A stretch of DNA of 64,000 nucleotides from contig JAQXTL010000014.1 of assembly GCA_029219465.1 (NCBI GenBank), positions 1-64,000 of the forward strand. Direction: 5' to 3'. Source of the stretch: Methanobacteriaceae archaeon (GTDB lineage: Archaea > Methanobacteriota > Methanobacteria > Methanobacteriales > Methanobacteriaceae). The notes below the pieces were generated by a model. It was not told where the DNA came from and made no database searches. It saw only the letters and a program-made list of their open reading frames with translations. A program made the position numbers and the translations under genes. This document shows positions 1 to 64,000 of this stretch, one piece after another; position 1 is the first letter of the stretch, and each line of letters begins with the position of its first letter.

Positions 1-2
1 TT

Positions 3-134
3 CAAAAAACAATGCCAAAATCAAGAAAACGAACATTCAAGACTAAACGAGGCGTTTTAAAACGAATCTATCGCAGGGATCTCATTTGGAATGACAATCG
101 CAAAAAGGATTTTGAAAATCAACAAAGTTTTTGA
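3..134 (+). CDS. Possible 3' end of a gene cut by the window edge
   Basis: An open frame runs from the window edge to a TGA at 132-134 and encodes about 43 residues that are very rich in Lys and Arg. An internal ATG at 12 is available, but no ribosome-binding site is visible before it. The stretch is visibly less AT-rich than the DNA around it. It could be the tail of a gene that starts outside the window or non-coding DNA with a chance open frame. I do not recognise a family. Confidence 0.25.
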   Translation, partial: QKTMPKSRKRTFKTKRGVLKRIYRRDLIWNDNRKKDFENQQSF

Positions 135-149
135 AAGAGTCATAAAAAA

Positions 150-183
150 TAATTAAAAAAAAAAGAATAAAAATACCAAAAAA
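150..183 (-). terminator. Oligo-T terminator after the radical SAM gene
   Basis: On the minus strand, just after the stop codon at 184, the transcript would run into several U-rich tracts, including a run of ten T. Archaeal RNA polymerase terminates at such tracts without needing a hairpin. It would end the thiL-radical SAM transcript. Confidence 0.5.
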
Positions 184-1065
184 TTAGATATTTCCCAAAT
201 AAACATTTTTAATTCCCTTATCCATAGCAATTTCTTTTGCCTTGAACAATATTTCAGGATTTGTAGGTGAAATATCATTCATTTTATAATAAGGAAATGC
301 TCTTGAAAAATGAACAGGGACATTTTCATCCAATTCATTTACAACAAAATCACATAATGCATTAATTTCATCAACAGAATCATTGTAGTCATTGATTATG
401 AGATTTGTAATTTCAAGGTGTTTACCTGCAAGATAAATACTTCTTAAATTATCTAAAATAACATCCAAATCCGCTCCACAGACTTTTTTATAAAAATCAT
501 CGGACATGGATTTCAAGTCTATATTAAATGCATCAACAAAACCTAAAACTTCCTGAAGAGACTTGTTTGAAAAGTATCCATTACTTACATAGATGACTTT
601 AAGATTTTTCTGCTTTGCAAGTAGAGAAGTTTTCTTGTTGAATGGTAAGTGTATAGTAGGTTCGTTATACGTCCAAGCAATAGACTTACAATCATACTTA
701 AGTGCATTTTCCACAATTGCTTCTGGCGTTATTTTAACACCTCTTGAATAGTCACCATATTCATGAGAAATCATATAGTTCTGACAGTGTAAACATATCA
801 TATTACACCCAAAACCACCAATTGAATATGTTAAAGTCCCTGATAAAAATTTATTTAACGGCTTTTTTTCAATAGGATCAGGGCTTAGTGATGAAACAAT
901 ACCATAGGATTCATCAAATAGTTCTCCATTGACATTTTTATGTTGACGACAAACTCCAAAACTTCCATCAGCTATTTTACAGTAGTTAGCACAGATTTCA
1001 CATCTGATTTTTTGTGTCTTGGAACTTTTTTTATATAAATCATTATTCACTAACATAGTGTTCAT
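184..1065 (-). CDS. amrS: AmmeMemoRadiSam-type radical SAM enzyme (AmrS/PflA-like)
   Basis: This is a radical SAM protein of the pyruvate-formate-lyase-activase-like group usually annotated as the AmmeMemoRadiSam system enzyme; its substrate is unknown. Counting from the ATG at 1065, the 4Fe-4S ligands C-x3-C-x2-C lie at residues 87, 91 and 94. An N-terminal CxxCxxxC...C cluster at residues 22-39 could bind metal. A longer frame begins at 1125 but its first 20 residues would lie wholly inside thiL and look non-native. The ATG at 1056 is another candidate, with AAGG at better spacing. The gene overlaps the 3' end of thiL by about 20 bp, so the two are probably co-transcribed. The family is clear; the start and the function are not. 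Confidence 0.8.
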   Translation of the reverse strand: MNTMLVNNDLYKKSSKTQKIRCEICANYCKIADGSFGVCRQHKNVNGELFDESYGIVSSLSPDPIEKKPLNKFLSGTLTYSIGGFGCNMICLHCQNYMISHEYGDYSRGVKITPEAIVENALKYDCKSIAWTYNEPTIHLPFNKKTSLLAKQKNLKVIYVSNGYFSNKSLQEVLGFVDAFNIDLKSMSDDFYKKVCGADLDVILDNLRSIYLAGKHLEITNLIINDYNDSVDEINALCDFVVNELDENVPVHFSRAFPYYKMNDISPTNPEILFKAKEIAMDKGIKNVYLGNI

Positions 1066-1969
1066 AACCCTTATTTTTAATTTTATCAACAAAACCATTT
1101 TCCAAGGTAATTTCAACAACATCACTGTCAGTTACCTCGCCAATAACCTTATAATCAATAGGTAATTTCTCTAAATCGTCTTTAGATATTGTAAAAAGCA
1201 ATTCAAAATCTTCACCAACATGAAGAATTAAATCAAGATAATCCAAGTCAAGCCCATTAGCCATGTTTTTATACTCATCACTAATGTCTAATAACTCTTC
1301 ATAAATCATAAAACCAAAATTATCCTTTTTAATCTCATATAATTCACTTGCAAGCCCGTCAGTAATATCAGTAGCAGATGTTGCTCCATAATCCTTTAGA
1401 ATTTGTCCTTCTTTAATTCTGGCCTTTGGTTTAAGAGCTTTTTCAACATAAATATTATCTAAAGTTTCAAGCTCAAAACCTAGTGCAGCAAGACCTATAT
1501 CACCTGTAATAGCTACTAAATCCCCTTGTTTATAGGTATTTTTCATCAAAGGCTTATCACAGGTTCCAAGAGCAGTACCTGAGATTATAATTTCTGATGC
1601 TTCATTGGTATCTCCTCCAATAAGAGGAATTGAATAGTAATCACATGCCTTAAAAACACCATCAATTATTTGTTTAAAGCTGTCAACTTCCAAATCTTTT
1701 GGAATAGCTATTGAGAGTAAAAATCCCAAAGGTTCAGCACCCATAGCTGCCAAATCACTTACATTTACTGTAACTGCCTTAAATCCCATATCAAAATAAG
1801 ACATATTTTTTGGAAAATGTCTTGACTGAATAAGCATGTCACATGTTGAAATTAAGTTTAAATCTAAAAAAGGAGTAACTGCAGTATCATCTGGCGTGAT
1901 TTTCTTTGAATTAGCTATAATATACTTAACCAATTCTTTTTCACCAATATCTGAGACTTTAAGAGTCAT
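1043..1969 (-). CDS. thiL: Thiamine-monophosphate kinase
   Basis: ThiL phosphorylates thiamine monophosphate with ATP to give the cofactor thiamine diphosphate. The 308 residues match the usual family length. Visible hallmarks are the N-terminal DDTAV segment near residue 28, which is the acidic Mg-ATP site of the PurM/ThiL fold. The central VNVSDLAAMGAEP stretch and a GGDTNEA motif near residue 118 are also typical. The stop overlaps the start of the downstream radical SAM gene. The leader is AT-rich and lacks a strong ribosome-binding site. Confidence 0.93.
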   Translation of the reverse strand: MTLKVSDIGEKELVKYIIANSKKITPDDTAVTPFLDLNLISTCDMLIQSRHFPKNMSYFDMGFKAVTVNVSDLAAMGAEPLGFLLSIAIPKDLEVDSFKQIIDGVFKACDYYSIPLIGGDTNEASEIIISGTALGTCDKPLMKNTYKQGDLVAITGDIGLAALGFELETLDNIYVEKALKPKARIKEGQILKDYGATSATDITDGLASELYEIKKDNFGFMIYEELLDISDEYKNMANGLDLDYLDLILHVGEDFELLFTISKDDLEKLPIDYKVIGEVTDSDVVEITLENGFVDKIKNKGYEHYVSE

Positions 1970-2030
1970 AAATATTAGTATAATTTTTAAAATAAATAAG
2001 TTTTAGCAAAAAAAGTAAATGTTTCAGAAA

Positions 2031-2507
2031 TTATAAGTTTTCTGAAACTCTGTCTTTAATAATCTCATACATACGTTTGTCGACACCAAGAGGATCGGTT
2101 AAAACAATCTCACCGTCAAATTCAAACTCCTCTTCATCTTCATCATGATGGTGATGATGATGTCCGTGATGGTGTCCATGATCGTGATGATGGTGGTGAT
2201 GACCATGACAGTCTTCTTCATCAAAATCACTTTCAATACCAAGTAATCCTGGAATATCTCTTTTAGTATGTAATCCGTGAGCAACAAATACAGGAACAAC
2301 GATTATTTTTTCTAAATCGTTTTCTGAAGTTAATTTTTTAATTGTTTCAGGTATTCCTGGTTTTCTGATTTCCATAAATCCATATTCAACTGGCATGTCT
2401 GGAAATTCTTCAACATACATTTCTTTATAAGCTTTAATTACTTCTTCACCGTCATCTAATCTGGAACCGTGGCTTAAAAGTAAAATTCCTGTTTTTTTAT
2501 CAGCCAT
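2031..2507 (-). CDS. cfbA: Sirohydrochlorin nickel/cobalt chelatase, small CbiX type, His-rich
   Basis: This single-domain CbiX-S protein inserts Ni(II) into sirohydrochlorin for coenzyme F430, or Co(II) for cobamides, and works as a homodimer. Conserved features are SHGS near residue 12 and GLHTKRDIP near residue 78, whose histidines bind metal. At about 158 residues it is longer than a minimal CbiX-S because of a loop at residues 100-122 made almost only of His, Asp and Gly. That loop probably stores or delivers metal. The assignment to CfbA follows from the small size and the methanogen context. It lies just downstream of the two-domain paralog on the same strand, separated by 77 bp of AT-rich DNA. 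Confidence 0.85.
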   Translation of the reverse strand: MADKKTGILLLSHGSRLDDGEEVIKAYKEMYVEEFPDMPVEYGFMEIRKPGIPETIKKLTSENDLEKIIVVPVFVAHGLHTKRDIPGLLGIESDFDEEDCHGHHHHHHDHGHHHGHHHHHHDEDEEEFEFDGEIVLTDPLGVDKRMYEIIKDRVSENL

Positions 2508-2584
2508 AATATCATCTTTTTAATTTAAAATTAAATTTTGTTAAGTTATCTTGAAAAAATTTTTTTTCAAAAAAAATATTGAAG

Positions 2585-3529
2585 CTAACAAGCTTCATTA
2601 ATCATTGAAATTAAAATGTCAATTAATATATCATCCGCTTTAATAGGTTCTGGATAGAGAATTTCACCATCAAACTCAACAGGAGTTAAATCATGAGTGT
2701 GGTCATGTCCGTGGTCATGACTATGTTCATGATGATGTTCGTGAGTATGTTCATGGTCATCCAAGAATCCTAAAATATGAGGAATATCGTGAGTTGTGTG
2801 CATTCCCGGAGCAATAAATACAGGAACAACAACTAATCTTTCTAATTGATTCTCATCGACTAATTTATTAATTGATTCTGGTATGCTAGGACCGCATAAT
2901 TCCATAAATCCAAAACTGGAAGGTAATTCACAGGTTTTTTCAAATTTATTATATAATGCAGTAGCAAACTCTTTATTATAATGTAATCTAGAACCATGAG
3001 TTACAAGTAAAATACCTGTTTTTGCATCATCATCCAATTTAGATTCAGATAATGCCTCATTGATTCTTTTATCAATAATATCTAAAAGTTCATCACGAGG
3101 TCCGATTGAAGATAATAATTTAATTTCACCATCAAAATCAACATCATCAGCAATTGACAAATAATGTTCTTCAGGGTAATTTCCATCAGGACATCTCGGA
3201 TCAACTTCCAAAGAATCAAGACCTAATAATTGAGGAATATCAATATTAGTATGAATTCCCGGAGCTAAGAATACTGGAAGTGCAATAATTTTATCCAAAT
3301 CATCAACTTGATTTTTCAATACTTCAACTGCACCAGCAATAGTAGGCTCAGATACTTTCATATATCCGATTTCAGCAGCTAAACCAGTTGCTTTAATGAA
3401 TTTTTCTTTAATTTCAACGAAAACTTCTTCAGCGAAAGGTAAAGTACTGCCGTGACTTACTAAGATGACACCAGTATTATTTAACAACTTTGAATTTATA
3501 TCCATAGGAAATAACTCCGTCTTCTCCAT
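2585..3529 (-). CDS. Tandem two-domain CbiX-family chelatase, His-rich
   Basis: The 314 residues are two CbiX domains in a row. Domain 1 carries SHGS near residue 26 and GIHTNIDIP; domain 2 carries THGS and GMHTTHDIP. Both domains therefore keep the metal-binding His pair and could both be active, like a fused dimer. Domain 2 has a His/Asp/Glu-rich loop at the same relative place as in the small paralog next door; domain 1 has an acidic loop with few His instead. It may be the cobalt branch while the small copy serves nickel, which is inference. The frame opens at ATG 3529, inside the DUF35 gene; a second ATG at 3505 with GGAG at good spacing is equally plausible. Confidence 0.85.
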   Translation of the reverse strand: MEKTELFPMDINSKLLNNTGVILVSHGSTLPFAEEVFVEIKEKFIKATGLAAEIGYMKVSEPTIAGAVEVLKNQVDDLDKIIALPVFLAPGIHTNIDIPQLLGLDSLEVDPRCPDGNYPEEHYLSIADDVDFDGEIKLLSSIGPRDELLDIIDKRINEALSESKLDDDAKTGILLVTHGSRLHYNKEFATALYNKFEKTCELPSSFGFMELCGPSIPESINKLVDENQLERLVVVPVFIAPGMHTTHDIPHILGFLDDHEHTHEHHHEHSHDHGHDHTHDLTPVEFDGEILYPEPIKADDILIDILISMINEAC

Positions 3530-3875
3530 CCTCTCTTATTTTTCTAAATACCATTTCTACGTCATCGCCGATTTCAATATTATCGACATCACAATCAACA
3601 AGTTGTGAAGTTAATTTTGCACCTTCTTCAAGTTCAATAACAGCTACTACATAAGGAGCTAAGTTTTTGAAATCATCTGGTGCGGATCTAATTACTGAGT
3701 AAGTGTAAATTTTACCTTTTCCTGAGAATTGGAAAGGTTCAAGGTCACCTTTTCTCCTACAGTTAGGACAAACTACACGAGATGGGAAAAATAATTCTCC
3801 ACAGGTGTTACATTTAGTTCCAATAAGGTTGTATCTTTGTTGAATATGACGCCATGTTCTTACAGTATCTGACAT
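3477..3875 (-). CDS. DUF35 zinc-ribbon/OB-fold protein
   Basis: A small protein of about 132 residues with a zinc ribbon (CxxC at 22/25 and CxxC at 36/39) followed by an OB-fold. DUF35 proteins bridge acetoacetyl-CoA thiolase and HMG-CoA synthase in the archaeal mevalonate pathway and channel the intermediate. Here neither partner gene is adjacent, so that role is inferred from the family. The start at 3875 is chosen because GGAGGA precedes that ATG at ideal spacing; a longer frame to 3890 would place this motif inside the gene. Its 3' end overlaps the tandem chelatase gene by 29-53 bp. Confidence 0.85.
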   Translation of the reverse strand: MSDTVRTWRHIQQRYNLIGTKCNTCGELFFPSRVVCPNCRRKGDLEPFQFSGKGKIYTYSVIRSAPDDFKNLAPYVVAVIELEEGAKLTSQLVDCDVDNIEIGDDVEMVFRKIREDGEDGVISYGYKFKVVK

Positions 3876-4047
3876 GAGAAAATCCTCCATAAATATTAAT
3901 TAAATATAATTTATATTAATTAATATAAATAAGTATTTTTTTTATTACTAAATTAAACTATTTTTAGAAAAAGTAATAATTTTTGTGCAAAATCACCTAA
4001 TCACACTTTGAAAATTAATTTATTAATTTTTTAATAAATTTTTAAAA

Positions 4048-4989
4048 ATGAAAATTGACTCTAAAGGAAATTTAATTATAGGAACAACGGCTATTTTAAT
4101 TGTAGCCTTATTATTGATTTGTATTTTTGTTATAAGCTGCATAAATTACATTCAAAATGAAAATATTGATTCCGTGCAAAATGATAATTTCAAATATCTC
4201 ATTGATGATTACACTCAAAACCTTGAAATTAGCCAAAGAGATGCAATAGCTAAAGCAACTCAAAAAATTTTCAATGGTCTTCATATCTTTAACAGTGAAA
4301 ATCAGATTAAAAAAAATTTAAACGAAATTTTAGATGAAAAAAACAAAGAATATGAAGAAAAATATGGTGTAAAAATTACATCAGAAGTATTGTCTGTTGA
4401 AAACACTGATTCTGCCTGGAAAATATTATTTAAAACCAGATTGAACGTTCAAAAAGACAATGAGAAATTTTCTAAAATTATTGAAAAAAATGCCACAATT
4501 GAAGGTTTAAGAGACCCTCTTCCACTTGCAAAATTAACAATAGCTTCTGGAATACTCACATACGATGATAAAATTCACTATCAGGAAGGTTTGTCAGCTT
4601 ACATGTTATTACATCAGTTTGATTCACCAGAATCCTATATTGAAGCAACTGCACCATTATACATTAAAAAATGTCCATATGACCCATATATTCATCATGG
4701 AGACCCAGGTGTTCTTGATGATTGTCTAAAACAAGGATATTTTCATGAAAGTGCTGATGGGAGCTGTTATTTATGTAGATTAGAAGGAAAAGGAAAATGT
4801 CCTCATTATGGTTTTGAAGTTTTTATTCAAACTCACACTCCTCTAAAAAATGAGTCACTGTCATGTTCTGACCATGTTGTGTTTGCTGATCACTACAACG
4901 GACAAAAAATTGATCCTGATGACTGGAATAGCTTAATTTTAGATTCATCTCACCAGAAAAAATACGGGTTGGATAAAAATGATAGATGA
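4048..4989 (+). CDS. Large pseudopilin-like membrane protein without Glu5
   Basis: The N-terminus is a short charged leader ending in KG at residues 6-7, followed by about 25 hydrophobic residues. This is the plan of type IV prepilins cut by a prepilin peptidase. The residue at mature position 5 is Gly, not the Glu of major pilins, as in GspK-type minor pseudopilins. The roughly 270-residue external part has a Cys-rich segment near residues 210-275 (about seven Cys plus several His) that may form disulfides or bind metal. The last 11 bp overlap the next gene, which encodes a second pilin-like protein. No strong ribosome-binding site is seen. I recognise no specific family. Confidence 0.6.
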   Translation: MKIDSKGNLIIGTTAILIVALLLICIFVISCINYIQNENIDSVQNDNFKYLIDDYTQNLEISQRDAIAKATQKIFNGLHIFNSENQIKKNLNEILDEKNKEYEEKYGVKITSEVLSVENTDSAWKILFKTRLNVQKDNEKFSKIIEKNATIEGLRDPLPLAKLTIASGILTYDDKIHYQEGLSAYMLLHQFDSPESYIEATAPLYIKKCPYDPYIHHGDPGVLDDCLKQGYFHESADGSCYLCRLEGKGKCPHYGFEVFIQTHTPLKNESLSCSDHVVFADHYNGQKIDPDDWNSLILDSSHQKKYGLDKNDR

Positions 4990-5842
4990 TAAAGGAAGCA
5001 TTACAATAGAACTTTGTGTAGTTTTAGTAGTAATTTTACTGATTCTTGGCGTTGTTTTAAGCTCTTTTGAAAATACAAATGACAAGATAATTAAACTGCA
5101 GGAAAAAGAAAATATTGAAATTTTAACATCTGAATTTGTTGACAATTTAATCAATAACCAAGGAGTACCTGAAAACTGGTTTGAGTATGAAAAGGCAACT
5201 CCAGGACTTGCAATTGTAAATGAAAATGGTGAAATTATACCAAACAGTGTTTCATACCAAAAATTAATTTCACTTGGTAAAAACTACAAACAGTTCATAG
5301 ATAAACAGCAATTCAACTCAAAACTTCACTCATCAATGGAATTAATTCCAAACAAGAGGACCATTTCAAGTGTAAAAATTGGTTCTCAAAGTGATTCAAA
5401 TAACATTTACTCCGTTAACAGACTCGTTAAATGTGATTATTATAAAAAATATGTCATAAAAGATTTTCAAAACGAAGGAAAATGCAACCAGCAACATAAA
5501 GGAGAATATAGCTGCAATTATTTTAAGATATTTAAATCAAATCTTAAAAGCTCAGATTATTATCTATTAATTGATTCAGATGAAAAATATGATTTAAAAT
5601 ACATTATTGATACAACACAATCTAAAAATAAAAATTGGAAACTTGCACTCTCAGATACAATTTATCTAAATGACAAGATTAATTTTTATGATGATAGTGA
5701 TGCAATTGTATTTGTTCACTTTGATAAAGCAAATGCAAAGGCTGTTCTTGTAAATGTATCTAAAAATTTTGATAAAAATTATTTAAAATATGATTATTTT
5801 AGAACAAACGAATGTCAGTTTATTCTAAAAGTATGGTTTTAG
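4979..5842 (+). CDS. Pilin-like membrane protein with KG^SITIE cleavage motif
   Basis: A 287-residue protein starting with a six-residue charged leader ending in KG, then SITIE and an 18-residue hydrophobic helix. Glu lies at mature position 5, the hallmark of type IV pilins. The remaining 250 residues are hydrophilic, with four Cys near residues 150-180. It overlaps the preceding pseudopilin-like gene by 11 bp, so the two are translationally coupled and probably part of one surface complex. The product is far larger than a usual archaeal pilin. It converges on the MgtE gene, with a 4-bp overlap of the 3' ends. Specific function is unknown. Confidence 0.6.
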   Translation: MIDDKGSITIELCVVLVVILLILGVVLSSFENTNDKIIKLQEKENIEILTSEFVDNLINNQGVPENWFEYEKATPGLAIVNENGEIIPNSVSYQKLISLGKNYKQFIDKQQFNSKLHSSMELIPNKRTISSVKIGSQSDSNNIYSVNRLVKCDYYKKYVIKDFQNEGKCNQQHKGEYSCNYFKIFKSNLKSSDYYLLIDSDEKYDLKYIIDTTQSKNKNWKLALSDTIYLNDKINFYDDSDAIVFVHFDKANAKAVLVNVSKNFDKNYLKYDYFRTNECQFILKVWF

Positions 5843-7098
5843 ATAAAAATGGATAATATAAACAAGGATACAGAAATTAAAATCAAACTGGAGATTAAAT
5901 CTGTTACACTAGCTGAAACTGGAATTACAATATTATCCGGATCTAAATTACGATTATATGAGATTGCTGAGATATAATAAACAACAAATACCATTATTGA
6001 AACGAGAATAATTCCTGAAATTAAACTAATAGGAATAATTTTATCAAAACCAACACCAATTGTTCCAAATGAAATTGATGATGCCTCAGCAAGAATTCCA
6101 ATCAACGGAAATACAATAATAGCTAAAACAAAGCAGATTTTGAAATCATTAACTGCTTCTCCTTTCGGTCTTGATAGTGGTTCTACCAAACCAGAGTGAA
6201 GACCGGAAGATAGTTTAGCACCTAAAATACTAATTAAACTTCCACTTTCTCCTGAAAAGAGAGGTATTAATGTAAGTAAACTAGGATTTGTAAGTAATGT
6301 TTCAACTGAACTATTCAAAATTCCTCCAGCTGAACCTCCTAAAAAGGAACATAAGAGCAATATTGGAGTAGATTGTTTTAAAATGGTTTTACTTTCATCA
6401 GACAATCTGTAACAATGAATAAATCCTATTGAAATAGCAATTAACATTACAATAAAAATTATATCCTTAAATATTAAATTAAAATTAATTGCATGAAGAA
6501 TAAAAATTGAAGCAATAATAGCTGGAAGGGTAAATAAATCTCCAAATCCTGCAATAATTGGACTTGTGACATTATCTGGGTCCCAACCGTTTTCAAAGCT
6601 TTTAAATGATATAAACATTGTAATTGGAAGCATTATTAAATTTGAAATAATACCTGCAATTACACAGATTAAAATAAAGTCAATTAAATCCATTGATGGG
6701 CAGTGTAATATTAAACAGAATAGTTTACCTACAATACCCAAAAATACTGATAAAATCAAGGTCAATACAAATGAAGAGAATATATTATAATTTAAATATT
6801 CTGAAAATTCAAACTCAGGAGATATTAACCCGATATGTAAACTGGTAGATAATCTTGAAGCAAAAGAGCCAAAAATATTTCCTCTCATTCCAATAGCACC
6901 AGGAATAACAACTAATAAACCTGGAAATGTTTCAAGGAAAAAGGTCATTCTACCTAATATAATACCTGCTATTAAATCTCCAGCAGCACAAATTAAAAGA
7001 GCGATTAATCCTTCTTTTATTACATGATTATTTACATCGTAAAAATTAGATGCGCGGGTAGATAGTGAAGTGCGAATCTTCTTCTGTTGATCCTTCAT
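5839..7098 (-). CDS. MgtE/SLC41-type divalent cation transporter, two integral domains
   Basis: An integral membrane protein of about 419 residues built from two MgtE transmembrane domains in tandem, without the CBS and N domains of bacterial MgtE. Each half has the family pore signature, for example VIPGAIGMRGN near residue 65 and the PLFSGESGS segment near residue 280. It probably moves Mg2+ or another divalent cation. The start is placed at ATG 7098 because GTGAT lies just upstream; a GTG at 7107 would add three residues. It follows the PhoU/TrkA-C gene by 27 bp, and the pair looks like a transporter with its regulatory subunit. Confidence 0.85.
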   Translation of the reverse strand: MKDQQKKIRTSLSTRASNFYDVNNHVIKEGLIALLICAAGDLIAGIILGRMTFFLETFPGLLVVIPGAIGMRGNIFGSFASRLSTSLHIGLISPEFEFSEYLNYNIFSSFVLTLILSVFLGIVGKLFCLILHCPSMDLIDFILICVIAGIISNLIMLPITMFISFKSFENGWDPDNVTSPIIAGFGDLFTLPAIIASIFILHAINFNLIFKDIIFIVMLIAISIGFIHCYRLSDESKTILKQSTPILLLCSFLGGSAGGILNSSVETLLTNPSLLTLIPLFSGESGSLISILGAKLSSGLHSGLVEPLSRPKGEAVNDFKICFVLAIIVFPLIGILAEASSISFGTIGVGFDKIIPISLISGIILVSIMVFVVYYISAISYNRNLDPDNIVIPVSASVTDLISSLILISVSLFILSIFI

Positions 7099-7125
7099 AA
7101 ATATCACTACCCATAATCATTTTAA

Positions 7126-7725
7126 TCACTCTTCGTCTTCTAATTCTTCTGGAATGTCTTCAAATGAGCAAGCACCTGAAGCAAGTTTTTCTAATAATTC
7201 AGCACCTTCATCAGTACCTTTTAAAATTAATACATCGTTAGCTAAAAGCATGGTGTTTTTATCAGGACCATAAATCCAGGATACACCTCTTCTAATAGCA
7301 ATTACTCTCATACCTGTACGGTTTACTAAAAGTAAATCACCTAAAGTATTATTTGCTAATTCTGATGAATCATCAATTGTGACTCTAACAATACTTTTAT
7401 CAGATTCTTCCATTACCATTTTAAATACTGGATGTGGTTTAAAACCAGTTATTACTAAATCAGCTAAATCTTTTGCAGCATTTGCCATTGATTCTGCAGC
7501 TTCTGCAATTTCAATTAAAGCAGTTAATTTTTCAGCATCCTCATATGAACGTGCTGCTACCAATGATTCTTTTTTAATCTCATAGTTCATTGCATTGACT
7601 TCATTTTCAAGTGTAATAACTTCTTCTGCAGCTGCTTTACTGTTAAATAAAACTGCAGAATATGCTAAGTCGACCATAAGTTCCGACATATTTTTCATTT
7701 CTATTAAAAGATTTTTAATTGACAA
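7126..7725 (-). CDS. PhoU-like/TrkA-C regulatory protein
   Basis: A 199-residue soluble protein with an N-terminal PhoU-type helical domain (about residues 1-105) and a C-terminal RCK_C/TrkA-C domain (about 110-185). That domain often binds nucleotide or ions to gate cation transporters. The start is a TTG at 7725: AGAGGT stands seven bases before it, while the first ATG lies ten codons further in with no good ribosome-binding site. It sits immediately upstream of the MgtE-like gene and probably regulates it. It follows cbiH by 11 bp, so it may be read from the same transcript. Confidence 0.82.
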
Positions 7726-7736
7726 TTACAAGACCT

Positions 7737-8810
7737 CTAAATATCATTTGGATTATTTTTTAATAAACAAGCCCTTCTAAGTTTTAATAATGATTTTTTC
7801 TTTGATTTTAAATCTTCAACATCTTCCAAGATGTTTTCTAAAGGTTGACGTAGGCATTCAACACTTTCTTTATCATGTAACCAAAGACAATTCTTACAAT
7901 TCCAAATACCTTTACCTTTAATCCATTCTCCACCGGTTGAAGAATCTCCACACGGATAAAATGGACAGTAACAGAAATCACAATACTGTCCGTCATAGTG
8001 ACATGGATAATATTCACATTCTCTATTTGGACCGTGTGCAATTTCGCCATTTAAGAATTTTTCATAATGATTTTGTGACAATTCATGAATGTTAAATCTA
8101 ATTACATATCCTCTAGGTGTTACAAGTTTTCCTTCTTGAACATAAGTCAAATCATTTCCAACGATTAATGTGCAGGACATATTGACAATATCTTCAGTTA
8201 AATCCTTAACTTTGACAATAGTTGTTTTTGGTGGTTCATAGGTACTATCAATAATACCAATTAATGTATCTTCACCTTTAATATCTAAAACACATTGTTT
8301 AAACCTTCTAAAAGGTTCTTTACGTGTTTTACTTATAGGATTATAAATTGCAATAATTAAATTAGCTTTAAGAGCATATTCCAACTTTTTTTCAATTTCT
8401 GAAAGTGGAGTTAAAATATTACTTAAACTAATAGCTGCAAAGTCATTTAAAGGAGCTCCCAAATGACTGGAAGCATAATTAAGAGCAGAAACACCAGGAT
8501 AGACTTTTATTTCAACATCATCATATTTGCTGACAATTTGATATAAAACATTGGCCATTCCAAAGACTCCAGGGTCTCCAGAACTGATTAGAGAAACTGT
8601 TTTACCTTCTAAGCTTTTTTGAATAGCAAATTCAGCTCTAGCTATTTCATCGCCCATTCCTTTTTTAATGACTTCCTTATCTTGAATTAAGTCTTCAATT
8701 TGGTTAATATATTTTTTATAACCAATAACAACATCAGACTCTTCAATAGCCTTGAGGGCTCCTAAAGTCATATTTTCTCTATTTTGACCAATACCGATTA
8801 CATTAATCAT
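7737..8810 (-). CDS. cbiH: Cobalt-precorrin-3B C17-methyltransferase with Cys-rich C-terminal domain
   Basis: Residues 1-240 are a tetrapyrrole methylase of the CbiH/CobJ type. It begins with the GIGQN SAM-binding loop and has the SSGDPGVFGMA motif near residue 77. The enzyme methylates C17 and contracts the ring in anaerobic cobamide synthesis. After residue 255 comes a compact Cys/His-rich domain with about ten Cys between residues 260 and 315, resembling the Cysteine-rich small domain family (PF04071). It may bind an Fe-S cluster or zinc. This extension makes the protein about 100 residues longer than a plain CbiH. The gene follows a small membrane protein gene by 9 bp. Confidence 0.9.
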   Translation of the reverse strand: MINVIGIGQNRENMTLGALKAIEESDVVIGYKKYINQIEDLIQDKEVIKKGMGDEIARAEFAIQKSLEGKTVSLISSGDPGVFGMANVLYQIVSKYDDVEIKVYPGVSALNYASSHLGAPLNDFAAISLSNILTPLSEIEKKLEYALKANLIIAIYNPISKTRKEPFRRFKQCVLDIKGEDTLIGIIDSTYEPPKTTIVKVKDLTEDIVNMSCTLIVGNDLTYVQEGKLVTPRGYVIRFNIHELSQNHYEKFLNGEIAHGPNRECEYYPCHYDGQYCDFCYCPFYPCGDSSTGGEWIKGKGIWNCKNCLWLHDKESVECLRQPLENILEDVEDLKSKKKSLLKLRRACLLKNNPNDI

Positions 8811-8819
8811 TTATATCCC

Positions 8820-9317
8820 TTAATATAGTTTCAACACTGAAGTTATTACCATAGCTCTTGTATCAGCTTTAATTCCGCTTTCCACATGGTGTGCAGGAGC
8901 AGTAGCTATAATCTTATAAGACGGATCTTGACTGATAATAATTTGTCCTGAAGTTGAGTTAGGAGAAGCATAACCTAAAGCTTCGATAGTTACAGTAATA
9001 TTATCATTGCTTTTATCATCACGGGTAGTGATGTTCATTGAATCAACATTAACCCCATCGACATTCGACAGGTTTTGCATCTGTATTGCAACATCTTTTT
9101 TATTAGTAATATTAATTGGAGTTGGATCTTTGATTAAAGCCTCATTAACAGTTTCTGGATTGAATATTGAAGATATCTTTTGTATTTGCATATCTATTAA
9201 TCCCGGAATATTAGGTGCTTCAGCAGTAACAATTGTATATGAACTGACAAGACCTACTTCAAAGAATATAACAAATAAAACAACTATTAAAATAATTCTA
9301 ACAAATTTATTCGCCAT
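8820..9317 (-). CDS. Membrane-anchored hypothetical protein
   Basis: A 165-residue protein with one N-terminal transmembrane segment (about residues 7-30) and an external domain rich in Asn, Thr and Ile with several N-x-S/T sequons. I recognise no family. It starts the transcript that continues into cbiH, the PhoU-like gene and MgtE, so it may be a membrane accessory of cation or corrinoid metabolism, which is only a guess from position. Confidence 0.6.
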   Translation of the reverse strand: MANKFVRIILIVVLFVIFFEVGLVSSYTIVTAEAPNIPGLIDMQIQKISSIFNPETVNEALIKDPTPINITNKKDVAIQMQNLSNVDGVNVDSMNITTRDDKSNDNITVTIEALGYASPNSTSGQIIISQDPSYKIIATAPAHHVESGIKADTRAMVITSVLKLY

Positions 9318-9473
9318 TTTATCACAATCATTATTTTAACTTATAATGAAATAGTTTTTATTTTTAATATATAATAAAGATAACTAATTAAATAAAGATT
9401 ATAAGGAAAAATAAAAATTTTAAAAAAAAATTCTCAAAGTTTATTAATATAGAAAATTAAAATTTTAACTAAT

Positions 9474-11207
9474 ATGTCAACTAATAAAATTCTATTAAAA
9501 TTTGCAAAAAAAGGAATCAACCTATCACCTGAAGCATATGAAAATGTCATGAATGCTGAAGATCCTTTAAACTATGCATCATCATTAATTGTTAAATTAA
9601 AAAGTGACAAATTCTCATCAAAAGACTTGGTATCTGTTAGTGGTGAAATGATTGATGAGATTAATGGTGTTAAAAAACAAGAACCTGTTAATCAAAAAAC
9701 ATTAACACCAGAAGAAACTCCTGAACCTGAAATAAAAAAAGAAGTAAAAACAATACCTAAAACACCAGAAGTTAAAAAAGAAGTTGACACTCCAAAAGAA
9801 ATAACAAAAACACCTGAAACACCAAAAGATGCTGAAACACAAACACCACCTAAAAAAGCAAGTATTGATGATTTAAAAAAGGAAAGTGATACTCCTGAAA
9901 AATACATCAACAAGGAAATTTTAGAAGCATCTGAAACTATTAAAGATGAAAAAATTAAATTCAAAAGAAATCAGCAAAAAACCAATGTTACTTATGATTT
10001 TAAAATCATACAGGATACTTCTAAAAAATCATATACAAGCGGAGAGCTTGAAAACCTCATTTCATACTTTAAAAGCAGATATGAAAAACTAGCTAATATC
10101 CTATCAAAAAGACCTGAACTTAGAAACTATACTAAAGTTGCAGATATTGATGATTCACAGGAAAATTTATCTTTAATTTTAATGGTTCGTGAAATAAGAA
10201 CCAGTAAAAATGGACACAAAATCATTGAATTTGAAGATGATACTGGAACAATTTCAATTTTATTCTCACACAATAATGAAGAGTTGTTTGCAGAAGCTGA
10301 AAAACTTGTAAAAGATGAAGTTGTCGGTGTTATTGCAAATAAAAGTGATGATAAAGGATTTGCTTTTGGTCAGCAAATTATCGATCCAGGTGTTTTAAGA
10401 ATTCCTGATAAAGAAATGGACTTTGGAATAGTATTTTTGTCTGATGTTCACATTGGAAGTTTAACATTCCTTGAAGAGGCTTTCCAAAGATTTATTGACT
10501 GGATCAACTGTGAATTTGGTTCTGAAGAACAAAGAAGAATTGCAGAAGACGTTAAGTATCTTGTAATTGGTGGAGATATTGTGGATGGTATTGGTGTATA
10601 TCCAAACCAAGACAAAGAATTAGCAATTAAAGATATTACAGAACAATATAACGAAGCTGCTAGACTTTTAGGAAACATCAGAAGTGATATTAAAATTATT
10701 ATTGCTCCTGGAAACCACGACGCATCTAGAGTGGCAGAACCACAGCCTGCTGTACCTGAAGAATATGCAAAAGCACTCTATGAGCTTGACAATGTAGAAT
10801 TTATTTCAAATCCAGGTGTAGTGTCTCTTGATGGAATTAATGTTTTAATTTACCACGGACGTAGTTTTGACGATTTGGTAATGGCTGTAAAAGAGTTTAC
10901 TCACGAAAGAAATGATTTGTTAATGGAAGAATTATTAAAGAAAAGACACTTAGCTCCAATTTACGGAGAAAGAACACCATTAGCATCAGAACTTGAAGAT
11001 TATTTAGTAATTGATGAAGTGCCAGATATATTCCATACAGGTCACGTTCACATTAACACTTATAGAAAATTCAAAGGTATTCATTTAATTAATTCAGGAA
11101 CATTCCAGACTCAAACTGAGTTCCAGAAAATTTATAACATTGAACCAACCCCTGCAGAAGTTCCTGTAATTCATAAAGGAAAATATAAGCACTTAAAATT
11201 TGTTTAA
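9474..11207 (+). CDS. polB: DNA polymerase D small subunit DP1, 3'-5' exonuclease
   Basis: DP1 is the proofreading subunit of the euryarchaeal replicative polymerase PolD. Residues 1-190 hold a helical N-terminus and a long Lys/Glu/Pro/Thr-rich linker. An OB-fold follows at about 210-310, then the Mre11-like phosphoesterase from residue 318. The metal-binding motifs are visible: [24 protein letters not shown] and HTGHVHIN. The length of 577 is normal. It ends 12 bp before an aldolase-family gene and lies about 4 kb from the replication origin. No ribosome-binding site precedes the ATG, so the mRNA may be leaderless or nearly so. Confidence 0.95.
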
Positions 11208-11219
11208 GAGGTATTTCAA

Positions 11220-11801
11220 ATGAAAAAACATATTAACGAAATCATTAATGTTTCAAATGAAATTTATAACAAAGGATTAGTTTCTGGAAAAGCTGGAAAC
11301 ATCAGTAAAAGAATTAAAGCAAGTACTGGAGATATTGTTGCTATTACTCCAACTTTAAAATCATTATCTGATTTAAGAGAAGAAGATATTGTATTAGTCG
11401 ATATGGATGGTAATTTATTAACAAAAGGAAAACCATCTTCTGAAGTTGGAATGCATTTAGAAATCTACAAAAAAAGAGACGATGTGAATGCAATCGTTCA
11501 TACTCACTCAACTTATGCAACAGGATTTGCTTTTTCTAATAAAAATCTCAAAAGACTAGAAGGTTTTGGAGAAATAAAAAATCCATATGTAGCTTCAATT
11601 GAATATGCTAAACCTGGAACTGTAGAATTAGCTAAAAATGCTGGTGAAGACATAAAAAATGAAGATGTGTTAATTTTAAAAAATCATGGTGTAATTTGCG
11701 TTAGTGATGATTTGAATGAAGCAAAGTTATTAGCAGTTTTCGTTGAAGAAAGTGCTAAAACTCAGTTTGTAACTTATATGTTAAATTCAGTAGAAGATTA
11801 G
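11220..11801 (+). CDS. Class II aldolase/adducin family protein, fuculose-phosphate-aldolase-like
   Basis: A 193-residue class II (zinc) aldolase. The zinc ligands are the HTH motif near residue 93 and a His in LKNHGV near residue 150. The GNIS segment near residue 28 binds phosphate. Homologs in methanogens are called L-fuculose-1-phosphate aldolase and have been linked to lactaldehyde supply for coenzyme F420; the exact substrate here is not shown by sequence. AGAGGT precedes the ATG at good spacing. The gene is co-directional with polB (12-bp gap), and its last 4 bp overlap the convergent repressor gene. Confidence 0.8.
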   Translation: MKKHINEIINVSNEIYNKGLVSGKAGNISKRIKASTGDIVAITPTLKSLSDLREEDIVLVDMDGNLLTKGKPSSEVGMHLEIYKKRDDVNAIVHTHSTYATGFAFSNKNLKRLEGFGEIKNPYVASIEYAKPGTVELAKNAGEDIKNEDVLILKNHGVICVSDDLNEAKLLAVFVEESAKTQFVTYMLNSVED

Positions 11802-11971
11802 AATGTATCTTCATCTGAAACATTATCATTATTTTTTCTTGATTCCATTCCTTCATTAATCATTTTGAGGATTAAACCGGATAATGTGACATCTTCGTCA
11901 ATAGCTACTTTTTTTAATTCTTTTTTTAAATCAACGGGAAGATTTATAGTTGTTCTACTTACATCTGACAT
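11798..11971 (-). CDS. Small ribbon-helix-helix DNA-binding protein
   Basis: A 57-residue ORF that reads as a ribbon-helix-helix regulator. A short beta strand (SRTTINLPVDL, residues 5-15) is followed by two helices separated by a turn around residues 28-31, then an acidic tail. The pattern of a Thr-x-Asn-Leu strand and Leu-Lys-Lys-Glu-Leu helix is typical of Arc/MetJ/CopG-like repressors. AAGGA lies about nine bases before the ATG. The 3' end overlaps the aldolase gene by 4 bp, tail to tail. It may regulate itself; no target is evident. Confidence 0.7.
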   Translation of the reverse strand: MSDVSRTTINLPVDLKKELKKVAIDEDVTLSGLILKMINEGMESRKNNDNVSDEDTF

Positions 11972-12120
11972 AATATATAATTCCTTTTAATAATAATATA
12001 TATTTTTCTATTACGAAAAAGGGCATTTTACCACAAACTATTTAAAGAGAATATTAATAAATATATATTATAATAATAATTTTATTAACTATTTTTAATA
12101 ATTTATTTTGGAGGGGTATT

Positions 12121-12366
12121 ATGAGTGGTCAAATAGACGAAGTTTGTGAAATACTTGAATACATTGCTGATAATAACACTGTTCCTCGTAACATTAGAGA
12201 GGCAGCAGGAAATTCTAGTACCTTATTAAAAGATGAAGAACAAGACGAATCTGTAAAAATAAGTACTGTTTTAGGAAAATTAGACGAAATTAGTAATGAT
12301 CCTAACATCCCAGTTCACGCAAGAACTTTAATTTGGGAAGTTTTATCTAAATTAGAATCAATCTAA
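12121..12366 (+). CDS. UPF0147 family protein
   Basis: An 81-residue, mostly helical archaeal protein of the UPF0147 family, function unknown. The sequence has the family layout of two helical repeats with the VPRNIREAA and NIPVHARTL motifs, which resemble each other and suggest an internal duplication. A strong GGAGGGG ribosome-binding site stands five bases before the ATG, so the protein is probably abundant. The leader is very AT-rich. A T-rich tract follows the stop. Confidence 0.85.
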   Translation: MSGQIDEVCEILEYIADNNTVPRNIREAAGNSSTLLKDEEQDESVKISTVLGKLDEISNDPNIPVHARTLIWEVLSKLESI

Positions 12367-12384
12367 TTTTTTTTCTTTTTTTAT

Positions 12385-13398
12385 TTATTTTGATATTGCA
12401 ACTGAAATTGTAACACCATCATACGAAGTCTTTTTATATATTAATTTTGAATCAAAACCAGCTGTAATTAATGCTGAAGGTTCACAAACACCATAAATTC
12501 CGAATTTTGAATATACAAACTCTGATTTTTTAATATCATTTGATTCAAAAAGCTTTAATTTTTCCAATTCAACAAAGTTAACTGGAATATCTAATTTTTC
12601 AGAAAGTTCCAAAATACCTTGCTCGTCTTTTTTTATTTCAGCTGAAGACAACATGTTGATTCTTGATTTTGAAATATTTAATTTATTAATTGAATCCATA
12701 AGACCATCATAAATCTTACTGCACTCTTTTCCACGTCTACAACCTATTCCAGCAACAATACGTCTTTCTTTTAAAATAATTTTATGATCATCCAATAGAA
12801 CATGAATTTCATCTGTATTTATATCTTCTAAGTAAGAAAATGAGACATCAATTTCAAGTGTAACGTTATCTAAATATTCTAATAAATAATCAACATTCTT
12901 ATTAGGATTTATAGCGAATGTAATTTGTTTTCCATTCAATATAGATTTGTTAAAAAACAGTATTTCTTTTGGATTGTCAATTGATAAGTATAAATTATTT
13001 GCCAATACATCGATACCTAACTTTTTATTAACATCGGTCGAAGTGGTAATAACAGGTGTTGCATCAATTAATTTTGCAACTTTGTTTGTTAATTTATTAG
13101 CACCACCAAGATGACCTGATAAAGTTGAAATAACAAAGTTAGCATTATCATCAATATTTAAAACAGCAGGATCTGTGACTTTAGATTCAATTAAAGGTGC
13201 AATTGATCTAATTAAAATTCCAGAAGCCATAATTGCAATTACTGCATCATATTCATAAAATAAAACTGGAAAATGATGTTTAACATTTTTGTGATATAAA
13301 TCAACTTTAATTATTGTTGAATCACCATCCAATTTTTCTTTTAGGTTTATTGCTACTTCTTGACCTTTATTTGAAACAGAAATAATTGCTATTTTCAT
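12385..13398 (-). CDS. cbiG: Cobalt-precorrin-5A hydrolase
   Basis: CbiG opens the lactone of cobalt-precorrin-5A and releases acetaldehyde in anaerobic cobamide synthesis. The 337 residues include the N-terminal domain with the ASGILIR and STLSGHLGGAN motifs (residues 55-105) and the C-terminal domain with GIGCRRG near residue 217. The length is normal. The start overlaps the cbiB stop by 4 bp (13395-13398), so the two are translationally coupled. Confidence 0.93.
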   Translation of the reverse strand: MKIAIISVSNKGQEVAINLKEKLDGDSTIIKVDLYHKNVKHHFPVLFYEYDAVIAIMASGILIRSIAPLIESKVTDPAVLNIDDNANFVISTLSGHLGGANKLTNKVAKLIDATPVITTSTDVNKKLGIDVLANNLYLSIDNPKEILFFNKSILNGKQITFAINPNKNVDYLLEYLDNVTLEIDVSFSYLEDINTDEIHVLLDDHKIILKERRIVAGIGCRRGKECSKIYDGLMDSINKLNISKSRINMLSSAEIKKDEQGILELSEKLDIPVNFVELEKLKLFESNDIKKSEFVYSKFGIYGVCEPSALITAGFDSKLIYKKTSYDGVTISVAISK

Positions 13399-14432
13399 AA
13401 AATCACATAAATCAATGTAAATAAAATAATTATAAATAATGTAAATAATATTATTGACAATTTAGATAAATTAACAGCTTTTGTAATATCATCAGCATCA
13501 ATATCCTTATTGTTATCTCCTAAAATATAGGTATCTTTTTTTATCAGCTGAATATTCAATGCTCCTGCGGTTGTTGCCATTGTGTAACCTGAATTAGGAG
13601 ATGGACAATTTCTAGCATCTCTCATCATTACGTTAAAACTTTGCTTCCAATCCAATCCTAATAAAAATGCAGAAACAACAACACATAAACCTGCAATTCT
13701 TGAAGGAATATAATTTAATATATCATCAATTTTTGCAGGACAATATCCAATTTTAATGAGTTCATCAGTTGTATATCCAAGCATAGCATCCTGTGTATTT
13801 GAAAGTCTGTATAAAACAGGTACAAGTAATAAAAGATACACATGAAATGATACTGGCCAAAACAACACAATTAAAGCAAATATAAAATAGTAAAAAACAG
13901 GTGCTACGTACGAATCTGTTATATTTTCAGTTAAACTTTCAATCACTGCTGAGACAATGAAACTTTCTGTTAACTCATCAGTATTTCTACTTACCAAATA
14001 TGATACAGATTGTCTTGCTTTGTCAATATCAGTGTTAAGATCATCACGAACATCAATTGCAGTTTGTAAAAGCATTTTGATTGAAAATGTTGATGATAAT
14101 ATAATTGAAAATATTAAAAATAATAATATTAAATTATTTTTTATAATTAAATAAATAATTAATAATAATACACTTGTAGTGATACTGGTAGTAAAAACTA
14201 AACCAAACCCAGATAATCTTGTTCTAAATTGAATTAAATGTTTTTTAAAAAAACTAATTACATTACCCATCATTACGACAGGATGAATTTTTCCTGGAAG
14301 CTCACCAAGCACCACATCAATTGCAACTGAAAATAAAAAAGCTATAATAATGAATAAAAATAACTTAAATGAAACAAGATCGTTTACATTTGAAAATAAT
14401 ATATTATTTATTAATTCATTATTTTTTATCAT
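13395..14432 (-). CDS. cbiB: Adenosylcobinamide-phosphate synthase
   Basis: CbiB/CobD is an integral membrane enzyme that attaches the aminopropanol linker to adenosylcobyric acid. The 345 residues contain about six hydrophobic segments. Conserved motifs are LGELPGKIHPVVMMG near residue 42 and NCPSPNSGYTMA near residue 270. The first 20 residues are hydrophilic and longer than in many homologs, so a later start is possible, though no better Met is obvious. It is the first gene of the cbiB-cbiG pair. Confidence 0.92.
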   Translation of the reverse strand: MIKNNELINNILFSNVNDLVSFKLFLFIIIAFLFSVAIDVVLGELPGKIHPVVMMGNVISFFKKHLIQFRTRLSGFGLVFTTSITTSVLLLIIYLIIKNNLILLFLIFSIILSSTFSIKMLLQTAIDVRDDLNTDIDKARQSVSYLVSRNTDELTESFIVSAVIESLTENITDSYVAPVFYYFIFALIVLFWPVSFHVYLLLLVPVLYRLSNTQDAMLGYTTDELIKIGYCPAKIDDILNYIPSRIAGLCVVVSAFLLGLDWKQSFNVMMRDARNCPSPNSGYTMATTAGALNIQLIKKDTYILGDNNKDIDADDITKAVNLSKLSIILFTLFIIILFTLIYVIL

Positions 14433-14496
14433 ATTTATTATATATATTATAAAAAAATAAATATTTTATTGTATAATTTTAATAGTTAGTGATACT

Positions 14497-14970
14497 ATGA
14501 TTAGTGAAGAAACAATTAAACAATGGTTACTTGACGAAGATATGCTTTTAGAAATGAAATATGATGAATCAGCTGATTTTCATTTTATTATTGAATTTCC
14601 AAAAGAAAATATTATGGATGTTGTAAAACCTAAAGATAAAGATTGTATTATCTTAGCATGTGCAACTCAAGTTTCACCTGAACATACTAATTTGATGATG
14701 TCTTCAAATCCAAGTGTTAAAAAAGATTTTATTTTAGACTTAAACTTTGGTTTAAACCAATTTTTAGTTGACTATGAACTTCAGGTTCAAAATGACGTGT
14801 TACAACAATTTATTATTACTGATCAAATCTTTGAAGATGGATTAACAAAAAATGAACTTGTAAAAACATTGAAAAGAATTTTCAAGTCAAAATTACACTG
14901 TATCTGGTTAATTGACAAAAAATTTGGCACTATTTCTCAGCCTTCAAATGAAAATGATATGTTCATTTAA
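14497..14970 (+). CDS. DUF2299 family protein
   Basis: A 157-residue soluble protein that resembles the archaeal DUF2299 family, mixed alpha/beta with no catalytic motif I can point to. GTGAT precedes the ATG. It reads toward the replication origin and is the last gene before it, so its transcript must end at or near the first origin repeats. Function unknown. Confidence 0.65.
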   Translation: MISEETIKQWLLDEDMLLEMKYDESADFHFIIEFPKENIMDVVKPKDKDCIILACATQVSPEHTNLMMSSNPSVKKDFILDLNFGLNQFLVDYELQVQNDVLQQFIITDQIFEDGLTKNELVKTLKRIFKSKLHCIWLIDKKFGTISQPSNENDMFI

Positions 14971-14980
14971 AGAGAGAGAG

Positions 14981-15060
14981 GTACACTTCAAGTGTAACGT
15001 TTTCGAAGGTATATTAGAACTGAAGAGGTGCATTTCAACTGTAAACACTTGAAATTTCAC
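14981..15060. repeat. Inverted origin-box pairs at the left edge of oriC
   Basis: Two dyads differ from the direct repeats to the right. The first is an odd palindrome at 14982-14996, TACACTT-C-AAGTGTA, in which two half boxes share one centre. The second, at about 15028-15060, is an imperfect inverted repeat: GGTG...ATTTCAA facing TTGAAAT...CACC, which places a box on each strand. They could orient or cap Orc1 assembly on the side away from cdc6. Confidence 0.8.
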
Positions 15061-15150
15061 CCTATTATTTTTTCTTTTATTTTTTAATTTTAAGCTCTTA
15101 AAAGTCTTTATTTTTAATTCTAAGAATTTTTTAAAAAATTTTAATTTTTT

Positions 15151-15431
15151 TACACTTGAAATATATGTCTTGATTTTTTCAATATCTGTGAAATTACTTA
15201 CACTTGAAACACATGTCTGTCTCTATTTTGCAAATTTTAATTTTTTTTTCAAATTCAAAATTTCTAAAAATTTTACACTTGAAATATATGTCTTGATTTT
15301 TTGATTATATTGAAATTTCATTTCACTTGAAATACATGTCTCTCTCATTTCTCAAAATTTTTACACTTGAAAATTATGTCTTGATTTTTGATTTTCGCAC
15401 AAAATTGCTTTCACTTGAAACACATGTCTCT
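15151..15431 (+). repeat. Direct origin recognition boxes, three A-B pairs 48 bp apart
   Basis: Six boxes share TTACACTTGAAA or a close variant and fall into two classes by their right flank. Class A (boxes at 15153, 15276, 15364) continues with ATGTCTTGATTTTT. Class B (15201, 15324, 15412) continues with ACATGTCTCTCTC or a near match. They alternate A-B-A-B-A-B, and the A-to-B distance is exactly 48 bp each time, while B-to-A distances are 75 and 40 bp. A weaker seventh box is at 15523. Confidence 0.9.
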
Positions 15432-15540
15432 CTCTTTTTTCACAATTATTTTTGTTTTTTTAAAAAATTTCTGATTTAAGCGCCAAATAGCTCTTATTTT
15501 TCTTATTTTTACTTAAGTTTTACACTTGAAATAGTTATCT

Positions 15541-15800
15541 TATATTTGAAGTAGTACAATTTCATATTAAATATTATATTTATTTTTATCATTTATTTTT
15601 TAATTTCCGTTTCACATAATGATATTTTTTAAATAATATCAATTTTTACGCTGTTATATTTAATTTTGATTGATTTTATTATGTTAAATTTTTAAATTTT
15701 TTCAAATTTTAATACTTTCATATGAAATTGTAATAAACATGTTTATTTATGATACAATTTATATTATTAACACTGGAAATTATACTCTAATTTTTTATTA
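15541..15800. other. AT-rich putative DNA unwinding element and cdc6 promoter region
   Basis: Between the last clear origin box and cdc6 the sequence is almost only A and T, with long T runs and no open frame. One degenerate box (CACTGGAAATTATA) lies near 15770. This is the most likely place for initial strand opening and also holds the cdc6 promoter. Confidence 0.6.
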
Positions 15801-15817
15801 ATTTTTATGGTGGATTT

Positions 15818-16981
15818 ATGTCAAATATTTTTGATGAATTACAAAATAATAATGAAGGGACATTAATATTTAAAGATAAAAAACCCTTGGATCACAGATG
15901 GTTACCTGATAATTTAGTACATAGGGAAGAACAGATTAGACAAATTGCAAAAAATTGGATTGATGTATTAAACGATGTTACACCTTCCAATGTTACTTTA
16001 TATGGAAAAACTGGAACAGGTAAAACTGCAACTTCTAAATTTGCACGTGAACAGCTCATGGAAGTTGCTCGTAAAAAGAAAATCTTTGTTAAAATTGAAT
16101 ATATCAGATGTACTGATTATACTACTGAATATCAGGTTATTGCAAAATTATGTAACCAGCTTGGACGTGATGTTCCAAACCGTGGTTGGACAAAAGGTGA
16201 AGTTGTAAATACCTTTAGAGATATCTTCAAATCTAGTAATGCTTTTGGTAAAAAACTACAATTAATTGTTATTTTAGATGAGATTGATATTTTGCTTAAT
16301 AAAGATGGGGATGGAATTTTATATACTCTTACTAGAACAGACAATGTTTCTGTACTATGTATCAGTAATTATTTAGATTTCAAAAATTTAATCAAACCTA
16401 GAGTAACTAGTAGTTTAAATGATAAAGAAATAGTATTTCCACCATATGGTGCAACTCAGTTAATTGATATATTAAATGAAAGGGCTGCATTATCTTTTAA
16501 TGAAAATGTACTTGCAGATGATGTTATTCCATTATGTTCTGCAATGGCTGCTAAAGAAGAGGGTGATGCAAGATACGCTCTTGATTTACTTAGAAATGCA
16601 GGTGAATTAGCATTTGATGAAGATTCTGATAAAGTCACTACTGCTCATGTTAGAATGGCAAAAGACAGAATTGAACACAATAAGGTTATTGATATTATTA
16701 AAACTTTACCTCTTCAACAGCAAAGAGTTTTAGTTTCAATTTTAAATTTAACTAAACAAAAAGAAGAAATTACATCTGGTAAATTATATGAAACTTACAC
16801 AGATTTATACAAAAAAGATGCTGTTACTTACAGAAGAATCTTTGATTTTATTAATGAACTTGAAATGTTAGGAATCATTTCCACAAACACTATTTCTCGT
16901 GGCCGTGGAAAAGGAAGAACTAACATTATAAAGTTACAATGTGATGAAACATTATTAGAATCATCCCTAACAGTTATTTAG
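15818..16981 (+). CDS. cdc6: Orc1/Cdc6 origin-binding initiator ATPase
   Basis: This 387-residue AAA+ protein recognises origin boxes and recruits MCM. Walker A (GKTGTGKT) lies near residue 65 and Walker B ([11 protein letters not shown]) near 150. The sensor region follows, and a C-terminal winged helix occupies residues 290-380. GGTGGA precedes the ATG. The adjacent box-filled origin supports the Cdc6-1 type that controls its own origin. Its last 8 bp overlap convergent pyrB. Confidence 0.95.
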
Positions 16982-17921
16982 GGTTGTTCTTAATTAATGT
17001 TTTTAAAATAGCCATTCTCACAGGAACTGCATTTGCTGCCTGTGTGAAATACTTGTTATACTTTGTATCATCAAGGTCTGGATCTATTTCATCAATTCTT
17101 GGTAAAGGATGCATAATAATTAAATCCTTACCTTCAACTAATTTTTTATTAAGCACATATGCTCCTTTAATTTTCAAATAATCGTTAATGTCTGCAAAAC
17201 GCTCTTTTTGTATTCTTGTTACATACAATACATTAACGTCATCAAGGATTTCTTCAATACTATCTACTTCTTCATATTCAACATTAGTTCCTTCAATATC
17301 ATGAAGAACTTCCTGTGGCATTTTAAGCTCAGGTGGTGAAATTAAATAAATTTTAACGTTTTTAAATAATCCTAATGCATATGATAATGAGTGAACTGTA
17401 CGACCGAATTTTAAATCACCAATCAATGCGATTTTTAAGTTGTCAATTTGTCCGATTTCATTTTTGATAGTGTATAAATCAAGCAATGTTTGGGTTGGGT
17501 GTTGGCCAGCTCCATCTCCTGCGTTAATTACAGGAACATCTACTACATCAGAGATGAATTTTGTTACTCCTTCAAGTTCGTGTCTAATAACTAAAGCATC
17601 ACTATATCCTTCAAACATTTTTGCAGTATCAGCAATACTTTCACCTTTAGATACAGAACTAGATCCACTGCTTTCAAAACCAATGCATTCTCCGCTTAAA
17701 CGTTTCATGGAGGTTTCAAATGACATTTTGGTCCTTGTTGAAGGTTCAAAAAACATTAATCCGAGAATTTTTCCCTTTAATTCTTCAGATATGTCTCTGG
17801 ATTTTGCAATGTCTTCCAATTTTGAAGCTTCATCAAGAATATATTCAATATCTTCTCTTTCAAAGTCTTTTATTGAAATTATATTTTTTAATTTAAAAAT
17901 TTTAATCAACCCTTTGTTCAA
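16974..17921 (-). CDS. pyrB: Aspartate carbamoyltransferase catalytic subunit
   Basis: PyrB makes N-carbamoyl-L-aspartate in pyrimidine synthesis. The carbamoyl-phosphate loop [12 protein letters not shown] lies near residue 58, and HPTQTLLD and HPLPR follow further on, as in the family. The start is uncertain. The frame opens with TTG at 17921, inside the preceding gene, and a second TTG at 17909 sits directly after AAAGGG. Homologs usually begin close to the KNIISIKDF segment, so the true start may be the later one. Genes hisG, flavodoxin and pyrB overlap and form one operon. The regulatory subunit PyrI is not in this window. Confidence 0.92.
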
Positions 17922-18390
17922 TTAAATTATTTATATAATCGCTAAATTTGTTAATTTCATTTATGTTTAACTTAGGAATAATATCTTCAGTTTTGTTTTT
18001 TGTTCTTATTTTTTCAAAAAAACCTTTATCTTCAATATTTAATTCATATCCAAAATTTGAGTTAATATGTGATGAATTTACTAATTCTTCTGTATATAAT
18101 TTATTGAATATCTTTTCATTATTCAAATCATTTTCACAGTTAATTGCAAGCGCAATAGGTTTTTCTTTTATATTTTTAAAGTTTCTCATTAAATATATTT
18201 TTAAATTACTATCAATTTTACCTCTATATGCTGAAGCAACAAAGATTATGAAATTATATTTCAATATACATGCTGTTTTTGCCTTGTCAATTGGTATTAA
18301 CTGCACATCAGCATTAATCTTGTCGTATAGTAATTTACAAGATTTTTTTGTAGATTTTTTTGAAGTTGAATATATTATTCCAATTTTCAT
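17902..18390 (-). CDS. Flavodoxin-domain protein
   Basis: A 162-residue protein with the flavodoxin fold. It starts with GIIYSTSKKSTKKS, a weak match to the FMN phosphate-binding loop, followed by FVASAYRGK near residue 52. It resembles the HemG-like flavodoxins that methanogens carry in several copies. The electron partner is unknown. Its start overlaps the hisG stop by 4 bp and its end overlaps pyrB by about 20 bp, so it is expressed with them, although no functional link is obvious. Confidence 0.75.
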   Translation of the reverse strand: MKIGIIYSTSKKSTKKSCKLLYDKINADVQLIPIDKAKTACILKYNFIIFVASAYRGKIDSNLKIYLMRNFKNIKEKPIALAINCENDLNNEKIFNKLYTEELVNSSHINSNFGYELNIEDKGFFEKIRTKNKTEDIIPKLNINEINKFSDYINNLIEQRVD

Positions 18391-19250
18391 ATTATTCTTT
18401 CAATAGGCACTACAAGAATGTCTTTTGCACCAGCATTTCTTAAATCATTTACAAGTTCAAATACTTCTTTTTCATCAATTACTGCTTGTACTGCAACGGT
18501 TTTTTCATCAGATAATACTTCTGAAATGGTTAAACCACCCATTGAAGGCATTACTTTTTTAACGTTATTTAAATCATCATCTTTAACGTTCATCATGATT
18601 AATTTTTTACGATCAGCATCAAGAACACCTTTAATACTTGTACTTACAGCTTCAATCAATTCACTTCTTGTTTCTAAACTTTCTTTATTAGCAATAAGTT
18701 TGATTGTACTGTCTAAGATGTTGTCGATGATTTTTAGATGATTCATTTTTAATGTTGTACCAGTACTTGTTAAATCTGTTATTAAATCTGCAATTCCAAT
18801 AAATGGAGCTGCTTCAGTTGATCCACTTAATTTAATGATTTTTAAGTCTAATCCTTTTTCATTTAGGTATTTTCTGGTTAACACTGGAAACTCAGTTGCA
18901 ACTATCATATCTTCTGTGATATCATCAGCAGATTTAATGTCTGATTCTTCAGGAGCTGCTAAAACTAATTTGGTTTGTCCAAATCTTAAATCAAGTAATT
19001 CAGCAACTTCTGCTTCACTTTCATTAATTAAATCAACACCGGTTATTCCCATATCTGCAACTCCATTGTTTACAAATTTAGGAATATCAGATGCTCTTGC
19101 AAACATAACTTCTATATTTTCATTAAATGTTTTAGAAATTAATTTCCTGTTATTTTTGTCAATTAATCCTAAACCAGCTTTTTCTAATATGTTTATAGAT
19201 GGTTCACTTATTCTTCCTTTTGAAGGTATTGCAATTTTTATTTTCATCAT
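18387..19250 (-). CDS. hisG: ATP phosphoribosyltransferase, long form
   Basis: HisG catalyses the first step of histidine synthesis, joining ATP and PRPP. At 287 residues it is the long form, with a C-terminal ACT-like regulatory domain (about 210-287) that binds histidine for feedback control. IPSKGR near residue 8 and the STGTTLKMN phosphate loop near residue 162 are visible. Two ATGs stand side by side at the start; GAGAAGAT lies immediately upstream. First gene of hisG-flavodoxin-pyrB. Confidence 0.93.
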   Translation of the reverse strand: MMKIKIAIPSKGRISEPSINILEKAGLGLIDKNNRKLISKTFNENIEVMFARASDIPKFVNNGVADMGITGVDLINESEAEVAELLDLRFGQTKLVLAAPEESDIKSADDITEDMIVATEFPVLTRKYLNEKGLDLKIIKLSGSTEAAPFIGIADLITDLTSTGTTLKMNHLKIIDNILDSTIKLIANKESLETRSELIEAVSTSIKGVLDADRKKLIMMNVKDDDLNNVKKVMPSMGGLTISEVLSDEKTVAVQAVIDEKEVFELVNDLRNAGAKDILVVPIERII

Positions 19251-19412
19251 ATCTTCTCAAATTTTTTTATATTATTATTTTTTAAATTTATTTTATAAAT
19301 AAGTATTTTTTTATTACTATTTTCTTATTTATTTAAATAATTATTTGTTATTTTGAGATAAAGCCTTTAATTAAAGGAAATATTTAAATATGAAGTTATC
19401 TTATACTTATTT

Positions 19413-19444
19413 AACTTATGATTTGTTTATATAAATCATAAGTT
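19413..19444. promoter_or_regulatory. Perfect 12-bp inverted repeat flanking the histone TATA box
   Basis: The arms AACTTATGATTT (19413-19424) and AAATCATAAGTT (19433-19444) are exact reverse complements separated by 8 bp. The loop plus arm ends form TTTATATAAA, a good archaeal TATA box. Transcription would start about 25 bp downstream, leaving a short leader with GAGGTGA before the histone ATG. A dimeric regulator bound here would block TBP. A second perfect palindrome, CCTTTAATTAAAGG, lies at 19364-19377. Confidence 0.65.
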
Positions 19445-19472
19445 TTTATAAAGTTTATGTGAGGTGAAAATC

Positions 19473-19679
19473 ATGTCTGAAATACCAAAAGCTCCTGTTG
19501 CTAGAATTATTAAAGAATCTGGTGCTGAAAGAGTAAGTGAAGATGCAAAAGTTGCATTAGCTGACTACTTAGACGAAGTTGCACGTAACGTTGCTAAAGA
19601 AGCTAACGCTGTTGCTAAAATCGCTAAACGTAAAACTGTAAAAGCAGAAGATATTAAATTAGCTATCAAAAACTTATAG
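19473..19679 (+). CDS. Archaeal histone (HMf type)
   Basis: A 68-residue histone-fold protein that wraps DNA as dimers and larger stacks. It has the three-helix layout with PVARIIKESGAERVS at the start, a long central helix and the RKTVKAEDIKLAIK end typical of HMfA/HMfB. The start at 19473 is chosen because GAGGTGA stands six bases before it; a GTG at 19464 is part of that ribosome-binding site. Two TA-rich palindromes upstream suggest regulation. Confidence 0.96.
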   Translation: MSEIPKAPVARIIKESGAERVSEDAKVALADYLDEVARNVAKEANAVAKIAKRKTVKAEDIKLAIKNL

Positions 19680-19722
19680 TTTTTTTAGATTTCTTTTTTT
19701 TATTTTTTTTAAGGGTGTTATT

Positions 19723-21027
19723 ATGAGTGACAATTCTATTTTAATAAAGAATGCATTAATTTTAAGTCCAAATACAAATTTTGAAAATAAACAATCTATT
19801 TTAATTAAAGATAATTTAATCGCTGAAATTTCATCTCAAATTGATGAAAGTAATGCTAGTAAAATTATCGATGCTACTGGAAAAATCGTAATTCCAGGAT
19901 TAATTAATACTCATACTCATTTATCTATGACATTATTTAGAGGATTAGCTGATGATTTAAGTTTAGATAGCTGGTTAAATGATCATATCTGGCCAATGGA
20001 AGCAAATCTTAATGGTGATTTCTGTTACATTGGTGCTCTTTTAGGTGCTGTTGAACTTATTAAATCCGGAACAACAACATTTTCTGACATGTATTTCTAT
20101 ATGGAAGATGTTGCACGTGCTATTGATGAGGCTGGAATTAGAGCTGTATTGTCATATGGTATGATTGATTTTGGTGATGAAGAAAAAAGAAAAAATGAAA
20201 TTAAAGCAAACTTAGAATTATTCGAAGCATGCGATGGCATGGCTGACGGAAGAATTAAAGTTTTCTTTGGACCACATTCACCTTATACTGCCTCTGAAGA
20301 GTTATTAATTAAAGTTCGTGAATTAGCTGATGAATATAATATGGGAATTCATATTCATGTTTCTGAAACTCAAAAGGAAATTGAAGATGTTTCATCTCAA
20401 AAAGGCTTAAGACCTTTCGAATATTTAGATAAAATCGGATTCTTAGGTCCTGATGTTGTTGCAGCACATAGTGTATGGTTAAGTGACAATGAAATTGAAA
20501 TCATTAAGAAAAACAATGTAAAAATTTCACACAACCCATGCAGTAACATGAAATTAGCTTCTGGTGTTGCTCCAGTTTCCAAATTAATCGAAAATGACAT
20601 TTGTGTTTCTATTGGAACTGATGGTGCTTCTTCAAACAATAACTTAGATTTAATTGAAGAATTAAAAACCGCTTCCTTACTTCAAAAAGTTTCTACTTTA
20701 GATCCTAAAGTTTTAAATTCAGATGAAGCAATAGCTATGGGTACTATTAAAGGTGCTGAAGCTTTAGGTCTTGAATCTGAAATTGGTTCTATTGAAGTTG
20801 GTAAAAAAGCAGATATTGTTTTAATTGACACCAATTCAGCAAATATGGTTCCAGACAGTTCTTCTTTAAGTTCAAATATTATCTATTCTGCAAATGGTTC
20901 AAATGTTGATACAACTATTTGTGATGGTAAAATATTAATGGAAAATAAGAAATTAACAATTCTTGATGAAGAAGAAATTTATGCAAAAGCTAGAAAAGCA
21001 ATAAAAGAATTAAAAGAAGCTATCTAG
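19723..21027 (+). CDS. dadD: 5'-deoxyadenosine / S-adenosylhomocysteine deaminase
   Basis: A 434-residue amidohydrolase of the MtaD/DadD group. In methanogens this enzyme deaminates 5'-deoxyadenosine from radical SAM reactions, and also S-adenosylhomocysteine and methylthioadenosine. Metal ligands are visible in NTHTHLS near residue 65, HIHVSE near 210, AAHSVWL near 247 and SIGTDGASSNN near 298. It probably recycles by-products of the radical SAM enzymes, two of which are in this window. The ATG is 43 bp after the histone stop. Its last 8 bp overlap convergent tfrA. Confidence 0.88.
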   Translation: MSDNSILIKNALILSPNTNFENKQSILIKDNLIAEISSQIDESNASKIIDATGKIVIPGLINTHTHLSMTLFRGLADDLSLDSWLNDHIWPMEANLNGDFCYIGALLGAVELIKSGTTTFSDMYFYMEDVARAIDEAGIRAVLSYGMIDFGDEEKRKNEIKANLELFEACDGMADGRIKVFFGPHSPYTASEELLIKVRELADEYNMGIHIHVSETQKEIEDVSSQKGLRPFEYLDKIGFLGPDVVAAHSVWLSDNEIEIIKKNNVKISHNPCSNMKLASGVAPVSKLIENDICVSIGTDGASSNNNLDLIEELKTASLLQKVSTLDPKVLNSDEAIAMGTIKGAEALGLESEIGSIEVGKKADIVLIDTNSANMVPDSSSLSSNIIYSANGSNVDTTICDGKILMENKKLTILDEEEIYAKARKAIKELKEAI

Positions 21028-22663
21028 CTTCAAATTCTATTTTATTGTTATTAAATACTATACTCTTTTTCCATTCATCGTTTGTTTCAGGGAAATCAGA
21101 TCTAAAGTGAGCTCCCCTACTTTCTCTACGTAATATCGCTGATTTTATAACTAAAGTACAAATTTCAACCATATTTATTACTTCAAGAGCATTAACTAAT
21201 TGGTCATTGTATTGTTTTTTGTCGCTGACATCCAAATTAGGTAATTCTTCTTTCATTTGTTGAATTTCTTTAAGAGCTTCATTTAATGTTTCTTCATCTC
21301 TTATGATAGCTACTTTTTCCCACATTAATTTCTTGATATTTTCTTTGAATGCATATGGTTTAATACTACCTTTTTTAATTAAGCTTTCAATTCTTTCAGC
21401 TTCTTTTTGGACTTGTTCGTCGTTAGTTTTAATTTCAGTGCCTTCGCATGCTTTACTTGCACTTTCACCAGCTATTTTTCCAAATACCTGAGTATCAGCA
21501 AGTGCATTTCCACCTAAACGGTTTGCTCCGTGAACTCCTCCACAAACTTCACCTGCACCAAACAAGTTAGCAAGAGATGTTGAAGCATCAGCATTTATTT
21601 TTAAACCGCCCATGAAATGGTGTGCGGTAGGTGCTACTTCAATTGGTTCACTTTTAATGTCAATTCCAACATTGTCAAACTGTAAAACCATGGTTTCTAA
21701 TTTTTCATCAATGTAATCGTCATCTAAGTGTGAAATGTCAAGGTAAACACCGTTGTGTTCACTACCTCTTCCTTCGATGATTTCTTGATAAATAGAACGT
21801 GCAACTACATCACGGGTAGCTAATTCCATTTTTTCAGGAGCATATTTGCTCATGAATCTTTCACCATCTTTGTTTAAAAGTTTTCCACCTTCTGCTCTAA
21901 CAGCTTCGGTTACAAGTACTCCTTTTTTGGATTCAGGAGCAACCATTCCGGTTGGGTGGAATTGAACTTGTTCCATATCGATTAATTTTGCTCCAGCTTT
22001 GTAAGCTATTGCAAATCCGTCTCCATTTTTTTGGAATGTGTTTGATGTTACAGGGTATAATTGTCCAGCTCCTCCACTAGCAAGAATTGTAGATTTTGCT
22101 TTAAAGTAGATTAAGCTAGAATCTTTTAAATCAAGACCGGTAGCTCCAATAACTTGGTCATCGTCGGTTACAAGGGAAGTAATCATTACTTCTTCGATAC
22201 ATTCAATGTCTCTTCTGGTAATTTCTTCTTTAAGTGCATTTAATAATTCGGCACCTGTTCTGTCTCCTTGATAACAGGTTCTTCTGTAAGTTTGACCACC
22301 AAATGGTCTTTGGTCAATTTCACCAGATTCCTGACGGTCAAATAAAGCACCGTAGTTTTCCAAATCGATTAATCTTTTTGGTGATTCGCTAACAAGAATT
22401 TTTACAAGCTCTTCATCGTTAAGGAAGCTTCCACCTTTGAGTGTATCATGAATATGTGCATCGATGGAATCATCTTTGTCTACAGTTTTAAATACTGCGT
22501 TGTATCCACCTTCTGCCATTCCAGTACAACCTGATCTAAATGAAAGACCTTTTGATACGATTGTTGCTTTTAATCCAGCATCATCAACTTCAATTGCTGC
22601 TCTTGCACCTGCTCCACCAGATCCAATAATTAATACATCTGTTGATATAGTTTTTATTTCCAT
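21020..22663 (-). CDS. tfrA: Thiol:fumarate reductase flavoprotein subunit A
   Basis: TfrA is the FAD subunit of the methanogen fumarate reductase, which oxidises coenzymes M and B to the heterodisulfide and makes succinate for biosynthesis. The 547 residues show the GSGGAGARAA FAD-binding loop near residue 14, GGYNAVF for the FAD site, and HPTGM and HHFMGG active-site segments. The Fe-S subunit tfrB is not adjacent, and no other tfr gene is in the window. A succinate dehydrogenase or aspartate oxidase is less likely given the methanogen context and the C-terminal domain. Confidence 0.85.
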   Translation of the reverse strand: MEIKTISTDVLIIGSGGAGARAAIEVDDAGLKATIVSKGLSFRSGCTGMAEGGYNAVFKTVDKDDSIDAHIHDTLKGGSFLNDEELVKILVSESPKRLIDLENYGALFDRQESGEIDQRPFGGQTYRRTCYQGDRTGAELLNALKEEITRRDIECIEEVMITSLVTDDDQVIGATGLDLKDSSLIYFKAKSTILASGGAGQLYPVTSNTFQKNGDGFAIAYKAGAKLIDMEQVQFHPTGMVAPESKKGVLVTEAVRAEGGKLLNKDGERFMSKYAPEKMELATRDVVARSIYQEIIEGRGSEHNGVYLDISHLDDDYIDEKLETMVLQFDNVGIDIKSEPIEVAPTAHHFMGGLKINADASTSLANLFGAGEVCGGVHGANRLGGNALADTQVFGKIAGESASKACEGTEIKTNDEQVQKEAERIESLIKKGSIKPYAFKENIKKLMWEKVAIIRDEETLNEALKEIQQMKEELPNLDVSDKKQYNDQLVNALEVINMVEICTLVIKSAILRRESRGAHFRSDFPETNDEWKKSIVFNNNKIEFEAR

Positions 22664-22877
22664 TATAATTACCCTGTAAAATTTATTATAGTAATACTTT
22701 GTTTTTCAATTATTAAATAAATTTCTTTTAAATATTCATTTAGTAAAGTATATTATGATATAATGCATATAGTTTAGATTAAATTTTATAATTTTATTTC
22801 ATGCATTGTTTAAATTAAATCGTTGATATTTTAAACAGTATTTTGAAGTAAATATGAATTTAATTAGAGGCTATTTC

Positions 22878-23252
22878 ATGAAAATTGATGGTGAAGTTAC
22901 AACCGGTTTAGGAAAAGCAGCATATTTCCTTTCACAGGAATTTTATACCAATGAATTTAAGAAAAATTTAGGCTTTGTTCCATTTCCAGGAACTTTGAAT
23001 GTTATTGTCAGTGAGAAATATTTAGATGAAATTAATGAAATTAAAAACAACTGCCAAAATTTAATCAAACCTGATGAAGGATTCGGTGCTGTTAAATATA
23101 TCGAAGCTAAATTAAATGAAGATATTAGTGGAGCTATTGTATTTCCGGCTAAAACAACCCATGAAGAAAACTATTTAGAATTTATTTGTGAAAACAAATT
23201 AAGAGATGAATATAATTTAAAAGATGGAGATATTGTATCTCTTGAATTTTAA
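22878..23252 (+). CDS. ribK: CTP-dependent riboflavin kinase
   Basis: The archaeal RibK makes FMN from riboflavin using CTP. The 124-residue protein has GEVTTGLGKAAYFLS at its start and FVPFPGTLNV near residue 42, both family signatures of the RIFT-barrel fold. The start at 22878 is preferred because AGAGG lies seven bases upstream; a frame from 22854 would add eight residues and absorb that site. It lies immediately upstream of the riboswitch-ribB unit, so two flavin genes are adjacent. Confidence 0.92.
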   Translation: MKIDGEVTTGLGKAAYFLSQEFYTNEFKKNLGFVPFPGTLNVIVSEKYLDEINEIKNNCQNLIKPDEGFGAVKYIEAKLNEDISGAIVFPAKTTHEENYLEFICENKLRDEYNLKDGDIVSLEF

Positions 23253-23300
23253 AATTAAATAGTAAAATTTTTTATATATTATTGATAAAATTACAACTAC

Positions 23301-23425
23301 GTTCTCAGGGCGGAGTGAAATTCTCCACCGGTGGTGATTTTTTTATAAAAATAAGTCCATGAGCACAATTGTGTTGATTTGGTGAGATTCCAAAACCGAC
23401 GGTTACAGTCCGGATGAAAGAGAAG
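23301..23425 (+). ncRNA. FMN riboswitch (RFN element)
   Basis: The leader of ribB carries all conserved RFN segments in order. They are an outer stem TTCTC (23302-23306) pairing GAGAA (23420-23424); GGAGTGAAATTCTCC, a hairpin with the conserved GAAATTC loop; ACCGGTGGT; TGAGC; GGTGAGATTCC; and CCGACGGTTACAGTCCGGATGAA. A possible expression platform follows: GCCCTG at 23446-23451 can pair with CAGGGC at 23306-23311, and TCTCC in the aptamer can pair with the ribB GGAGA. FMN would then repress ribB. The aptamer is clear; the switching mechanism is inference. Confidence 0.93.
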
Positions 23426-23479
23426 AAATAAATATGTTATTTTTGGCCCTGGTTCTAGTATTATAAAGGAGATATTACT

Positions 23480-24163
23480 ATGAATCAAGAAACAAACTTT
23501 GAAAAAGCGCTAGAAGCAATTAGAAATGGTGAATTTGTACTAGTTTTTGATGACGATGACAGAGAAGGCGAAGTAGATATGATTATCGCATCCGAATTCG
23601 TAACTCCAAAATCTATTGCTACTATGAGAAATGATGCAGGTGGATTAATCTGTAACTGTTTACACGGCGATTTCTGTGATGAAATTAAATTACCATTCAT
23701 GGTAGACATTATGAATGCTGCAAGTGAAAAATATCCTGATTTAGCTAAACTTGCACCAAATGATATTCCATACGATGAGAGATCTTCATTCTCTATTTGG
23801 GTAAATCACAGAGACTCATTTACTGGTGTTACTGACCATGACAGAGCAATGACTATCAGTGAAGCTGCTATAATGATGAAAGAAGAAAGATTCGATGAAT
23901 TTGGAGCAACTTTCAGATCACCTGGACACGTATGTCTTTTAAGAGGTGCTGACGGTCTTGTTAAAAATAGAAGAGGACACACTGAAATCGGTCTTGCTTT
24001 ATGTGAAATGGCAGGAGTTACTCCTGTTTGTGTAGTTTGTGAAATGATGGATGGTGAAACCGGACAAGCTACATCCGTTGCTGATGCTCGTAAATACGCT
24101 GAAGAAAACGGTTTAATCTTACTTAAAGGTGAAGACATCATTAATAAATATTTAGAAGAATAA
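23480..24163 (+). CDS. ribB: 3,4-dihydroxy-2-butanone-4-phosphate synthase
   Basis: RibB converts ribulose 5-phosphate to the four-carbon unit of riboflavin and formate. The Mg-binding acidic loop DDDDREGEVDM is at residues 24-34, and RRGHTEIG near residue 173 supplies the other ligand. The length of 227 is normal for the monofunctional enzyme. AAAGGAG stands eight bases before the ATG. It is controlled by the FMN riboswitch just upstream and lies next to ribK. Confidence 0.95.
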   Translation: MNQETNFEKALEAIRNGEFVLVFDDDDREGEVDMIIASEFVTPKSIATMRNDAGGLICNCLHGDFCDEIKLPFMVDIMNAASEKYPDLAKLAPNDIPYDERSSFSIWVNHRDSFTGVTDHDRAMTISEAAIMMKEERFDEFGATFRSPGHVCLLRGADGLVKNRRGHTEIGLALCEMAGVTPVCVVCEMMDGETGQATSVADARKYAEENGLILLKGEDIINKYLEE

Positions 24164-24164
24164 G

Positions 24165-24575
24165 CTAATTTCCATTAGCTTTTTCTGCAATATAATTTGC
24201 AATAAATTGGGTTATTTGCTGGAGTTTATATGAATTGTAAATTCCAAAAGCAATATATTTCCCATCTTTCATTCTAATTTCCAAACCATCCCTAACTTCT
24301 TTTGATTTAGTTATTGAAGCTATTGTATTCCATTTAATGCGTAATGTTTTAGTGTTAAGTGCATTTTCAATATGAATACCGTCATCCAATATTCTAACTG
24401 TTTTTATAATACGGCGATTGTTTTTTTTACCAATTTGGATATTTCCGTCATCATCAAAAACATAATCAGGAATGATACATGATGTTTTCCAGCCCTGTTT
24501 CATTTTTTTTAAAATATGGACTTTATCCTTTTTTGTTAGTTTAACACCAGTTTTAGGGCTTAAATTAAGTGCCAT
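24165..24575 (-). CDS. Conserved hypothetical protein, possible PH-like fold
   Basis: A 136-residue basic protein. The second half (about 65-135) alternates strands and ends in a helix, as in small PH-like/YdbT domains: RIKWNTIASITKS, GLEIRMKDGKYIAF and a final helix. The first 60 residues are Lys-rich. It starts where the CobQ-like gene ends (1-bp overlap), so it is translated with it. I recognise no named family. Confidence 0.55.
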   Translation of the reverse strand: MALNLSPKTGVKLTKKDKVHILKKMKQGWKTSCIIPDYVFDDDGNIQIGKKNNRRIIKTVRILDDGIHIENALNTKTLRIKWNTIASITKSKEVRDGLEIRMKDGKYIAFGIYNSYKLQQITQFIANYIAEKANGN

Positions 24576-26071
24576 TATATCATCTTCTGTTTAATTTCAT
24601 CAAATGAGTATATTTTTTCAAATTCAACTTCTCTTGCCATGCTGATTATTTCATCAACATTTAAGTTGTTTTCAACTAATTCCATTGAGTGTTTTGTAAA
24701 CAGTTCGTATCTGATTTCAACTTCAGGGATAAATCCTCTCATGTCTGCAGATTTCAATTTAGGCAATTTCATTACTTTGTCTACATTTGTATTGTTTTTG
24801 ATAAATGGAACAACATCATTGAAAATTTCTTCATTGTATACTTTATTAAGTAATATTGCTTCTACAGGAACACCAAATTTTTCAAGCATATTTGCATGTG
24901 AAACTAAATCTATTGCAGCAGATTCTATTCCTCCTTTGTTAACTCCTGAAACTAGTATCATCGGGATTTTTGATGACATTGCAATTTCAGCTGCAGAGTA
25001 TGGTACTTTTTCATTTAAAAGTCCTGTAAATACGCTCATTACTCCTTCAATCAAAACAATATCATAGTCTGAAGAATTAAGTTTTGCTATTGTAGACTGG
25101 ATATCCATCCAACCGAGATGGCCAATTTTTATAGATGAGAAGTCTTCCATTTTTCCTTTTGTTAAGTATAGTCCTGGTATAATATCACGAACATCTGGAC
25201 CTACTTTTAGTAGTGCAACTTTATATCCTCTTTTTCTTAAAGCACCTGCAAGTCCTGTAACAATGAATGTTTTACCTGAATCAGACCCGTTACTTCCAAT
25301 CATCAAGTATTTTGGTTTATTGGTTTTTTTATCTAATTTTGGAACTTTTATGTTAGTGTTAATTCCAACTTCACTATGTAAAAATTTTATTACATTTTTG
25401 TTTCTATTGTAGATATCATCAATATCCTTAGCATCTATTTGTTCCAATAAATTTTTTACAAGAACAGAATTTTCATCCAATATGTTATGAATCATAGTAC
25501 CGATTACATTACCATCATCATTACATGCACCTGAAAAAATATTGTATTGCTTATCTTTGTTGGTATCACCATAGTTCATTCTTTGAACCTGTGAGTAGAA
25601 CAGTGGTTTGGCATCTCCTTCAACCTTACCGTAGGTGTGAGTGTGAAAACCGTCAACATCTTCTTTTTGATTTTTAACAAAAAATGAATTGTCAATTACT
25701 TTTGCCTTAACACGATCACTTGTTATTAAAGGTGAAAAATTAACGTCAATTAGCCCTAAACCTTCTTTTATAATTGGTACTGGAGATTTTCTTCCAATAT
25801 CTATCTGATTGGATAATAGTTGAAATCCTGCACAAATTCCAATAATAGGCTTTCCATCACGAGCCATTTTTTTAATTTCACTGTTTAGGCCCATATCGAT
25901 GCTGTTTGATTCAATTAATGTTCCACCTGGAATGATTAATGCATCAAGCTCTTCACTAGCTTTCAAACCATCAACAAGACCATTTTCTTTAACAATATCT
26001 GTTGGTAAATTTCCAAAATCTTCAAATCCTGGAACTGCTCCACTAACATAAGCAAGTCCGATTCTTGTCAT
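24575..26071 (-). CDS. CobQ/CobB-like protein with glutaminase domain before P-loop domain
   Basis: The 498 residues join a class I glutamine-amidotransferase domain (about 1-215) to a dethiobiotin-synthetase-like ATPase (about 250-470). The glutaminase has the nucleophile Cys in GICAGFQLL near residue 80 and a likely catalytic His in GTMIHN. The ATPase has the P-loop GSNGSDSGKTF near residue 258. CobB, CobQ and CfbB have these domains in the opposite order. It probably amidates a carboxylate, perhaps on a tetrapyrrole or cell-wall precursor, but the substrate cannot be read from sequence. Confidence 0.75.
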   Translation of the reverse strand: MTRIGLAYVSGAVPGFEDFGNLPTDIVKENGLVDGLKASEELDALIIPGGTLIESNSIDMGLNSEIKKMARDGKPIIGICAGFQLLSNQIDIGRKSPVPIIKEGLGLIDVNFSPLITSDRVKAKVIDNSFFVKNQKEDVDGFHTHTYGKVEGDAKPLFYSQVQRMNYGDTNKDKQYNIFSGACNDDGNVIGTMIHNILDENSVLVKNLLEQIDAKDIDDIYNRNKNVIKFLHSEVGINTNIKVPKLDKKTNKPKYLMIGSNGSDSGKTFIVTGLAGALRKRGYKVALLKVGPDVRDIIPGLYLTKGKMEDFSSIKIGHLGWMDIQSTIAKLNSSDYDIVLIEGVMSVFTGLLNEKVPYSAAEIAMSSKIPMILVSGVNKGGIESAAIDLVSHANMLEKFGVPVEAILLNKVYNEEIFNDVVPFIKNNTNVDKVMKLPKLKSADMRGFIPEVEIRYELFTKHSMELVENNLNVDEIISMAREVEFEKIYSFDEIKQKMI

Positions 26072-26120
26072 AAAATAACCTCTTAATAATCTATTATTCT
26101 TTTTGAATTATAAAAATTAG

Positions 26121-26140
26121 AGGTACATTTCAAGTGTAAA
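26121..26140 (-). promoter_or_regulatory. Isolated origin-recognition-box-like site
   Basis: On the minus strand this reads TTTACACTTGAAATGTACCT, with the core CACTTGAAA at 26128-26136. It matches the class A/B boxes of oriC and the AGGTACA edge of the left origin dyad, yet lies about 11 kb away between gatA and the CobQ-like gene. It also falls in the 3' region of gatA. It could be an extra Orc1 site or an operator. Confidence 0.6.
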
Positions 26141-26160
26141 ATAAATAAGAAAAAAAGAGT

Positions 26161-27531
26161 TTATTGAGTGTTTTCAAATACACTCATAGCTTTAATAATT
26201 TTTAAATCATCTAATGGTTTTGCTTGTAATTGTAATCCTACTGGAATACCATCTACTTTACCTGCTGGTATGCTTGCTGCAGGAATACCTGCTAAGTTAG
26301 CAATTACAGTTAAAATATCGTAAGCATACATTTCCATTGGTTCTAATTCACTACCAATTTCGTGAGGAAGTTTAGGTACGGTTGGACCAACAATTAAATC
26401 TACATTTTCAAGCATTGAAGTAATTTCAGATCTGATTACAGATCTTGCTTTTAAAGCTTGTTTGTAGTATTTACCACTAAATTCAGCTTCAGCAATATGT
26501 GAACCTATTTTGATTCTTCTAAGTACTTCGTCTCCACATACTTCTTCGATTCTAGAACCATATTCTCTTCCATCGTATTTTCTGGTTGCAGAGAAGAATT
26601 CTACATAGTTGATTAAGTAATAGGTTGGTAAACATAAGTCAATGTAGTCAAAGCTTACTTCAACAAGTTCAGCACCTGCTTCAACTAATTTGTTAATAGC
26701 TTGGTTTACAGTTTTGTTGATTTCATCATCAGTTACATCGATGAATTCTTTACATACTGCAATTTTCATACCTTCTAAGCTAGTGTCATCTAATACGCTG
26801 GTAAAGTCAGGTTTATCCCAGTCAAGAGTGGTACATTCAGTTTCATCGTATTTTGCAATAGTATTTAATGCAAGTGCAATACCACTTACGTCATTGGATA
26901 AAGGTCCAATTTGGTCTAAACTCATTGACAAATCGAGTAATCCTTGTCTTGAAACTGCTCCGTAAGTTGGTTTAAATCCAACTACACCACAATGGGATGC
27001 TGGGTTTCTGATAGATCCACCAGTGTCAGATCCGATGGTAATATCACACATTTCTCCAGCGATTGCAGCTGCACATCCTCCAGAGGAACCTCCAGGAATT
27101 CTACCCATAGCTGCTGGGTTTTGTGTAGGTCCGTAGTATGAAGTTTCAGTTGAACTTCCTGCTGCAAATTCATCCATGTTTAGAATACCAATGATAATTC
27201 CATCTTCATCTAAAATTTCTTTAACAACAGTTGCATTGTAACTTCCAAGATAGTCTTCTAAAGTTTTTGAAGCTGCTGAGATAACTAAATCTTCAACATT
27301 AATGTTTGCTTTAATACCGAATACCAATCCAGCTAAAGCACCAACTTCTTGGCCGTTTGCAATTTTTTCATCAATAGCCTCTGCTTGTTTTAACGCATTT
27401 TCATAATTTAATTCAATAAATGCATTAATGTTTTCGTTATTTTCGTCAATAACTTCAATGAAGCTTTCTACATTTTCTTTAGCTGTCATTTCTCCATTTT
27501 TGATGGAGTTTAATTTTTCAATAACGCTCAT
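26161..27531 (-). CDS. gatA: Asp/Glu-tRNA amidotransferase subunit A
   Basis: GatA releases ammonia from glutamine or asparagine for the GatCAB complex that converts Asp-tRNA(Asn) to Asn-tRNA. The Ser-cisSer-Lys triad is visible: Lys in FGIKANI near residue 73, and the two serines in PGGSSGG near residue 148 and SDTGGSIR near 172. The length of 456 is normal. gatB and gatC are not adjacent. With the archaeal AspRS and GluRS in this window it fits indirect aminoacylation. Confidence 0.93.
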   Translation of the reverse strand: MSVIEKLNSIKNGEMTAKENVESFIEVIDENNENINAFIELNYENALKQAEAIDEKIANGQEVGALAGLVFGIKANINVEDLVISAASKTLEDYLGSYNATVVKEILDEDGIIIGILNMDEFAAGSSTETSYYGPTQNPAAMGRIPGGSSGGCAAAIAGEMCDITIGSDTGGSIRNPASHCGVVGFKPTYGAVSRQGLLDLSMSLDQIGPLSNDVSGIALALNTIAKYDETECTTLDWDKPDFTSVLDDTSLEGMKIAVCKEFIDVTDDEINKTVNQAINKLVEAGAELVEVSFDYIDLCLPTYYLINYVEFFSATRKYDGREYGSRIEEVCGDEVLRRIKIGSHIAEAEFSGKYYKQALKARSVIRSEITSMLENVDLIVGPTVPKLPHEIGSELEPMEMYAYDILTVIANLAGIPAASIPAGKVDGIPVGLQLQAKPLDDLKIIKAMSVFENTQ

Positions 27532-27709
27532 TAAAACACCTAATAATCGTAAGTTATAATATTATTAGTTTATTTTTTAAGGTTTATAAACTTGCTTTTT
27601 TTAAACTTGGAGTTTTTTTTAAAATGTTAAATACTTTAATGATTAGATATATAATAACATTTAATAATTTTCAAATATATTTTAATCAATAAAAGTGTAG
27701 AATGATAAC

Positions 27710-28543
27710 ATGGAACTTACAGATATTCATCCGGGAATTTACATATGCTACTATTTGATTCTCGTGTTGTTTGCATTTATTTTCAACAATCCTTTCTTTA
27801 GTCTTACATTTTTATTGTTAATGATTGTATTAATTTATCTTCAGGATTTAAGTTCCCAGTTAAAAAGTACATTGATGTTTTACATTCCAATGGCTGTTTT
27901 AATAATCATTCTAAATCCTCTGTTTAATAAAACAGGTGCTCACAAAATCTATCTTTTTTCAAATTTCTTTATTACCTATGAAGCTTTGATTTATGGGATT
28001 TTAATGGCTATTTAACTTTTAATTATCCTTTTGGTATTTACTTCATACAATAAATCAGTTTCATACCAGGATATGCTTTACATCTTTTCTAAAAAGCTTC
28101 CAGTTGTGTCAATGATTATTGTTATGGCGCTACGTTTTGTTCCGCTAATTACTAATAGGGCAAGAGAAATTGGAAAGATTCACAAACCATCTCTTAAAGA
28201 TGATTCTTTTATTAATAAAGCAAAATCTAAAGGTAAGGTAATGGGAATAACCGTTGCATGGTCTTTGGAAGAATCCATGTTTACTGCTAAATCAATGAAA
28301 TCACGTGGTTATGGCAGTTCTAAGAGAACCTGTTATTTGTCTTATAAGTTATCACAAATTGATTATGCTTTAATTGCTTTAATTAGTGTTTGTGTAGCTA
28401 TTTTATCTTACGGATTAATCAATGGAATTGGTATAATTACAATTTATCCTTCAATTAATTTTTCATTTACTCAAATACCCGTTAATATTTATTATTTTGT
28501 ATTTATTGTATTTGTTATCTCCATTGATTTTTTTAGAAATTAG
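27710..28543 (+). pseudogene. EcfT transmembrane component split by an in-frame stop
   Basis: EcfT is the scaffold membrane subunit of energy-coupling-factor vitamin or metal transporters. The frame encodes four to five membrane segments, but a TAA at 28013-28015 interrupts it after 101 residues. Reading continues in the same frame without any shift, and the rest contains the coupling motifs near ITNRAREI and KSMKSRGYG that contact the ATPase. One base change, TTA to TAA, explains it. Either the gene is inactivated, the stop is read through, the two halves are made separately (TTG at 28031), or the base is a sequencing error. It heads the EcfT-EcfAA'-EcfS operon. Confidence 0.85.
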
Positions 28544-28555
28544 GGAGGTAATCCA

Positions 28556-30172
28556 ATGGCGTTAATTGAGTTTAATAATTTTAGTTTCAAATATAATGAA
28601 TCTGAAGATAATATTCTAAGTGATATTAATTTAGAAGTTGAATCAGGTGATTTTGTATTAATTTGCGGTCCGTCTGGTTGCGGTAAAACAACACTTCTTA
28701 GTAATTTAAAAAAAGAATTGCTTCCAAATGGTATTCGCTCAGGGGATGTTAAATATGATAACTGTTCTGTTGGCGATTTGGATGAATTAGTATCAGCATG
28801 TGATATAGGATATCTTTTCCAAAATCCTGATGCTCAAATTGTTACTGATAGTGTAATTCAAGAAATTGCATTTCCTTTGGAAAACATAGGAACTCCTACT
28901 GAAGAGATAAGAAACAGAATATCGGAGCTTGTTTCATTTTTTGGAATCAATGAGATATTACACAAAAATGTTGATGAACTATCCAACGGACAAAAACAGC
29001 TTGTAAATCTTTGTTCTTTATTGGTTTTAAGACCTAAAGTTTTAATTTTAGATGAACCTTTATCTCAGCTTGATCCGATTACTTCATACAAAATATTATC
29101 AATTATTAGAAGATTAAATGAGGAATTTTCAATTACAATAATCATGAGTGAACATCAGCTTGATAATATTTTCCCGCTTTGTGATAAGGTTGTCTTTTTA
29201 AACAATGGTCAGATTGAATTTAATGACAATCCACGTGATGTATGTAAAAATATGAAGGATGATATGGTTTATGGACATTTTCTACCTTCAATTTGTAAAA
29301 TATACAAGCTATTAGTTGATAATAATCCATCTTTAGCTAATTTGGATATTCCACTTAATATTCGTGAAGCAAGAAGGTTTTTAAATAAAGTTCCTAGTGA
29401 TATTATAACTTCTAGTTGTAATTTGGAATTTAGTTATGATTCAAGTAATGAAACTCTTATTAAAATGAAGAATGTCTATTTTGCTTATGAAAAACACAAT
29501 CTAATTATTAAAAACTTAAATTTTGATTTAAGAAAATGGGATTACGCAGCTATTGTTGGAAGTAACGGTTGTGGAAAATCAACATTGCTTCAGATATTAA
29601 CAGGTCTTATTGATCCAATTAAAGGAAAGGTAAAATCCAAAAAAGACCTTAGCGTTGCTTATGTTCATCAAAATCCGATGATTCATTTTTCCCATGATAC
29701 TGTAAAGGAAGAATTAGTTGAAGATAATGAAAATAATTCTAATTTCAAAAACCTTGTAGAATTTTTCCAAATTGAAGATTTACTAAATCAACATCCTTAT
29801 GACTGCAGTGGAGGAGAACAGCAAAAAATCGTTATTGTTAAGGCACTTTTGAAAAACCCTGATGTTTTGGTTTTAGATGAACCGACCAAATGTTTGGATC
29901 CAATTTCATCTAAAATAATTTCAGATAAATTAAAAACACTACACAATGAGGGTTTAACAATTATTATGGTCTCTCACGACTTGGATTTTGTTGCAAACAA
30001 CTGTAACAGATGTTTAATGCTATTTGATAAAACTATCCAAGTAGATAATCATCCTAAAAATATATTTGTTGAAAATAATTTTTACACAACATTTGTTAAC
30101 AGAATGGTTAAGGACCATCTTAACTGCGCTGTTACCATTGGAGATGTTGCTCAAATTTGGAATTTAAAGTGA
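28556..30172 (+). CDS. ECF transporter ATPase, fused EcfA-EcfA'
   Basis: The 538 residues are two ABC ATPase domains in one chain. Domain 1 has Walker A GPSGCGKTT at 38-46, signature LSNGQKQ and Walker B LILDEPLS. Domain 2 has GSNGCGKST near 338, signature CSGGEQQ and LVLDEPTK. The fusion replaces the usual separate A1 and A2 subunits. GGGAGGT precedes the ATG. It lies between the split EcfT gene and the S component, so a working transporter would depend on EcfT being made. Confidence 0.92.
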   Translation: MALIEFNNFSFKYNESEDNILSDINLEVESGDFVLICGPSGCGKTTLLSNLKKELLPNGIRSGDVKYDNCSVGDLDELVSACDIGYLFQNPDAQIVTDSVIQEIAFPLENIGTPTEEIRNRISELVSFFGINEILHKNVDELSNGQKQLVNLCSLLVLRPKVLILDEPLSQLDPITSYKILSIIRRLNEEFSITIIMSEHQLDNIFPLCDKVVFLNNGQIEFNDNPRDVCKNMKDDMVYGHFLPSICKIYKLLVDNNPSLANLDIPLNIREARRFLNKVPSDIITSSCNLEFSYDSSNETLIKMKNVYFAYEKHNLIIKNLNFDLRKWDYAAIVGSNGCGKSTLLQILTGLIDPIKGKVKSKKDLSVAYVHQNPMIHFSHDTVKEELVEDNENNSNFKNLVEFFQIEDLLNQHPYDCSGGEQQKIVIVKALLKNPDVLVLDEPTKCLDPISSKIISDKLKTLHNEGLTIIMVSHDLDFVANNCNRCLMLFDKTIQVDNHPKNIFVENNFYTTFVNRMVKDHLNCAVTIGDVAQIWNLK

Positions 30173-30176
30173 TAAT

Positions 30177-30782
30177 ATGGAAATATCAATGTTAATAACT
30201 ATGGTTTTGTCAATTCTTCTTATTGTTGGAGTTATTTATTCAATTTTTAAGATGTTTGAAAACTCAAAACCTACTACTGAATCTATTGTGCTTTTGGCAA
30301 TTTTAATTGCTACTGCATCTATTGGACGTTTGATTTTAATTTCAATACCTTCTGTAAATCTACAATCATTCATTGTTATTATGGCAGGTATTGTTTTTGG
30401 TAAAAAAGAAGGATTTATCGTTGGTTCTTTATCTGCTCTTGTAACCGCAATGATTTTAGGAATTGGCCCTTGGGTTGTCTTCCAGATGATTGGATGGGGA
30501 TTAATGGGACTTACTGCAGGTTTAATAGCTGAAAAATTAGATAATATTGTTTTCAGAGTTGCATTTGGATTAGCATGGGGATTATTATACGGATGGATTG
30601 CTGATTTAAGTGGAATTTTCTATTTAGGTTCTATCAATTTAGGATCAGTTTTAGGTTTGTTTATATCCAGTTTCCCATTTGATATGTTGCACGGAGTTTC
30701 CAATGCTGTATTATTGGCAGTTTTCTACAACTGGTTTAAAAAGATATTTTTAAGATCAAAAACCAAATACTTACCCCAATAG
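30177..30782 (+). CDS. ECF transporter substrate-binding S component
   Basis: A 201-residue protein with about six membrane helices. It has the S-component layout, including small-residue helix 1 (AILIATASIGRL) for EcfT docking and the GFIVGSLSALVTAMILGIGPW loop region. The substrate is unknown; similar proteins in vitamin and cobamide uptake exist, and cobamide precursors would fit this genome. It starts 4 bp after the ATPase gene. A hairpin plus T run closes the operon at its stop codon. Confidence 0.8.
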   Translation: MEISMLITMVLSILLIVGVIYSIFKMFENSKPTTESIVLLAILIATASIGRLILISIPSVNLQSFIVIMAGIVFGKKEGFIVGSLSALVTAMILGIGPWVVFQMIGWGLMGLTAGLIAEKLDNIVFRVAFGLAWGLLYGWIADLSGIFYLGSINLGSVLGLFISSFPFDMLHGVSNAVLLAVFYNWFKKIFLRSKTKYLPQ

Positions 30783-30810
30783 CTTTTTTAAGCTATTCTT
30801 TTTTTCTTTT
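30778..30810 (+). terminator. Hairpin terminator of the ECF operon
   Basis: AATAGCTT (30778-30785) pairs with AAGCTATT (30790-30797) around a four-T loop and is followed by a long T-rich tract. It includes the TAG stop of the S-component gene. Confidence 0.7.
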
Positions 30811-31128
30811 TAGTAAAATTTTTAAATACATTTTTTTTATCTTATTTGTTGATAATACTTACATAATCTTTGAAATCTTTTTTTATATAATTTTATGATG
30901 TTTTAAATTAACTCTATTTTTTTGAAATATGTGGGTTTGATAAAGTTAAATGATTGATTTCACAGTTGTGTTTTTTCATCTTTTTGCAGTTTAGAAATAT
31001 TTATATTTAAATTACATACAATATTTAATTAAGAAATTTTTCTTTTGTAGATGGAATTTTTTTATAATTTTAAAAATTTTTCTCTCTGATAAAGAATTTT
31101 TTATAGCAAACCATAGGGGTCATTTTTC
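30811..31128. other. AT-rich gap without recognisable gene
   Basis: About 320 bp of A/T-rich DNA with no open frame of note, no tRNA-like segment and no repeat beyond T tracts. It must hold the promoter of the AAA ATPase gene downstream. Confidence 0.5.
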
Positions 31129-32364
31129 ATGTCAAATAATTTGATTAAACGTGCGGCATATGTTAATCAGTTAAAGGATTATGTCAATACTGATTTTGTT
31201 AAGGTATATACAGGTATTAGAAGGTCAGGTAAAACCAGTTTAATGTATAATATTATTGACGAGCTTAAATCAATGGGGGTTAAAGACGAAAATATCATCT
31301 TCATTTCATTTGAATCAAGGGAATATAATCAAATCGATAGTAGTGAGAAATTGGATGAAATAGTTTACAATAAAACCGAAAATATCAAAGGGAAGATATA
31401 TCTTTTTTTTGATGAAATCCAGCAAGTTAAAGGTTGGGAAAAATCTATAAACAGTTATCGTGTTTCTATTGACAGTGATATATACATTACAGGTTCAAAT
31501 TCAAAGTTGCTATCTGGTGAGCTTGCCACACTCCTGACTGGAAGGTTTTTAACAATTAATGTGTATCCATTTTCATTCAAAGAGTTTATCCAGTATAAAA
31601 ATGAAATTGAAGGTGTTGAAATAAACGAATACTCAATAGCTAAACTATATGATGAGTACTTCAATTTCGGAGGCATGCCTGGTATTTTGACATTGGGAAG
31701 TAATGAGTTTAAAAAAATGGCTTTAAAAGACATTTACAACTCAATTCTTTTTGAAGATATCGTTACAAGATTTAAGATAAATAATATTGACTTGCTACAG
31801 CGTTTCAGCAGATATATGATTTCAAGCACTGGCGAAATATTTTCATCTAAAAGCATAAAAAATTATCTTAAAAGCAATGACATCTATACTTCTCAGGACA
31901 CACTACTTAAATATAATAGCTATTTAAATCAGTCATTTTTTATCTCCAAATGCAAATGCTTTGAGCTTAAAGGAAGAAAAGAAATGAAAATCCTTGGAAA
32001 ATATTATCTGATGGATCATGGATTTCATCATGCCCTAATTGAAGACAACATCTTAAAAGTAACTAAAATTCTTGAAACAATTGTTTATATTGAACTTCTT
32101 AGAAGAGGATATAAGGTCAATGTAGGAAGAAATCCTGATGATACCGAAGTGGATTTTGTTTGTGAAAAATCAGGTAAATACAAATATATTCAGGTATCTT
32201 ACAGATTATCTAGTGAAAAAACACTGAAACGTGAAATTAATCCATTACTTCGCATACCTGATAAATATGAATCTATACTTATAACAACTGAAAACCATGA
32301 CTTCTCTAAAGATGGAGTCAAACATCTAAACATTATTGATTTCTTATGTGGAAATGATGTATAA
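31129..32364 (+). CDS. AAA_14/DUF4143 ATPase
   Basis: A 411-residue protein of the ATPase group with an N-terminal AAA_14 domain and a C-terminal DUF4143 domain. Walker A (GIRRSGKTS) lies near residue 29, and the acidic Walker B IYLFFDEIQQ near 88. The C-terminal part ends with a restriction-endonuclease-like NPDDTEVDFVCEK segment near residue 340, in which D-x(n)-E-VDF resembles a PD-(D/E)xK core. Such proteins occur in many scattered copies in anaerobes and their function is not known. GGGG precedes the ATG. No partner gene is adjacent, so it looks like an accessory gene. Confidence 0.85.
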   Translation: MSNNLIKRAAYVNQLKDYVNTDFVKVYTGIRRSGKTSLMYNIIDELKSMGVKDENIIFISFESREYNQIDSSEKLDEIVYNKTENIKGKIYLFFDEIQQVKGWEKSINSYRVSIDSDIYITGSNSKLLSGELATLLTGRFLTINVYPFSFKEFIQYKNEIEGVEINEYSIAKLYDEYFNFGGMPGILTLGSNEFKKMALKDIYNSILFEDIVTRFKINNIDLLQRFSRYMISSTGEIFSSKSIKNYLKSNDIYTSQDTLLKYNSYLNQSFFISKCKCFELKGRKEMKILGKYYLMDHGFHHALIEDNILKVTKILETIVYIELLRRGYKVNVGRNPDDTEVDFVCEKSGKYKYIQVSYRLSSEKTLKREINPLLRIPDKYESILITTENHDFSKDGVKHLNIIDFLCGNDV

Positions 32365-32539
32365 TGCATAGACATAAGATTTTTGAGGTTTTGGAGAATG
32401 GTTGCTTGTCATAATTATTTTAATGTTCTATTGACTTCATAATTAATATCTAACTTCAATAGTAAAAAATCTCAAATATCAATACAGCGATATTCACGAT
32501 AAGCATACATATAATTTAGAAGTGATATAATTATTAATC

Positions 32540-33334
32540 ATGAAAAAAGCTGTTGTATTTGATAACTCAGGAACATTGATTGAGCGATATCGTGTTATTA
32601 AAAATGTTGTTACCGGAGAGTTTTCAACTGACGTTAATTCTTTGGATTTAATAGATTCTAAAGATTCACTTGTGTTGGTTGTTCTTCAATATAATACAAA
32701 TAAATTTTTAGATTTAAATCAGGACACCTTAATTTGTGATGTTATCAGACAGTTTAATATTGATTTCGATATTAGTTTTTCAAAAAAACAGTTTTCCAAA
32801 GCTGAAGTTAAGGAAATTATTGATAAAGAGACTACTGCTACTGTTTCAGATATTACTGATGCTTTTGACATGTTAGGTGAAAAAATTCCACAAATGGAAT
32901 TATGCAACGGTTCTGCTTTAATTTTGGATATGGATTTGGGTATTGTTTTATACACAATTACTTCTGCTGGAGTATTTTTCCCTAAGGTTTTTGAAACAGT
33001 TGAGACATTAAAATCCAGAGGAATTGAAATTTTTATTGCATCCGGTGATAGAAAAGGAGCTATTAACAGACTTGCCAGTTTACTTGATGTACCTGAGGAT
33101 AATGCCTATGGAACTGTTTCAACTAAAGGCAAATGTGAAGTTGTATCTATCTTAAAGGATGCTGGTTATAAAGTCATGATGGTTGGGGATGGACTTAACG
33201 ATATTCTTGCATTTAAAAAAGCAGATGTAAGTGTTTTAACAATAGAACAAAAAGAGGAAGTATCTGATAAATTAATGGATAAAACAGACTATATTATTGA
33301 GGATATTTTTGAAGTTGTTGATATTGATTTTTAA
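32540..33334 (+). CDS. HAD-family protein with P-type-ATPase-like motif I
   Basis: A 264-residue haloacid dehalogenase fold protein. Motif I reads FDNSGTL near residue 7, motif II SGDRKG near 165, and the GDGLNDILAFKKADVS motif lies near 218. Motif I lacks the second Asp of HAD phosphatases and instead has Ser at that place, like the DKTGT of P-type ATPases. The last motif is also P-type-like. It has no membrane helices, so it could be a soluble P-type-ATPase-like phosphatase. Its neighbours give no hint of substrate. Confidence 0.75.
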   Translation: MKKAVVFDNSGTLIERYRVIKNVVTGEFSTDVNSLDLIDSKDSLVLVVLQYNTNKFLDLNQDTLICDVIRQFNIDFDISFSKKQFSKAEVKEIIDKETTATVSDITDAFDMLGEKIPQMELCNGSALILDMDLGIVLYTITSAGVFFPKVFETVETLKSRGIEIFIASGDRKGAINRLASLLDVPEDNAYGTVSTKGKCEVVSILKDAGYKVMMVGDGLNDILAFKKADVSVLTIEQKEEVSDKLMDKTDYIIEDIFEVVDIDF

Positions 33335-33356
33335 ATTATTATTTTTTTTAAGTTTT

Positions 33357-33377
33357 AACTTATAACTTATAACTTAT
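33357..33377 (+). repeat. Three tandem AACTTAT heptads in the leuA leader
   Basis: Three perfect copies of AACTTAT stand head to tail between the HAD gene and leuA. The same heptad fills the region before parA 5 kb away. It may be an operator or a remnant of that repeat family. Confidence 0.7.
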
Positions 33378-33458
33378 ATCAAATTTTTACCAATGAAAAA
33401 TTTATTAATATTCAATTTTATACTTATATATTATAAAATGGCAAATGGGAGGAATACT

Positions 33459-34997
33459 ATGTCTTTTACAAATATGGAAACTCTAAAAAAAGATAATATG
33501 AATTTAGCTGATAAAATTTATATTTTGGACACAACATTAAGGGACGGTGAACAGACTCCTGGTGTTGCTTTGACTGTTGATGATAAAATTCAAATTGCTC
33601 AAAAACTTAACAATTTGGGTGTAGATAAAATAGAAGTTGGTTTTCCTGCTTCTTCACCAGGGGAAATCGAATCTGCTAAAAAAATTAAAGCAAGAGATTT
33701 GGATTCAACCTTAGTTGGTTTATCACGTAGTTTAAGAAAAGATATTGATGCGGTAATTGATGCAGAATTAGATTATGTTCACACTTTCATTGGTACTTCT
33801 CCATTGCACCGTGATTATAAACTTAAAAAGTCAAAAGAAAAAATCATTGACTCTGCTGTTGATACAGTTGAATATGCAAAAGATCATGGTTTAACTGTTG
33901 AATTTTCTGCAGAAGACGGTACTAGAACTGAACGTGAATTTTTATTTGAAATATTTAATGAAGTGGTTAGTGCAGGAGCTGACTTTTTAGATGTTCCTGA
34001 TACTGTAGGTATATTAACACCTGCTCTTACACGTAATATGATAACTGATATTAAAAACAATTTCAAAACACCTATCAGTGTTCATTTCCACAATGATTTC
34101 GGACTTGCTAATGCAAATACTCTAACAGCTATTGAATGTGGTGCTAATCAGGCTCACGTTACCATTAACGGTTTAGGTGAAAGAACCGGTAACTGTTCAT
34201 TAGAAGAATTAGTAATGGCTCTTAAATCTGCTTATCAAATTGATTTAGGACTTGATACTACAAGATTATACAGTTTATCCAATTTAGTTGGTCGTTTAAC
34301 TGGGGTTAAAATGCCTGTTAACAAACCAATTGTTGGTGATAATGCATTTGCTCATGAATCAGGTATTCATGTTCATGGTATTTTAAACAATGCATCAACC
34401 TATGAACCAATGTCTCCTGAGATGGTTGGTCACTCTCGTAGGATTATTTTAGGTAAACACACTGGTGCTAATGCAGTTAGAGCTAAATTAAAAGAATATC
34501 ATATTGATTTAGATGAAGAACAATTTAACAATGTTTTCAATAGCATTAAATCTTTAGGTGACAGTGGTAAATGTGTTACAGATGATGATTTAGTAGCTAT
34601 TGCGATTACTGAACTTTCATCTGCTCGTGAAACACCTATTATCATTAAAGGTTTAAGCATTTCAATGGGTGCTAATGTTTCTCCAACTGCTACTGTTAAA
34701 TTAGAAATTGATGGTGTTATTAAAGAAACTGCAAGTACTGGTGTTGGACCAATTGACGCTGCTTTAAATGCTGTTCGTGATTTAATTCAAGATACTATTG
34801 ATATGGAATTAGAAGAATATAACTTAGAAGCCATTACTGGTGGTACTGATGCTTTAGCAGAGGTATTTGTAGTCACTTCTGATTCTGAAGGCAATAATTC
34901 TACCGGACGTTCAACAAATCAGGACATTGTTATGGCAAGTATTCTTGCTATTGTTGATTCTATTAATAAATTATTATTAATTAAAAGGTCCATTTAA
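33459..34997 (+). CDS. leuA: 2-isopropylmalate synthase (citramalate synthase family)
   Basis: A DRE-TIM metallolyase of 512 residues. It has LDTTLRDGEQTPG near residue 24, the metal-binding HFHND near 208, and a C-terminal regulatory LeuA-dimer domain (about 385-510) that senses the end product. Citramalate synthase and homocitrate synthase share this plan. HTFIGTSP and HESGIHVHG favour isopropylmalate synthase, though citramalate synthase is possible. The start at 33459 is chosen for its GGGAGG site; the upstream frame from 33393 encodes a hydrophobic, unconserved stretch. Confidence 0.85.
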   Translation: MSFTNMETLKKDNMNLADKIYILDTTLRDGEQTPGVALTVDDKIQIAQKLNNLGVDKIEVGFPASSPGEIESAKKIKARDLDSTLVGLSRSLRKDIDAVIDAELDYVHTFIGTSPLHRDYKLKKSKEKIIDSAVDTVEYAKDHGLTVEFSAEDGTRTEREFLFEIFNEVVSAGADFLDVPDTVGILTPALTRNMITDIKNNFKTPISVHFHNDFGLANANTLTAIECGANQAHVTINGLGERTGNCSLEELVMALKSAYQIDLGLDTTRLYSLSNLVGRLTGVKMPVNKPIVGDNAFAHESGIHVHGILNNASTYEPMSPEMVGHSRRIILGKHTGANAVRAKLKEYHIDLDEEQFNNVFNSIKSLGDSGKCVTDDDLVAIAITELSSARETPIIIKGLSISMGANVSPTATVKLEIDGVIKETASTGVGPIDAALNAVRDLIQDTIDMELEEYNLEAITGGTDALAEVFVVTSDSEGNNSTGRSTNQDIVMASILAIVDSINKLLLIKRSI

Positions 34998-35178
34998 TAA
35001 TATTTAATTATTTTTTTTATTTGGACTTTCTGTTTAATAATTTTTTTAATTTTATTATTTTTGTTTAATTTTTATTTATTTTTTATCTTTTTTTTGAGGT
35101 TTTTGTCAAGTTTTTTATAATTCATATGTAAAATTTTATATACATTAATCTGCTAATATTACTATGGTGACTTTAAAT

Positions 35179-35454
35179 ATGGAGAATAATACAATTTTTG
35201 TTGGCAGTAAACCTGTTATGAATTATGTTTTAGCAGTTGTTACACAATTCAATGAAGGCAATAATGGTGTTGTTCTTAGGGCAAGAGGTAAAGCTATTAG
35301 CCGAGCTGTTGATACTGCTGAAATTGTTAGAAACAGATTTGTCCCAGATTCAGATGTTACTGATATTCAAATTTCAACTGAAGAAATTGAAAACTTTAAC
35401 AATGAAAAAACAAATGTTTCTATTATAGAAATTTCAATGGAAAAGAGTGAATAA
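35179..35454 (+). CDS. albA: Alba chromatin protein
   Basis: A DNA/RNA-binding chromatin protein of about 91 residues. The signature [14 protein letters not shown] and the [14 protein letters not shown] helix match Alba. The ATG at 35179 is preferred because GGTGA lies eight bases before it; the ATG at 35164 would add five residues and overlap that site. With the histone gene 16 kb away, two chromatin proteins lie near the origin. Confidence 0.93.
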
Positions 35455-35466
35455 ATACTCTTTTTA

Positions 35467-36123
35467 TTAAAATTTCTTTAATAGATTCTTCTCAAATAAA
35501 TATTTTGAAAGTAAAATGTTTGAGGTTCCTTTTCCCTTAGCTTGTGTTTTTCCTTTAACAATTGCTTTTAAGACACTATCAATATCTTTTTCACAATCAA
35601 TTAAACTGTAACAATCACCCACAAATTTCCAGTAGTGAGAGTCACTTGCTCCTAGTGATGGAATTTTTTTATTTTGTGATAATTTTTTTGCTTTACTGTT
35701 ACAATATCCTACAATAAATCTTGCGTTTTTTGTTTCTATTGCATCAATTTTTAACTTTTCATTTTCACTTTCACACAAAAGACCATGTCTGTAAAAACAG
35801 TAAGGATGAGGGATAATTGCTATACCCCCTAAATCATGAATTCTGTCTATTGTATCTGCAGGTGTTAGTCCTTTAGGTATTGTTTGCTCACACCCAAAAC
35901 CAAGGATATGACCTTGTGTTGAAGAAATTTCTATAGATGGAATGGCAAGTATATCTGTATTTCTAGTTTTTCTTAAAACTTCACTAGTTCCATCTACAGT
36001 ATTGTGATCGCTTATTGCTATGATGTCGATATTTCTACTATTAGCTACTTTTAAAATATCATCAATTTTAGAACTTGAGTCATCTGAGTATTCACTGTGA
36101 ATATGTGAATCCATTTTTAGCAT
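35467..36123 (-). CDS. PHP-domain phosphoesterase
   Basis: A 218-residue PHP domain protein. Metal ligands are visible as HIHSEYS near residue 7, ISDHNT near 38, PHPYC near 110 and ASDSHYW near 169. Such enzymes hydrolyse phosphate esters or 3',5'-nucleotides; the substrate is unknown. It follows the DUF1786 gene by 5 bp, so they form a pair. GATGAT precedes the ATG. Confidence 0.85.
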   Translation of the reverse strand: MLKMDSHIHSEYSDDSSSKIDDILKVANSRNIDIIAISDHNTVDGTSEVLRKTRNTDILAIPSIEISSTQGHILGFGCEQTIPKGLTPADTIDRIHDLGGIAIIPHPYCFYRHGLLCESENEKLKIDAIETKNARFIVGYCNSKAKKLSQNKKIPSLGASDSHYWKFVGDCYSLIDCEKDIDSVLKAIVKGKTQAKGKGTSNILLSKYLFEKNLLKKF

Positions 36124-36128
36124 TTATA

Positions 36129-37157
36129 TCATCCTAAGATTGTTTTAACCAAACCGATGGTACCAGTCATCATTACATCTCCACCAGGTGCAGCATGATG
36201 CCAGTCAAGGTTTGTTTTTTCTATTAGTTCTCTTTTAGGTCCGCTAACAATGACTTTTTCAAGTTTTGATATAGGATTAAGTACATGTGCACCGTGTCCG
36301 TGATCATTGTATACTTCTTCGTTGGTAATTGTACCTTCAGCTAATCTTTTAAGGTATCTTTCAAGTGATTCACCAGTTAAGCTTGAAGTGTGGTGTTCAA
36401 ATACTCCCTGGATTTTTCCATCTTCAATAGTTGCTGCGGTAGTATGACCGTTACCGATGTCTATTACAATATAACTGTTTAATTTTTCTGCAACTTCATC
36501 AAAGCACATTCCAGCTATTGATGCAAATTTAGTATCCATTAATAATGGAGTCTCATCAATTCCTTCACTTTCAACTGTTCTTTTAACAGCATTCATTCTT
36601 GTAAAATATTCAGGTAAATCTTCTAAAAATCCAAATTCCAATGGAGAAATTGGTTTTGATATTTTTTCTCTGATTTTTTCGAATCTGAAGTCTCTGTCAC
36701 CCATATTTTCATTGTATCCATGGTCTTGAACTGCAATAGCTATTTTATCAAAATCAAATTCCAAATCATATCCTAATAAGAAATTGGATAATTGGGTTAT
36801 ATTTATATCTCCCATTTTGATTTTTGTATAACTTGAGTAATCTTTGGATTCGTTTGCAATTTCAATTCCATATGATTTTACCTGATCTAAATTATCACGT
36901 ATAGTTCTTGCACATAATGGTTCCATTACAACAGAGTATCCTTTTTCCATATGTTTTAAGATACTTTGTTTTATTTTTCCTCCACCCATTATTTCTCCTT
37001 CAAAATAAATGTCATTTTCAATTTCATTTATCTGTTGGGAGATGAATAAGTGAGGAGAAGGCAAAACCAGTTTAATAGAGTTTTCTAATTCCTTTTTGGT
37101 ATTGTAAATCATTATGTCTTGGGTACCTGTTCCAACATCAATAGCTAATACTCTCAT
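36129..37157 (-). CDS. DUF1786 ASKHA-fold protein
   Basis: A 342-residue protein of the archaeal DUF1786 family. It begins with LAIDVGTGTQDIM and has a second VIDIGNGHTTAA near residue 228, the two phosphate-binding loops of the sugar-kinase/Hsp70/actin fold. ATP binding is therefore likely; the substrate is unknown. The product ends with an AAPGGDVMMTG motif. It is transcribed away from trpB2 and shares an 89-bp intergenic region with it. Confidence 0.75.
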   Translation of the reverse strand: MRVLAIDVGTGTQDIMIYNTKKELENSIKLVLPSPHLFISQQINEIENDIYFEGEIMGGGKIKQSILKHMEKGYSVVMEPLCARTIRDNLDQVKSYGIEIANESKDYSSYTKIKMGDINITQLSNFLLGYDLEFDFDKIAIAVQDHGYNENMGDRDFRFEKIREKISKPISPLEFGFLEDLPEYFTRMNAVKRTVESEGIDETPLLMDTKFASIAGMCFDEVAEKLNSYIVIDIGNGHTTAATIEDGKIQGVFEHHTSSLTGESLERYLKRLAEGTITNEEVYNDHGHGAHVLNPISKLEKVIVSGPKRELIEKTNLDWHHAAPGGDVMMTGTIGLVKTILG

Positions 37158-37192
37158 AATTTTTCATTGTTTTTTATCATATTAATAGTATA

Positions 37193-37230
37193 GTGTACAC
37201 TTTTGTACTACAAAGCTTTATATAGTACAT
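37193..37230. promoter_or_regulatory. TRP-box-like sites overlapping the trpB2 TATA box
   Basis: Three GTAC-centred sites lie in 38 bp. They are the palindrome AGTGTACACT (core GTAC at 37195), TTGTACTA (core 37205) and, inverted, AGTACA (core 37225). The spacings are 10 and 20 bp, so all face the same side of the helix. TTTATATA at 37217-37224 is the TATA box and overlaps the third site. TSS would fall about 26 bp later, at the ATG, so the mRNA is probably leaderless. TGTACA is the TrpY target in Methanothermobacter, where TrpY controls trpB2. Confidence 0.75.
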
Positions 37231-37246
37231 TAGAGTAACTATTATT

Positions 37247-38548
37247 ATGGATTACAAAATTACTTTAAACTCAAATGAAGTGCCTAAACAATGGTACAAT
37301 ATTAATGCTGACTTGCCTGTTGAACTTCCTATGCCAAAAAACAGTGAAGGTAGAGACCAAATTACATCTCTTCAAAAAGCTTTCACTAAAGCTGGTTTAG
37401 AGCAGGAATTTTCTCAAGAACGTTATGTTAAAATCCCTAATGAGGTTAGAAAACTCTACATGCAAATGGGTAGACCTTCTCCTTTATTCAGGGCAACTAA
37501 CTTAGAAAAATACCTAAATACTCCTGCTAAAATCTACTACAAACGGGAAGATACATCCCCAACGGGATCACATAAACTAAACTCTGCAATTCCTCAAGCA
37601 TACTTTGCTAAAAAAGAGGGTGTTGAAAGACTTACTACTGAAACCGGTGCTGGACAATGGGGTACTGCTTTATCTTTAGCATGTAACTTACTTGACTTAG
37701 ACTGTACCGTTTACATGGTAAAAGTTTCTTTCCAACAAAAACCTGACAGAAAAAATATCATGAACATCTACAACGGTAATGTTTTCGCATCCCCAAGTGA
37801 AAATACAAAAGTTGGTCGTGAAATTTTAGCTCAAAACCCAGATCACCCTGGTTCTTTAGGAGTTGCAATTTCTGAAGCTATGGAAGAAGCATTAGAAAAT
37901 GAAGAAGTTAAATACACATTAGGAAGTGTTTTAAACCACGTAATGTTACACCAAACAATTATTGGTCAAGAATTGAAAAAGCAATTACAAATTGCTGATG
38001 AAGAACCTGACGTAATGATTGCTTGTGCTGGTGGTGGAAGTAACTTCGCTGGTTCCTTATTCCCATTCATTAAGGATAAAATTGATGGTAAATCTGATAC
38101 TCAGTTTATCGCTGTTGAACCTAGTGCTTGTCCTACTTTAACTGAAGGTAAATACGAATACGACTTTGGTGATGTAAACGGATTTACTCCTATGCTTAAG
38201 ATGTTTACCTTAGGTCACGACTTTGTTGCACCTAGTGTACATGCAGGTGGATTAAGATACCACGGTATGTCTCCTCAAGTTTCCCTTTTAACTAAAGAAG
38301 GTTACATTGAACCTAGATCTGCTCACCAAAGAGATGTATTTGAAGCAGGTATTACCTTTGCTCGTACTGAAGGTGTATTACCAGCTCCTGAGACTACTCA
38401 CGCAATTAAAGTTGCAATTGATGAAGCTATTAAATGTAAACACACTGGCGAAGAAAAAACTATTGTTCTTAACTTCTCCGGTCACGGTATGATGGACTTA
38501 AAAGGATATAGTAGTTATTTTGAAGGTACTTTACCTAATTCAAAATAA
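37247..38548 (+). CDS. trpB2: Tryptophan synthase beta chain, TrpB2 type
   Basis: A PLP enzyme that condenses indole with serine to tryptophan. At 433 residues it is the longer TrpB2 form, which works without a tight TrpA partner. The PLP lysine lies in TGSHKLNSA near residue 107, and the phosphate-binding GGGSNFAG near 262. No trpA follows. There is no ribosome-binding site before the ATG, which fits a leaderless mRNA. TRP-box-like sites cover the promoter. Confidence 0.93.
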   Translation: MDYKITLNSNEVPKQWYNINADLPVELPMPKNSEGRDQITSLQKAFTKAGLEQEFSQERYVKIPNEVRKLYMQMGRPSPLFRATNLEKYLNTPAKIYYKREDTSPTGSHKLNSAIPQAYFAKKEGVERLTTETGAGQWGTALSLACNLLDLDCTVYMVKVSFQQKPDRKNIMNIYNGNVFASPSENTKVGREILAQNPDHPGSLGVAISEAMEEALENEEVKYTLGSVLNHVMLHQTIIGQELKKQLQIADEEPDVMIACAGGGSNFAGSLFPFIKDKIDGKSDTQFIAVEPSACPTLTEGKYEYDFGDVNGFTPMLKMFTLGHDFVAPSVHAGGLRYHGMSPQVSLLTKEGYIEPRSAHQRDVFEAGITFARTEGVLPAPETTHAIKVAIDEAIKCKHTGEEKTIVLNFSGHGMMDLKGYSSYFEGTLPNSK

Positions 38549-38580
38549 TTATTTTTCTTATTTTTTTTTATTTTTTTGTT

Positions 38581-38970
38581 TGTTATAAGTTATAACTAAT
38601 AACTTACTACTTATTTCTTATTACTTATAACTTATACTTATAAGTTATAACTTATTTCTATTAACAAATAACTGATAACTTATTTGTGAAAACAAATAAT
38701 TTATAAGATAGAAGTTATAAAATATAACTTATATGTTAAAAGTTAGTTATGATAAGTTATTTCTTAAAACTTATTTTTTATAACTTAGACGTTTTAACTT
38801 AAAACTTAATTCTTATCCCTTAGAAGTTAAAACTGATAAGTTATTTCCCCTAAGTTTTAATTTATAAGATATAACTTAATCCTTTTAACTTATACTGAAT
38901 AACTGAAAAGTTATTCTTTTAACCCTTTAAATTTTTAAGTTATAAGTTATCTGTGATGACTTAAAACTTA
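38581..38970. repeat. Degenerate AACTTAT/ATAAGTT heptad-repeat field upstream of parA
   Basis: About 390 bp without a gene, made largely of AACTTA and its reverse complement TAAGTT: I count more than 20 exact or one-mismatch copies on both strands. In parts the copies are in exact 7-bp register, as at 38603, 38610, 38617, 38624 and 38631. Several pairs form palindromes such as ATAAGTTATAACTTAT. The position directly upstream of parA suggests a centromere-like (parS) region or an autoregulatory operator. Confidence 0.75.
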
Positions 38971-38992
38971 TCATATGCAGGAGAATTCTTTA

Positions 38993-39793
38993 ATGAGTGA
39001 AATTATAGCGGTGATGAATCAAAAAGGAGGTTGTGGTAAGACAACTACTGTCGTAAATACTGCAACTTCATTAGCAGTAATGGGAAAATCTGTTTTAATT
39101 GTTGATATGGATCCCCAAGCTAATGCTACAACTAGTTTTGGGATTGATAAGACAAAAGTAGAAAATACAGCATACGATGCTCTTATTGGAGATATAAATA
39201 TTAAAAAAGCAACAATTCCTACGTTTATTAAAAATTTGTTTATTATCCCTAGTAATATATCTCTTAGTGGAGTTGGAATGGAGCTTTCTAGACGTGAAAA
39301 TTATCACATTGTCCTTAAGGAAACTCTTAAAGATGTTGCACCATTATTTGATTACATATTCATCGATTTACCTCCTTCATTAGGTGTCATAACAGTCAAT
39401 GCATTAGTAGCTTCAGATAGTGTTTTAATACCTATCCAATCTGAGTATTATGCACTTGAAGGGGTAGCTGATTTAATCAACACTATTAAACTTGTTGAAA
39501 AAAGACTTAGAAGTCCAACACCTATTAAAGGAATTCTCCTAACCCTATATGATAAAAGGACTAGACTCAGTAAAGACGTCCGCAATGAACTTAAAAAATA
39601 CTTTAGCGATTCAAACTTATTATTTGACACTATAATTCCAAGAAATATTAGATTAGCTGAAGCCCCAAGTTATGGAAAACCTTGTTTAATTTACGATCCT
39701 GAAAGTACAGGTACCAAAGCATATCTTAAATTAGCTAAGGAAATCCTTAAAAGAGATGAAAAGGGTGAAAATAACAATAAGGGGGATAACTAA
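38993..39793 (+). CDS. parA: ParA/Soj-type partition ATPase
   Basis: A 266-residue deviant-Walker ATPase. MNQKGGCGKTTT (residues 8-19) is the ParA P-loop with the signature Lys, DMDPQANAT near residue 37 is Walker A', and FIDLPPSLG near 123 is Walker B. C replaces the usual V in KGGVGKTT. It lacks an N-terminal DNA-binding domain, like chromosomal Soj. The start at 38993 is set by AGGAG; the frame from 38975 would start inside it. The stop overlaps the start of the next gene by 1 bp, so the two are coupled. Confidence 0.92.
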   Translation: MSEIIAVMNQKGGCGKTTTVVNTATSLAVMGKSVLIVDMDPQANATTSFGIDKTKVENTAYDALIGDINIKKATIPTFIKNLFIIPSNISLSGVGMELSRRENYHIVLKETLKDVAPLFDYIFIDLPPSLGVITVNALVASDSVLIPIQSEYYALEGVADLINTIKLVEKRLRSPTPIKGILLTLYDKRTRLSKDVRNELKKYFSDSNLLFDTIIPRNIRLAEAPSYGKPCLIYDPESTGTKAYLKLAKEILKRDEKGENNNKGDN

Positions 39794-40593
39794 TGGCTAG
39801 AAAAGGACTTGGAAGAGGTTTAGATGCTTTAATTCCTGAATTTTATAATGAAGATTTCGACAGTAACTCTGCACTTTCTCTTGAAGATATGCTAAGTGAA
39901 GACGAAGCTATTGATGATATTGTTCCTGAAACTACTGAGAGTAGTGAGGAAGAAGTTGTTGAAGAAGAAAACAAAGATTCAGATGAAGAATCTAGTGATG
40001 ATGAAGGCACTGATATATCTGATGATACTCAAGAAGAAGTTTCAAAAGATGATGAAAGCGCAGATGAAAAATCTGGCGAAGAATCTGATGAAGAATCAGA
40101 AGAAAATGATGAAAAAGACAGTGAAGATGAGTCTTTAGATGATGATAATGATGATGCAGAAGAGTCCGTCTCTGAAGATGTATCTGATAAAAATGATCAA
40201 AAAAATATATTCGAAAAAATAGAGGATGAAGAAAATGATCAAGAAGATATTGATGAGTCCACTGAAAGCTCAACTGAAGAGGTTGAAGACTCTGAAGATG
40301 GAGACTCTGCTAGTGATGAGAGCTCTCAGGATAATCCTGAAGATAGTGAAGATAGCGATGAAGATATCCTCTCTACAGAAGAAATTAAAATTATGGAAAA
40401 TGTAGCAGAAGTTAAAGAGATTGTTGCTAAAAATCCAAGAATTACATTATGGTCTTCAAAATCATCTGCTGTATTTAGATATTTAAGAAAAACTGAACCT
40501 GAATTCAGTATTTCTAAAGAAGCTTCAAAGTTAATTGATGATGCTGTCTCCAAAAAGTACCCTGAAATATGGGAATTATTTGAAGATGTATAA
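39793..40593 (+). CDS. ParA partner with ParB-type N-terminal motif and acidic linker
   Basis: The first 15 residues, ARKGLGRGLDALIPE, match the conserved N-terminus of bacterial ParB, the part that touches ParA and stimulates its ATPase. The ParB catalytic (CTPase) and HTH domains are missing. Residues 30-195 are an extreme Asp/Glu/Ser linker with almost no hydrophobic residues. The C-terminal domain (about 196-266) is ordered and amphipathic, with NPRITLWSSKSS and YLRKTEPEFSISKEASKL, and might bind DNA. It is probably a functional replacement for ParB; this is inference. The start ATG overlaps the parA stop. Confidence 0.75.
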   Translation: MARKGLGRGLDALIPEFYNEDFDSNSALSLEDMLSEDEAIDDIVPETTESSEEEVVEEENKDSDEESSDDEGTDISDDTQEEVSKDDESADEKSGEESDEESEENDEKDSEDESLDDDNDDAEESVSEDVSDKNDQKNIFEKIEDEENDQEDIDESTESSTEEVEDSEDGDSASDESSQDNPEDSEDSDEDILSTEEIKIMENVAEVKEIVAKNPRITLWSSKSSAVFRYLRKTEPEFSISKEASKLIDDAVSKKYPEIWELFEDV

Positions 40594-40685
40594 TTTTTTA
40601 CATTAGAAATTATATTGAGTAGATTTTATTATACTTGAAATTATACTTGGTATAATTTTCTTGATACTATTTTTTTCTATTATTT

Positions 40686-41798
40686 TTAAAAATCAAATGT
40701 TGTTTGATACTCTCCCTTAATCTTAATATAAGGGTCTGCTCTTTCTATTACAACGCCTAATCTTTTTAGTTGTTCTTTATTGGAGAATGGTTTTTGCTTG
40801 CGAATAGATACAATATCATGTGCAGACTTGACTCCAATTCCAGGTACACGTATAAGTTCACGAATTGGTGCAGTGTTTATTTCTACAGGAAATATATTCA
40901 TATTTTTTGCAGCTAAAATCTTAGGATCCTGGGTAAGGGACAACTTATCATTTTCGTCAAATATCAGTTCTTTTACATTGTAGTGGTATTGATTTAATAG
41001 ACTATCTGCATTATAGAGTTTTGCTGTTCTGTCTGTAGAACAGGCTTCTTTATCTTTGAAATCTGTTTCTTCAATAGGGGTAAAAGCTGAGAAGTATGTT
41101 CTTTTTAAATTTGACTTTTTGTATATCTTTTCCATTCTACTCAATATCTCTTTGTCAGTCTCGTTGTTTGCACCGACAATAAGTTGTGTGGTGTGAGTAG
41201 ATTTTGGATATGTTGTACTTTTATGTTGTAGAGAATTGATCCATGATAATCTTTTCAGTATATCTTTATTGTAATCCTTTGTAGATGATAATTCACTTAA
41301 ACCGGATGATGTGGCTGCTTCAATATTGATACTGACCCTGTTTGCTAGTGCCATTGCTCTTTTAATGGAGTCTTTGCTTGCACCTGGAATAATTTTTAGA
41401 TGTATATAATCGTCGTACCCGTATTTTTTTCTAAGTAGACTGATAGTTTCTATTTGTTTTTCCATTGTAGAATCAATATCATCAGATATACCTGAACTTA
41501 AAAATAATCCATTTACTAATCCTCTATTGTAGTATCCAAGAAAACCTTTTGCAAGTTCTTCGGGACTTAACTCAAGTCTTGTAAAATTTCTTTTGGACTG
41601 GTTGATACAATATTTACAATCATTTTTACACTTGTTTGTCATGAGTGTTTTGAAAAGTGGTATTTTACAACCATTATGCCCAATAGCTTCATAGATTCCA
41701 GGCAGATTTATCTGTGAACTTTTATGATGGTTGACATAGTCACATAAATCATATTGGGCTGAGTCAGTTAGTATTTTCATTTTCTCTAAAGTGCTCAT
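40686..41798 (-). CDS. Radical SAM protein with C-terminal helix-hairpin-helix
   Basis: A 370-residue protein of the putative DNA modification/repair radical SAM family (COG4277). The cluster motif C-x3-C-x2-C lies near residue 58, in MTNKCKNDCKYC. The C-terminal part (about 305-350) has INTAPIRELIRVPGIGVKSA, a helix-hairpin-helix that binds DNA backbone. It presumably modifies or repairs a nucleic acid base; the substrate is unknown. It converges on the par locus. Confidence 0.85.
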   Translation of the reverse strand: MSTLEKMKILTDSAQYDLCDYVNHHKSSQINLPGIYEAIGHNGCKIPLFKTLMTNKCKNDCKYCINQSKRNFTRLELSPEELAKGFLGYYNRGLVNGLFLSSGISDDIDSTMEKQIETISLLRKKYGYDDYIHLKIIPGASKDSIKRAMALANRVSINIEAATSSGLSELSSTKDYNKDILKRLSWINSLQHKSTTYPKSTHTTQLIVGANNETDKEILSRMEKIYKKSNLKRTYFSAFTPIEETDFKDKEACSTDRTAKLYNADSLLNQYHYNVKELIFDENDKLSLTQDPKILAAKNMNIFPVEINTAPIRELIRVPGIGVKSAHDIVSIRKQKPFSNKEQLKRLGVVIERADPYIKIKGEYQTTFDF

Positions 41799-41921
41799 AG
41801 TAATATTATATTTAATTTATTTACAGTTATAAGTTTTCTATTGAAAAACCCTATTTTATACAATCCTTTAAAAGAGATTAAAAATAGATATATTATATGA
41901 TTAAATTATTTGTGTGATTAA

Positions 41922-43571
41922 ATGAAAAGTGATAGTATAAAAAAAGGAATTCAAAGAGCTCCACACAGATCTCTTTTAAGAGCTTGTGGTCTTGATGATG
42001 AAGATTTTAAAAAACCATTCATTGGTATTGCAAATAGTTTTACAGACATTGTTCCAGGTCATATTCATTTAAAAGAACTTGTTGAGTTCGTAAAAGAAGG
42101 TATTATTGCTGCTGGTGGTGTACCTTTCGAATTTGATACTATGGCGATTTGTGACGGTATCAGTATGAACCATGAAGGTATGAAATACTCTCTTCCTTCA
42201 AGAGAAATCATTGCTGCTACTGTTGAAAGTATGACCAAAGGACATGCTTTTGACGGACTTGTATTAATTCCAAGTTGTGATAAAGTAGTTCCTGGAATGA
42301 TTATGGGTGCAACTAGAGTAGATGTTCCATCTATTGTTGTTACCGGTGGACCAATGGAATCTGGTGAATATAAAGGTAAAAGTGCAGATTTAATTACTGT
42401 ATTTGAAGCAGTTGGTGCACATTCTGCTGGAAAAATCCCTGAAGAAGAAGTAGATGCACTTGAAAGATGTGCTTGTCCTGGTGCTGGAAGCTGTTCCGGG
42501 TTATTTACCGCAAACACAATGGCTTGTATTACTGAAACATTAGGTTTATCTCTTCCAACTTGTGCTACAACTCACGCTAGAACTGAAGAGAATAACGAAA
42601 TTGCTTTTGAATCAGGTAAACAAATTGTTAAACTCGTTGAAGAAGACATTAAACCATCTGATATTTTAACCCAGGAATCATTTAACAATGCTATTGCAGT
42701 TGACATGGCATTAGGTGGTTCTTCTAACACTGCACTTCACATTCCTGCTCTTGCAAGTGAAGTTAAAGGTTTAGATGTTGATTTACAATTGTTTGATGAA
42801 ATTTCAAGAAATGTTCCTCACATTGCACTTATTTCCCCAGCAGGTGAAGATTCAATGATGGATTTACATTTAGCTGGTGGTATTCAAGCTGTATTAAAAA
42901 CATTAGGGGACAAAATTGACACCAATCAATTAACAGTAACTGGTAAAACAATTAAAGAAAACCTTGAAAACGTTGAAAACAAAAACACTGACGTTATTCA
43001 TACTTTAGATAATCCAGTTCACGAAGATGGTGGAATTGCAATTTTGAAAGGTAACCTTGCTCCAAATGGAAGTGTAGTTAAAAAAGGTGCAGTTGCTGAT
43101 CATTTAATGCATCTTAAAGGACCTGCAAAAGTATACAACTGTGAAGAGGATGTTACAAAAGCAATCTTTAATCATGAAATTGTAGAAGGAGACATTGTTG
43201 TAATCAGATACGAAGGACCAAAAGGAGGTCCAGGTATGAGAGAAATGTTAAACCCAACCTCTGCTCTTGCAGGAATGAACATCAAAGATGTAGGTTTAAT
43301 TACTGACGGAAGATTCTCCGGTGGAACCAGAGGACCTTGTGTTGGACACGTTTCTCCTGAAGCTATGGAAGATGGTCCTATCGCTGTAATCCAAGATGGA
43401 GATATTATTGAAATTGATATTAACAACAGATATATCAATGTTGAACTTTCAGATGAAGAGATTGAAGAAAGATTAAAATCAGTCAAACACCCTGAAAGAG
43501 ACTTAGACGGATGGTTAAGAATTTATCAAAAATTAGTTCACTCTGCTGATACAGGTGCTATTTTAAGGTAG
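41922..43571 (+). CDS. ilvD: Dihydroxy-acid dehydratase
   Basis: IlvD makes the 2-oxo acids for valine and isoleucine from dihydroxy acids using an Fe-S cluster. The 549 residues show SCDKVVPGM near residue 118 and the Cys in [14 protein letters not shown] near 188, which bind the cluster, and the Mg/substrate motif [14 protein letters not shown] near 460. It is followed by hisD after 7 bp, so they form an operon. Confidence 0.95.
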
Positions 43572-43578
43572 TTTTAAA

Positions 43579-44856
43579 ATGGAAATATTGAATTATTCTG
43601 ATATTGATTTAGCTCAAACAATCAAAAGATCAGAAGAAGATGTAAATAAGGTTTTAGATATTGTTTCTGATATTCTTGATAATGTTAAAAACAATAAGGA
43701 TAAAGCTATTCGTGAGTATACAGAGAAATTCGATGGAGTTTCAATAGAAAATTTAAAAGTATCTGAAGATGAAATCAAAGAAGCTTATGATACTTTAGAT
43801 GACAGTTTACTTGTTGCACTTAAACAGGCTGCATCAAACATTGAAAAATTCCATAAAAAACAGATTCCATCTGAATGGGAAATTGAAGTAAACCCAGGTA
43901 TTGTTGCTGGTCAAATCGTAAGACCAATTAATTCTGCTGGTTGTTATATTCCAGGAGGAAGAGCAGCTTATCCTTCTTCAATTCTTATGACTGTTATTCC
44001 TGCTAAAATTGCAGGTGTTAAAAAGGTTGTCTGTGTTACACCTCCACAAAAAGACGGTAAAATCTTAGATGCAATTTTAGTTGCTGCAGATATTGCTGGT
44101 GCTGATGAAATCTACAAAGTTGGTGGTGCTCAAGCTATTGCAGGACTTGCTTATGGAACAGAATCTATTCCTCAAGTAGAAAAAATTGTTGGTCCAGGAA
44201 ATATATTCGTTACAGCTGCTAAGAAATTAGTATACGGTCAAGTAGATATTGAGTTTCCGGCAGGACCTTCTGAAGTGTTAATACTTGCAGATGAAAGTGC
44301 AAATCCTGAATTCTTAGCAACTGATATATTGGCTCAAGCAGAACACGACCCTAATGCATCCTGCTTTTTAGTAACAGACTCTAAGGATTTAGCTATTAAA
44401 ACTGATGAGTTTGTAAAACAATTAACAGAAATTGCTCCAAGACGTGAAATTATTGAAGAATCATTATCAAAAAGTGGAAAAATTATTATTACTAACAACT
44501 TTGAAGAAGCTATTCACGTTACAAATGAATATGCTCCAGAACATTTAATCATATCCACAAAAGACGACGATGAAACATTATCACATGTAAATAATGCAGG
44601 TTCCATATTTTTAGGATCTTATTCTCCTGTAGCTGCTGGAGATTATGGATCTGGAACTAATCACGTTCTTCCAACTGGTGGAGGAGCTAAAATGTATTCT
44701 GGATTATCTACTGAAGCATTTATTAAAAAACCTACAGTTCAAAGAATTACTAAAGATGGACTTAAAGAGCTTTCAAAAACTTCAGTTCCTATTGCAGAAT
44801 ATGAAGGATTTTACGAACACGCAAAATCATTTAAAACAAGATTAAGAGATGATTAG
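43579..44856 (+). CDS. hisD: Histidinol dehydrogenase
   Basis: HisD oxidises L-histidinol to histidine in two NAD-dependent steps. The 425 residues contain PAGPSEVL near residue 230 and AEHDPNAS near 254 with zinc ligands, and EYAPEHLI with the catalytic Glu/His near 317. Length is normal. It is coupled to ilvD, joining histidine and branched-chain synthesis in one transcript, while hisG is 24 kb away. Confidence 0.95.
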   Translation: MEILNYSDIDLAQTIKRSEEDVNKVLDIVSDILDNVKNNKDKAIREYTEKFDGVSIENLKVSEDEIKEAYDTLDDSLLVALKQAASNIEKFHKKQIPSEWEIEVNPGIVAGQIVRPINSAGCYIPGGRAAYPSSILMTVIPAKIAGVKKVVCVTPPQKDGKILDAILVAADIAGADEIYKVGGAQAIAGLAYGTESIPQVEKIVGPGNIFVTAAKKLVYGQVDIEFPAGPSEVLILADESANPEFLATDILAQAEHDPNASCFLVTDSKDLAIKTDEFVKQLTEIAPRREIIEESLSKSGKIIITNNFEEAIHVTNEYAPEHLIISTKDDDETLSHVNNAGSIFLGSYSPVAAGDYGSGTNHVLPTGGGAKMYSGLSTEAFIKKPTVQRITKDGLKELSKTSVPIAEYEGFYEHAKSFKTRLRDD

Positions 44857-44869
44857 ATAATCTAATCAT
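44849..44869 (+). terminator. Hairpin at the end of hisD
   Basis: ATGATTAGA (44849-44857) pairs perfectly with TCTAATCAT (44861-44869) around a 3-nt loop. It includes the TAG of hisD and the stop region of the convergent pseudogene, and could serve both directions. T-rich DNA follows. Confidence 0.6.
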
Positions 44870-45637
44870 TTCCTATTTCTATTTTTAATTTTTCTTAAAG
44901 GCTTAGTAACTTTCCAACTTCTGGAATTTAATAGCTCTTCATTTAATTTATTCGCTTTTTTAAGTTTTTTATTAAGTTTTTTAATTTTCCTTTTATCTTT
45001 AGAACTTTTATTTTTATACTCATTTAATAAATTGGATAATAATTAGCATTAACTCTTCCAATTTCTTTGTAATATTTTTCTTTAATTTCTAATTCACATG
45101 GACTTTCTGTTTCATTAGATTTTAAATAAAATAAAGCATTCTTCGCTAATGCTTCAAATGAATTGAAACTTGCAGCACAAGCATAATCCATTAAAATTAG
45201 CAATTTTCTATTATGGAAATTATAATTGTCAATATAGCATCTGTGTTTTGGATAATATGAATTTATTTTTAAATTAATCAAAGAAGATTTAATATTTTCA
45301 TCTTCTTTTTCAAGAATATCAATAATTGATTCTTCTAAAATAAAATAATCTAGTGAATTGATTCCAGATTCAGATAATATGCTGTCAAATTCCTCATCTT
45401 TTTTATCAAATGAATCTTTAAATAATGGATTTAGCTCATTGTAGACAAAATTATAATCCCATAAAAAAGGTTCAAGTTTATGATGTTGTACTTGACTTTT
45501 TCCAGTATATTCTTTTAGATATTATCATAAACTTCATTTAATGCCCCTACATTATATGTTAATAATTTATTTTCTCCAATGTATTTAAATGGGTATATTT
45601 TAGTTTCTCTTTTGGAATAATGATTATTTTATATCAT
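44866..45637 (-). pseudogene. Decayed gene, glycosyltransferase-like C-terminus
   Basis: Read on the minus strand, three frames join into one protein remnant of about 250 residues. ATG 45637 is followed two codons later by TAA, then a frame with YPFKYIGENKLLTYNVGALNE runs to about 45522. A frameshift leads to a 165-residue piece ending at 45024, and a second shift near 45033 leads to a Lys-rich tail ending with SRSWKVTKPLRKIK. That SWK-T-PLR ending is typical of polysaccharide glycosyltransferase tails. The family call rests only on that tail. At least two frameshifts and a stop make it a clear pseudogene. Confidence 0.7.
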
Positions 45638-45774
45638 ATTTATTTTACACAATTTCCAAAAAAGATGGCGATTTAGTCTTTTTTTACATATCTTTATTAA
45701 ACATTAAATACTAAAATAATTTCATAATGAAAATTTTATCATTATTTTTATTTTTACAACCGAGGTGAATAAAT

Positions 45775-47094
45775 TTGCAAGGTTTATTAAACGATTGGAG
45801 AAGAACTCATTACGCTAAACAAACCACTCCTGAAATTGCAGGTAGTGACGTTACTATCATGGGTTGGGTACATGAAATCCGTGATTTAGGTGGAATTATC
45901 TTTGTTATTATTAGAGATGTCACTGGTAGAGTTCAATTAACTGCTCCAAGTAAAAAAGTAGATGCAGAAATATTGGAAGAAATTAGAAAATTCAGAAAAG
46001 AATCCGTTGTAGCTGTTAGAGGATTAGTTCAAGAAGCTCCTAAAGCTCCTAATGGTGTTGAAATTATCCCTAAAGAAATTAAAGTATTAAACTTATCCAA
46101 TCAACCTTTACCAATGGATCCTACTGAAAAAGTTCAAGCTGGAATCGATACCAGATTAGATTCAAGATTCTTAGATATTAGAAAAGAAAACGTTTCAGCT
46201 ATTTTCAAAATTAAAGGTCAAATGTTCCATACTATCAGAGATTACTTCTATGATAATGGATTTTATGAAATTAACACTCCTAAACTCGTAGCTTCCGCTA
46301 CTGAAGGAGGAACTGAATTATTCCCTATTACTTACTTTGAAAAAGAAGCATTCTTAGGTCAATCCCCTCAATTATACAAACAAATGATGATGGGAGCTGG
46401 AATGGATAAAGTATTCGAAATCGGTCAAATTTTCAGAGCTGAAGAACACGATACTTTAAGACACTTAAATGAAGCAGTATCTATCGATGCAGAAGCATCT
46501 TTCATGGATGATGTTGATGTAATGAAAATCTTAAACGATATGCTCATTCAAGTATTAAAAGATGTTAACAACAACTGTGCTGATGAATTAGCTATTTTAG
46601 GTCAAGAATTAGAAGTACCTAAAGGCGATTTCCCAGTAGTTACTTACGATGAAGCTGTTGACATTATTAATTCCCGTGGAGTAGAAATGGAATGGGGAGA
46701 AGACTTATCTCGTGAAGCTGAAAAAGCATTAGGAGACACCATGGGTGGATTCTACTTCTTAACCGAATGGCCATCTGCAATTAAACCATTCTATGTAATG
46801 CCTAAAGAAGGAGACGAAAAATACTCTCACGCTTTCGATTTAATGTACAACAACTTAGAATTATCTTCTGGTGCAACTCGTGTACACCAATACGACTTAC
46901 TCGTAAAACAAATCGAAGAAAGAGGATTAAACCCTGCTGGATTTGGAAGCTATCTTAAAGCATTTGAATACGGTATGCCTCCTCACGCAGGTTGGGGTGT
47001 AGGTGCTGATAGGTTAACTATGGTACTTACCGGATCTGAAAACATCCGTGAATGTGTACTCTTCCCAAGAGACAGACACAGATTAACTCCTTAA
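45775..47094 (+). CDS. aspS: Aspartyl-tRNA synthetase, archaeal type
   Basis: A 439-residue class II synthetase with an N-terminal OB-fold (about 1-110) for the anticodon and the catalytic core after 130. Motif 2 ([14 protein letters not shown], near 223) and motif 3 ([11 protein letters not shown], near 407) are visible. Archaeal AspRS without an AsnRS partner often also charges tRNA(Asn), and GatA in this window fits that. The start is TTG, chosen because GAGGTGA lies seven bases before it. Confidence 0.95.
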
Positions 47095-47115
47095 TTTTTT
47101 TCTTTTTTAGATATT

Positions 47116-48336
47116 ATGGAAGAATATGAAATAGCTGTTATTGGCGGAGGTCCAGCAGGAATTATGGCTGCAATTGCAGCTTCAAAAAATTCCTCAAATG
47201 TTATAATACTTGAAAAAAACCCTAAACTAGGTCGTAAACTCTTAACAACCGGTGGGGGAAGATGTAATATTACAAATGCTAAGCCAATTAAAAAGCTATT
47301 AAAATTCTATCCTCAAAAAAATTTTTTAAAACACTCTTTTTATACACTTACAAATGAATATTTACTCTCCTTTTTTGAAAATAAAGGTTTAAACTTCATA
47401 GAAGAAGACAATAATAGAATTTTTCCTGAAAGTGAAAAATCCAGTGATATCTTAAAAATTCTAACTGATTATTTGGAAGATGTGGTTATAAGTTATAACT
47501 TTGAAGTTAAATCAATCAGTGATGATTTTGTTATAAATGATAAGATAAAAGCAGATAAGATTATTATTGCAACAGGTGGTATAACTTATCCTCAAACTGG
47601 ATGTAGTATTGATAACTATTTTTTAACTTCGCAACCTTTAACTGATATCAAATATGGTCTTGTACCATTAGTTACCAAAAAAGATTTGTCAAGTATTGCT
47701 GGGGTAACACTCTATGATGTTGTTATAAGTTATAAGAAAACAAAAGTTCAGGGAAATGTTTTAATTTCACATGTTGGACTAACAGGACCTGGAATTATAG
47801 ATTTGAGTAATGATATTTCAGAAAGTATAAGTTATAACTTATTAGAAAATGATGATGTTGATGTTGATTTTGAAATAGCTATTGACTTATGTCCTGAGTC
47901 TAGTCGTGAAGAGTTACAAGATAAGTTTAATCAGGATTTCCAGACCAAAGGAAAAACAATGATTAAAAATTATTTAAAGTTATTTTTAACAAACAAGTTC
48001 ATTGATTTCTTTTTAGATGAAATAAACCTTGATGGTGAAACTCAACTTTCAAGAATTAATAAAAAAAGTAAAAACAGACTTATTGAGAATTTAAAAAGAT
48101 TTACTTTTAATATAACTGGTTTTAATGACAAGTTGGCTAAAGTAACTATTGGAGGTATTGATTTAGACAGTATCAATCCAAAAACAATGGAGTCAACTGT
48201 AATACCTGATTTATACTTTGCAGGTGAAGTATTGGATTTACATGGTCCTACCGGTGGGTATAACTTAAAAATTGCTTTTTCAACAGGTTATTTGGCAGGA
48301 TTATCTGCAAGTGAAAAAAAGAAGGATAGAAATTAA
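47116..48336 (+). CDS. HI0933/YhiN-type FAD-dependent oxidoreductase
   Basis: A 406-residue flavoprotein. It opens with IAVIGGGPAGIMAA, the FAD Rossmann loop, has GRKLLTTGGGRCNITN near 42 and ends with FAGEVLDLHGPTGGYNL, both family signatures. The reaction is not known for most members. It follows aspS by 21 bp with no strong ribosome-binding site. ATAAGTTATAA occurs three times in its coding sequence (near 47488, 47720 and 47826). Confidence 0.85.
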   Translation: MEEYEIAVIGGGPAGIMAAIAASKNSSNVIILEKNPKLGRKLLTTGGGRCNITNAKPIKKLLKFYPQKNFLKHSFYTLTNEYLLSFFENKGLNFIEEDNNRIFPESEKSSDILKILTDYLEDVVISYNFEVKSISDDFVINDKIKADKIIIATGGITYPQTGCSIDNYFLTSQPLTDIKYGLVPLVTKKDLSSIAGVTLYDVVISYKKTKVQGNVLISHVGLTGPGIIDLSNDISESISYNLLENDDVDVDFEIAIDLCPESSREELQDKFNQDFQTKGKTMIKNYLKLFLTNKFIDFFLDEINLDGETQLSRINKKSKNRLIENLKRFTFNITGFNDKLAKVTIGGIDLDSINPKTMESTVIPDLYFAGEVLDLHGPTGGYNLKIAFSTGYLAGLSASEKKKDRN

Positions 48337-48341
48337 AATTT

Positions 48342-49049
48342 CTAACCAATAATGAAGTATTTGTACTGTGTTTCGCTATGATCGCTTAAATCTTCAAAAA
48401 TGTTATCTGAGAAAATCTCATTACAGTTGAATTTTTTAAATACTTCGATGTATTCATCTTCTCTACGATAAATTGCACTGTAATCAGATTCCAAACCTTC
48501 AGAATAGAAATCTCTAAGGGTTAATCTGTTTTCCATACATGAAATAGGTTCCATAATGAAAATTTTCATATCCTCTGCACCTATTTTATTAATTTCAGAA
48601 ACGATAGTTTCCAAGTCATTATCATTGATGTACATTAAAACTCCACTAATAACTATAACATCAAAAGGTGGTTCGATTATTAGTTCATCAATTTTAATAT
48701 CGGTAGCAGACATTACCTGGAATTTACAGTTGTCATAATTGTTTGATTTGTTGGCTATTTCAATAAGGTCCTGTGAAAAGTCCAAACCTAAAAATGAGTC
48801 ACATTTATCATGTAATGCTTCAGCCCAACGACCAATTCCACAGCCAATTTCAAGAACTTTTTTATTTGAAACATCAATACTCTCAAAAAGTAGTTTTTTC
48901 TCTTCAATATGTCTTTGTTCAGAATTTTCTTTATCCTGGAACAAAACTATGGATAAATCGCTTTCAAATTCTTTAGATGCTCTTTTATTGAAGAAGTCTT
49001 TTACTTTATCAGAATTGATGTCTTCATTGCCGCCGTATAGTCTTGACAT
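48342..49049 (-). CDS. Class I SAM-dependent methyltransferase
   Basis: A methyltransferase of about 235 residues with motif I VLEIGCGIGRWAEAL near residue 65 and an acidic motif II (FLGLDFS) after it. The substrate is unknown. GGGTGAT stands three bases before ATG 49049, which is preferred to TTG 49061. It converges on the HI0933-type gene. Confidence 0.85.
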   Translation of the reverse strand: MSRLYGGNEDINSDKVKDFFNKRASKEFESDLSIVLFQDKENSEQRHIEEKKLLFESIDVSNKKVLEIGCGIGRWAEALHDKCDSFLGLDFSQDLIEIANKSNNYDNCKFQVMSATDIKIDELIIEPPFDVIVISGVLMYINDNDLETIVSEINKIGAEDMKIFIMEPISCMENRLTLRDFYSEGLESDYSAIYRREDEYIEVFKKFNCNEIFSDNIFEDLSDHSETQYKYFIIG

Positions 49050-49229
49050 ATAATCACCCAAAATTTTTAATTATTTATGTATAGTTTAAACACATATATA
49101 AATTATACATTGTTCATGTCTAAAACCTGATTTTTTCGAAGTGCATCATTATTTACAACACATGTTTTTTTAATAAAATTTCTTAAATAAACAAAATATT
49201 TAACTTATATATTTACTAATAGTTATAAT

Positions 49230-49859
49230 ATGACAGACAAAATGTTCATGGGTGCATCAACTAAACAAGGTTTGGATATTGCTAATAAAAGTAGAGAAAT
49301 TATCCGTGGCCTTATTGGAGGTGATGTCAAAGACTTAAATCCTATTGAAAGAGATATTGTTGAAAGGATTGTTCATTCGACTGCAGATCCAGAATATGCA
49401 AAATTAGTAAAAATCAGTAATGATTTTGTGGATGCAGCTATGACATCCCTTAAAAATAACGAAACTATTTTAACCGACATTAATATGGTAAAATATGGTA
49501 TTACACGTTATGAAGGGGAAGTAGAGTGTTATATCAGAAATGAAGAAGTTATTAAAATAGCTAAAGAAAATCAAATCACAAGAGCAGCTGCTGCAATGCG
49601 TTATGCTGCTATGAATGATTTTGAAGGAATAGTTGTTTCTGGTAATGCTCCAACTGCTGTTTTTGAAGCTATGGATTTATATGAAAAAGGTGAAATGAAT
49701 CTTAAAGCTATTGTTGGCGTTCCTGTTGGTTTTGTTGGAGCAGCTGATTCAAAAGAAGCTCTTCATCAATCTGAAATTCCTAATGTTATTGTTGAAGGAC
49801 CTAAGGGTGGAACACCAATTGCAGTGGCTTGTGTAAATTCATTAATACAACATTTATAG
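49230..49859 (+). CDS. cbiC: Cobalt-precorrin-8 methylmutase
   Basis: CbiC moves the methyl from C11 to C12 to form cobyrinic acid. The 209 residues contain the catalytic region IVHSTADPEYAKL with the active His near residue 49, and VGVPVGFVGAADSKEAL near 165. It opens an operon with hemL, signal peptidase and argS. The promoter region upstream is AT-rich. Confidence 0.93.
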   Translation: MTDKMFMGASTKQGLDIANKSREIIRGLIGGDVKDLNPIERDIVERIVHSTADPEYAKLVKISNDFVDAAMTSLKNNETILTDINMVKYGITRYEGEVECYIRNEEVIKIAKENQITRAAAAMRYAAMNDFEGIVVSGNAPTAVFEAMDLYEKGEMNLKAIVGVPVGFVGAADSKEALHQSEIPNVIVEGPKGGTPIAVACVNSLIQHL

Positions 49860-49868
49860 CGTGATAAA

Positions 49869-51140
49869 ATGAATTCTGAAGAATTATTCAAAGAATCTAA
49901 AAATTATTTTCCTGGTGGAGTAAACTCCCCAGTACGTGCTTTTAAGCCTTATCCATTTTTTGTTAAAAGTGCTGAAGGTTCAAAACTCACAGATGAAGAT
50001 GGAAAAACTTACATTGATCATTGTTTAGCATATGGTCCATTAATTTTAGGACATTCCAATCCTGATGTTGTTAGAGACCTTTCTAATCAATTAACCATGG
50101 GTACTGCTTATGGTGCTCCTACTGAAAATGAAATTACTCTTGCAAAAGAAGTTATTGATAGAATTCCTTGTGCTGAAATGGTAAGATTCTGTAATAGTGG
50201 TACTGAAGCTACTATGAGTGCAATAAGATTAGCACGTGGTTACACAGGCAGGGACAAAATTGTTAAATTTGAAGGAGCATATCACGGAGCACATGATTAT
50301 GTATTAGTTAAAGGAGGTTCCGGTGCTGCAACTTTACCTGACAGTGCTGGTATTCCAGTAGATACTACTAAAAATACCTTATCCGTTCCATTCAACGATG
50401 AAGAAGCTTTAACTAAATTGGTTGAAGAAGAAGGAGAAAACATTGCTTGTATAATTATGGAAATTGTTATGGGTAATGTAGGTTGTATTGAACCAAAACC
50501 TGGATTTTTAGAATTTATTAGAAAAATTACTGAAGAAAATGATATTGTTTTAATTTTTGATGAAGTTATTACTGGATTTAGAGCTTCTAGAGGTGGTGCT
50601 CAAGAATATTATGGCGTTACTCCAGATTTAACTACTCTTGGTAAAATTGTTGGTGGAGGACTTCCTATGGGAGCATTTTGTGGTAAAAAGGAAATTATGG
50701 AATTAATTGCTCCTAATGGTCCGGTTTACCAAGCAGGTACTTTTTCAGGAAATCCAATGTCTGTACAGGCAGGTATTTCAACCTTAACACAATTAAATGA
50801 TGAATTCTATAAAGAACTTGAAAGAAAAGGAAAATTCCTCAGGGGAAATATAGAATCTATAATTGATGATGAAGGATACAATATCCAACCTGTTGGACTT
50901 GCATCAATGTTCCAAATTTACTTTAATCCAGAACCTGTTTACAACTATGCTGATTCTCAAAAATCAGACAGAAAACAGTTCTTAAGATACTTTAAATCCT
51001 TGTTAAAACAAGGCGTATTTATTCCACCTTCACAATTTGAGTGTAACTTTATTTCAAATGCTCATTCTATGGAGGATTTACAACAAACTTCAGATGCTAT
51101 TGAAATTGCATTAAAAGAAGCTTTTAGAAAAAGAAGGTAA
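49869..51140 (+). CDS. hemL: Glutamate-1-semialdehyde 2,1-aminomutase
   Basis: HemL makes 5-aminolevulinate, the precursor of all tetrapyrroles including F430 and cobamides. The 423 residues include the [12 protein letters not shown]-terminus, the PLP Lys in [15 protein letters not shown] near 265, and FDEVITGFR for PLP. GTGAT precedes the ATG. The position after cbiC matches a shared pathway. Confidence 0.95.
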
Positions 51141-51146
51141 TTAAAA

Positions 51147-51572
51147 ATGGAAATAGATTATAAAGAAATTGCAATATATGCAGTTATTTTTCTCATTGTT
51201 CTAGTTGCTGCTCAACATCTAAGTGTTGTAGTTTCTGGAAGTATGGAACCTGCTTTTTATAGAGGTGACATAGTATTAACAGAAAAATCAGACTTTTTAG
51301 GAATTCATGAGTTTAATGTTGATGATGTTCAAGTAGGCGATGTTGTTGTCTATAATGCAATTTGGTATGACCAGCCAGTTATCCACAGAATTATTGATAT
51401 TAAGGATATTGATGGAACAACAATGTATCTGATTAAGGGGGACAATAATAACGCTCCTGATCCATATTATGTTAAATCAAGTCAAATTACAGATAAAGTT
51501 GTTACAATAAACGGTAATTTGGTTGTTATTCCAAAAATTGGTTATCTTTCTATTTGGTTAAGAGGATTATAA
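51147..51572 (+). CDS. Archaeal signal peptidase I
   Basis: A 141-residue membrane protease with an N-terminal membrane helix (about 7-25). The catalytic Ser lies in VVSGSMEPAFYRGD near residue 32, and VIHRIID near 83 replaces the catalytic Lys with His, as in the archaeal/ER Sec11 type. It removes signal peptides from secreted proteins, such as the one at 58.5 kb. It follows hemL by 6 bp. Confidence 0.9.
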   Translation: MEIDYKEIAIYAVIFLIVLVAAQHLSVVVSGSMEPAFYRGDIVLTEKSDFLGIHEFNVDDVQVGDVVVYNAIWYDQPVIHRIIDIKDIDGTTMYLIKGDNNNAPDPYYVKSSQITDKVVTINGNLVVIPKIGYLSIWLRGL

Positions 51573-51591
51573 TTATTATTAAGGTGAGTTA

Positions 51592-53292
51592 ATGTATTTT
51601 GAAATCGAAAAACAAGCTATTGATGCTATTAATAAAGCATTAGATCAGTATGATGTAGATATTGATAGAAATTTTAAATTAGAATTTCCACCTAACCCAG
51701 ATTTAGGTGATTTAGCAAGTACAATTGCTTTTGCACTTACTAAAAAATTAAGAACTTCCCCTCCGGAAGTTGCAAAAGATTTAGTTGAAAAAATTGAAGT
51801 GCCTGAAATTTTCTCTAAAGTCCAAAACTTCGGACCTTACGTTAATTTCTTCATTGACTATAGTAAATTTTCAAAATTATTATTGGAAAAAGTTGATGAA
51901 AACTATGGTCAGCTTCCAGCATACGGAGAAAAAATTGTTTTAGAACACACTTCTGCAAATCCAAATGGACCATTACACATTGGTCACATTAGAAACTCCA
52001 TTTTCGGAGATTCACTTTCTAGACTTTTAAAATTAGCTGGAAGAGATGTTGTAACTCAATATTATGTAAATGATATGGGAAGACAAATAGCTATTATTGT
52101 TTGCGGTATTACTGAATGCGGTTTAAAAATCGAAGATTATGAAGGAGAAAAAATCGACCACAAAATCGGTAAATTATACTTCGATGCAAACAAAGCTGTT
52201 GAAGAAGATGAAGCATTAAATGCTAAAGTTGATGAATTAATCCAAAAATACGAAGAAGGAAGCGACGAAGAGTTAAACAAAGTCTTTGAAGATGTTGTAT
52301 CCAAATGTATTTCCGGAATGAAAGAATCTCTTTTAAGAATGAACATTGTCCATGATGACTTTGTATGGGAAGGACAATTCGTAAGAAGCGGTGAAGTCGA
52401 TGGTCTTGTTGACTACATCCAAAAAGAAGGATTTGCTAGCCAAGAAGATGTAATGTTTATTGATTTAACTGAATTTAACATTGAAAAAGAATTTGTTCTT
52501 AGAAGATCCAACGGAACTTCCCTTTACTCAACCAGAGATTTAGCATATCACAAATATAAAGCTACTTTAGGTGACACTGTACTTGATATTTTAGGTTCAG
52601 ACCACAAATTAGCTGCTAAACAAATCAAAGTAATCTTTGAAGAAATCTTCAGACAAACTGCTCCTGAAGTAATCTTTTACGAATTCATTACTCTTCCTGA
52701 AGGTTCAATGTCAACCAGAAGAGGTAAATTCGTTTCTGTTGATGAATTAATTGATGAAGCTGTATCAAGAGCTTATGATGAAATTAAATCCAGAAACCCT
52801 GACTTAACTGAAGAAGAAATTGCACCAATGGCAGAAGATATTGGTGTTGGAGCTATTAGATTCTTTATTGCTAAATTATCCCCAGAAAAACACTTAACAT
52901 TCAAATGGGATGAAGCATTAAGCTTTGAGAGAGGTTGTGCATCTATTCAATACGCTCACGCAAGAGCATGCAAATTACTCTCAAAATCTGCTAAAGACAT
53001 TTCTGCTTTAACTGTCAGCGATGACTGGGTACCTAATGAAAATGAACAAGATTTAATTAGACAAATTGCTAAATTCCCACAAGTTGTTGAAGATTGTGCT
53101 AACAAACAAAGAGTTCACAATGTAACACAATACTGTCAAGATTTAGCTGGTTCATTTAATAAATTCTACAAATCAGAACAAGTAATTGGATCTGATGTGG
53201 AAGACACCAGATTAATTTTAGTTGACAGAGCTAAAACTACAATTAAAAATGCTTTAGATATTTTAGGTGTATGTGCACCTGAAAAAATGTAG
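51592..53292 (+). CDS. argS: Arginyl-tRNA synthetase
   Basis: A 566-residue class I synthetase. NGPLHIGHIRNS near residue 124 is the HIGH motif, and MSTRRGKFV near 370 replaces KMSKS as in many ArgRS. The N-terminal additional domain (about 1-105) and the DALR anticodon-binding C-terminus (about 450-566) are present. AAGGTGAG precedes the ATG. Last gene of cbiC-hemL-signal peptidase-argS. Confidence 0.95.
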   Translation: MYFEIEKQAIDAINKALDQYDVDIDRNFKLEFPPNPDLGDLASTIAFALTKKLRTSPPEVAKDLVEKIEVPEIFSKVQNFGPYVNFFIDYSKFSKLLLEKVDENYGQLPAYGEKIVLEHTSANPNGPLHIGHIRNSIFGDSLSRLLKLAGRDVVTQYYVNDMGRQIAIIVCGITECGLKIEDYEGEKIDHKIGKLYFDANKAVEEDEALNAKVDELIQKYEEGSDEELNKVFEDVVSKCISGMKESLLRMNIVHDDFVWEGQFVRSGEVDGLVDYIQKEGFASQEDVMFIDLTEFNIEKEFVLRRSNGTSLYSTRDLAYHKYKATLGDTVLDILGSDHKLAAKQIKVIFEEIFRQTAPEVIFYEFITLPEGSMSTRRGKFVSVDELIDEAVSRAYDEIKSRNPDLTEEEIAPMAEDIGVGAIRFFIAKLSPEKHLTFKWDEALSFERGCASIQYAHARACKLLSKSAKDISALTVSDDWVPNENEQDLIRQIAKFPQVVEDCANKQRVHNVTQYCQDLAGSFNKFYKSEQVIGSDVEDTRLILVDRAKTTIKNALDILGVCAPEKM

Positions 53293-53320
53293 ATGGGTTA
53301 ATTAACTCATCTTTTTTTTT
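53292..53320 (+). terminator. Terminator of the argS operon
   Basis: GATGGGTTAATTAACTCATC forms a near-perfect self-complementary stem with one G-T pair and is followed by nine to ten T. It sits directly after the argS stop and just outside the insertion sequence. Confidence 0.8.
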
Positions 53321-53326
53321 AATTTT

Positions 53327-55051
53327 GAGGATGTGACGCAAAATTTTTAGTTGAATTTTTGTTTTTTTTTAATTTTTTTTTAATTTTTTCTTATTTTAAT
53401 TGTTTTTTGTGTTTATTTCGTTGTATATTCTTTTTAGGTTGTGTCCGATTGTATATAGTTTGAATTCAGTGTTTGTGTTTTTTATTCCTGTTGTTGTGAA
53501 TTCGTGGAGTTTCATGTTTTGTTTTATGTGTGCAAATGGTAGTTCTGCTGTTTTTGATCGTTTTTTGTAGATTTTTTGTGCCCAGTCTGTTTCCATTTTA
53601 CGTTGCATTCTGATTTTGGAAGGGTTTCCATAGTCTTGAATTGTTCTGTAATTCTTTTTATCGCAGCATATTTCTTTCATAACACAATTTTTACATTCAT
53701 TTGTCCAATAAGTTATTCTTTGTTTGTTTTTATATTCGTAAGTTCTTCTTCGATATAAAATTTCTCCTAAAGGACAGATATATGTTTCAATTTCTGCATC
53801 GTAAGTGAAATTATCTTTTTTGAATGGTTTTTCCCATAAATTGTACTTTTTTTCTTTTCTTGAGAGTTTTCTAGTGGATATATATCCATCTAAGCCTTTT
53901 TCTTCAAGATATGTTGTGTTTTCATCTGTGGAATATCCATTATCAGCGCTGAATTGGAAATTTGATGGTAATTCATCGTAGATTTCGATTAAATTTGATT
54001 CTAATTGTTCTATTGATGGAATTAGTTCGAAATGGTCTGTTGGATTTTGTGTAATGTATGATGAAAGTATTATTCCTTTATATTCGTCCACAATGATTTG
54101 TGCATTGTAATCCCATTCCCATTTGCCTTTTTTATTCTTCATCAAACGAGCATCAGGGTCGTTGATGCTAATTACGTCTTTTGGTGATTCTTTTACTTTT
54201 TCTTCGAGTTTATCGAGTTTTTTTAAAACTTTTTTTGGATTTTTTTCTGCTTGTTTTAAAAGATTTAAACTTGAAGAACGTAATTTATCTTTATTTCTAT
54301 TGTTTTTAGAAGATTTTTGGATTTCTTTTACTGTTTCTTTGAATTTTTCTTTGTCTGTTAATGATTCTGGGACTGAATTTCCAGATTCATCTTCAAGTTC
54401 TTCATCTTCTTTTTGATCAAGTTCAATACTTTTTTTGAGGTGTTTTTTCATGATTTTGATTTGGTTTTCATCGGTTAATTTATTGATGGATGTTTTTGCT
54501 TTGATTTTTGTTCCATCTAAGCTCACATGATGGATTTTGATTAAATCATTTTCTTTTGCAATTTTAATGGTTGTTTTGAATGCTTCGTCGATTAAATCAG
54601 TATAATCGACTTTAAATCGTGCTATTGTCCTGTATGATGGTTTTTCCATTGCTGCAAGATACATATATGCAATGTCTGTTCTTGTTTTTCTTTCTATTTC
54701 TCTTGAAGACAATCCACCATCAAATACACTCATTAAAATGAGTCTGAGCAATAATTCTCGTGGATAAGCAAATTCACCAGGCTTTCCACGAAATTCCTGG
54801 TTTGCTTTCGAACAATCAATTAAATCAACCACATTTTTAATAAAATAGCAAGGATGATCTTCAGGAATCAAATTTCGCAAGTCCATAGGGACCAACATTG
54901 TCTGATTTATATTATCATCTTTTAAAACCATGAATAAAACAACCATAAATATTAATATCTATAATAAACGATTGTACTTCATAGTATATAAAATTAAAGA
55001 AAAATAAAACAATTAAAATTAGAAAAAATTGTGACTTCGTGTCACATCCTC
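53327..55051. mobile_element. IS1182-type insertion sequence
   Basis: A transposase gene is bounded by matching ends: GAGGATGTGAC at 53327-53337 and its reverse complement GTCACATCCTC at 55041-55051, giving about 1.72 kb. The right end goes on as a 15-bp palindrome (GTGAC-TTCGT-GTCAC, 55031-55045), which the left end lacks; the left has GTGACGC then the shared AAAATTTTT. No clear target duplication can be read because both flanks are T-rich. It inserted between the argS terminator and the gltX operon end without breaking a gene. Confidence 0.85.
53396..54946 (-). CDS. IS1182 family DDE transposase
   Basis: A 516-residue transposase with the N-terminal DUF772 domain (YPRELLLRLILMSVFDG near residue 65). 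The catalytic region has the acidic residues in HHVSLDGTK near 145 and FSADNGYSTDEN near 335, with the Glu-containing KTAELPFAHIKQ near 470. A Cys-rich patch (CKNCVMKEICC) lies near 425. The gene appears complete, with no frameshift, so the element may still move. ATG 54931 is an alternative start. Confidence 0.92.
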   Translation of the reverse strand: MVVLFMVLKDDNINQTMLVPMDLRNLIPEDHPCYFIKNVVDLIDCSKANQEFRGKPGEFAYPRELLLRLILMSVFDGGLSSREIERKTRTDIAYMYLAAMEKPSYRTIARFKVDYTDLIDEAFKTTIKIAKENDLIKIHHVSLDGTKIKAKTSINKLTDENQIKIMKKHLKKSIELDQKEDEELEDESGNSVPESLTDKEKFKETVKEIQKSSKNNRNKDKLRSSSLNLLKQAEKNPKKVLKKLDKLEEKVKESPKDVISINDPDARLMKNKKGKWEWDYNAQIIVDEYKGIILSSYITQNPTDHFELIPSIEQLESNLIEIYDELPSNFQFSADNGYSTDENTTYLEEKGLDGYISTRKLSRKEKKYNLWEKPFKKDNFTYDAEIETYICPLGEILYRRRTYEYKNKQRITYWTNECKNCVMKEICCDKKNYRTIQDYGNPSKIRMQRKMETDWAQKIYKKRSKTAELPFAHIKQNMKLHEFTTTGIKNTNTEFKLYTIGHNLKRIYNEINTKNN

Positions 55052-55082
55052 TTTTTTTTAAAAATAGAATAAAAAATGGAAT

Positions 55083-55544
55083 TTATTTATTTAATTTATA
55101 ACTTCCATCTTCAACAATATATTTTGGGACAATTATTTTAAAAGAACGGATAATATTCAAATAGAAATCATCAAGTTCTCTGTCCGCGTAAGGGTATGTG
55201 AATTCAAAGATGTATAAATTGCTGTCTTTTACATATAAGAATTCATTACGTCTCATTTCATTTTCACCGTCGGAAAATGAAGAAACAATCATATAGTAAA
55301 TATCATCATTTATTGGAATAAAATCAGACATTACTATATCGATTTTAGGATTATTTTCAATATTTTTTTCAATGTCTTCTTTGATTGCTGGAAGTCCTAC
55401 CAATGTAGGGGTGGTTGAGAATTTAATGGACATTGGAATCTTGGTATTTACAAGATATAAGTCATTAAATTCATCTTTTGTGTTAACAGCTTCAAAATCT
55501 TCCGGCATTAGAAGAGTTGAAAAACCATTACTAAACATAGTCAT
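55083..55544 (-). CDS. Hypothetical protein coupled to gltX
   Basis: A soluble protein of about 153 residues with alternating strands and no signal peptide; the general pattern recalls small DcrB/PsbP-like domains, but I do not recognise a family. GTGAT before ATG 55544 sets the start. It begins within the last bases of gltX, so the two are translationally coupled. The insertion sequence ends 31 bp downstream. Confidence 0.6.
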   Translation of the reverse strand: MTMFSNGFSTLLMPEDFEAVNTKDEFNDLYLVNTKIPMSIKFSTTPTLVGLPAIKEDIEKNIENNPKIDIVMSDFIPINDDIYYMIVSSFSDGENEMRRNEFLYVKDSNLYIFEFTYPYADRELDDFYLNIIRSFKIIVPKYIVEDGSYKLNK

Positions 55545-55552
55545 ATTTATCA

Positions 55553-57223
55553 CTATTTGTGTGCATAGTAGAATACTAATTCATCGTCTTTGATTTCATC
55601 CAAACGAGCAAATCCTACTCTTTCAAACTGAACAATGTCTCCAACTTCTAAATCGTTAAGTGCAATTTCACCAAGACCAGTTTTTACAGATGCATCATCC
55701 ATAACAATTTTAACGTTTACATTTTCTTTGGTTGGTACCCATTGGATGATTCTAGCTTTTATATCTCTTGCCTCTTCAAATGAAGTTGAATGATAGTTTA
55801 CATCTTCACCAGCTATTTCAACGTTAACAGCATCCATTAATCTGAAAAGTCCATCAGCATAATCTGCTTTTGCAATGTATGCACTGCCGTCGAATGAAAG
55901 TAATCTGTTTCCTCTGTCCATATGATCTGCGTGAAGTGGTCTTTCGATAGTTACGTCTCCATCTTCATATCCGTTAACGCTAACTTCTACAGGTTCTTCA
56001 CAGAAGAAATATCTGTTAGCTATTGGTTCTACAAAGTTACGGTTTAAACCATAAATCTTTTTCCAGCTGATAGCAGAATCAGCCATTTTAACACCAATTT
56101 CGGTAATTAAGTTGTAAATGGTTCTTGGATCAATTCCTCTTCTTGCAATAGCTCTTAAGGTTCCAAGTCTAGGGTCGTCCCATCCACTGTAGGTTCCATC
56201 TTCAATTCCAGCCATTGCTTTTGAGGTACTAAGAGCAATATCTTCCATTTTAAGTCTTCCGTAATGGATGAATTCCGGTAAGTCCCATTCCATGTGGTCG
56301 TATAAGTATTTTTGTTTTTCACTGTTTGCTAAATGGTCTTTACCTCTTAAAACATGAGTCATTCCCATTAAATGGTCATCTACAGATACAGAGAAGTTCA
56401 TCATAGGATATATTCTGTATTTGGTTCCCATACGTGGGTGTTCTTCGTCAACTAATCTCATAGCAACCCAGTCACGAATAGCAGGGTTTTTGTGGTTAAT
56501 GTCTGTTTTTACACGAAGAACTGCTTCACCCGCTTGCATGGTGTCAAATTTTTCCCATAATGCAAGGTTTTCTTCTACACTGTTGTCTCTACATGGACAA
56601 GGTTTGCAGTTGTCTTTAAGTTCTTTAAATGTCGCACCATCACAGGTACACATGTATGCAGCACCTTTTTCGATTAATTGACGTGCGTAATCATAATAAA
56701 TCTCAAATCTGTCAGACTGATAGATGATTTCATCAGGATTAATTCCTAACCATGCTAAGTCTTCAGGAATCATTTCATAAGCAGGTTCAAATACTCTTTT
56801 TGGATCAGTATCTTCGATTCTTAAGATTAATTTACCGTTGTGTCTTTTTACATACTCAGCGTTAGGAACAGCTGCTCTGGAGTGTCCAATATGTAATGGT
56901 CCACTTGGGTTTGGAGCAAAACGCAATACAATGTTTTCATGAGTTCCTGGAAGCTCTTGAAGTCCTACTTCTTTAGCTTTTGGTTTTTTCTCTTCAACTT
57001 CTACACCGTATTTTTTCATTTCACTTGCCTGTTCTTCAGCTGATAAAGCATTTACCTGAGCTACGATTTTACCAGCTAACGGTCCAATTTCTTTAGCTTT
57101 ACTTCTAAGTTCTTCTTCATTTGCCATGATTGAACCTATAACAGCACCAGGATTTGCACTTCCTTTATGTTTAGCTGCATTTAATAAAGCATATTTAAAA
57201 ACAATTTTTTCTAAATCATTCAT
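55553..57223 (-). CDS. gltX: Glutamyl-tRNA synthetase, archaeal type
   Basis: A 556-residue class I synthetase. An N-terminal helical extension (about 1-90) precedes the catalytic core, whose HIGH motif GPLHIGHSRAA lies near residue 110. The KMSKS equivalent is ALSTSK near 333. The beta-barrel anticodon domain marks the archaeal/GlnRS-like type. It probably also charges tRNA(Gln) for later amidation. It starts an operon with the hypothetical gene downstream. Confidence 0.95.
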   Translation of the reverse strand: MNDLEKIVFKYALLNAAKHKGSANPGAVIGSIMANEEELRSKAKEIGPLAGKIVAQVNALSAEEQASEMKKYGVEVEEKKPKAKEVGLQELPGTHENIVLRFAPNPSGPLHIGHSRAAVPNAEYVKRHNGKLILRIEDTDPKRVFEPAYEMIPEDLAWLGINPDEIIYQSDRFEIYYDYARQLIEKGAAYMCTCDGATFKELKDNCKPCPCRDNSVEENLALWEKFDTMQAGEAVLRVKTDINHKNPAIRDWVAMRLVDEEHPRMGTKYRIYPMMNFSVSVDDHLMGMTHVLRGKDHLANSEKQKYLYDHMEWDLPEFIHYGRLKMEDIALSTSKAMAGIEDGTYSGWDDPRLGTLRAIARRGIDPRTIYNLITEIGVKMADSAISWKKIYGLNRNFVEPIANRYFFCEEPVEVSVNGYEDGDVTIERPLHADHMDRGNRLLSFDGSAYIAKADYADGLFRLMDAVNVEIAGEDVNYHSTSFEEARDIKARIIQWVPTKENVNVKIVMDDASVKTGLGEIALNDLEVGDIVQFERVGFARLDEIKDDELVFYYAHK

Positions 57224-57327
57224 TTAATCATCACAATTTAATTAATTAACTTAAAAAATAGCATTATTATTTATCTAATTGCGAATATATAAATATTAGT
57301 AAGAGTAGTTTAAAATAAGTGAATATT

Positions 57328-58320
57328 ATGATTAATAAAGCAAAGCAATATATTGAAAATGACGATTATGAAAAAGCTATTAAACTTGCCCGTAAAAGAC
57401 ATTCAAAGGATGATATTACTAATTACCTTGAAATTTTGGATTTATTAATCAATAAAGATTATCTTCCTGCTTTAGAAGAAAAAGGACTTTATTATCAGTT
57501 TTATGATAAAAATCATGATGATGGGGATTATGGTGAAAAATATTTTGATAAATACTTAAATAAACAGCCTAAATCTGTAAATGTAATATGTGATAAGGCA
57601 ATGTCCAGACTAAATAAGCAGGATTATGAATCAGCACTTGAATTAATGGATAATGCTTATAAAAACTATTCTTCTTATTCTAAAAAAGAAAAGCCACGTA
57701 TTTTAAAAAGTGAAATATTAATTGGGAAAGTGGAGATTTTACTTAAGCAAAAAAGATACGATGATGCTTTAGTATTTATTAAAAGCTATGAAAATCAGTT
57801 TGATTCAACTCAAAAATCTGATTTGTACATGGGCCAAATTCTTCAAAAAACAGGTAAAAATGAACAGGCACTTATGTATTTGAATAAATCATTACTTGAA
57901 GAAGACACTCTTATTGGATTTAATGCAAAAGGTGATGCATTATATGAACTTGGCAGATACAAAGATGCTCTAAAAGAATATAATTATTGTCTTAACTATG
58001 AAAGTAAAGTTGATGATTTGGAACTTATTACAAATTTTAACTACAAATCTGCATATTGCTGTTTAAATCTTGGCGATGAAAGTGAAGCTATTAAATATCT
58101 AAACAAAACAATTCACATGTTAAATGAACATGGAAGACTTCCAAGAGATATTGAAGCTATTTATCAAAAATGCTCATTTGAAAAAGAAAGGATCTTAAAA
58201 AAAGGCAATGTGGAAGATGTTGAATTTAGAAAAAATAAATTCTTTTCTACTAAAACAACTTTAATCATTTTTGGTGTTGTTTTGGTGTTGTTTTTCATTT
58301 TAAAAATTTTGGGCTATTAA
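57328..58320 (+). CDS. TPR-repeat protein with C-terminal membrane anchor
   Basis: About 330 residues of tetratricopeptide-like helices: the pattern A-L-x-Y/F-x-K-A-L with Y-x-x-A/D recurs from residue 10 to 290, for example YDDALVFIKSYE and YKDALKEYNYCL. One hydrophobic helix at residues 310-328 ends the protein, which would anchor it with the TPR part in the cytoplasm. ATG 57328 is preferred to GTG 57319 because AAGTGA precedes it. It likely acts as a scaffold; partners are unknown. Confidence 0.75.
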   Translation: MINKAKQYIENDDYEKAIKLARKRHSKDDITNYLEILDLLINKDYLPALEEKGLYYQFYDKNHDDGDYGEKYFDKYLNKQPKSVNVICDKAMSRLNKQDYESALELMDNAYKNYSSYSKKEKPRILKSEILIGKVEILLKQKRYDDALVFIKSYENQFDSTQKSDLYMGQILQKTGKNEQALMYLNKSLLEEDTLIGFNAKGDALYELGRYKDALKEYNYCLNYESKVDDLELITNFNYKSAYCCLNLGDESEAIKYLNKTIHMLNEHGRLPRDIEAIYQKCSFEKERILKKGNVEDVEFRKNKFFSTKTTLIIFGVVLVLFFILKILGY

Positions 58321-58459
58321 TTGGTGTATTTGCATTGTCTGGTATGCATGTTAATGTAAATATTTCAATATTTTTTATATTTTTTGTGTTTTACCCTAAT
58401 CTTTATTATATATTAATTACATAATTATTCATACTATCAAAAATAAACTTGGTGTAGAT

Positions 58460-60040
58460 ATGGTTAAATATGTAAATTATGTATTATTAGCTGTTTTAAT
58501 GATGATACTATCATTATCTTCTGTTTGCGCTGCAGATGGGGACATTAATGATAATTTAACATCTACATCAGATATTAATGAATTAATTACTGATTCTTCT
58601 ATTGATTTAGTTGAAATTGAGGATGTTGACATCTTACAACATGAAATCAATGATAATAATGTAATTTATGATAATGATCAAGTTGATATCTCTGAAATTA
58701 ATTCTAATAATGTTAGTTTTACTGATTCTATTATTGATGATGCTAATGATGAACAAGTAATATGTACTGTTGATAGTGTATATAATAATTATACTGTTAT
58801 TTGTAATTCTAGTTACACTGAGCCTCAAGATGTAAGTAGTTCTATTTTTAATAATGATGTATCAAACAATGTTTTAACTTATGATGTATCTGATGATACA
58901 AGTGATGTTGTTGATGATACTGTTGTTATTGTTGATTGTAGTAACATGACTGTAGTTAATGATAATGTTATTGTTGTTGATTGTAGTGATGTAACTATTG
59001 TTGATGATGACAACAATATGTGTTCAATACATACTAATGCTAACTATGGTAATGATGTTGTTGGTGTTGGTAAACATAATTCATATTTGCTATCTGTTGA
59101 TGCTATTGATATTGGTTATAGTATTATGTGTATTAAGATTGATAAATGTAATATATCTTTATTGCCTACTAATGTTATTGGTGTATCAAATACTAAATTA
59201 TGTATTTGTGATGTTAATGCAGTTGATGGTAATAATGTTTCAAATTCATTTAGTGCAGATAAACTATATATTATAATTAAATGTATTTGTGGTAATAACT
59301 GCTCATATTTGAATAATATATCTAAACTTAATAATTCAGCTATTGGTACTAATAATATTAGTCAATCTGCTGATGACGTATTGCCTAATGTTACTGATGT
59401 GGATAATACTAATGATGGTAATGCTAATAGTAATGCTAATTATGTTCAATCTTCAGATTCTAGTGATGTTAATATTAATAATATTACTTCAAGTAATGGT
59501 GGTATTTGTAGTAATATTATTAATGTATTATTGCATAGTGGTGTTGCCAAATTTGACATTGTTAAACTTAGTGTATTTGATACTATTTGCCCTATCCCTA
59601 TTGGTGATTTTACAGGCATTTCTTCAAATGATAATTTGGTAGTATATTTGGCCTATGAAAATTACACTCTAATCAGTACTATTCTGGATAAATTCACTTC
59701 AATTATTCAAAATGAAGTTTCATCCTCTAGTTTTATGGGTGTGGTTAAACCAGACTATATTGCTATAGCTAGTGATACTGTAATTTTTGATAAAAAAGCA
59801 GATCTAACTGGTGAGGTGACGAGATCAATTGTCAGTGATGTTGGTGGGACGCGACATATTTTAGATTTATCTAAATTTAAGGAAATCAACATATATTTTG
59901 ATGTTGTTAAACATAAAAGTGTTGCCAAGTTCCTTTGGGACTACAAGTTTAGTTCTACGATACCTGATAAACTCACAGTTAATACATTGGATCGAAATAT
60001 TCCATCTGCTGGTATAACTGCTGATATGGATATGCGGTAA
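58460..60040 (+). CDS. Secreted Asn/Asp/Val-rich low-complexity protein
   Basis: The first 25 residues are a signal peptide (ending VCAADG), like those of Methanobrevibacter adhesin-like proteins. Residues 30-350 are low-complexity Asn, Asp, Val, Ser and Ile with many N-x-S/T sequons and about twelve Cys; VVDCSxxT(V/I)V occurs twice. From residue 390 the sequence becomes ordinary and more basic. No adhesin repeat domain or C-terminal anchor is seen. Reading one frame back past the stop gives KKPFASINVTGL, so the 3' end may be frameshifted. It is a surface protein of unknown function, perhaps decaying. Confidence 0.6.
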   Translation: MVKYVNYVLLAVLMMILSLSSVCAADGDINDNLTSTSDINELITDSSIDLVEIEDVDILQHEINDNNVIYDNDQVDISEINSNNVSFTDSIIDDANDEQVICTVDSVYNNYTVICNSSYTEPQDVSSSIFNNDVSNNVLTYDVSDDTSDVVDDTVVIVDCSNMTVVNDNVIVVDCSDVTIVDDDNNMCSIHTNANYGNDVVGVGKHNSYLLSVDAIDIGYSIMCIKIDKCNISLLPTNVIGVSNTKLCICDVNAVDGNNVSNSFSADKLYIIIKCICGNNCSYLNNISKLNNSAIGTNNISQSADDVLPNVTDVDNTNDGNANSNANYVQSSDSSDVNINNITSSNGGICSNIINVLLHSGVAKFDIVKLSVFDTICPIPIGDFTGISSNDNLVVYLAYENYTLISTILDKFTSIIQNEVSSSSFMGVVKPDYIAIASDTVIFDKKADLTGEVTRSIVSDVGGTRHILDLSKFKEINIYFDVVKHKSVAKFLWDYKFSSTIPDKLTVNTLDRNIPSAGITADMDMR

Positions 60041-60373
60041 AAAACCGTTTGCCAGTATTAATGTAACTGGTCTGTAAGTATTTTTGTAACTATAATTGGT
60101 GAAATACATTATATGCTAATTAGTTTGTCTTTTGGATTTTATAATCTAATTAAAACAAGATATTTGGTATTTTGAGGTGTATTTGGCTATTATTTGTGCA
60201 AATTATTGATATATTTAGTTTGTATTAGCTCATGCAAGAAACTATTTTTAAAGCTAATAATTCATTAATTTAATTGCAATTCTCGTTTTTTATAAATAAA
60301 TTCTTATTTCAAGAATAATACTAATAACATTAAACACTATAAATAATATTTAGAAATTTATTTTGTGATTTTA
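60041..60373. other. AT-rich gap after the secreted protein gene
   Basis: About 330 bp with no gene. The first 45 bp could be the out-of-frame end of the secreted protein gene. The rest is A/T-rich and must contain the promoter of the aldo/keto reductase gene, for example the TATA-like TATAAATAAA near 60291. No repeat or RNA gene is seen. Confidence 0.5.
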
Positions 60374-61381
60374 ATGAGGCTTGGAAAAACTAATCTTGAA
60401 GTAAATAAGAATGGATTTGGTGCTCTTCCTATTCAAAGAAGAAACGAAAAGGATTCTGTTGAAATACTTAAAAATGCATATGACAACGGAATAGACTTTT
60501 ATGATACTGCACGCTTTTACACTGATAGTGAAGAAAAAATGGGATTGGCTTTTGAAGATGTTCGTGAAAACATTTATATCGCTACAAAAACCGCAGCAGA
60601 AGATGTTGAAGGATTCTGGAAGGATTTGGAAACTTCACTTAAAAATCTAAAAACAGATTATGTTGATTTATATCAGTTTCATAATCTCTCATTTTGCCCA
60701 AAAGAAGATGATGAATTATACAAAGCAATGATTGAAGCAAAAAATCAGGGTAAAATTAAACATATTGGAATTACTACACACAAAATATCTCATGCTCATG
60801 AAGCTTTGGACAGCGGACTTTATGAAACATTACAATATCCATTTTCCTATTTAAGTGGAAATGAAGAATTGGAACTTGTTGAAAAATGCAGACAACTTGA
60901 TGTTGGTTTTATTGCAATGAAAGCAATGGGTGGGGGATTAATTAAAAACTCAAAAGCCAGTTTTGCCTACATTAATCAATTTGAAAATGTTTTGCCAATA
61001 TGGGGAATTCAAAAAATAGAAGAACTTGACGAATTCTTATCATATGATGAAAACACTGTTTTAACAAGTGATTTAGAAAAAGACATTGAAAATGACAGAA
61101 AAGAACTTGGAGTTAACTTTTGTAGAGGCTGTGCATACTGTATGCCTTGTCCTGAAGAAATAAACATCAGTTTATGTGCTAGAATGTCTCTTTGGGTTAG
61201 ACGTTTTCCTTCAGAGCCTTATTTAACAAAAGACTATCAGGAAATGATGGAAAAAATAAATCAGTGCAGCGAATGTTATGAGTGTGTTGATAAATGTCCG
61301 TATGAATTGGATATTCCTAAGCTTATGCGTGAAAACTATGAAGATTATCAAAATATTTTAAATAAAAAAACAAAGGTGTAA
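60374..61381 (+). CDS. Aldo/keto reductase with C-terminal Fe-S cluster motifs
   Basis: A protein of about 335 residues with an aldo/keto-reductase barrel. DFYDTARFYTDSE near residue 38 carries the catalytic Asp and Tyr, and KIKHIGITTH lies near 128. The C-terminal part has CRGCAYCMPCP near 251 and CSECYECVDKCPYEL near 300, two 4Fe-4S cluster sets as in ferredoxins. It may pass electrons from ferredoxin to a substrate. GTGAT before ATG 60374 sets the start. It is coupled to the methyltransferase gene, 2 bp apart. Confidence 0.88.
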   Translation: MRLGKTNLEVNKNGFGALPIQRRNEKDSVEILKNAYDNGIDFYDTARFYTDSEEKMGLAFEDVRENIYIATKTAAEDVEGFWKDLETSLKNLKTDYVDLYQFHNLSFCPKEDDELYKAMIEAKNQGKIKHIGITTHKISHAHEALDSGLYETLQYPFSYLSGNEELELVEKCRQLDVGFIAMKAMGGGLIKNSKASFAYINQFENVLPIWGIQKIEELDEFLSYDENTVLTSDLEKDIENDRKELGVNFCRGCAYCMPCPEEINISLCARMSLWVRRFPSEPYLTKDYQEMMEKINQCSECYECVDKCPYELDIPKLMRENYEDYQNILNKKTKV

Positions 61382-61383
61382 GT

Positions 61384-62196
61384 ATGAAACAATGTATTAC
61401 TAATCCAAATGAAGTTGATTGGGTTAATTTCTGGGCTGAGCGCTTAGAAAACAAAATTGATAAAAACTGGGATGAAGCAGCACCTGGATTTTATAAAAGA
61501 ACAAGAAAAGAGGATTATCAAACTGCATTATTTGATAAATTAATTCTTGATGAAAATGATGTTGTTTTGGATGTTGGATGTGGTGAAGGATCAATTACAA
61601 TTCCAATAGCTAAACAGGTTAAAAAAGTAATTGGAGTAGATTCTTCTCCTAAAATGCTGGAATATCTTGAAAAAAGAGCTAAAGACAATGATGTGGATAA
61701 TATTGAAACCATCTTAAAACCGATTGAAGATATTACTTATGATGAAATCGGAGATGTTGATGTAGTTGTATGCTCAAGATCACTTAACGGTATTGTTCCT
61801 ATTGATAAAACATTATTAGAGCTTGATAAAATTGCAAATAAATATGTTTTTATCACTATTTTTGGGCCTGAAAACAAAAAACTTGAAAAGGACTTTGAAA
61901 AGGAAATCGGAATTAAAACAGAAGATTTCCCGGACTATGATTACTTCTTTAATATATTGTTTAACCTTGGAATCTATGCTAATGTTGAGAGATTTGACTT
62001 AAACAACTATAAAAAATACAACAGTATAGATGAAGCAATGGATAATGGTAAATTCAGAATTGAATTGTATGATGATGGTCAAAAAGACCTTTTAAGAAAG
62101 TATTTACAAAAAGCCCTAACCTATGATGAGGAGTCTAAAAAATATTATAATGTCAAGGATAAGGCAGACTGGATTTTAATCTGGTGGAAAAAATAG
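61384..62196 (+). CDS. Class I SAM-dependent methyltransferase
   Basis: A 270-residue methyltransferase with motif I VLDVGCGEGSIT near residue 61 and GVDSS after it, followed by an insertion-rich C-terminal half. It resembles methyltransferases that sit next to redox genes in methanogens; the substrate is unknown. The Fe-S aldo/keto reductase gene precedes it by 2 bp, so the two may act in one pathway. Confidence 0.82.
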   Translation: MKQCITNPNEVDWVNFWAERLENKIDKNWDEAAPGFYKRTRKEDYQTALFDKLILDENDVVLDVGCGEGSITIPIAKQVKKVIGVDSSPKMLEYLEKRAKDNDVDNIETILKPIEDITYDEIGDVDVVVCSRSLNGIVPIDKTLLELDKIANKYVFITIFGPENKKLEKDFEKEIGIKTEDFPDYDYFFNILFNLGIYANVERFDLNNYKKYNSIDEAMDNGKFRIELYDDGQKDLLRKYLQKALTYDEESKKYYNVKDKADWILIWWKK

Positions 62197-62205
62197 CTAA
62201 TAAGA

Positions 62206-62227
62206 GTATTGGATAAAAATCCAATAC
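62206..62227. terminator. Bidirectional hairpin between convergent genes
   Basis: GTATTGGAT (62206-62214) pairs perfectly with ATCCAATAC (62219-62227) around a 4-nt loop. It lies between the convergent methyltransferase and cupin genes and could end both transcripts. Confidence 0.7.
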
Positions 62228-62236
62228 CTTATGTGT

Positions 62237-62566
62237 TTAATTTGATTTTATCATTGTTAAAATCATTTTGTATGGGCAGTTTACTGCCTGAAGTGCGTGT
62301 GGTTCATCTGCAGGCATGATAATCATTTCACCTGCTTTGACAGTATGTTTTACACCGGAAATTGTAATTTCAGCTTCCCCGTCAATAATTTGAACCATTG
62401 CATCAAAAGGAGCAGAATGTTCAGATAAGCCTTGACCTTTGTCAAAAGCAAAAACTGTAACAGTTCCTAACTCTTTTTTAATAATTTCTTTACTTACTAC
62501 ACTATCTTTTTGATAGTCAATTAAGGATTGTGTTTTTAATGCTTTGGATTTTATATCCTCGCTCAT
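62237..62566 (-). CDS. Small cupin-domain protein
   Basis: A 109-residue single-cupin barrel. It has the cupin motif 1 pattern around residue 40 (GLSEHSAPFDA) and motif 2 near 80 (MIIMPADEPHAL), with His residues that could bind a metal. The function is unknown. It follows hcp by 3 bp and is co-transcribed, so a role in nitrosative or oxidative stress is plausible but not shown. Confidence 0.85.
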   Translation of the reverse strand: MSEDIKSKALKTQSLIDYQKDSVVSKEIIKKELGTVTVFAFDKGQGLSEHSAPFDAMVQIIDGEAEITISGVKHTVKAGEMIIMPADEPHALQAVNCPYKMILTMIKSN

Positions 62567-62569
62567 GAT

Positions 62570-63877
62570 TTATTCTCCCATAATTTTTTTAATATCTACA
62601 AGTGCATTTCCTGATGTAGGAGTTAAGTTGTAGTTTTCAACTAATACGTTTAAGATGTCTTCGTTACACCATGCAGGAAGAACTGGTCCAATCCACATGT
62701 CGGTTTTTCCAAGATAGAGTAATGCCCAAAGTACTGCAGCTGCTTTTTGTTCCATCCAACTTAAAACGATTGTTAATGGTAATTCGTTTAATTCCATGTC
62801 GAATAATTCACATAAAGCTAATGCAATGTCTACTGCAACAATGGTATCGTTACATTGACCTAAATCTAATAATCTTGGAATTCCTTCAATGTCTCCTAAG
62901 TCAAGGTCGTTGAATTTGAATTTTCCACATGCTAAGGTTAAGATAACGGTATCTTCTGGTAAGTTTTGTACAAATTCTCTGTAGTAGTTGTTTTGTTTGG
63001 ATGCTTTGTCACATCCTCCAACAACGAAGAATCTGCTGATTTTACCTTCAAGTACAAGTTTTTTGATTGCATCTGCATGTTCAATAACTGCTCCTGCACT
63101 CCAACCGGTAGTAACAGTGGTTAATTCTTCTGCTTCAAGTGATCCAAGAGATTTAGCACATTCGATTACTTCACTAAAGTCGTAGTTTTCAATGGTTTTT
63201 ACATCTTCAAGTTTAGCTACGTCCATAGTGAACATTCTTTGTTTGTAGTCTTCATGAGCTGGTAATACACAGTTACTGGTTCCAACAATAGCTGCATTGT
63301 ATTTTTTAAAGATAGCTCTTTGATCGTGCCATGCACCACCTAACTGACCTGCCAAGTTTTCATACTTGTTAAGTCCAGGATATCCGTGTGCTGGTAACAT
63401 TTCAGAGTGGGTGTAGACTTTAATGTCAGTTCCTTCTACCTGTTTTAATAACTCTTCAAGAGCTTTTAAGTCGTGACCGGTTACAATAATTGCTGGTCCT
63501 TCTTGTGCACCTACTTTTACTTCAACCGGTTGTGGTTCGCCGTAAGCTTCAATGTGCGCATCTTTGAGTAATCTCATTACATCAACACTTACTTTTCCAG
63601 CTTCAAGAGCTAAGCCAACTAAATCCTGTGCATCGAAGTTAACATTGGTAAGTGTGGTGTACAAACCTTTGGTTAAAAATGCGTCTATTTCAGGGTCTTT
63701 TTTACCTAAAACATTTGCATTGTAGTTGTATGCACTAATTCCTTTTAAGGTGAAGATAAGATTGTCCTGTAATCTTGCAACGGTTGCATTTTTACCGCAA
63801 ACTCCACTTACAGTACATCCTGTGCCTTTAGCAGTCTGGGAACATTGGTAACAAAACATATCTAAATCATTTGCCAT
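62570..63877 (-). CDS. hcp: Hybrid-cluster protein, short form
   Basis: Hcp is a hydroxylamine/NO reductase. The N-terminal Cys ligands C9, C12, C21 and C27 (C-x2-C-x8-C-x5-C) hold a 4Fe-4S cluster. Further motifs such as [13 protein letters not shown] and [12 protein letters not shown] are those of the hybrid cluster. At 435 residues it is about 100 shorter than bacterial Hcp, as in class III archaeal forms, because a helical segment after the N-terminal cluster is missing. GAGGTAAT precedes the ATG. Cupin gene follows by 3 bp. Confidence 0.92.
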
Positions 63878-64000
63878 AATAATTACCTCTTTTTTTGTTC
63901 GTTATTTATATAATAGAATTGGATTATATATAAGTATATTGTTACTTTTTAAGTAGTAATAGTAAGCATTAAATACAGTTTTTAACAAACTTGTATGTAT
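63878..64000 (-). promoter_or_regulatory. hcp promoter region
   Basis: TTATATATAA at 63924-63933 is a good TATA box for the minus strand; transcription would start near 63905 and give a short leader with GAGGT. Upstream of it lies ACTACTTAAAAAGTAAC, a partial inverted repeat that could be an operator. The window ends here. Confidence 0.5.

Follow-up and report, generated by a model that had tools for sequence, protein, structure and literature searches.

The window analysed here is a 64-kb stretch of DNA from a Methanobacteriaceae archaeon, whose close relatives are Methanobrevibacter. It contains a ParA-type ATPase gene and a partner gene, segA and segB, which share base 39793 (the segA stop TAA and the segB start ATG, a 1-bp overlap). 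The segA start at 38993 is the one kept in relatives, and an alternative in-frame ATG lies upstream at 38975. The neighbours of the pair are housekeeping genes. The features discussed below are as follows.

38993-39793, forward strand: segA, bacterial-type ParA/Soj ATPase, 266 aa (Pfam AAA_31, E 1.2e-61)
39793-40593, forward strand: segB, 266 aa, with ParB-type tip, acidic linker and SegB RHH domain
39808-39834, forward strand: putative ParA-activating motif L6-G-R8-G-L10-D-A-L13-I14, aligned with M. xanthus ParB L11/R13/L15/L18/I19
39841-40377, forward strand: Asp/Glu/Ser linker, residues 17-195
40378-40590, forward strand: SegB C-terminal domain, about residues 196-266 (profile match to SegB in the PDB; AlphaFold2 and Foldseek)
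40498-40515, forward strand: expected RHH strand PEFSIS, inside the SegB C-terminal domain
38565-38977, no strand: heptad array of about 54 contiguous 7-bp units, TAA(C/G)TTA, candidate centromere and operator of segAB
33349-33378, no strand: satellite heptad array of four units, intergenic, 5.6 kb upstream of segA
47489-47509, no strand: weak intragenic heptad triplet in a flavoprotein-like gene (47116-48336), which may be chance
47828-47841, no strand: intragenic double heptad TAAGTTATAACTTA in the same flavoprotein-like gene (47116-48336)
15866-16936, forward strand: orc1/cdc6, context for the predicted origin (TIGR02928, E 4.3e-120)
14986-15531, no strand: nine mini-ORB-like sites TTWCACTTGAAA at the predicted oriC, context

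An earlier sequence-only reading had proposed a partition locus here, and this is supported, as segAB. The ParA gene at 38993-39793 overlapping its partner by 1 bp, the ParB-like N-terminus of the partner, the extreme Asp/Glu/Ser linker behind it and the distance of about 23 kb from oriC were all found as that reading had them.

The segB product has no match to any Pfam or NCBIfam family, and Rfam gave no match above the gathering score on the segAB locus. We searched all PDB chains with a profile of the C-terminal domain, built from 11 sequences, and it turned out that Saccharolobus (Sulfolobus) solfataricus SegB (7dv2/7duv) was the top match over the whole domain (E 1.2e-10), with the second-best match at E 0.069. 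The AlphaFold2 model of the domain (pLDDT 91.6), made from an alignment with Thermoproteota SegB rows added, was matched by Foldseek to four SegB chains (best 7duv; TM 0.81, rmsd 1.6 A, probability 1.00, with a modest E-value of 0.009) and to nothing else of note; since the alignment includes SegB rows, the fold match and the profile match are not entirely independent. A first model from 38 close relatives (pLDDT 77) had no PDB match. The earlier reading had regarded this domain as unrelated to known partition proteins and the pair as distinct from Sulfolobus SegAB. Both views have to be given up: the HMM search and structure prediction it had suggested each led to S. solfataricus SegB instead of an unrelated domain, the SegB domain is homologous, and the overlapping segA-segB order is as published (PMC12284271). 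Its proposal that the partner binds DNA or another factor by a new domain is rejected as well, the domain being the SegB RHH by profile (E 1.2e-10) and predicted fold (TM 0.81). On the SegB-type domain and the gene order, the partner is assigned to SegB and the pair to euryarchaeal segAB. Such pairs, with SegB of 94-300 aa and overlapping genes, have already been published in Euryarchaeota (PMC12284271), and euryarchaeal SegB orthologues, M. thermautotrophicus included, were reported earlier (PMC5120986). Among the 152 genomes of the Methanobacteria phylum, 136 contain SegB (85 of 91 good genomes); a search in the phylum of genome G058 gave no SegB match and is uninformative.

The 444-bp gap before segA differs from an ordinary AT-rich spacer. 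Its autocorrelation stood out from dinucleotide shuffles at lags 7, 14, 21, 28, 35 and 42 (z 7.1-9.8), and no other lag up to 42 exceeded the shuffles. A PWM traced the run of heptads from 38565 to 38977, with units in phase except for a few 1-bp slips, and TAA(C/G)TTA is palindromic except for its central base. Tandem Repeats Finder reported period 7 with 44.7 copies here and a single other period-7 array in the 64 kb, at 33356-33378 within the satellite 33349-33378, which is also TAA(C/G)TTA. Among 638 tiles of 300 bp, no other one came close to the segA-upstream array. The region singled out by the sequence-only reading starts at 38581, inside the array, which it left unmentioned.

The TAA(C/G)TTA heptads precede segA in nearly all Methanobacteria. 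Where SegA is at least 65% identical, about 20-73 copies are usual; Methanothermobacter-like genomes have 8-10 just upstream of segA, and Methanosphaera-like genomes 3-13, sometimes near noise; as the highest shuffled-control score is 19, the shortest arrays are marginal. The Methanothermus-like genome G049 has no heptad array at segA, and the segA-upstream regions of Sulfolobales show no 7-bp period. In genome G055, a second segAB pair, divergent and located next to an Orc1/Cdc6 gene (L199, G055:C6), has its own period-7 array, whose unit is near TCTACGA (lag-7 z 7.3), suggesting that the unit changes with SegB and the 7-bp step stays. Besides, a SegB-like paralogue with the divergent tip GGFGADMGSML (L182, G159:C1:476000-480000) is preceded by an array whose period is 8 bp instead of 7 (z 5.8). 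A literature search that took in few subscription papers found no description of heptads or of a ParB tip for archaeal SegB, and the heptad array has apparently not been described before.

To look beyond the main array, we scanned 15 genomes for exact copies of the double heptad TAASTTATAASTTA and took the reversed pattern as a control. In the window's own genome, 5 of 6 matches fall inside the 64-kb window. Leaving out the sites of the segA-upstream array, 12 of 23 satellites on 11 chromosomes lie no more than 60 kb from segA, where 1.5 would be expected; none of 20000 simulations gave such a result, a p value that is approximate because sites within a genome are not independent. For instance, G049 has six sites of about 5 heptads at 30-93 kb from segA, at least three of which share flanks. 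G138 and G073 have satellites far from segAB. The stretch 47828-47841 is also present in a relative, G010 (L261).

SegB begins with MARKGLGRGLDALIPEF, which holds the ParB-like tip KGLGRGLDALIPE. The pattern LGxGL[DNEAS][AS]L occurs once when the window is read in all six frames, and all 96 distinct relatives with an intact N-terminus carry LGxG(L/I)xxL with I, F or L as the next residue, so that the motif is not a product of chance. The sequence-only reading had named absence of the motif from homologs as a sign against it; the opposite is seen. In M. xanthus ParB, mutations of L11, R13, L15, L18 and I19 affect ParA binding or activation; R13A nearly abolishes activation and R13K is largely functional (PMC12462528). 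The position of R13 is Arg or Lys in 86 of the 96 SegB tips and Met or Leu in the other 10, which are mostly from Methanothermobacter-like genomes by inferred label (e.g. L039-L047). A tip profile run against the whole PDB had five matches in all, the best being T. thermophilus Spo0J (GLGRGLEALLP, E 0.053), and it also matched C. crescentus ParB (E 0.23), both at the protein N-terminus; the E-values are weak, as is to be expected of a profile of 22 positions. Its matches to lumazine synthase were internal and were set aside as chance. Sulfolobales SegB starts MSELDFLL, without a ParB tip, and the N-termini of other Thermoproteota SegB are basic, whereas SegB of the G055 family (inferred Archaeoglobi) has LGxGL tips, which places the tip in a euryarchaeal SegB branch.

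Behind the tip, residues 17-196 comprise 47 E, 41 D and 31 S among 180. This linker varies in length and sequence, ranging from 13 to 238 aa in relatives; SegB of the Methanothermobacter type is 97-100 aa long in all. Its length rises with heptad number (Spearman 0.69, n=66), a correlation we did not use as evidence because phylogeny confounds it.

Compared with M. xanthus ParA (8ray), the SegA of the window reaches 241 bits, and with S. solfataricus SegA (7dut) 68 bits; its identity to bacterial ParA from genes beside ParB is about 50%. In a maximum-likelihood tree, the branch that sets Sulfolobales SegA apart has 2.41 changes per site (100/100), and on its other side stand bacterial ParA and every euryarchaeal SegA in the analysis; the tree is unrooted with long branches and does not resolve the order inside the latter group. 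One ParA (L050, G030:C16) is encoded with bacterial Soj/Spo0J genes on a contig that is probably a contaminant of a methanogen assembly; it entered the tree only as a bacterial reference and was left out of the SegB set. Almost all of 120 ParA/SegA sequences retain Y81, E117, L150, G151, L187 and L192 of the ParB pocket; V116, L152 and L155 stay hydrophobic, and the D110 position is usually Ser. Judged from sequence, the window ATPase is of the bacterial ParA type and has retained the greater part of the ParB pocket. Because this pocket is common among ParA proteins, finding it here is compatible with an interaction between the tip and SegA but does not prove one. No ParB_N domain (PF02195) was found in the genome.

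The mini-ORB-like repeats at 14986-15531 lie just upstream of orc1, part of them inside an 88-bp tandem repeat, and their clustering beside orc1/cdc6 upholds the proximity of segAB to oriC, as a prediction. The distance from segA to the orc1/mini-ORB region is 22-24 kb. In 26 of 28 genomes segAB and orc1 are 9-84 kb apart, and in the remaining 2 the distance is 200-300 kb.

The locus resembles S. solfataricus SegAB in its overlapping segA-segB, the homologous SegB RHH domain and sites upstream of segA. It differs from the Sulfolobales systems in that their SegB has no ParB tip, their SegA, of about 220 aa, stands on the separate 2.41-substitution branch, and their sites are palindromes with the core AGA(g/c)TCT; here TAASTTA heptads lie upstream of segA and that core was not found there. 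Nor was a SegA of the Sulfolobales type found, the ATPase being a bacterial-type ParA; since longer euryarchaeal SegA is counted as SegA (PMC12284271), this bears on subtype and not on membership. With bacterial ParABS (Soj/Spo0J) the locus shares a ParA about 50% identical, the N-terminal tip LGxGLxxLI, and a locus and satellite sites near the origin, but its DNA-binding domain is an RHH and its sites are heptads, not 16-bp parS. The partner, without the ParB_N/CTPase and HTH domains, is therefore not a ParB, although its tip probably works like that of ParB.

Another likeness is to pSM19035 delta/omega, in which a ParA and an RHH partner go with at least 4 contiguous unspaced 7-bp repeats near the partition genes. 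Omega reads unspaced heptads in either orientation upstream of its own genes and needs at least 4 of them (PMC9499535), and both SegB and omega wrap DNA as a left-handed helix (PMC9178275). The omega heptad is WATCACW and its tip MIVGNLGAQKAKRND, whereas the methanogen system is chromosomal and archaeal, with TAASTTA in up to about 73 units at one place. Profile and fold of the partner match SegB and not omega, giving no omega homology; the heptad centromere would thus be built and work like that of omega without sequence relation or membership. The Sulfolobus plasmid pNOB8 also has an archaeal ParA-based cassette with overlapping genes, AspA-ParB-ParA (PMC5120986), but with three genes, including a ParB with a Spo0J-like N-domain and the DNA-binder AspA, none of which is present here.

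We consider it quite likely that this is a chromosomal SegAB partition locus of hybrid ParABS build, combining a bacterial-type ParA, a ParB tip, the SegB DNA-binder and a heptad centromere. By analogy with omega, SegB RHH dimers would stack along the TAA(C/G)TTA units, probably one dimer per unit. Stacking on the array of about 54 units and on the short satellites nearby would form a partition complex some 23 kb from the predicted origin, and the position of the array beside segA suggests autoregulation, SegB on the array probably also repressing the segAB operon. The disordered acidic linker would hold the tip LGRGLDALI away from the DNA and carry it to SegA, where it may trigger ATP hydrolysis; for the N-terminus of S. 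solfataricus SegB, stimulation of SegA has been reported (PMC11229316). Counted against this explanation are the Met or Leu at the R13 position in 10 of 96 tips, the Ser usual at D110, the lack of a segA array in G049, the far satellites of G138 and G073, and the 2 of 28 genomes with segAB 200-300 kb from orc1.

The array is AT-rich and adjoins a promoter, only 8-10 units stand just upstream of segA in Methanothermobacter-like genomes, and RHH proteins commonly regulate their own genes, all of which would suit a simple microsatellite or an operator serving segAB autoregulation rather than a centromere. We regard this as unlikely: the units differ among themselves yet hold phase, with flips of the central C/G that sets their orientation, 54 units are far above what an operator needs, and satellites away from the promoter cluster near segAB. 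Moreover, the unit persists between genomes whose SegA is merely 58-70% identical, which argues against a pure microsatellite. The heptads might also be bound by a protein other than SegB, whose binding here is a prediction, S. solfataricus SegB recognising palindromes with the AGA(g/c)TCT core and not heptad arrays (PMC12284271). That core and TAASTTA are, though, alike in being 7-bp palindromes centred on C/G, the array has the position immediately before segA that SegB sites have in Sulfolobus, the divergent second pair of G055 has its own, different period-7 array, and the SegB fold wraps DNA like the heptad reader omega (PMC9178275), so another binder seems quite improbable.

As to the tip, it could dock on SegA without triggering its ATPase, or could serve nucleoid compaction more than segregation; the activating Arg/Lys is replaced in 10 of 96 tips, and SegAB also organises chromosomes in Sulfolobales (PMC12284271). 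Given Arg or Lys at that position in the other 86 and the largely functional M. xanthus R13K, we find this rather unlikely, with some chance left to it. A plasmid-type system on an integrated element, a reading favoured by the heptad centromeres with RHH partners known from plasmids and by the second, divergent pairs of G055 and G159, is largely refuted by the distribution of segAB (SegB in 136 of 152 phylum genomes and 85 of 91 good ones, near orc1 in 26 of 28, housekeeping neighbours) and is very improbable.

SegAB biology comes almost wholly from Sulfolobales. Work published in 2025 on SegB sites detected none close to segAB in the euryarchaeon it took as an example, and predicted that Euryarchaeota have sites with "a sequence quite different" (PMC12284271); the TAASTTA heptads are a concrete candidate answer for Methanobacteria. 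According to an earlier description, SegB and ParB share no sequence similarity (PMC9178275), and the work on ParA activation treated Sulfolobus SegA/SegB as separate from systems with the canonical ParB tip and pocket (PMC12462528). Methanogen SegA/SegB pairs carry the canonical tip and most of the pocket. We lean towards a third chromosomal partition architecture in Methanobacteria, and probably in G055-type archaea, of bacterial-type ParA, ParB-tipped SegB and heptad centromeres that reach about 70 units and have near-origin satellites. In that case, no euryarchaeal chromosome would have had its centromere defined by sequence before these arrays, and ParB and SegB would have the tip as a common module. 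The SegAB pair itself is of a known kind; the heptad centromere is the most valuable and directly testable part, with a natural series of array lengths from few to 73 units ready for comparison with omega, and ParA activation by an archaeal partner is now approachable with a 20-residue peptide.

Some variants were also seen among partner proteins. SegB-like proteins L191 (G443), L192 (G467) and L194 (G548) have two SegB domains per chain, and in L052 (G053) a ParA-like gene is followed by an overlapping 113-aa gene whose product has no SegB match and resembles another RHH-type partner.
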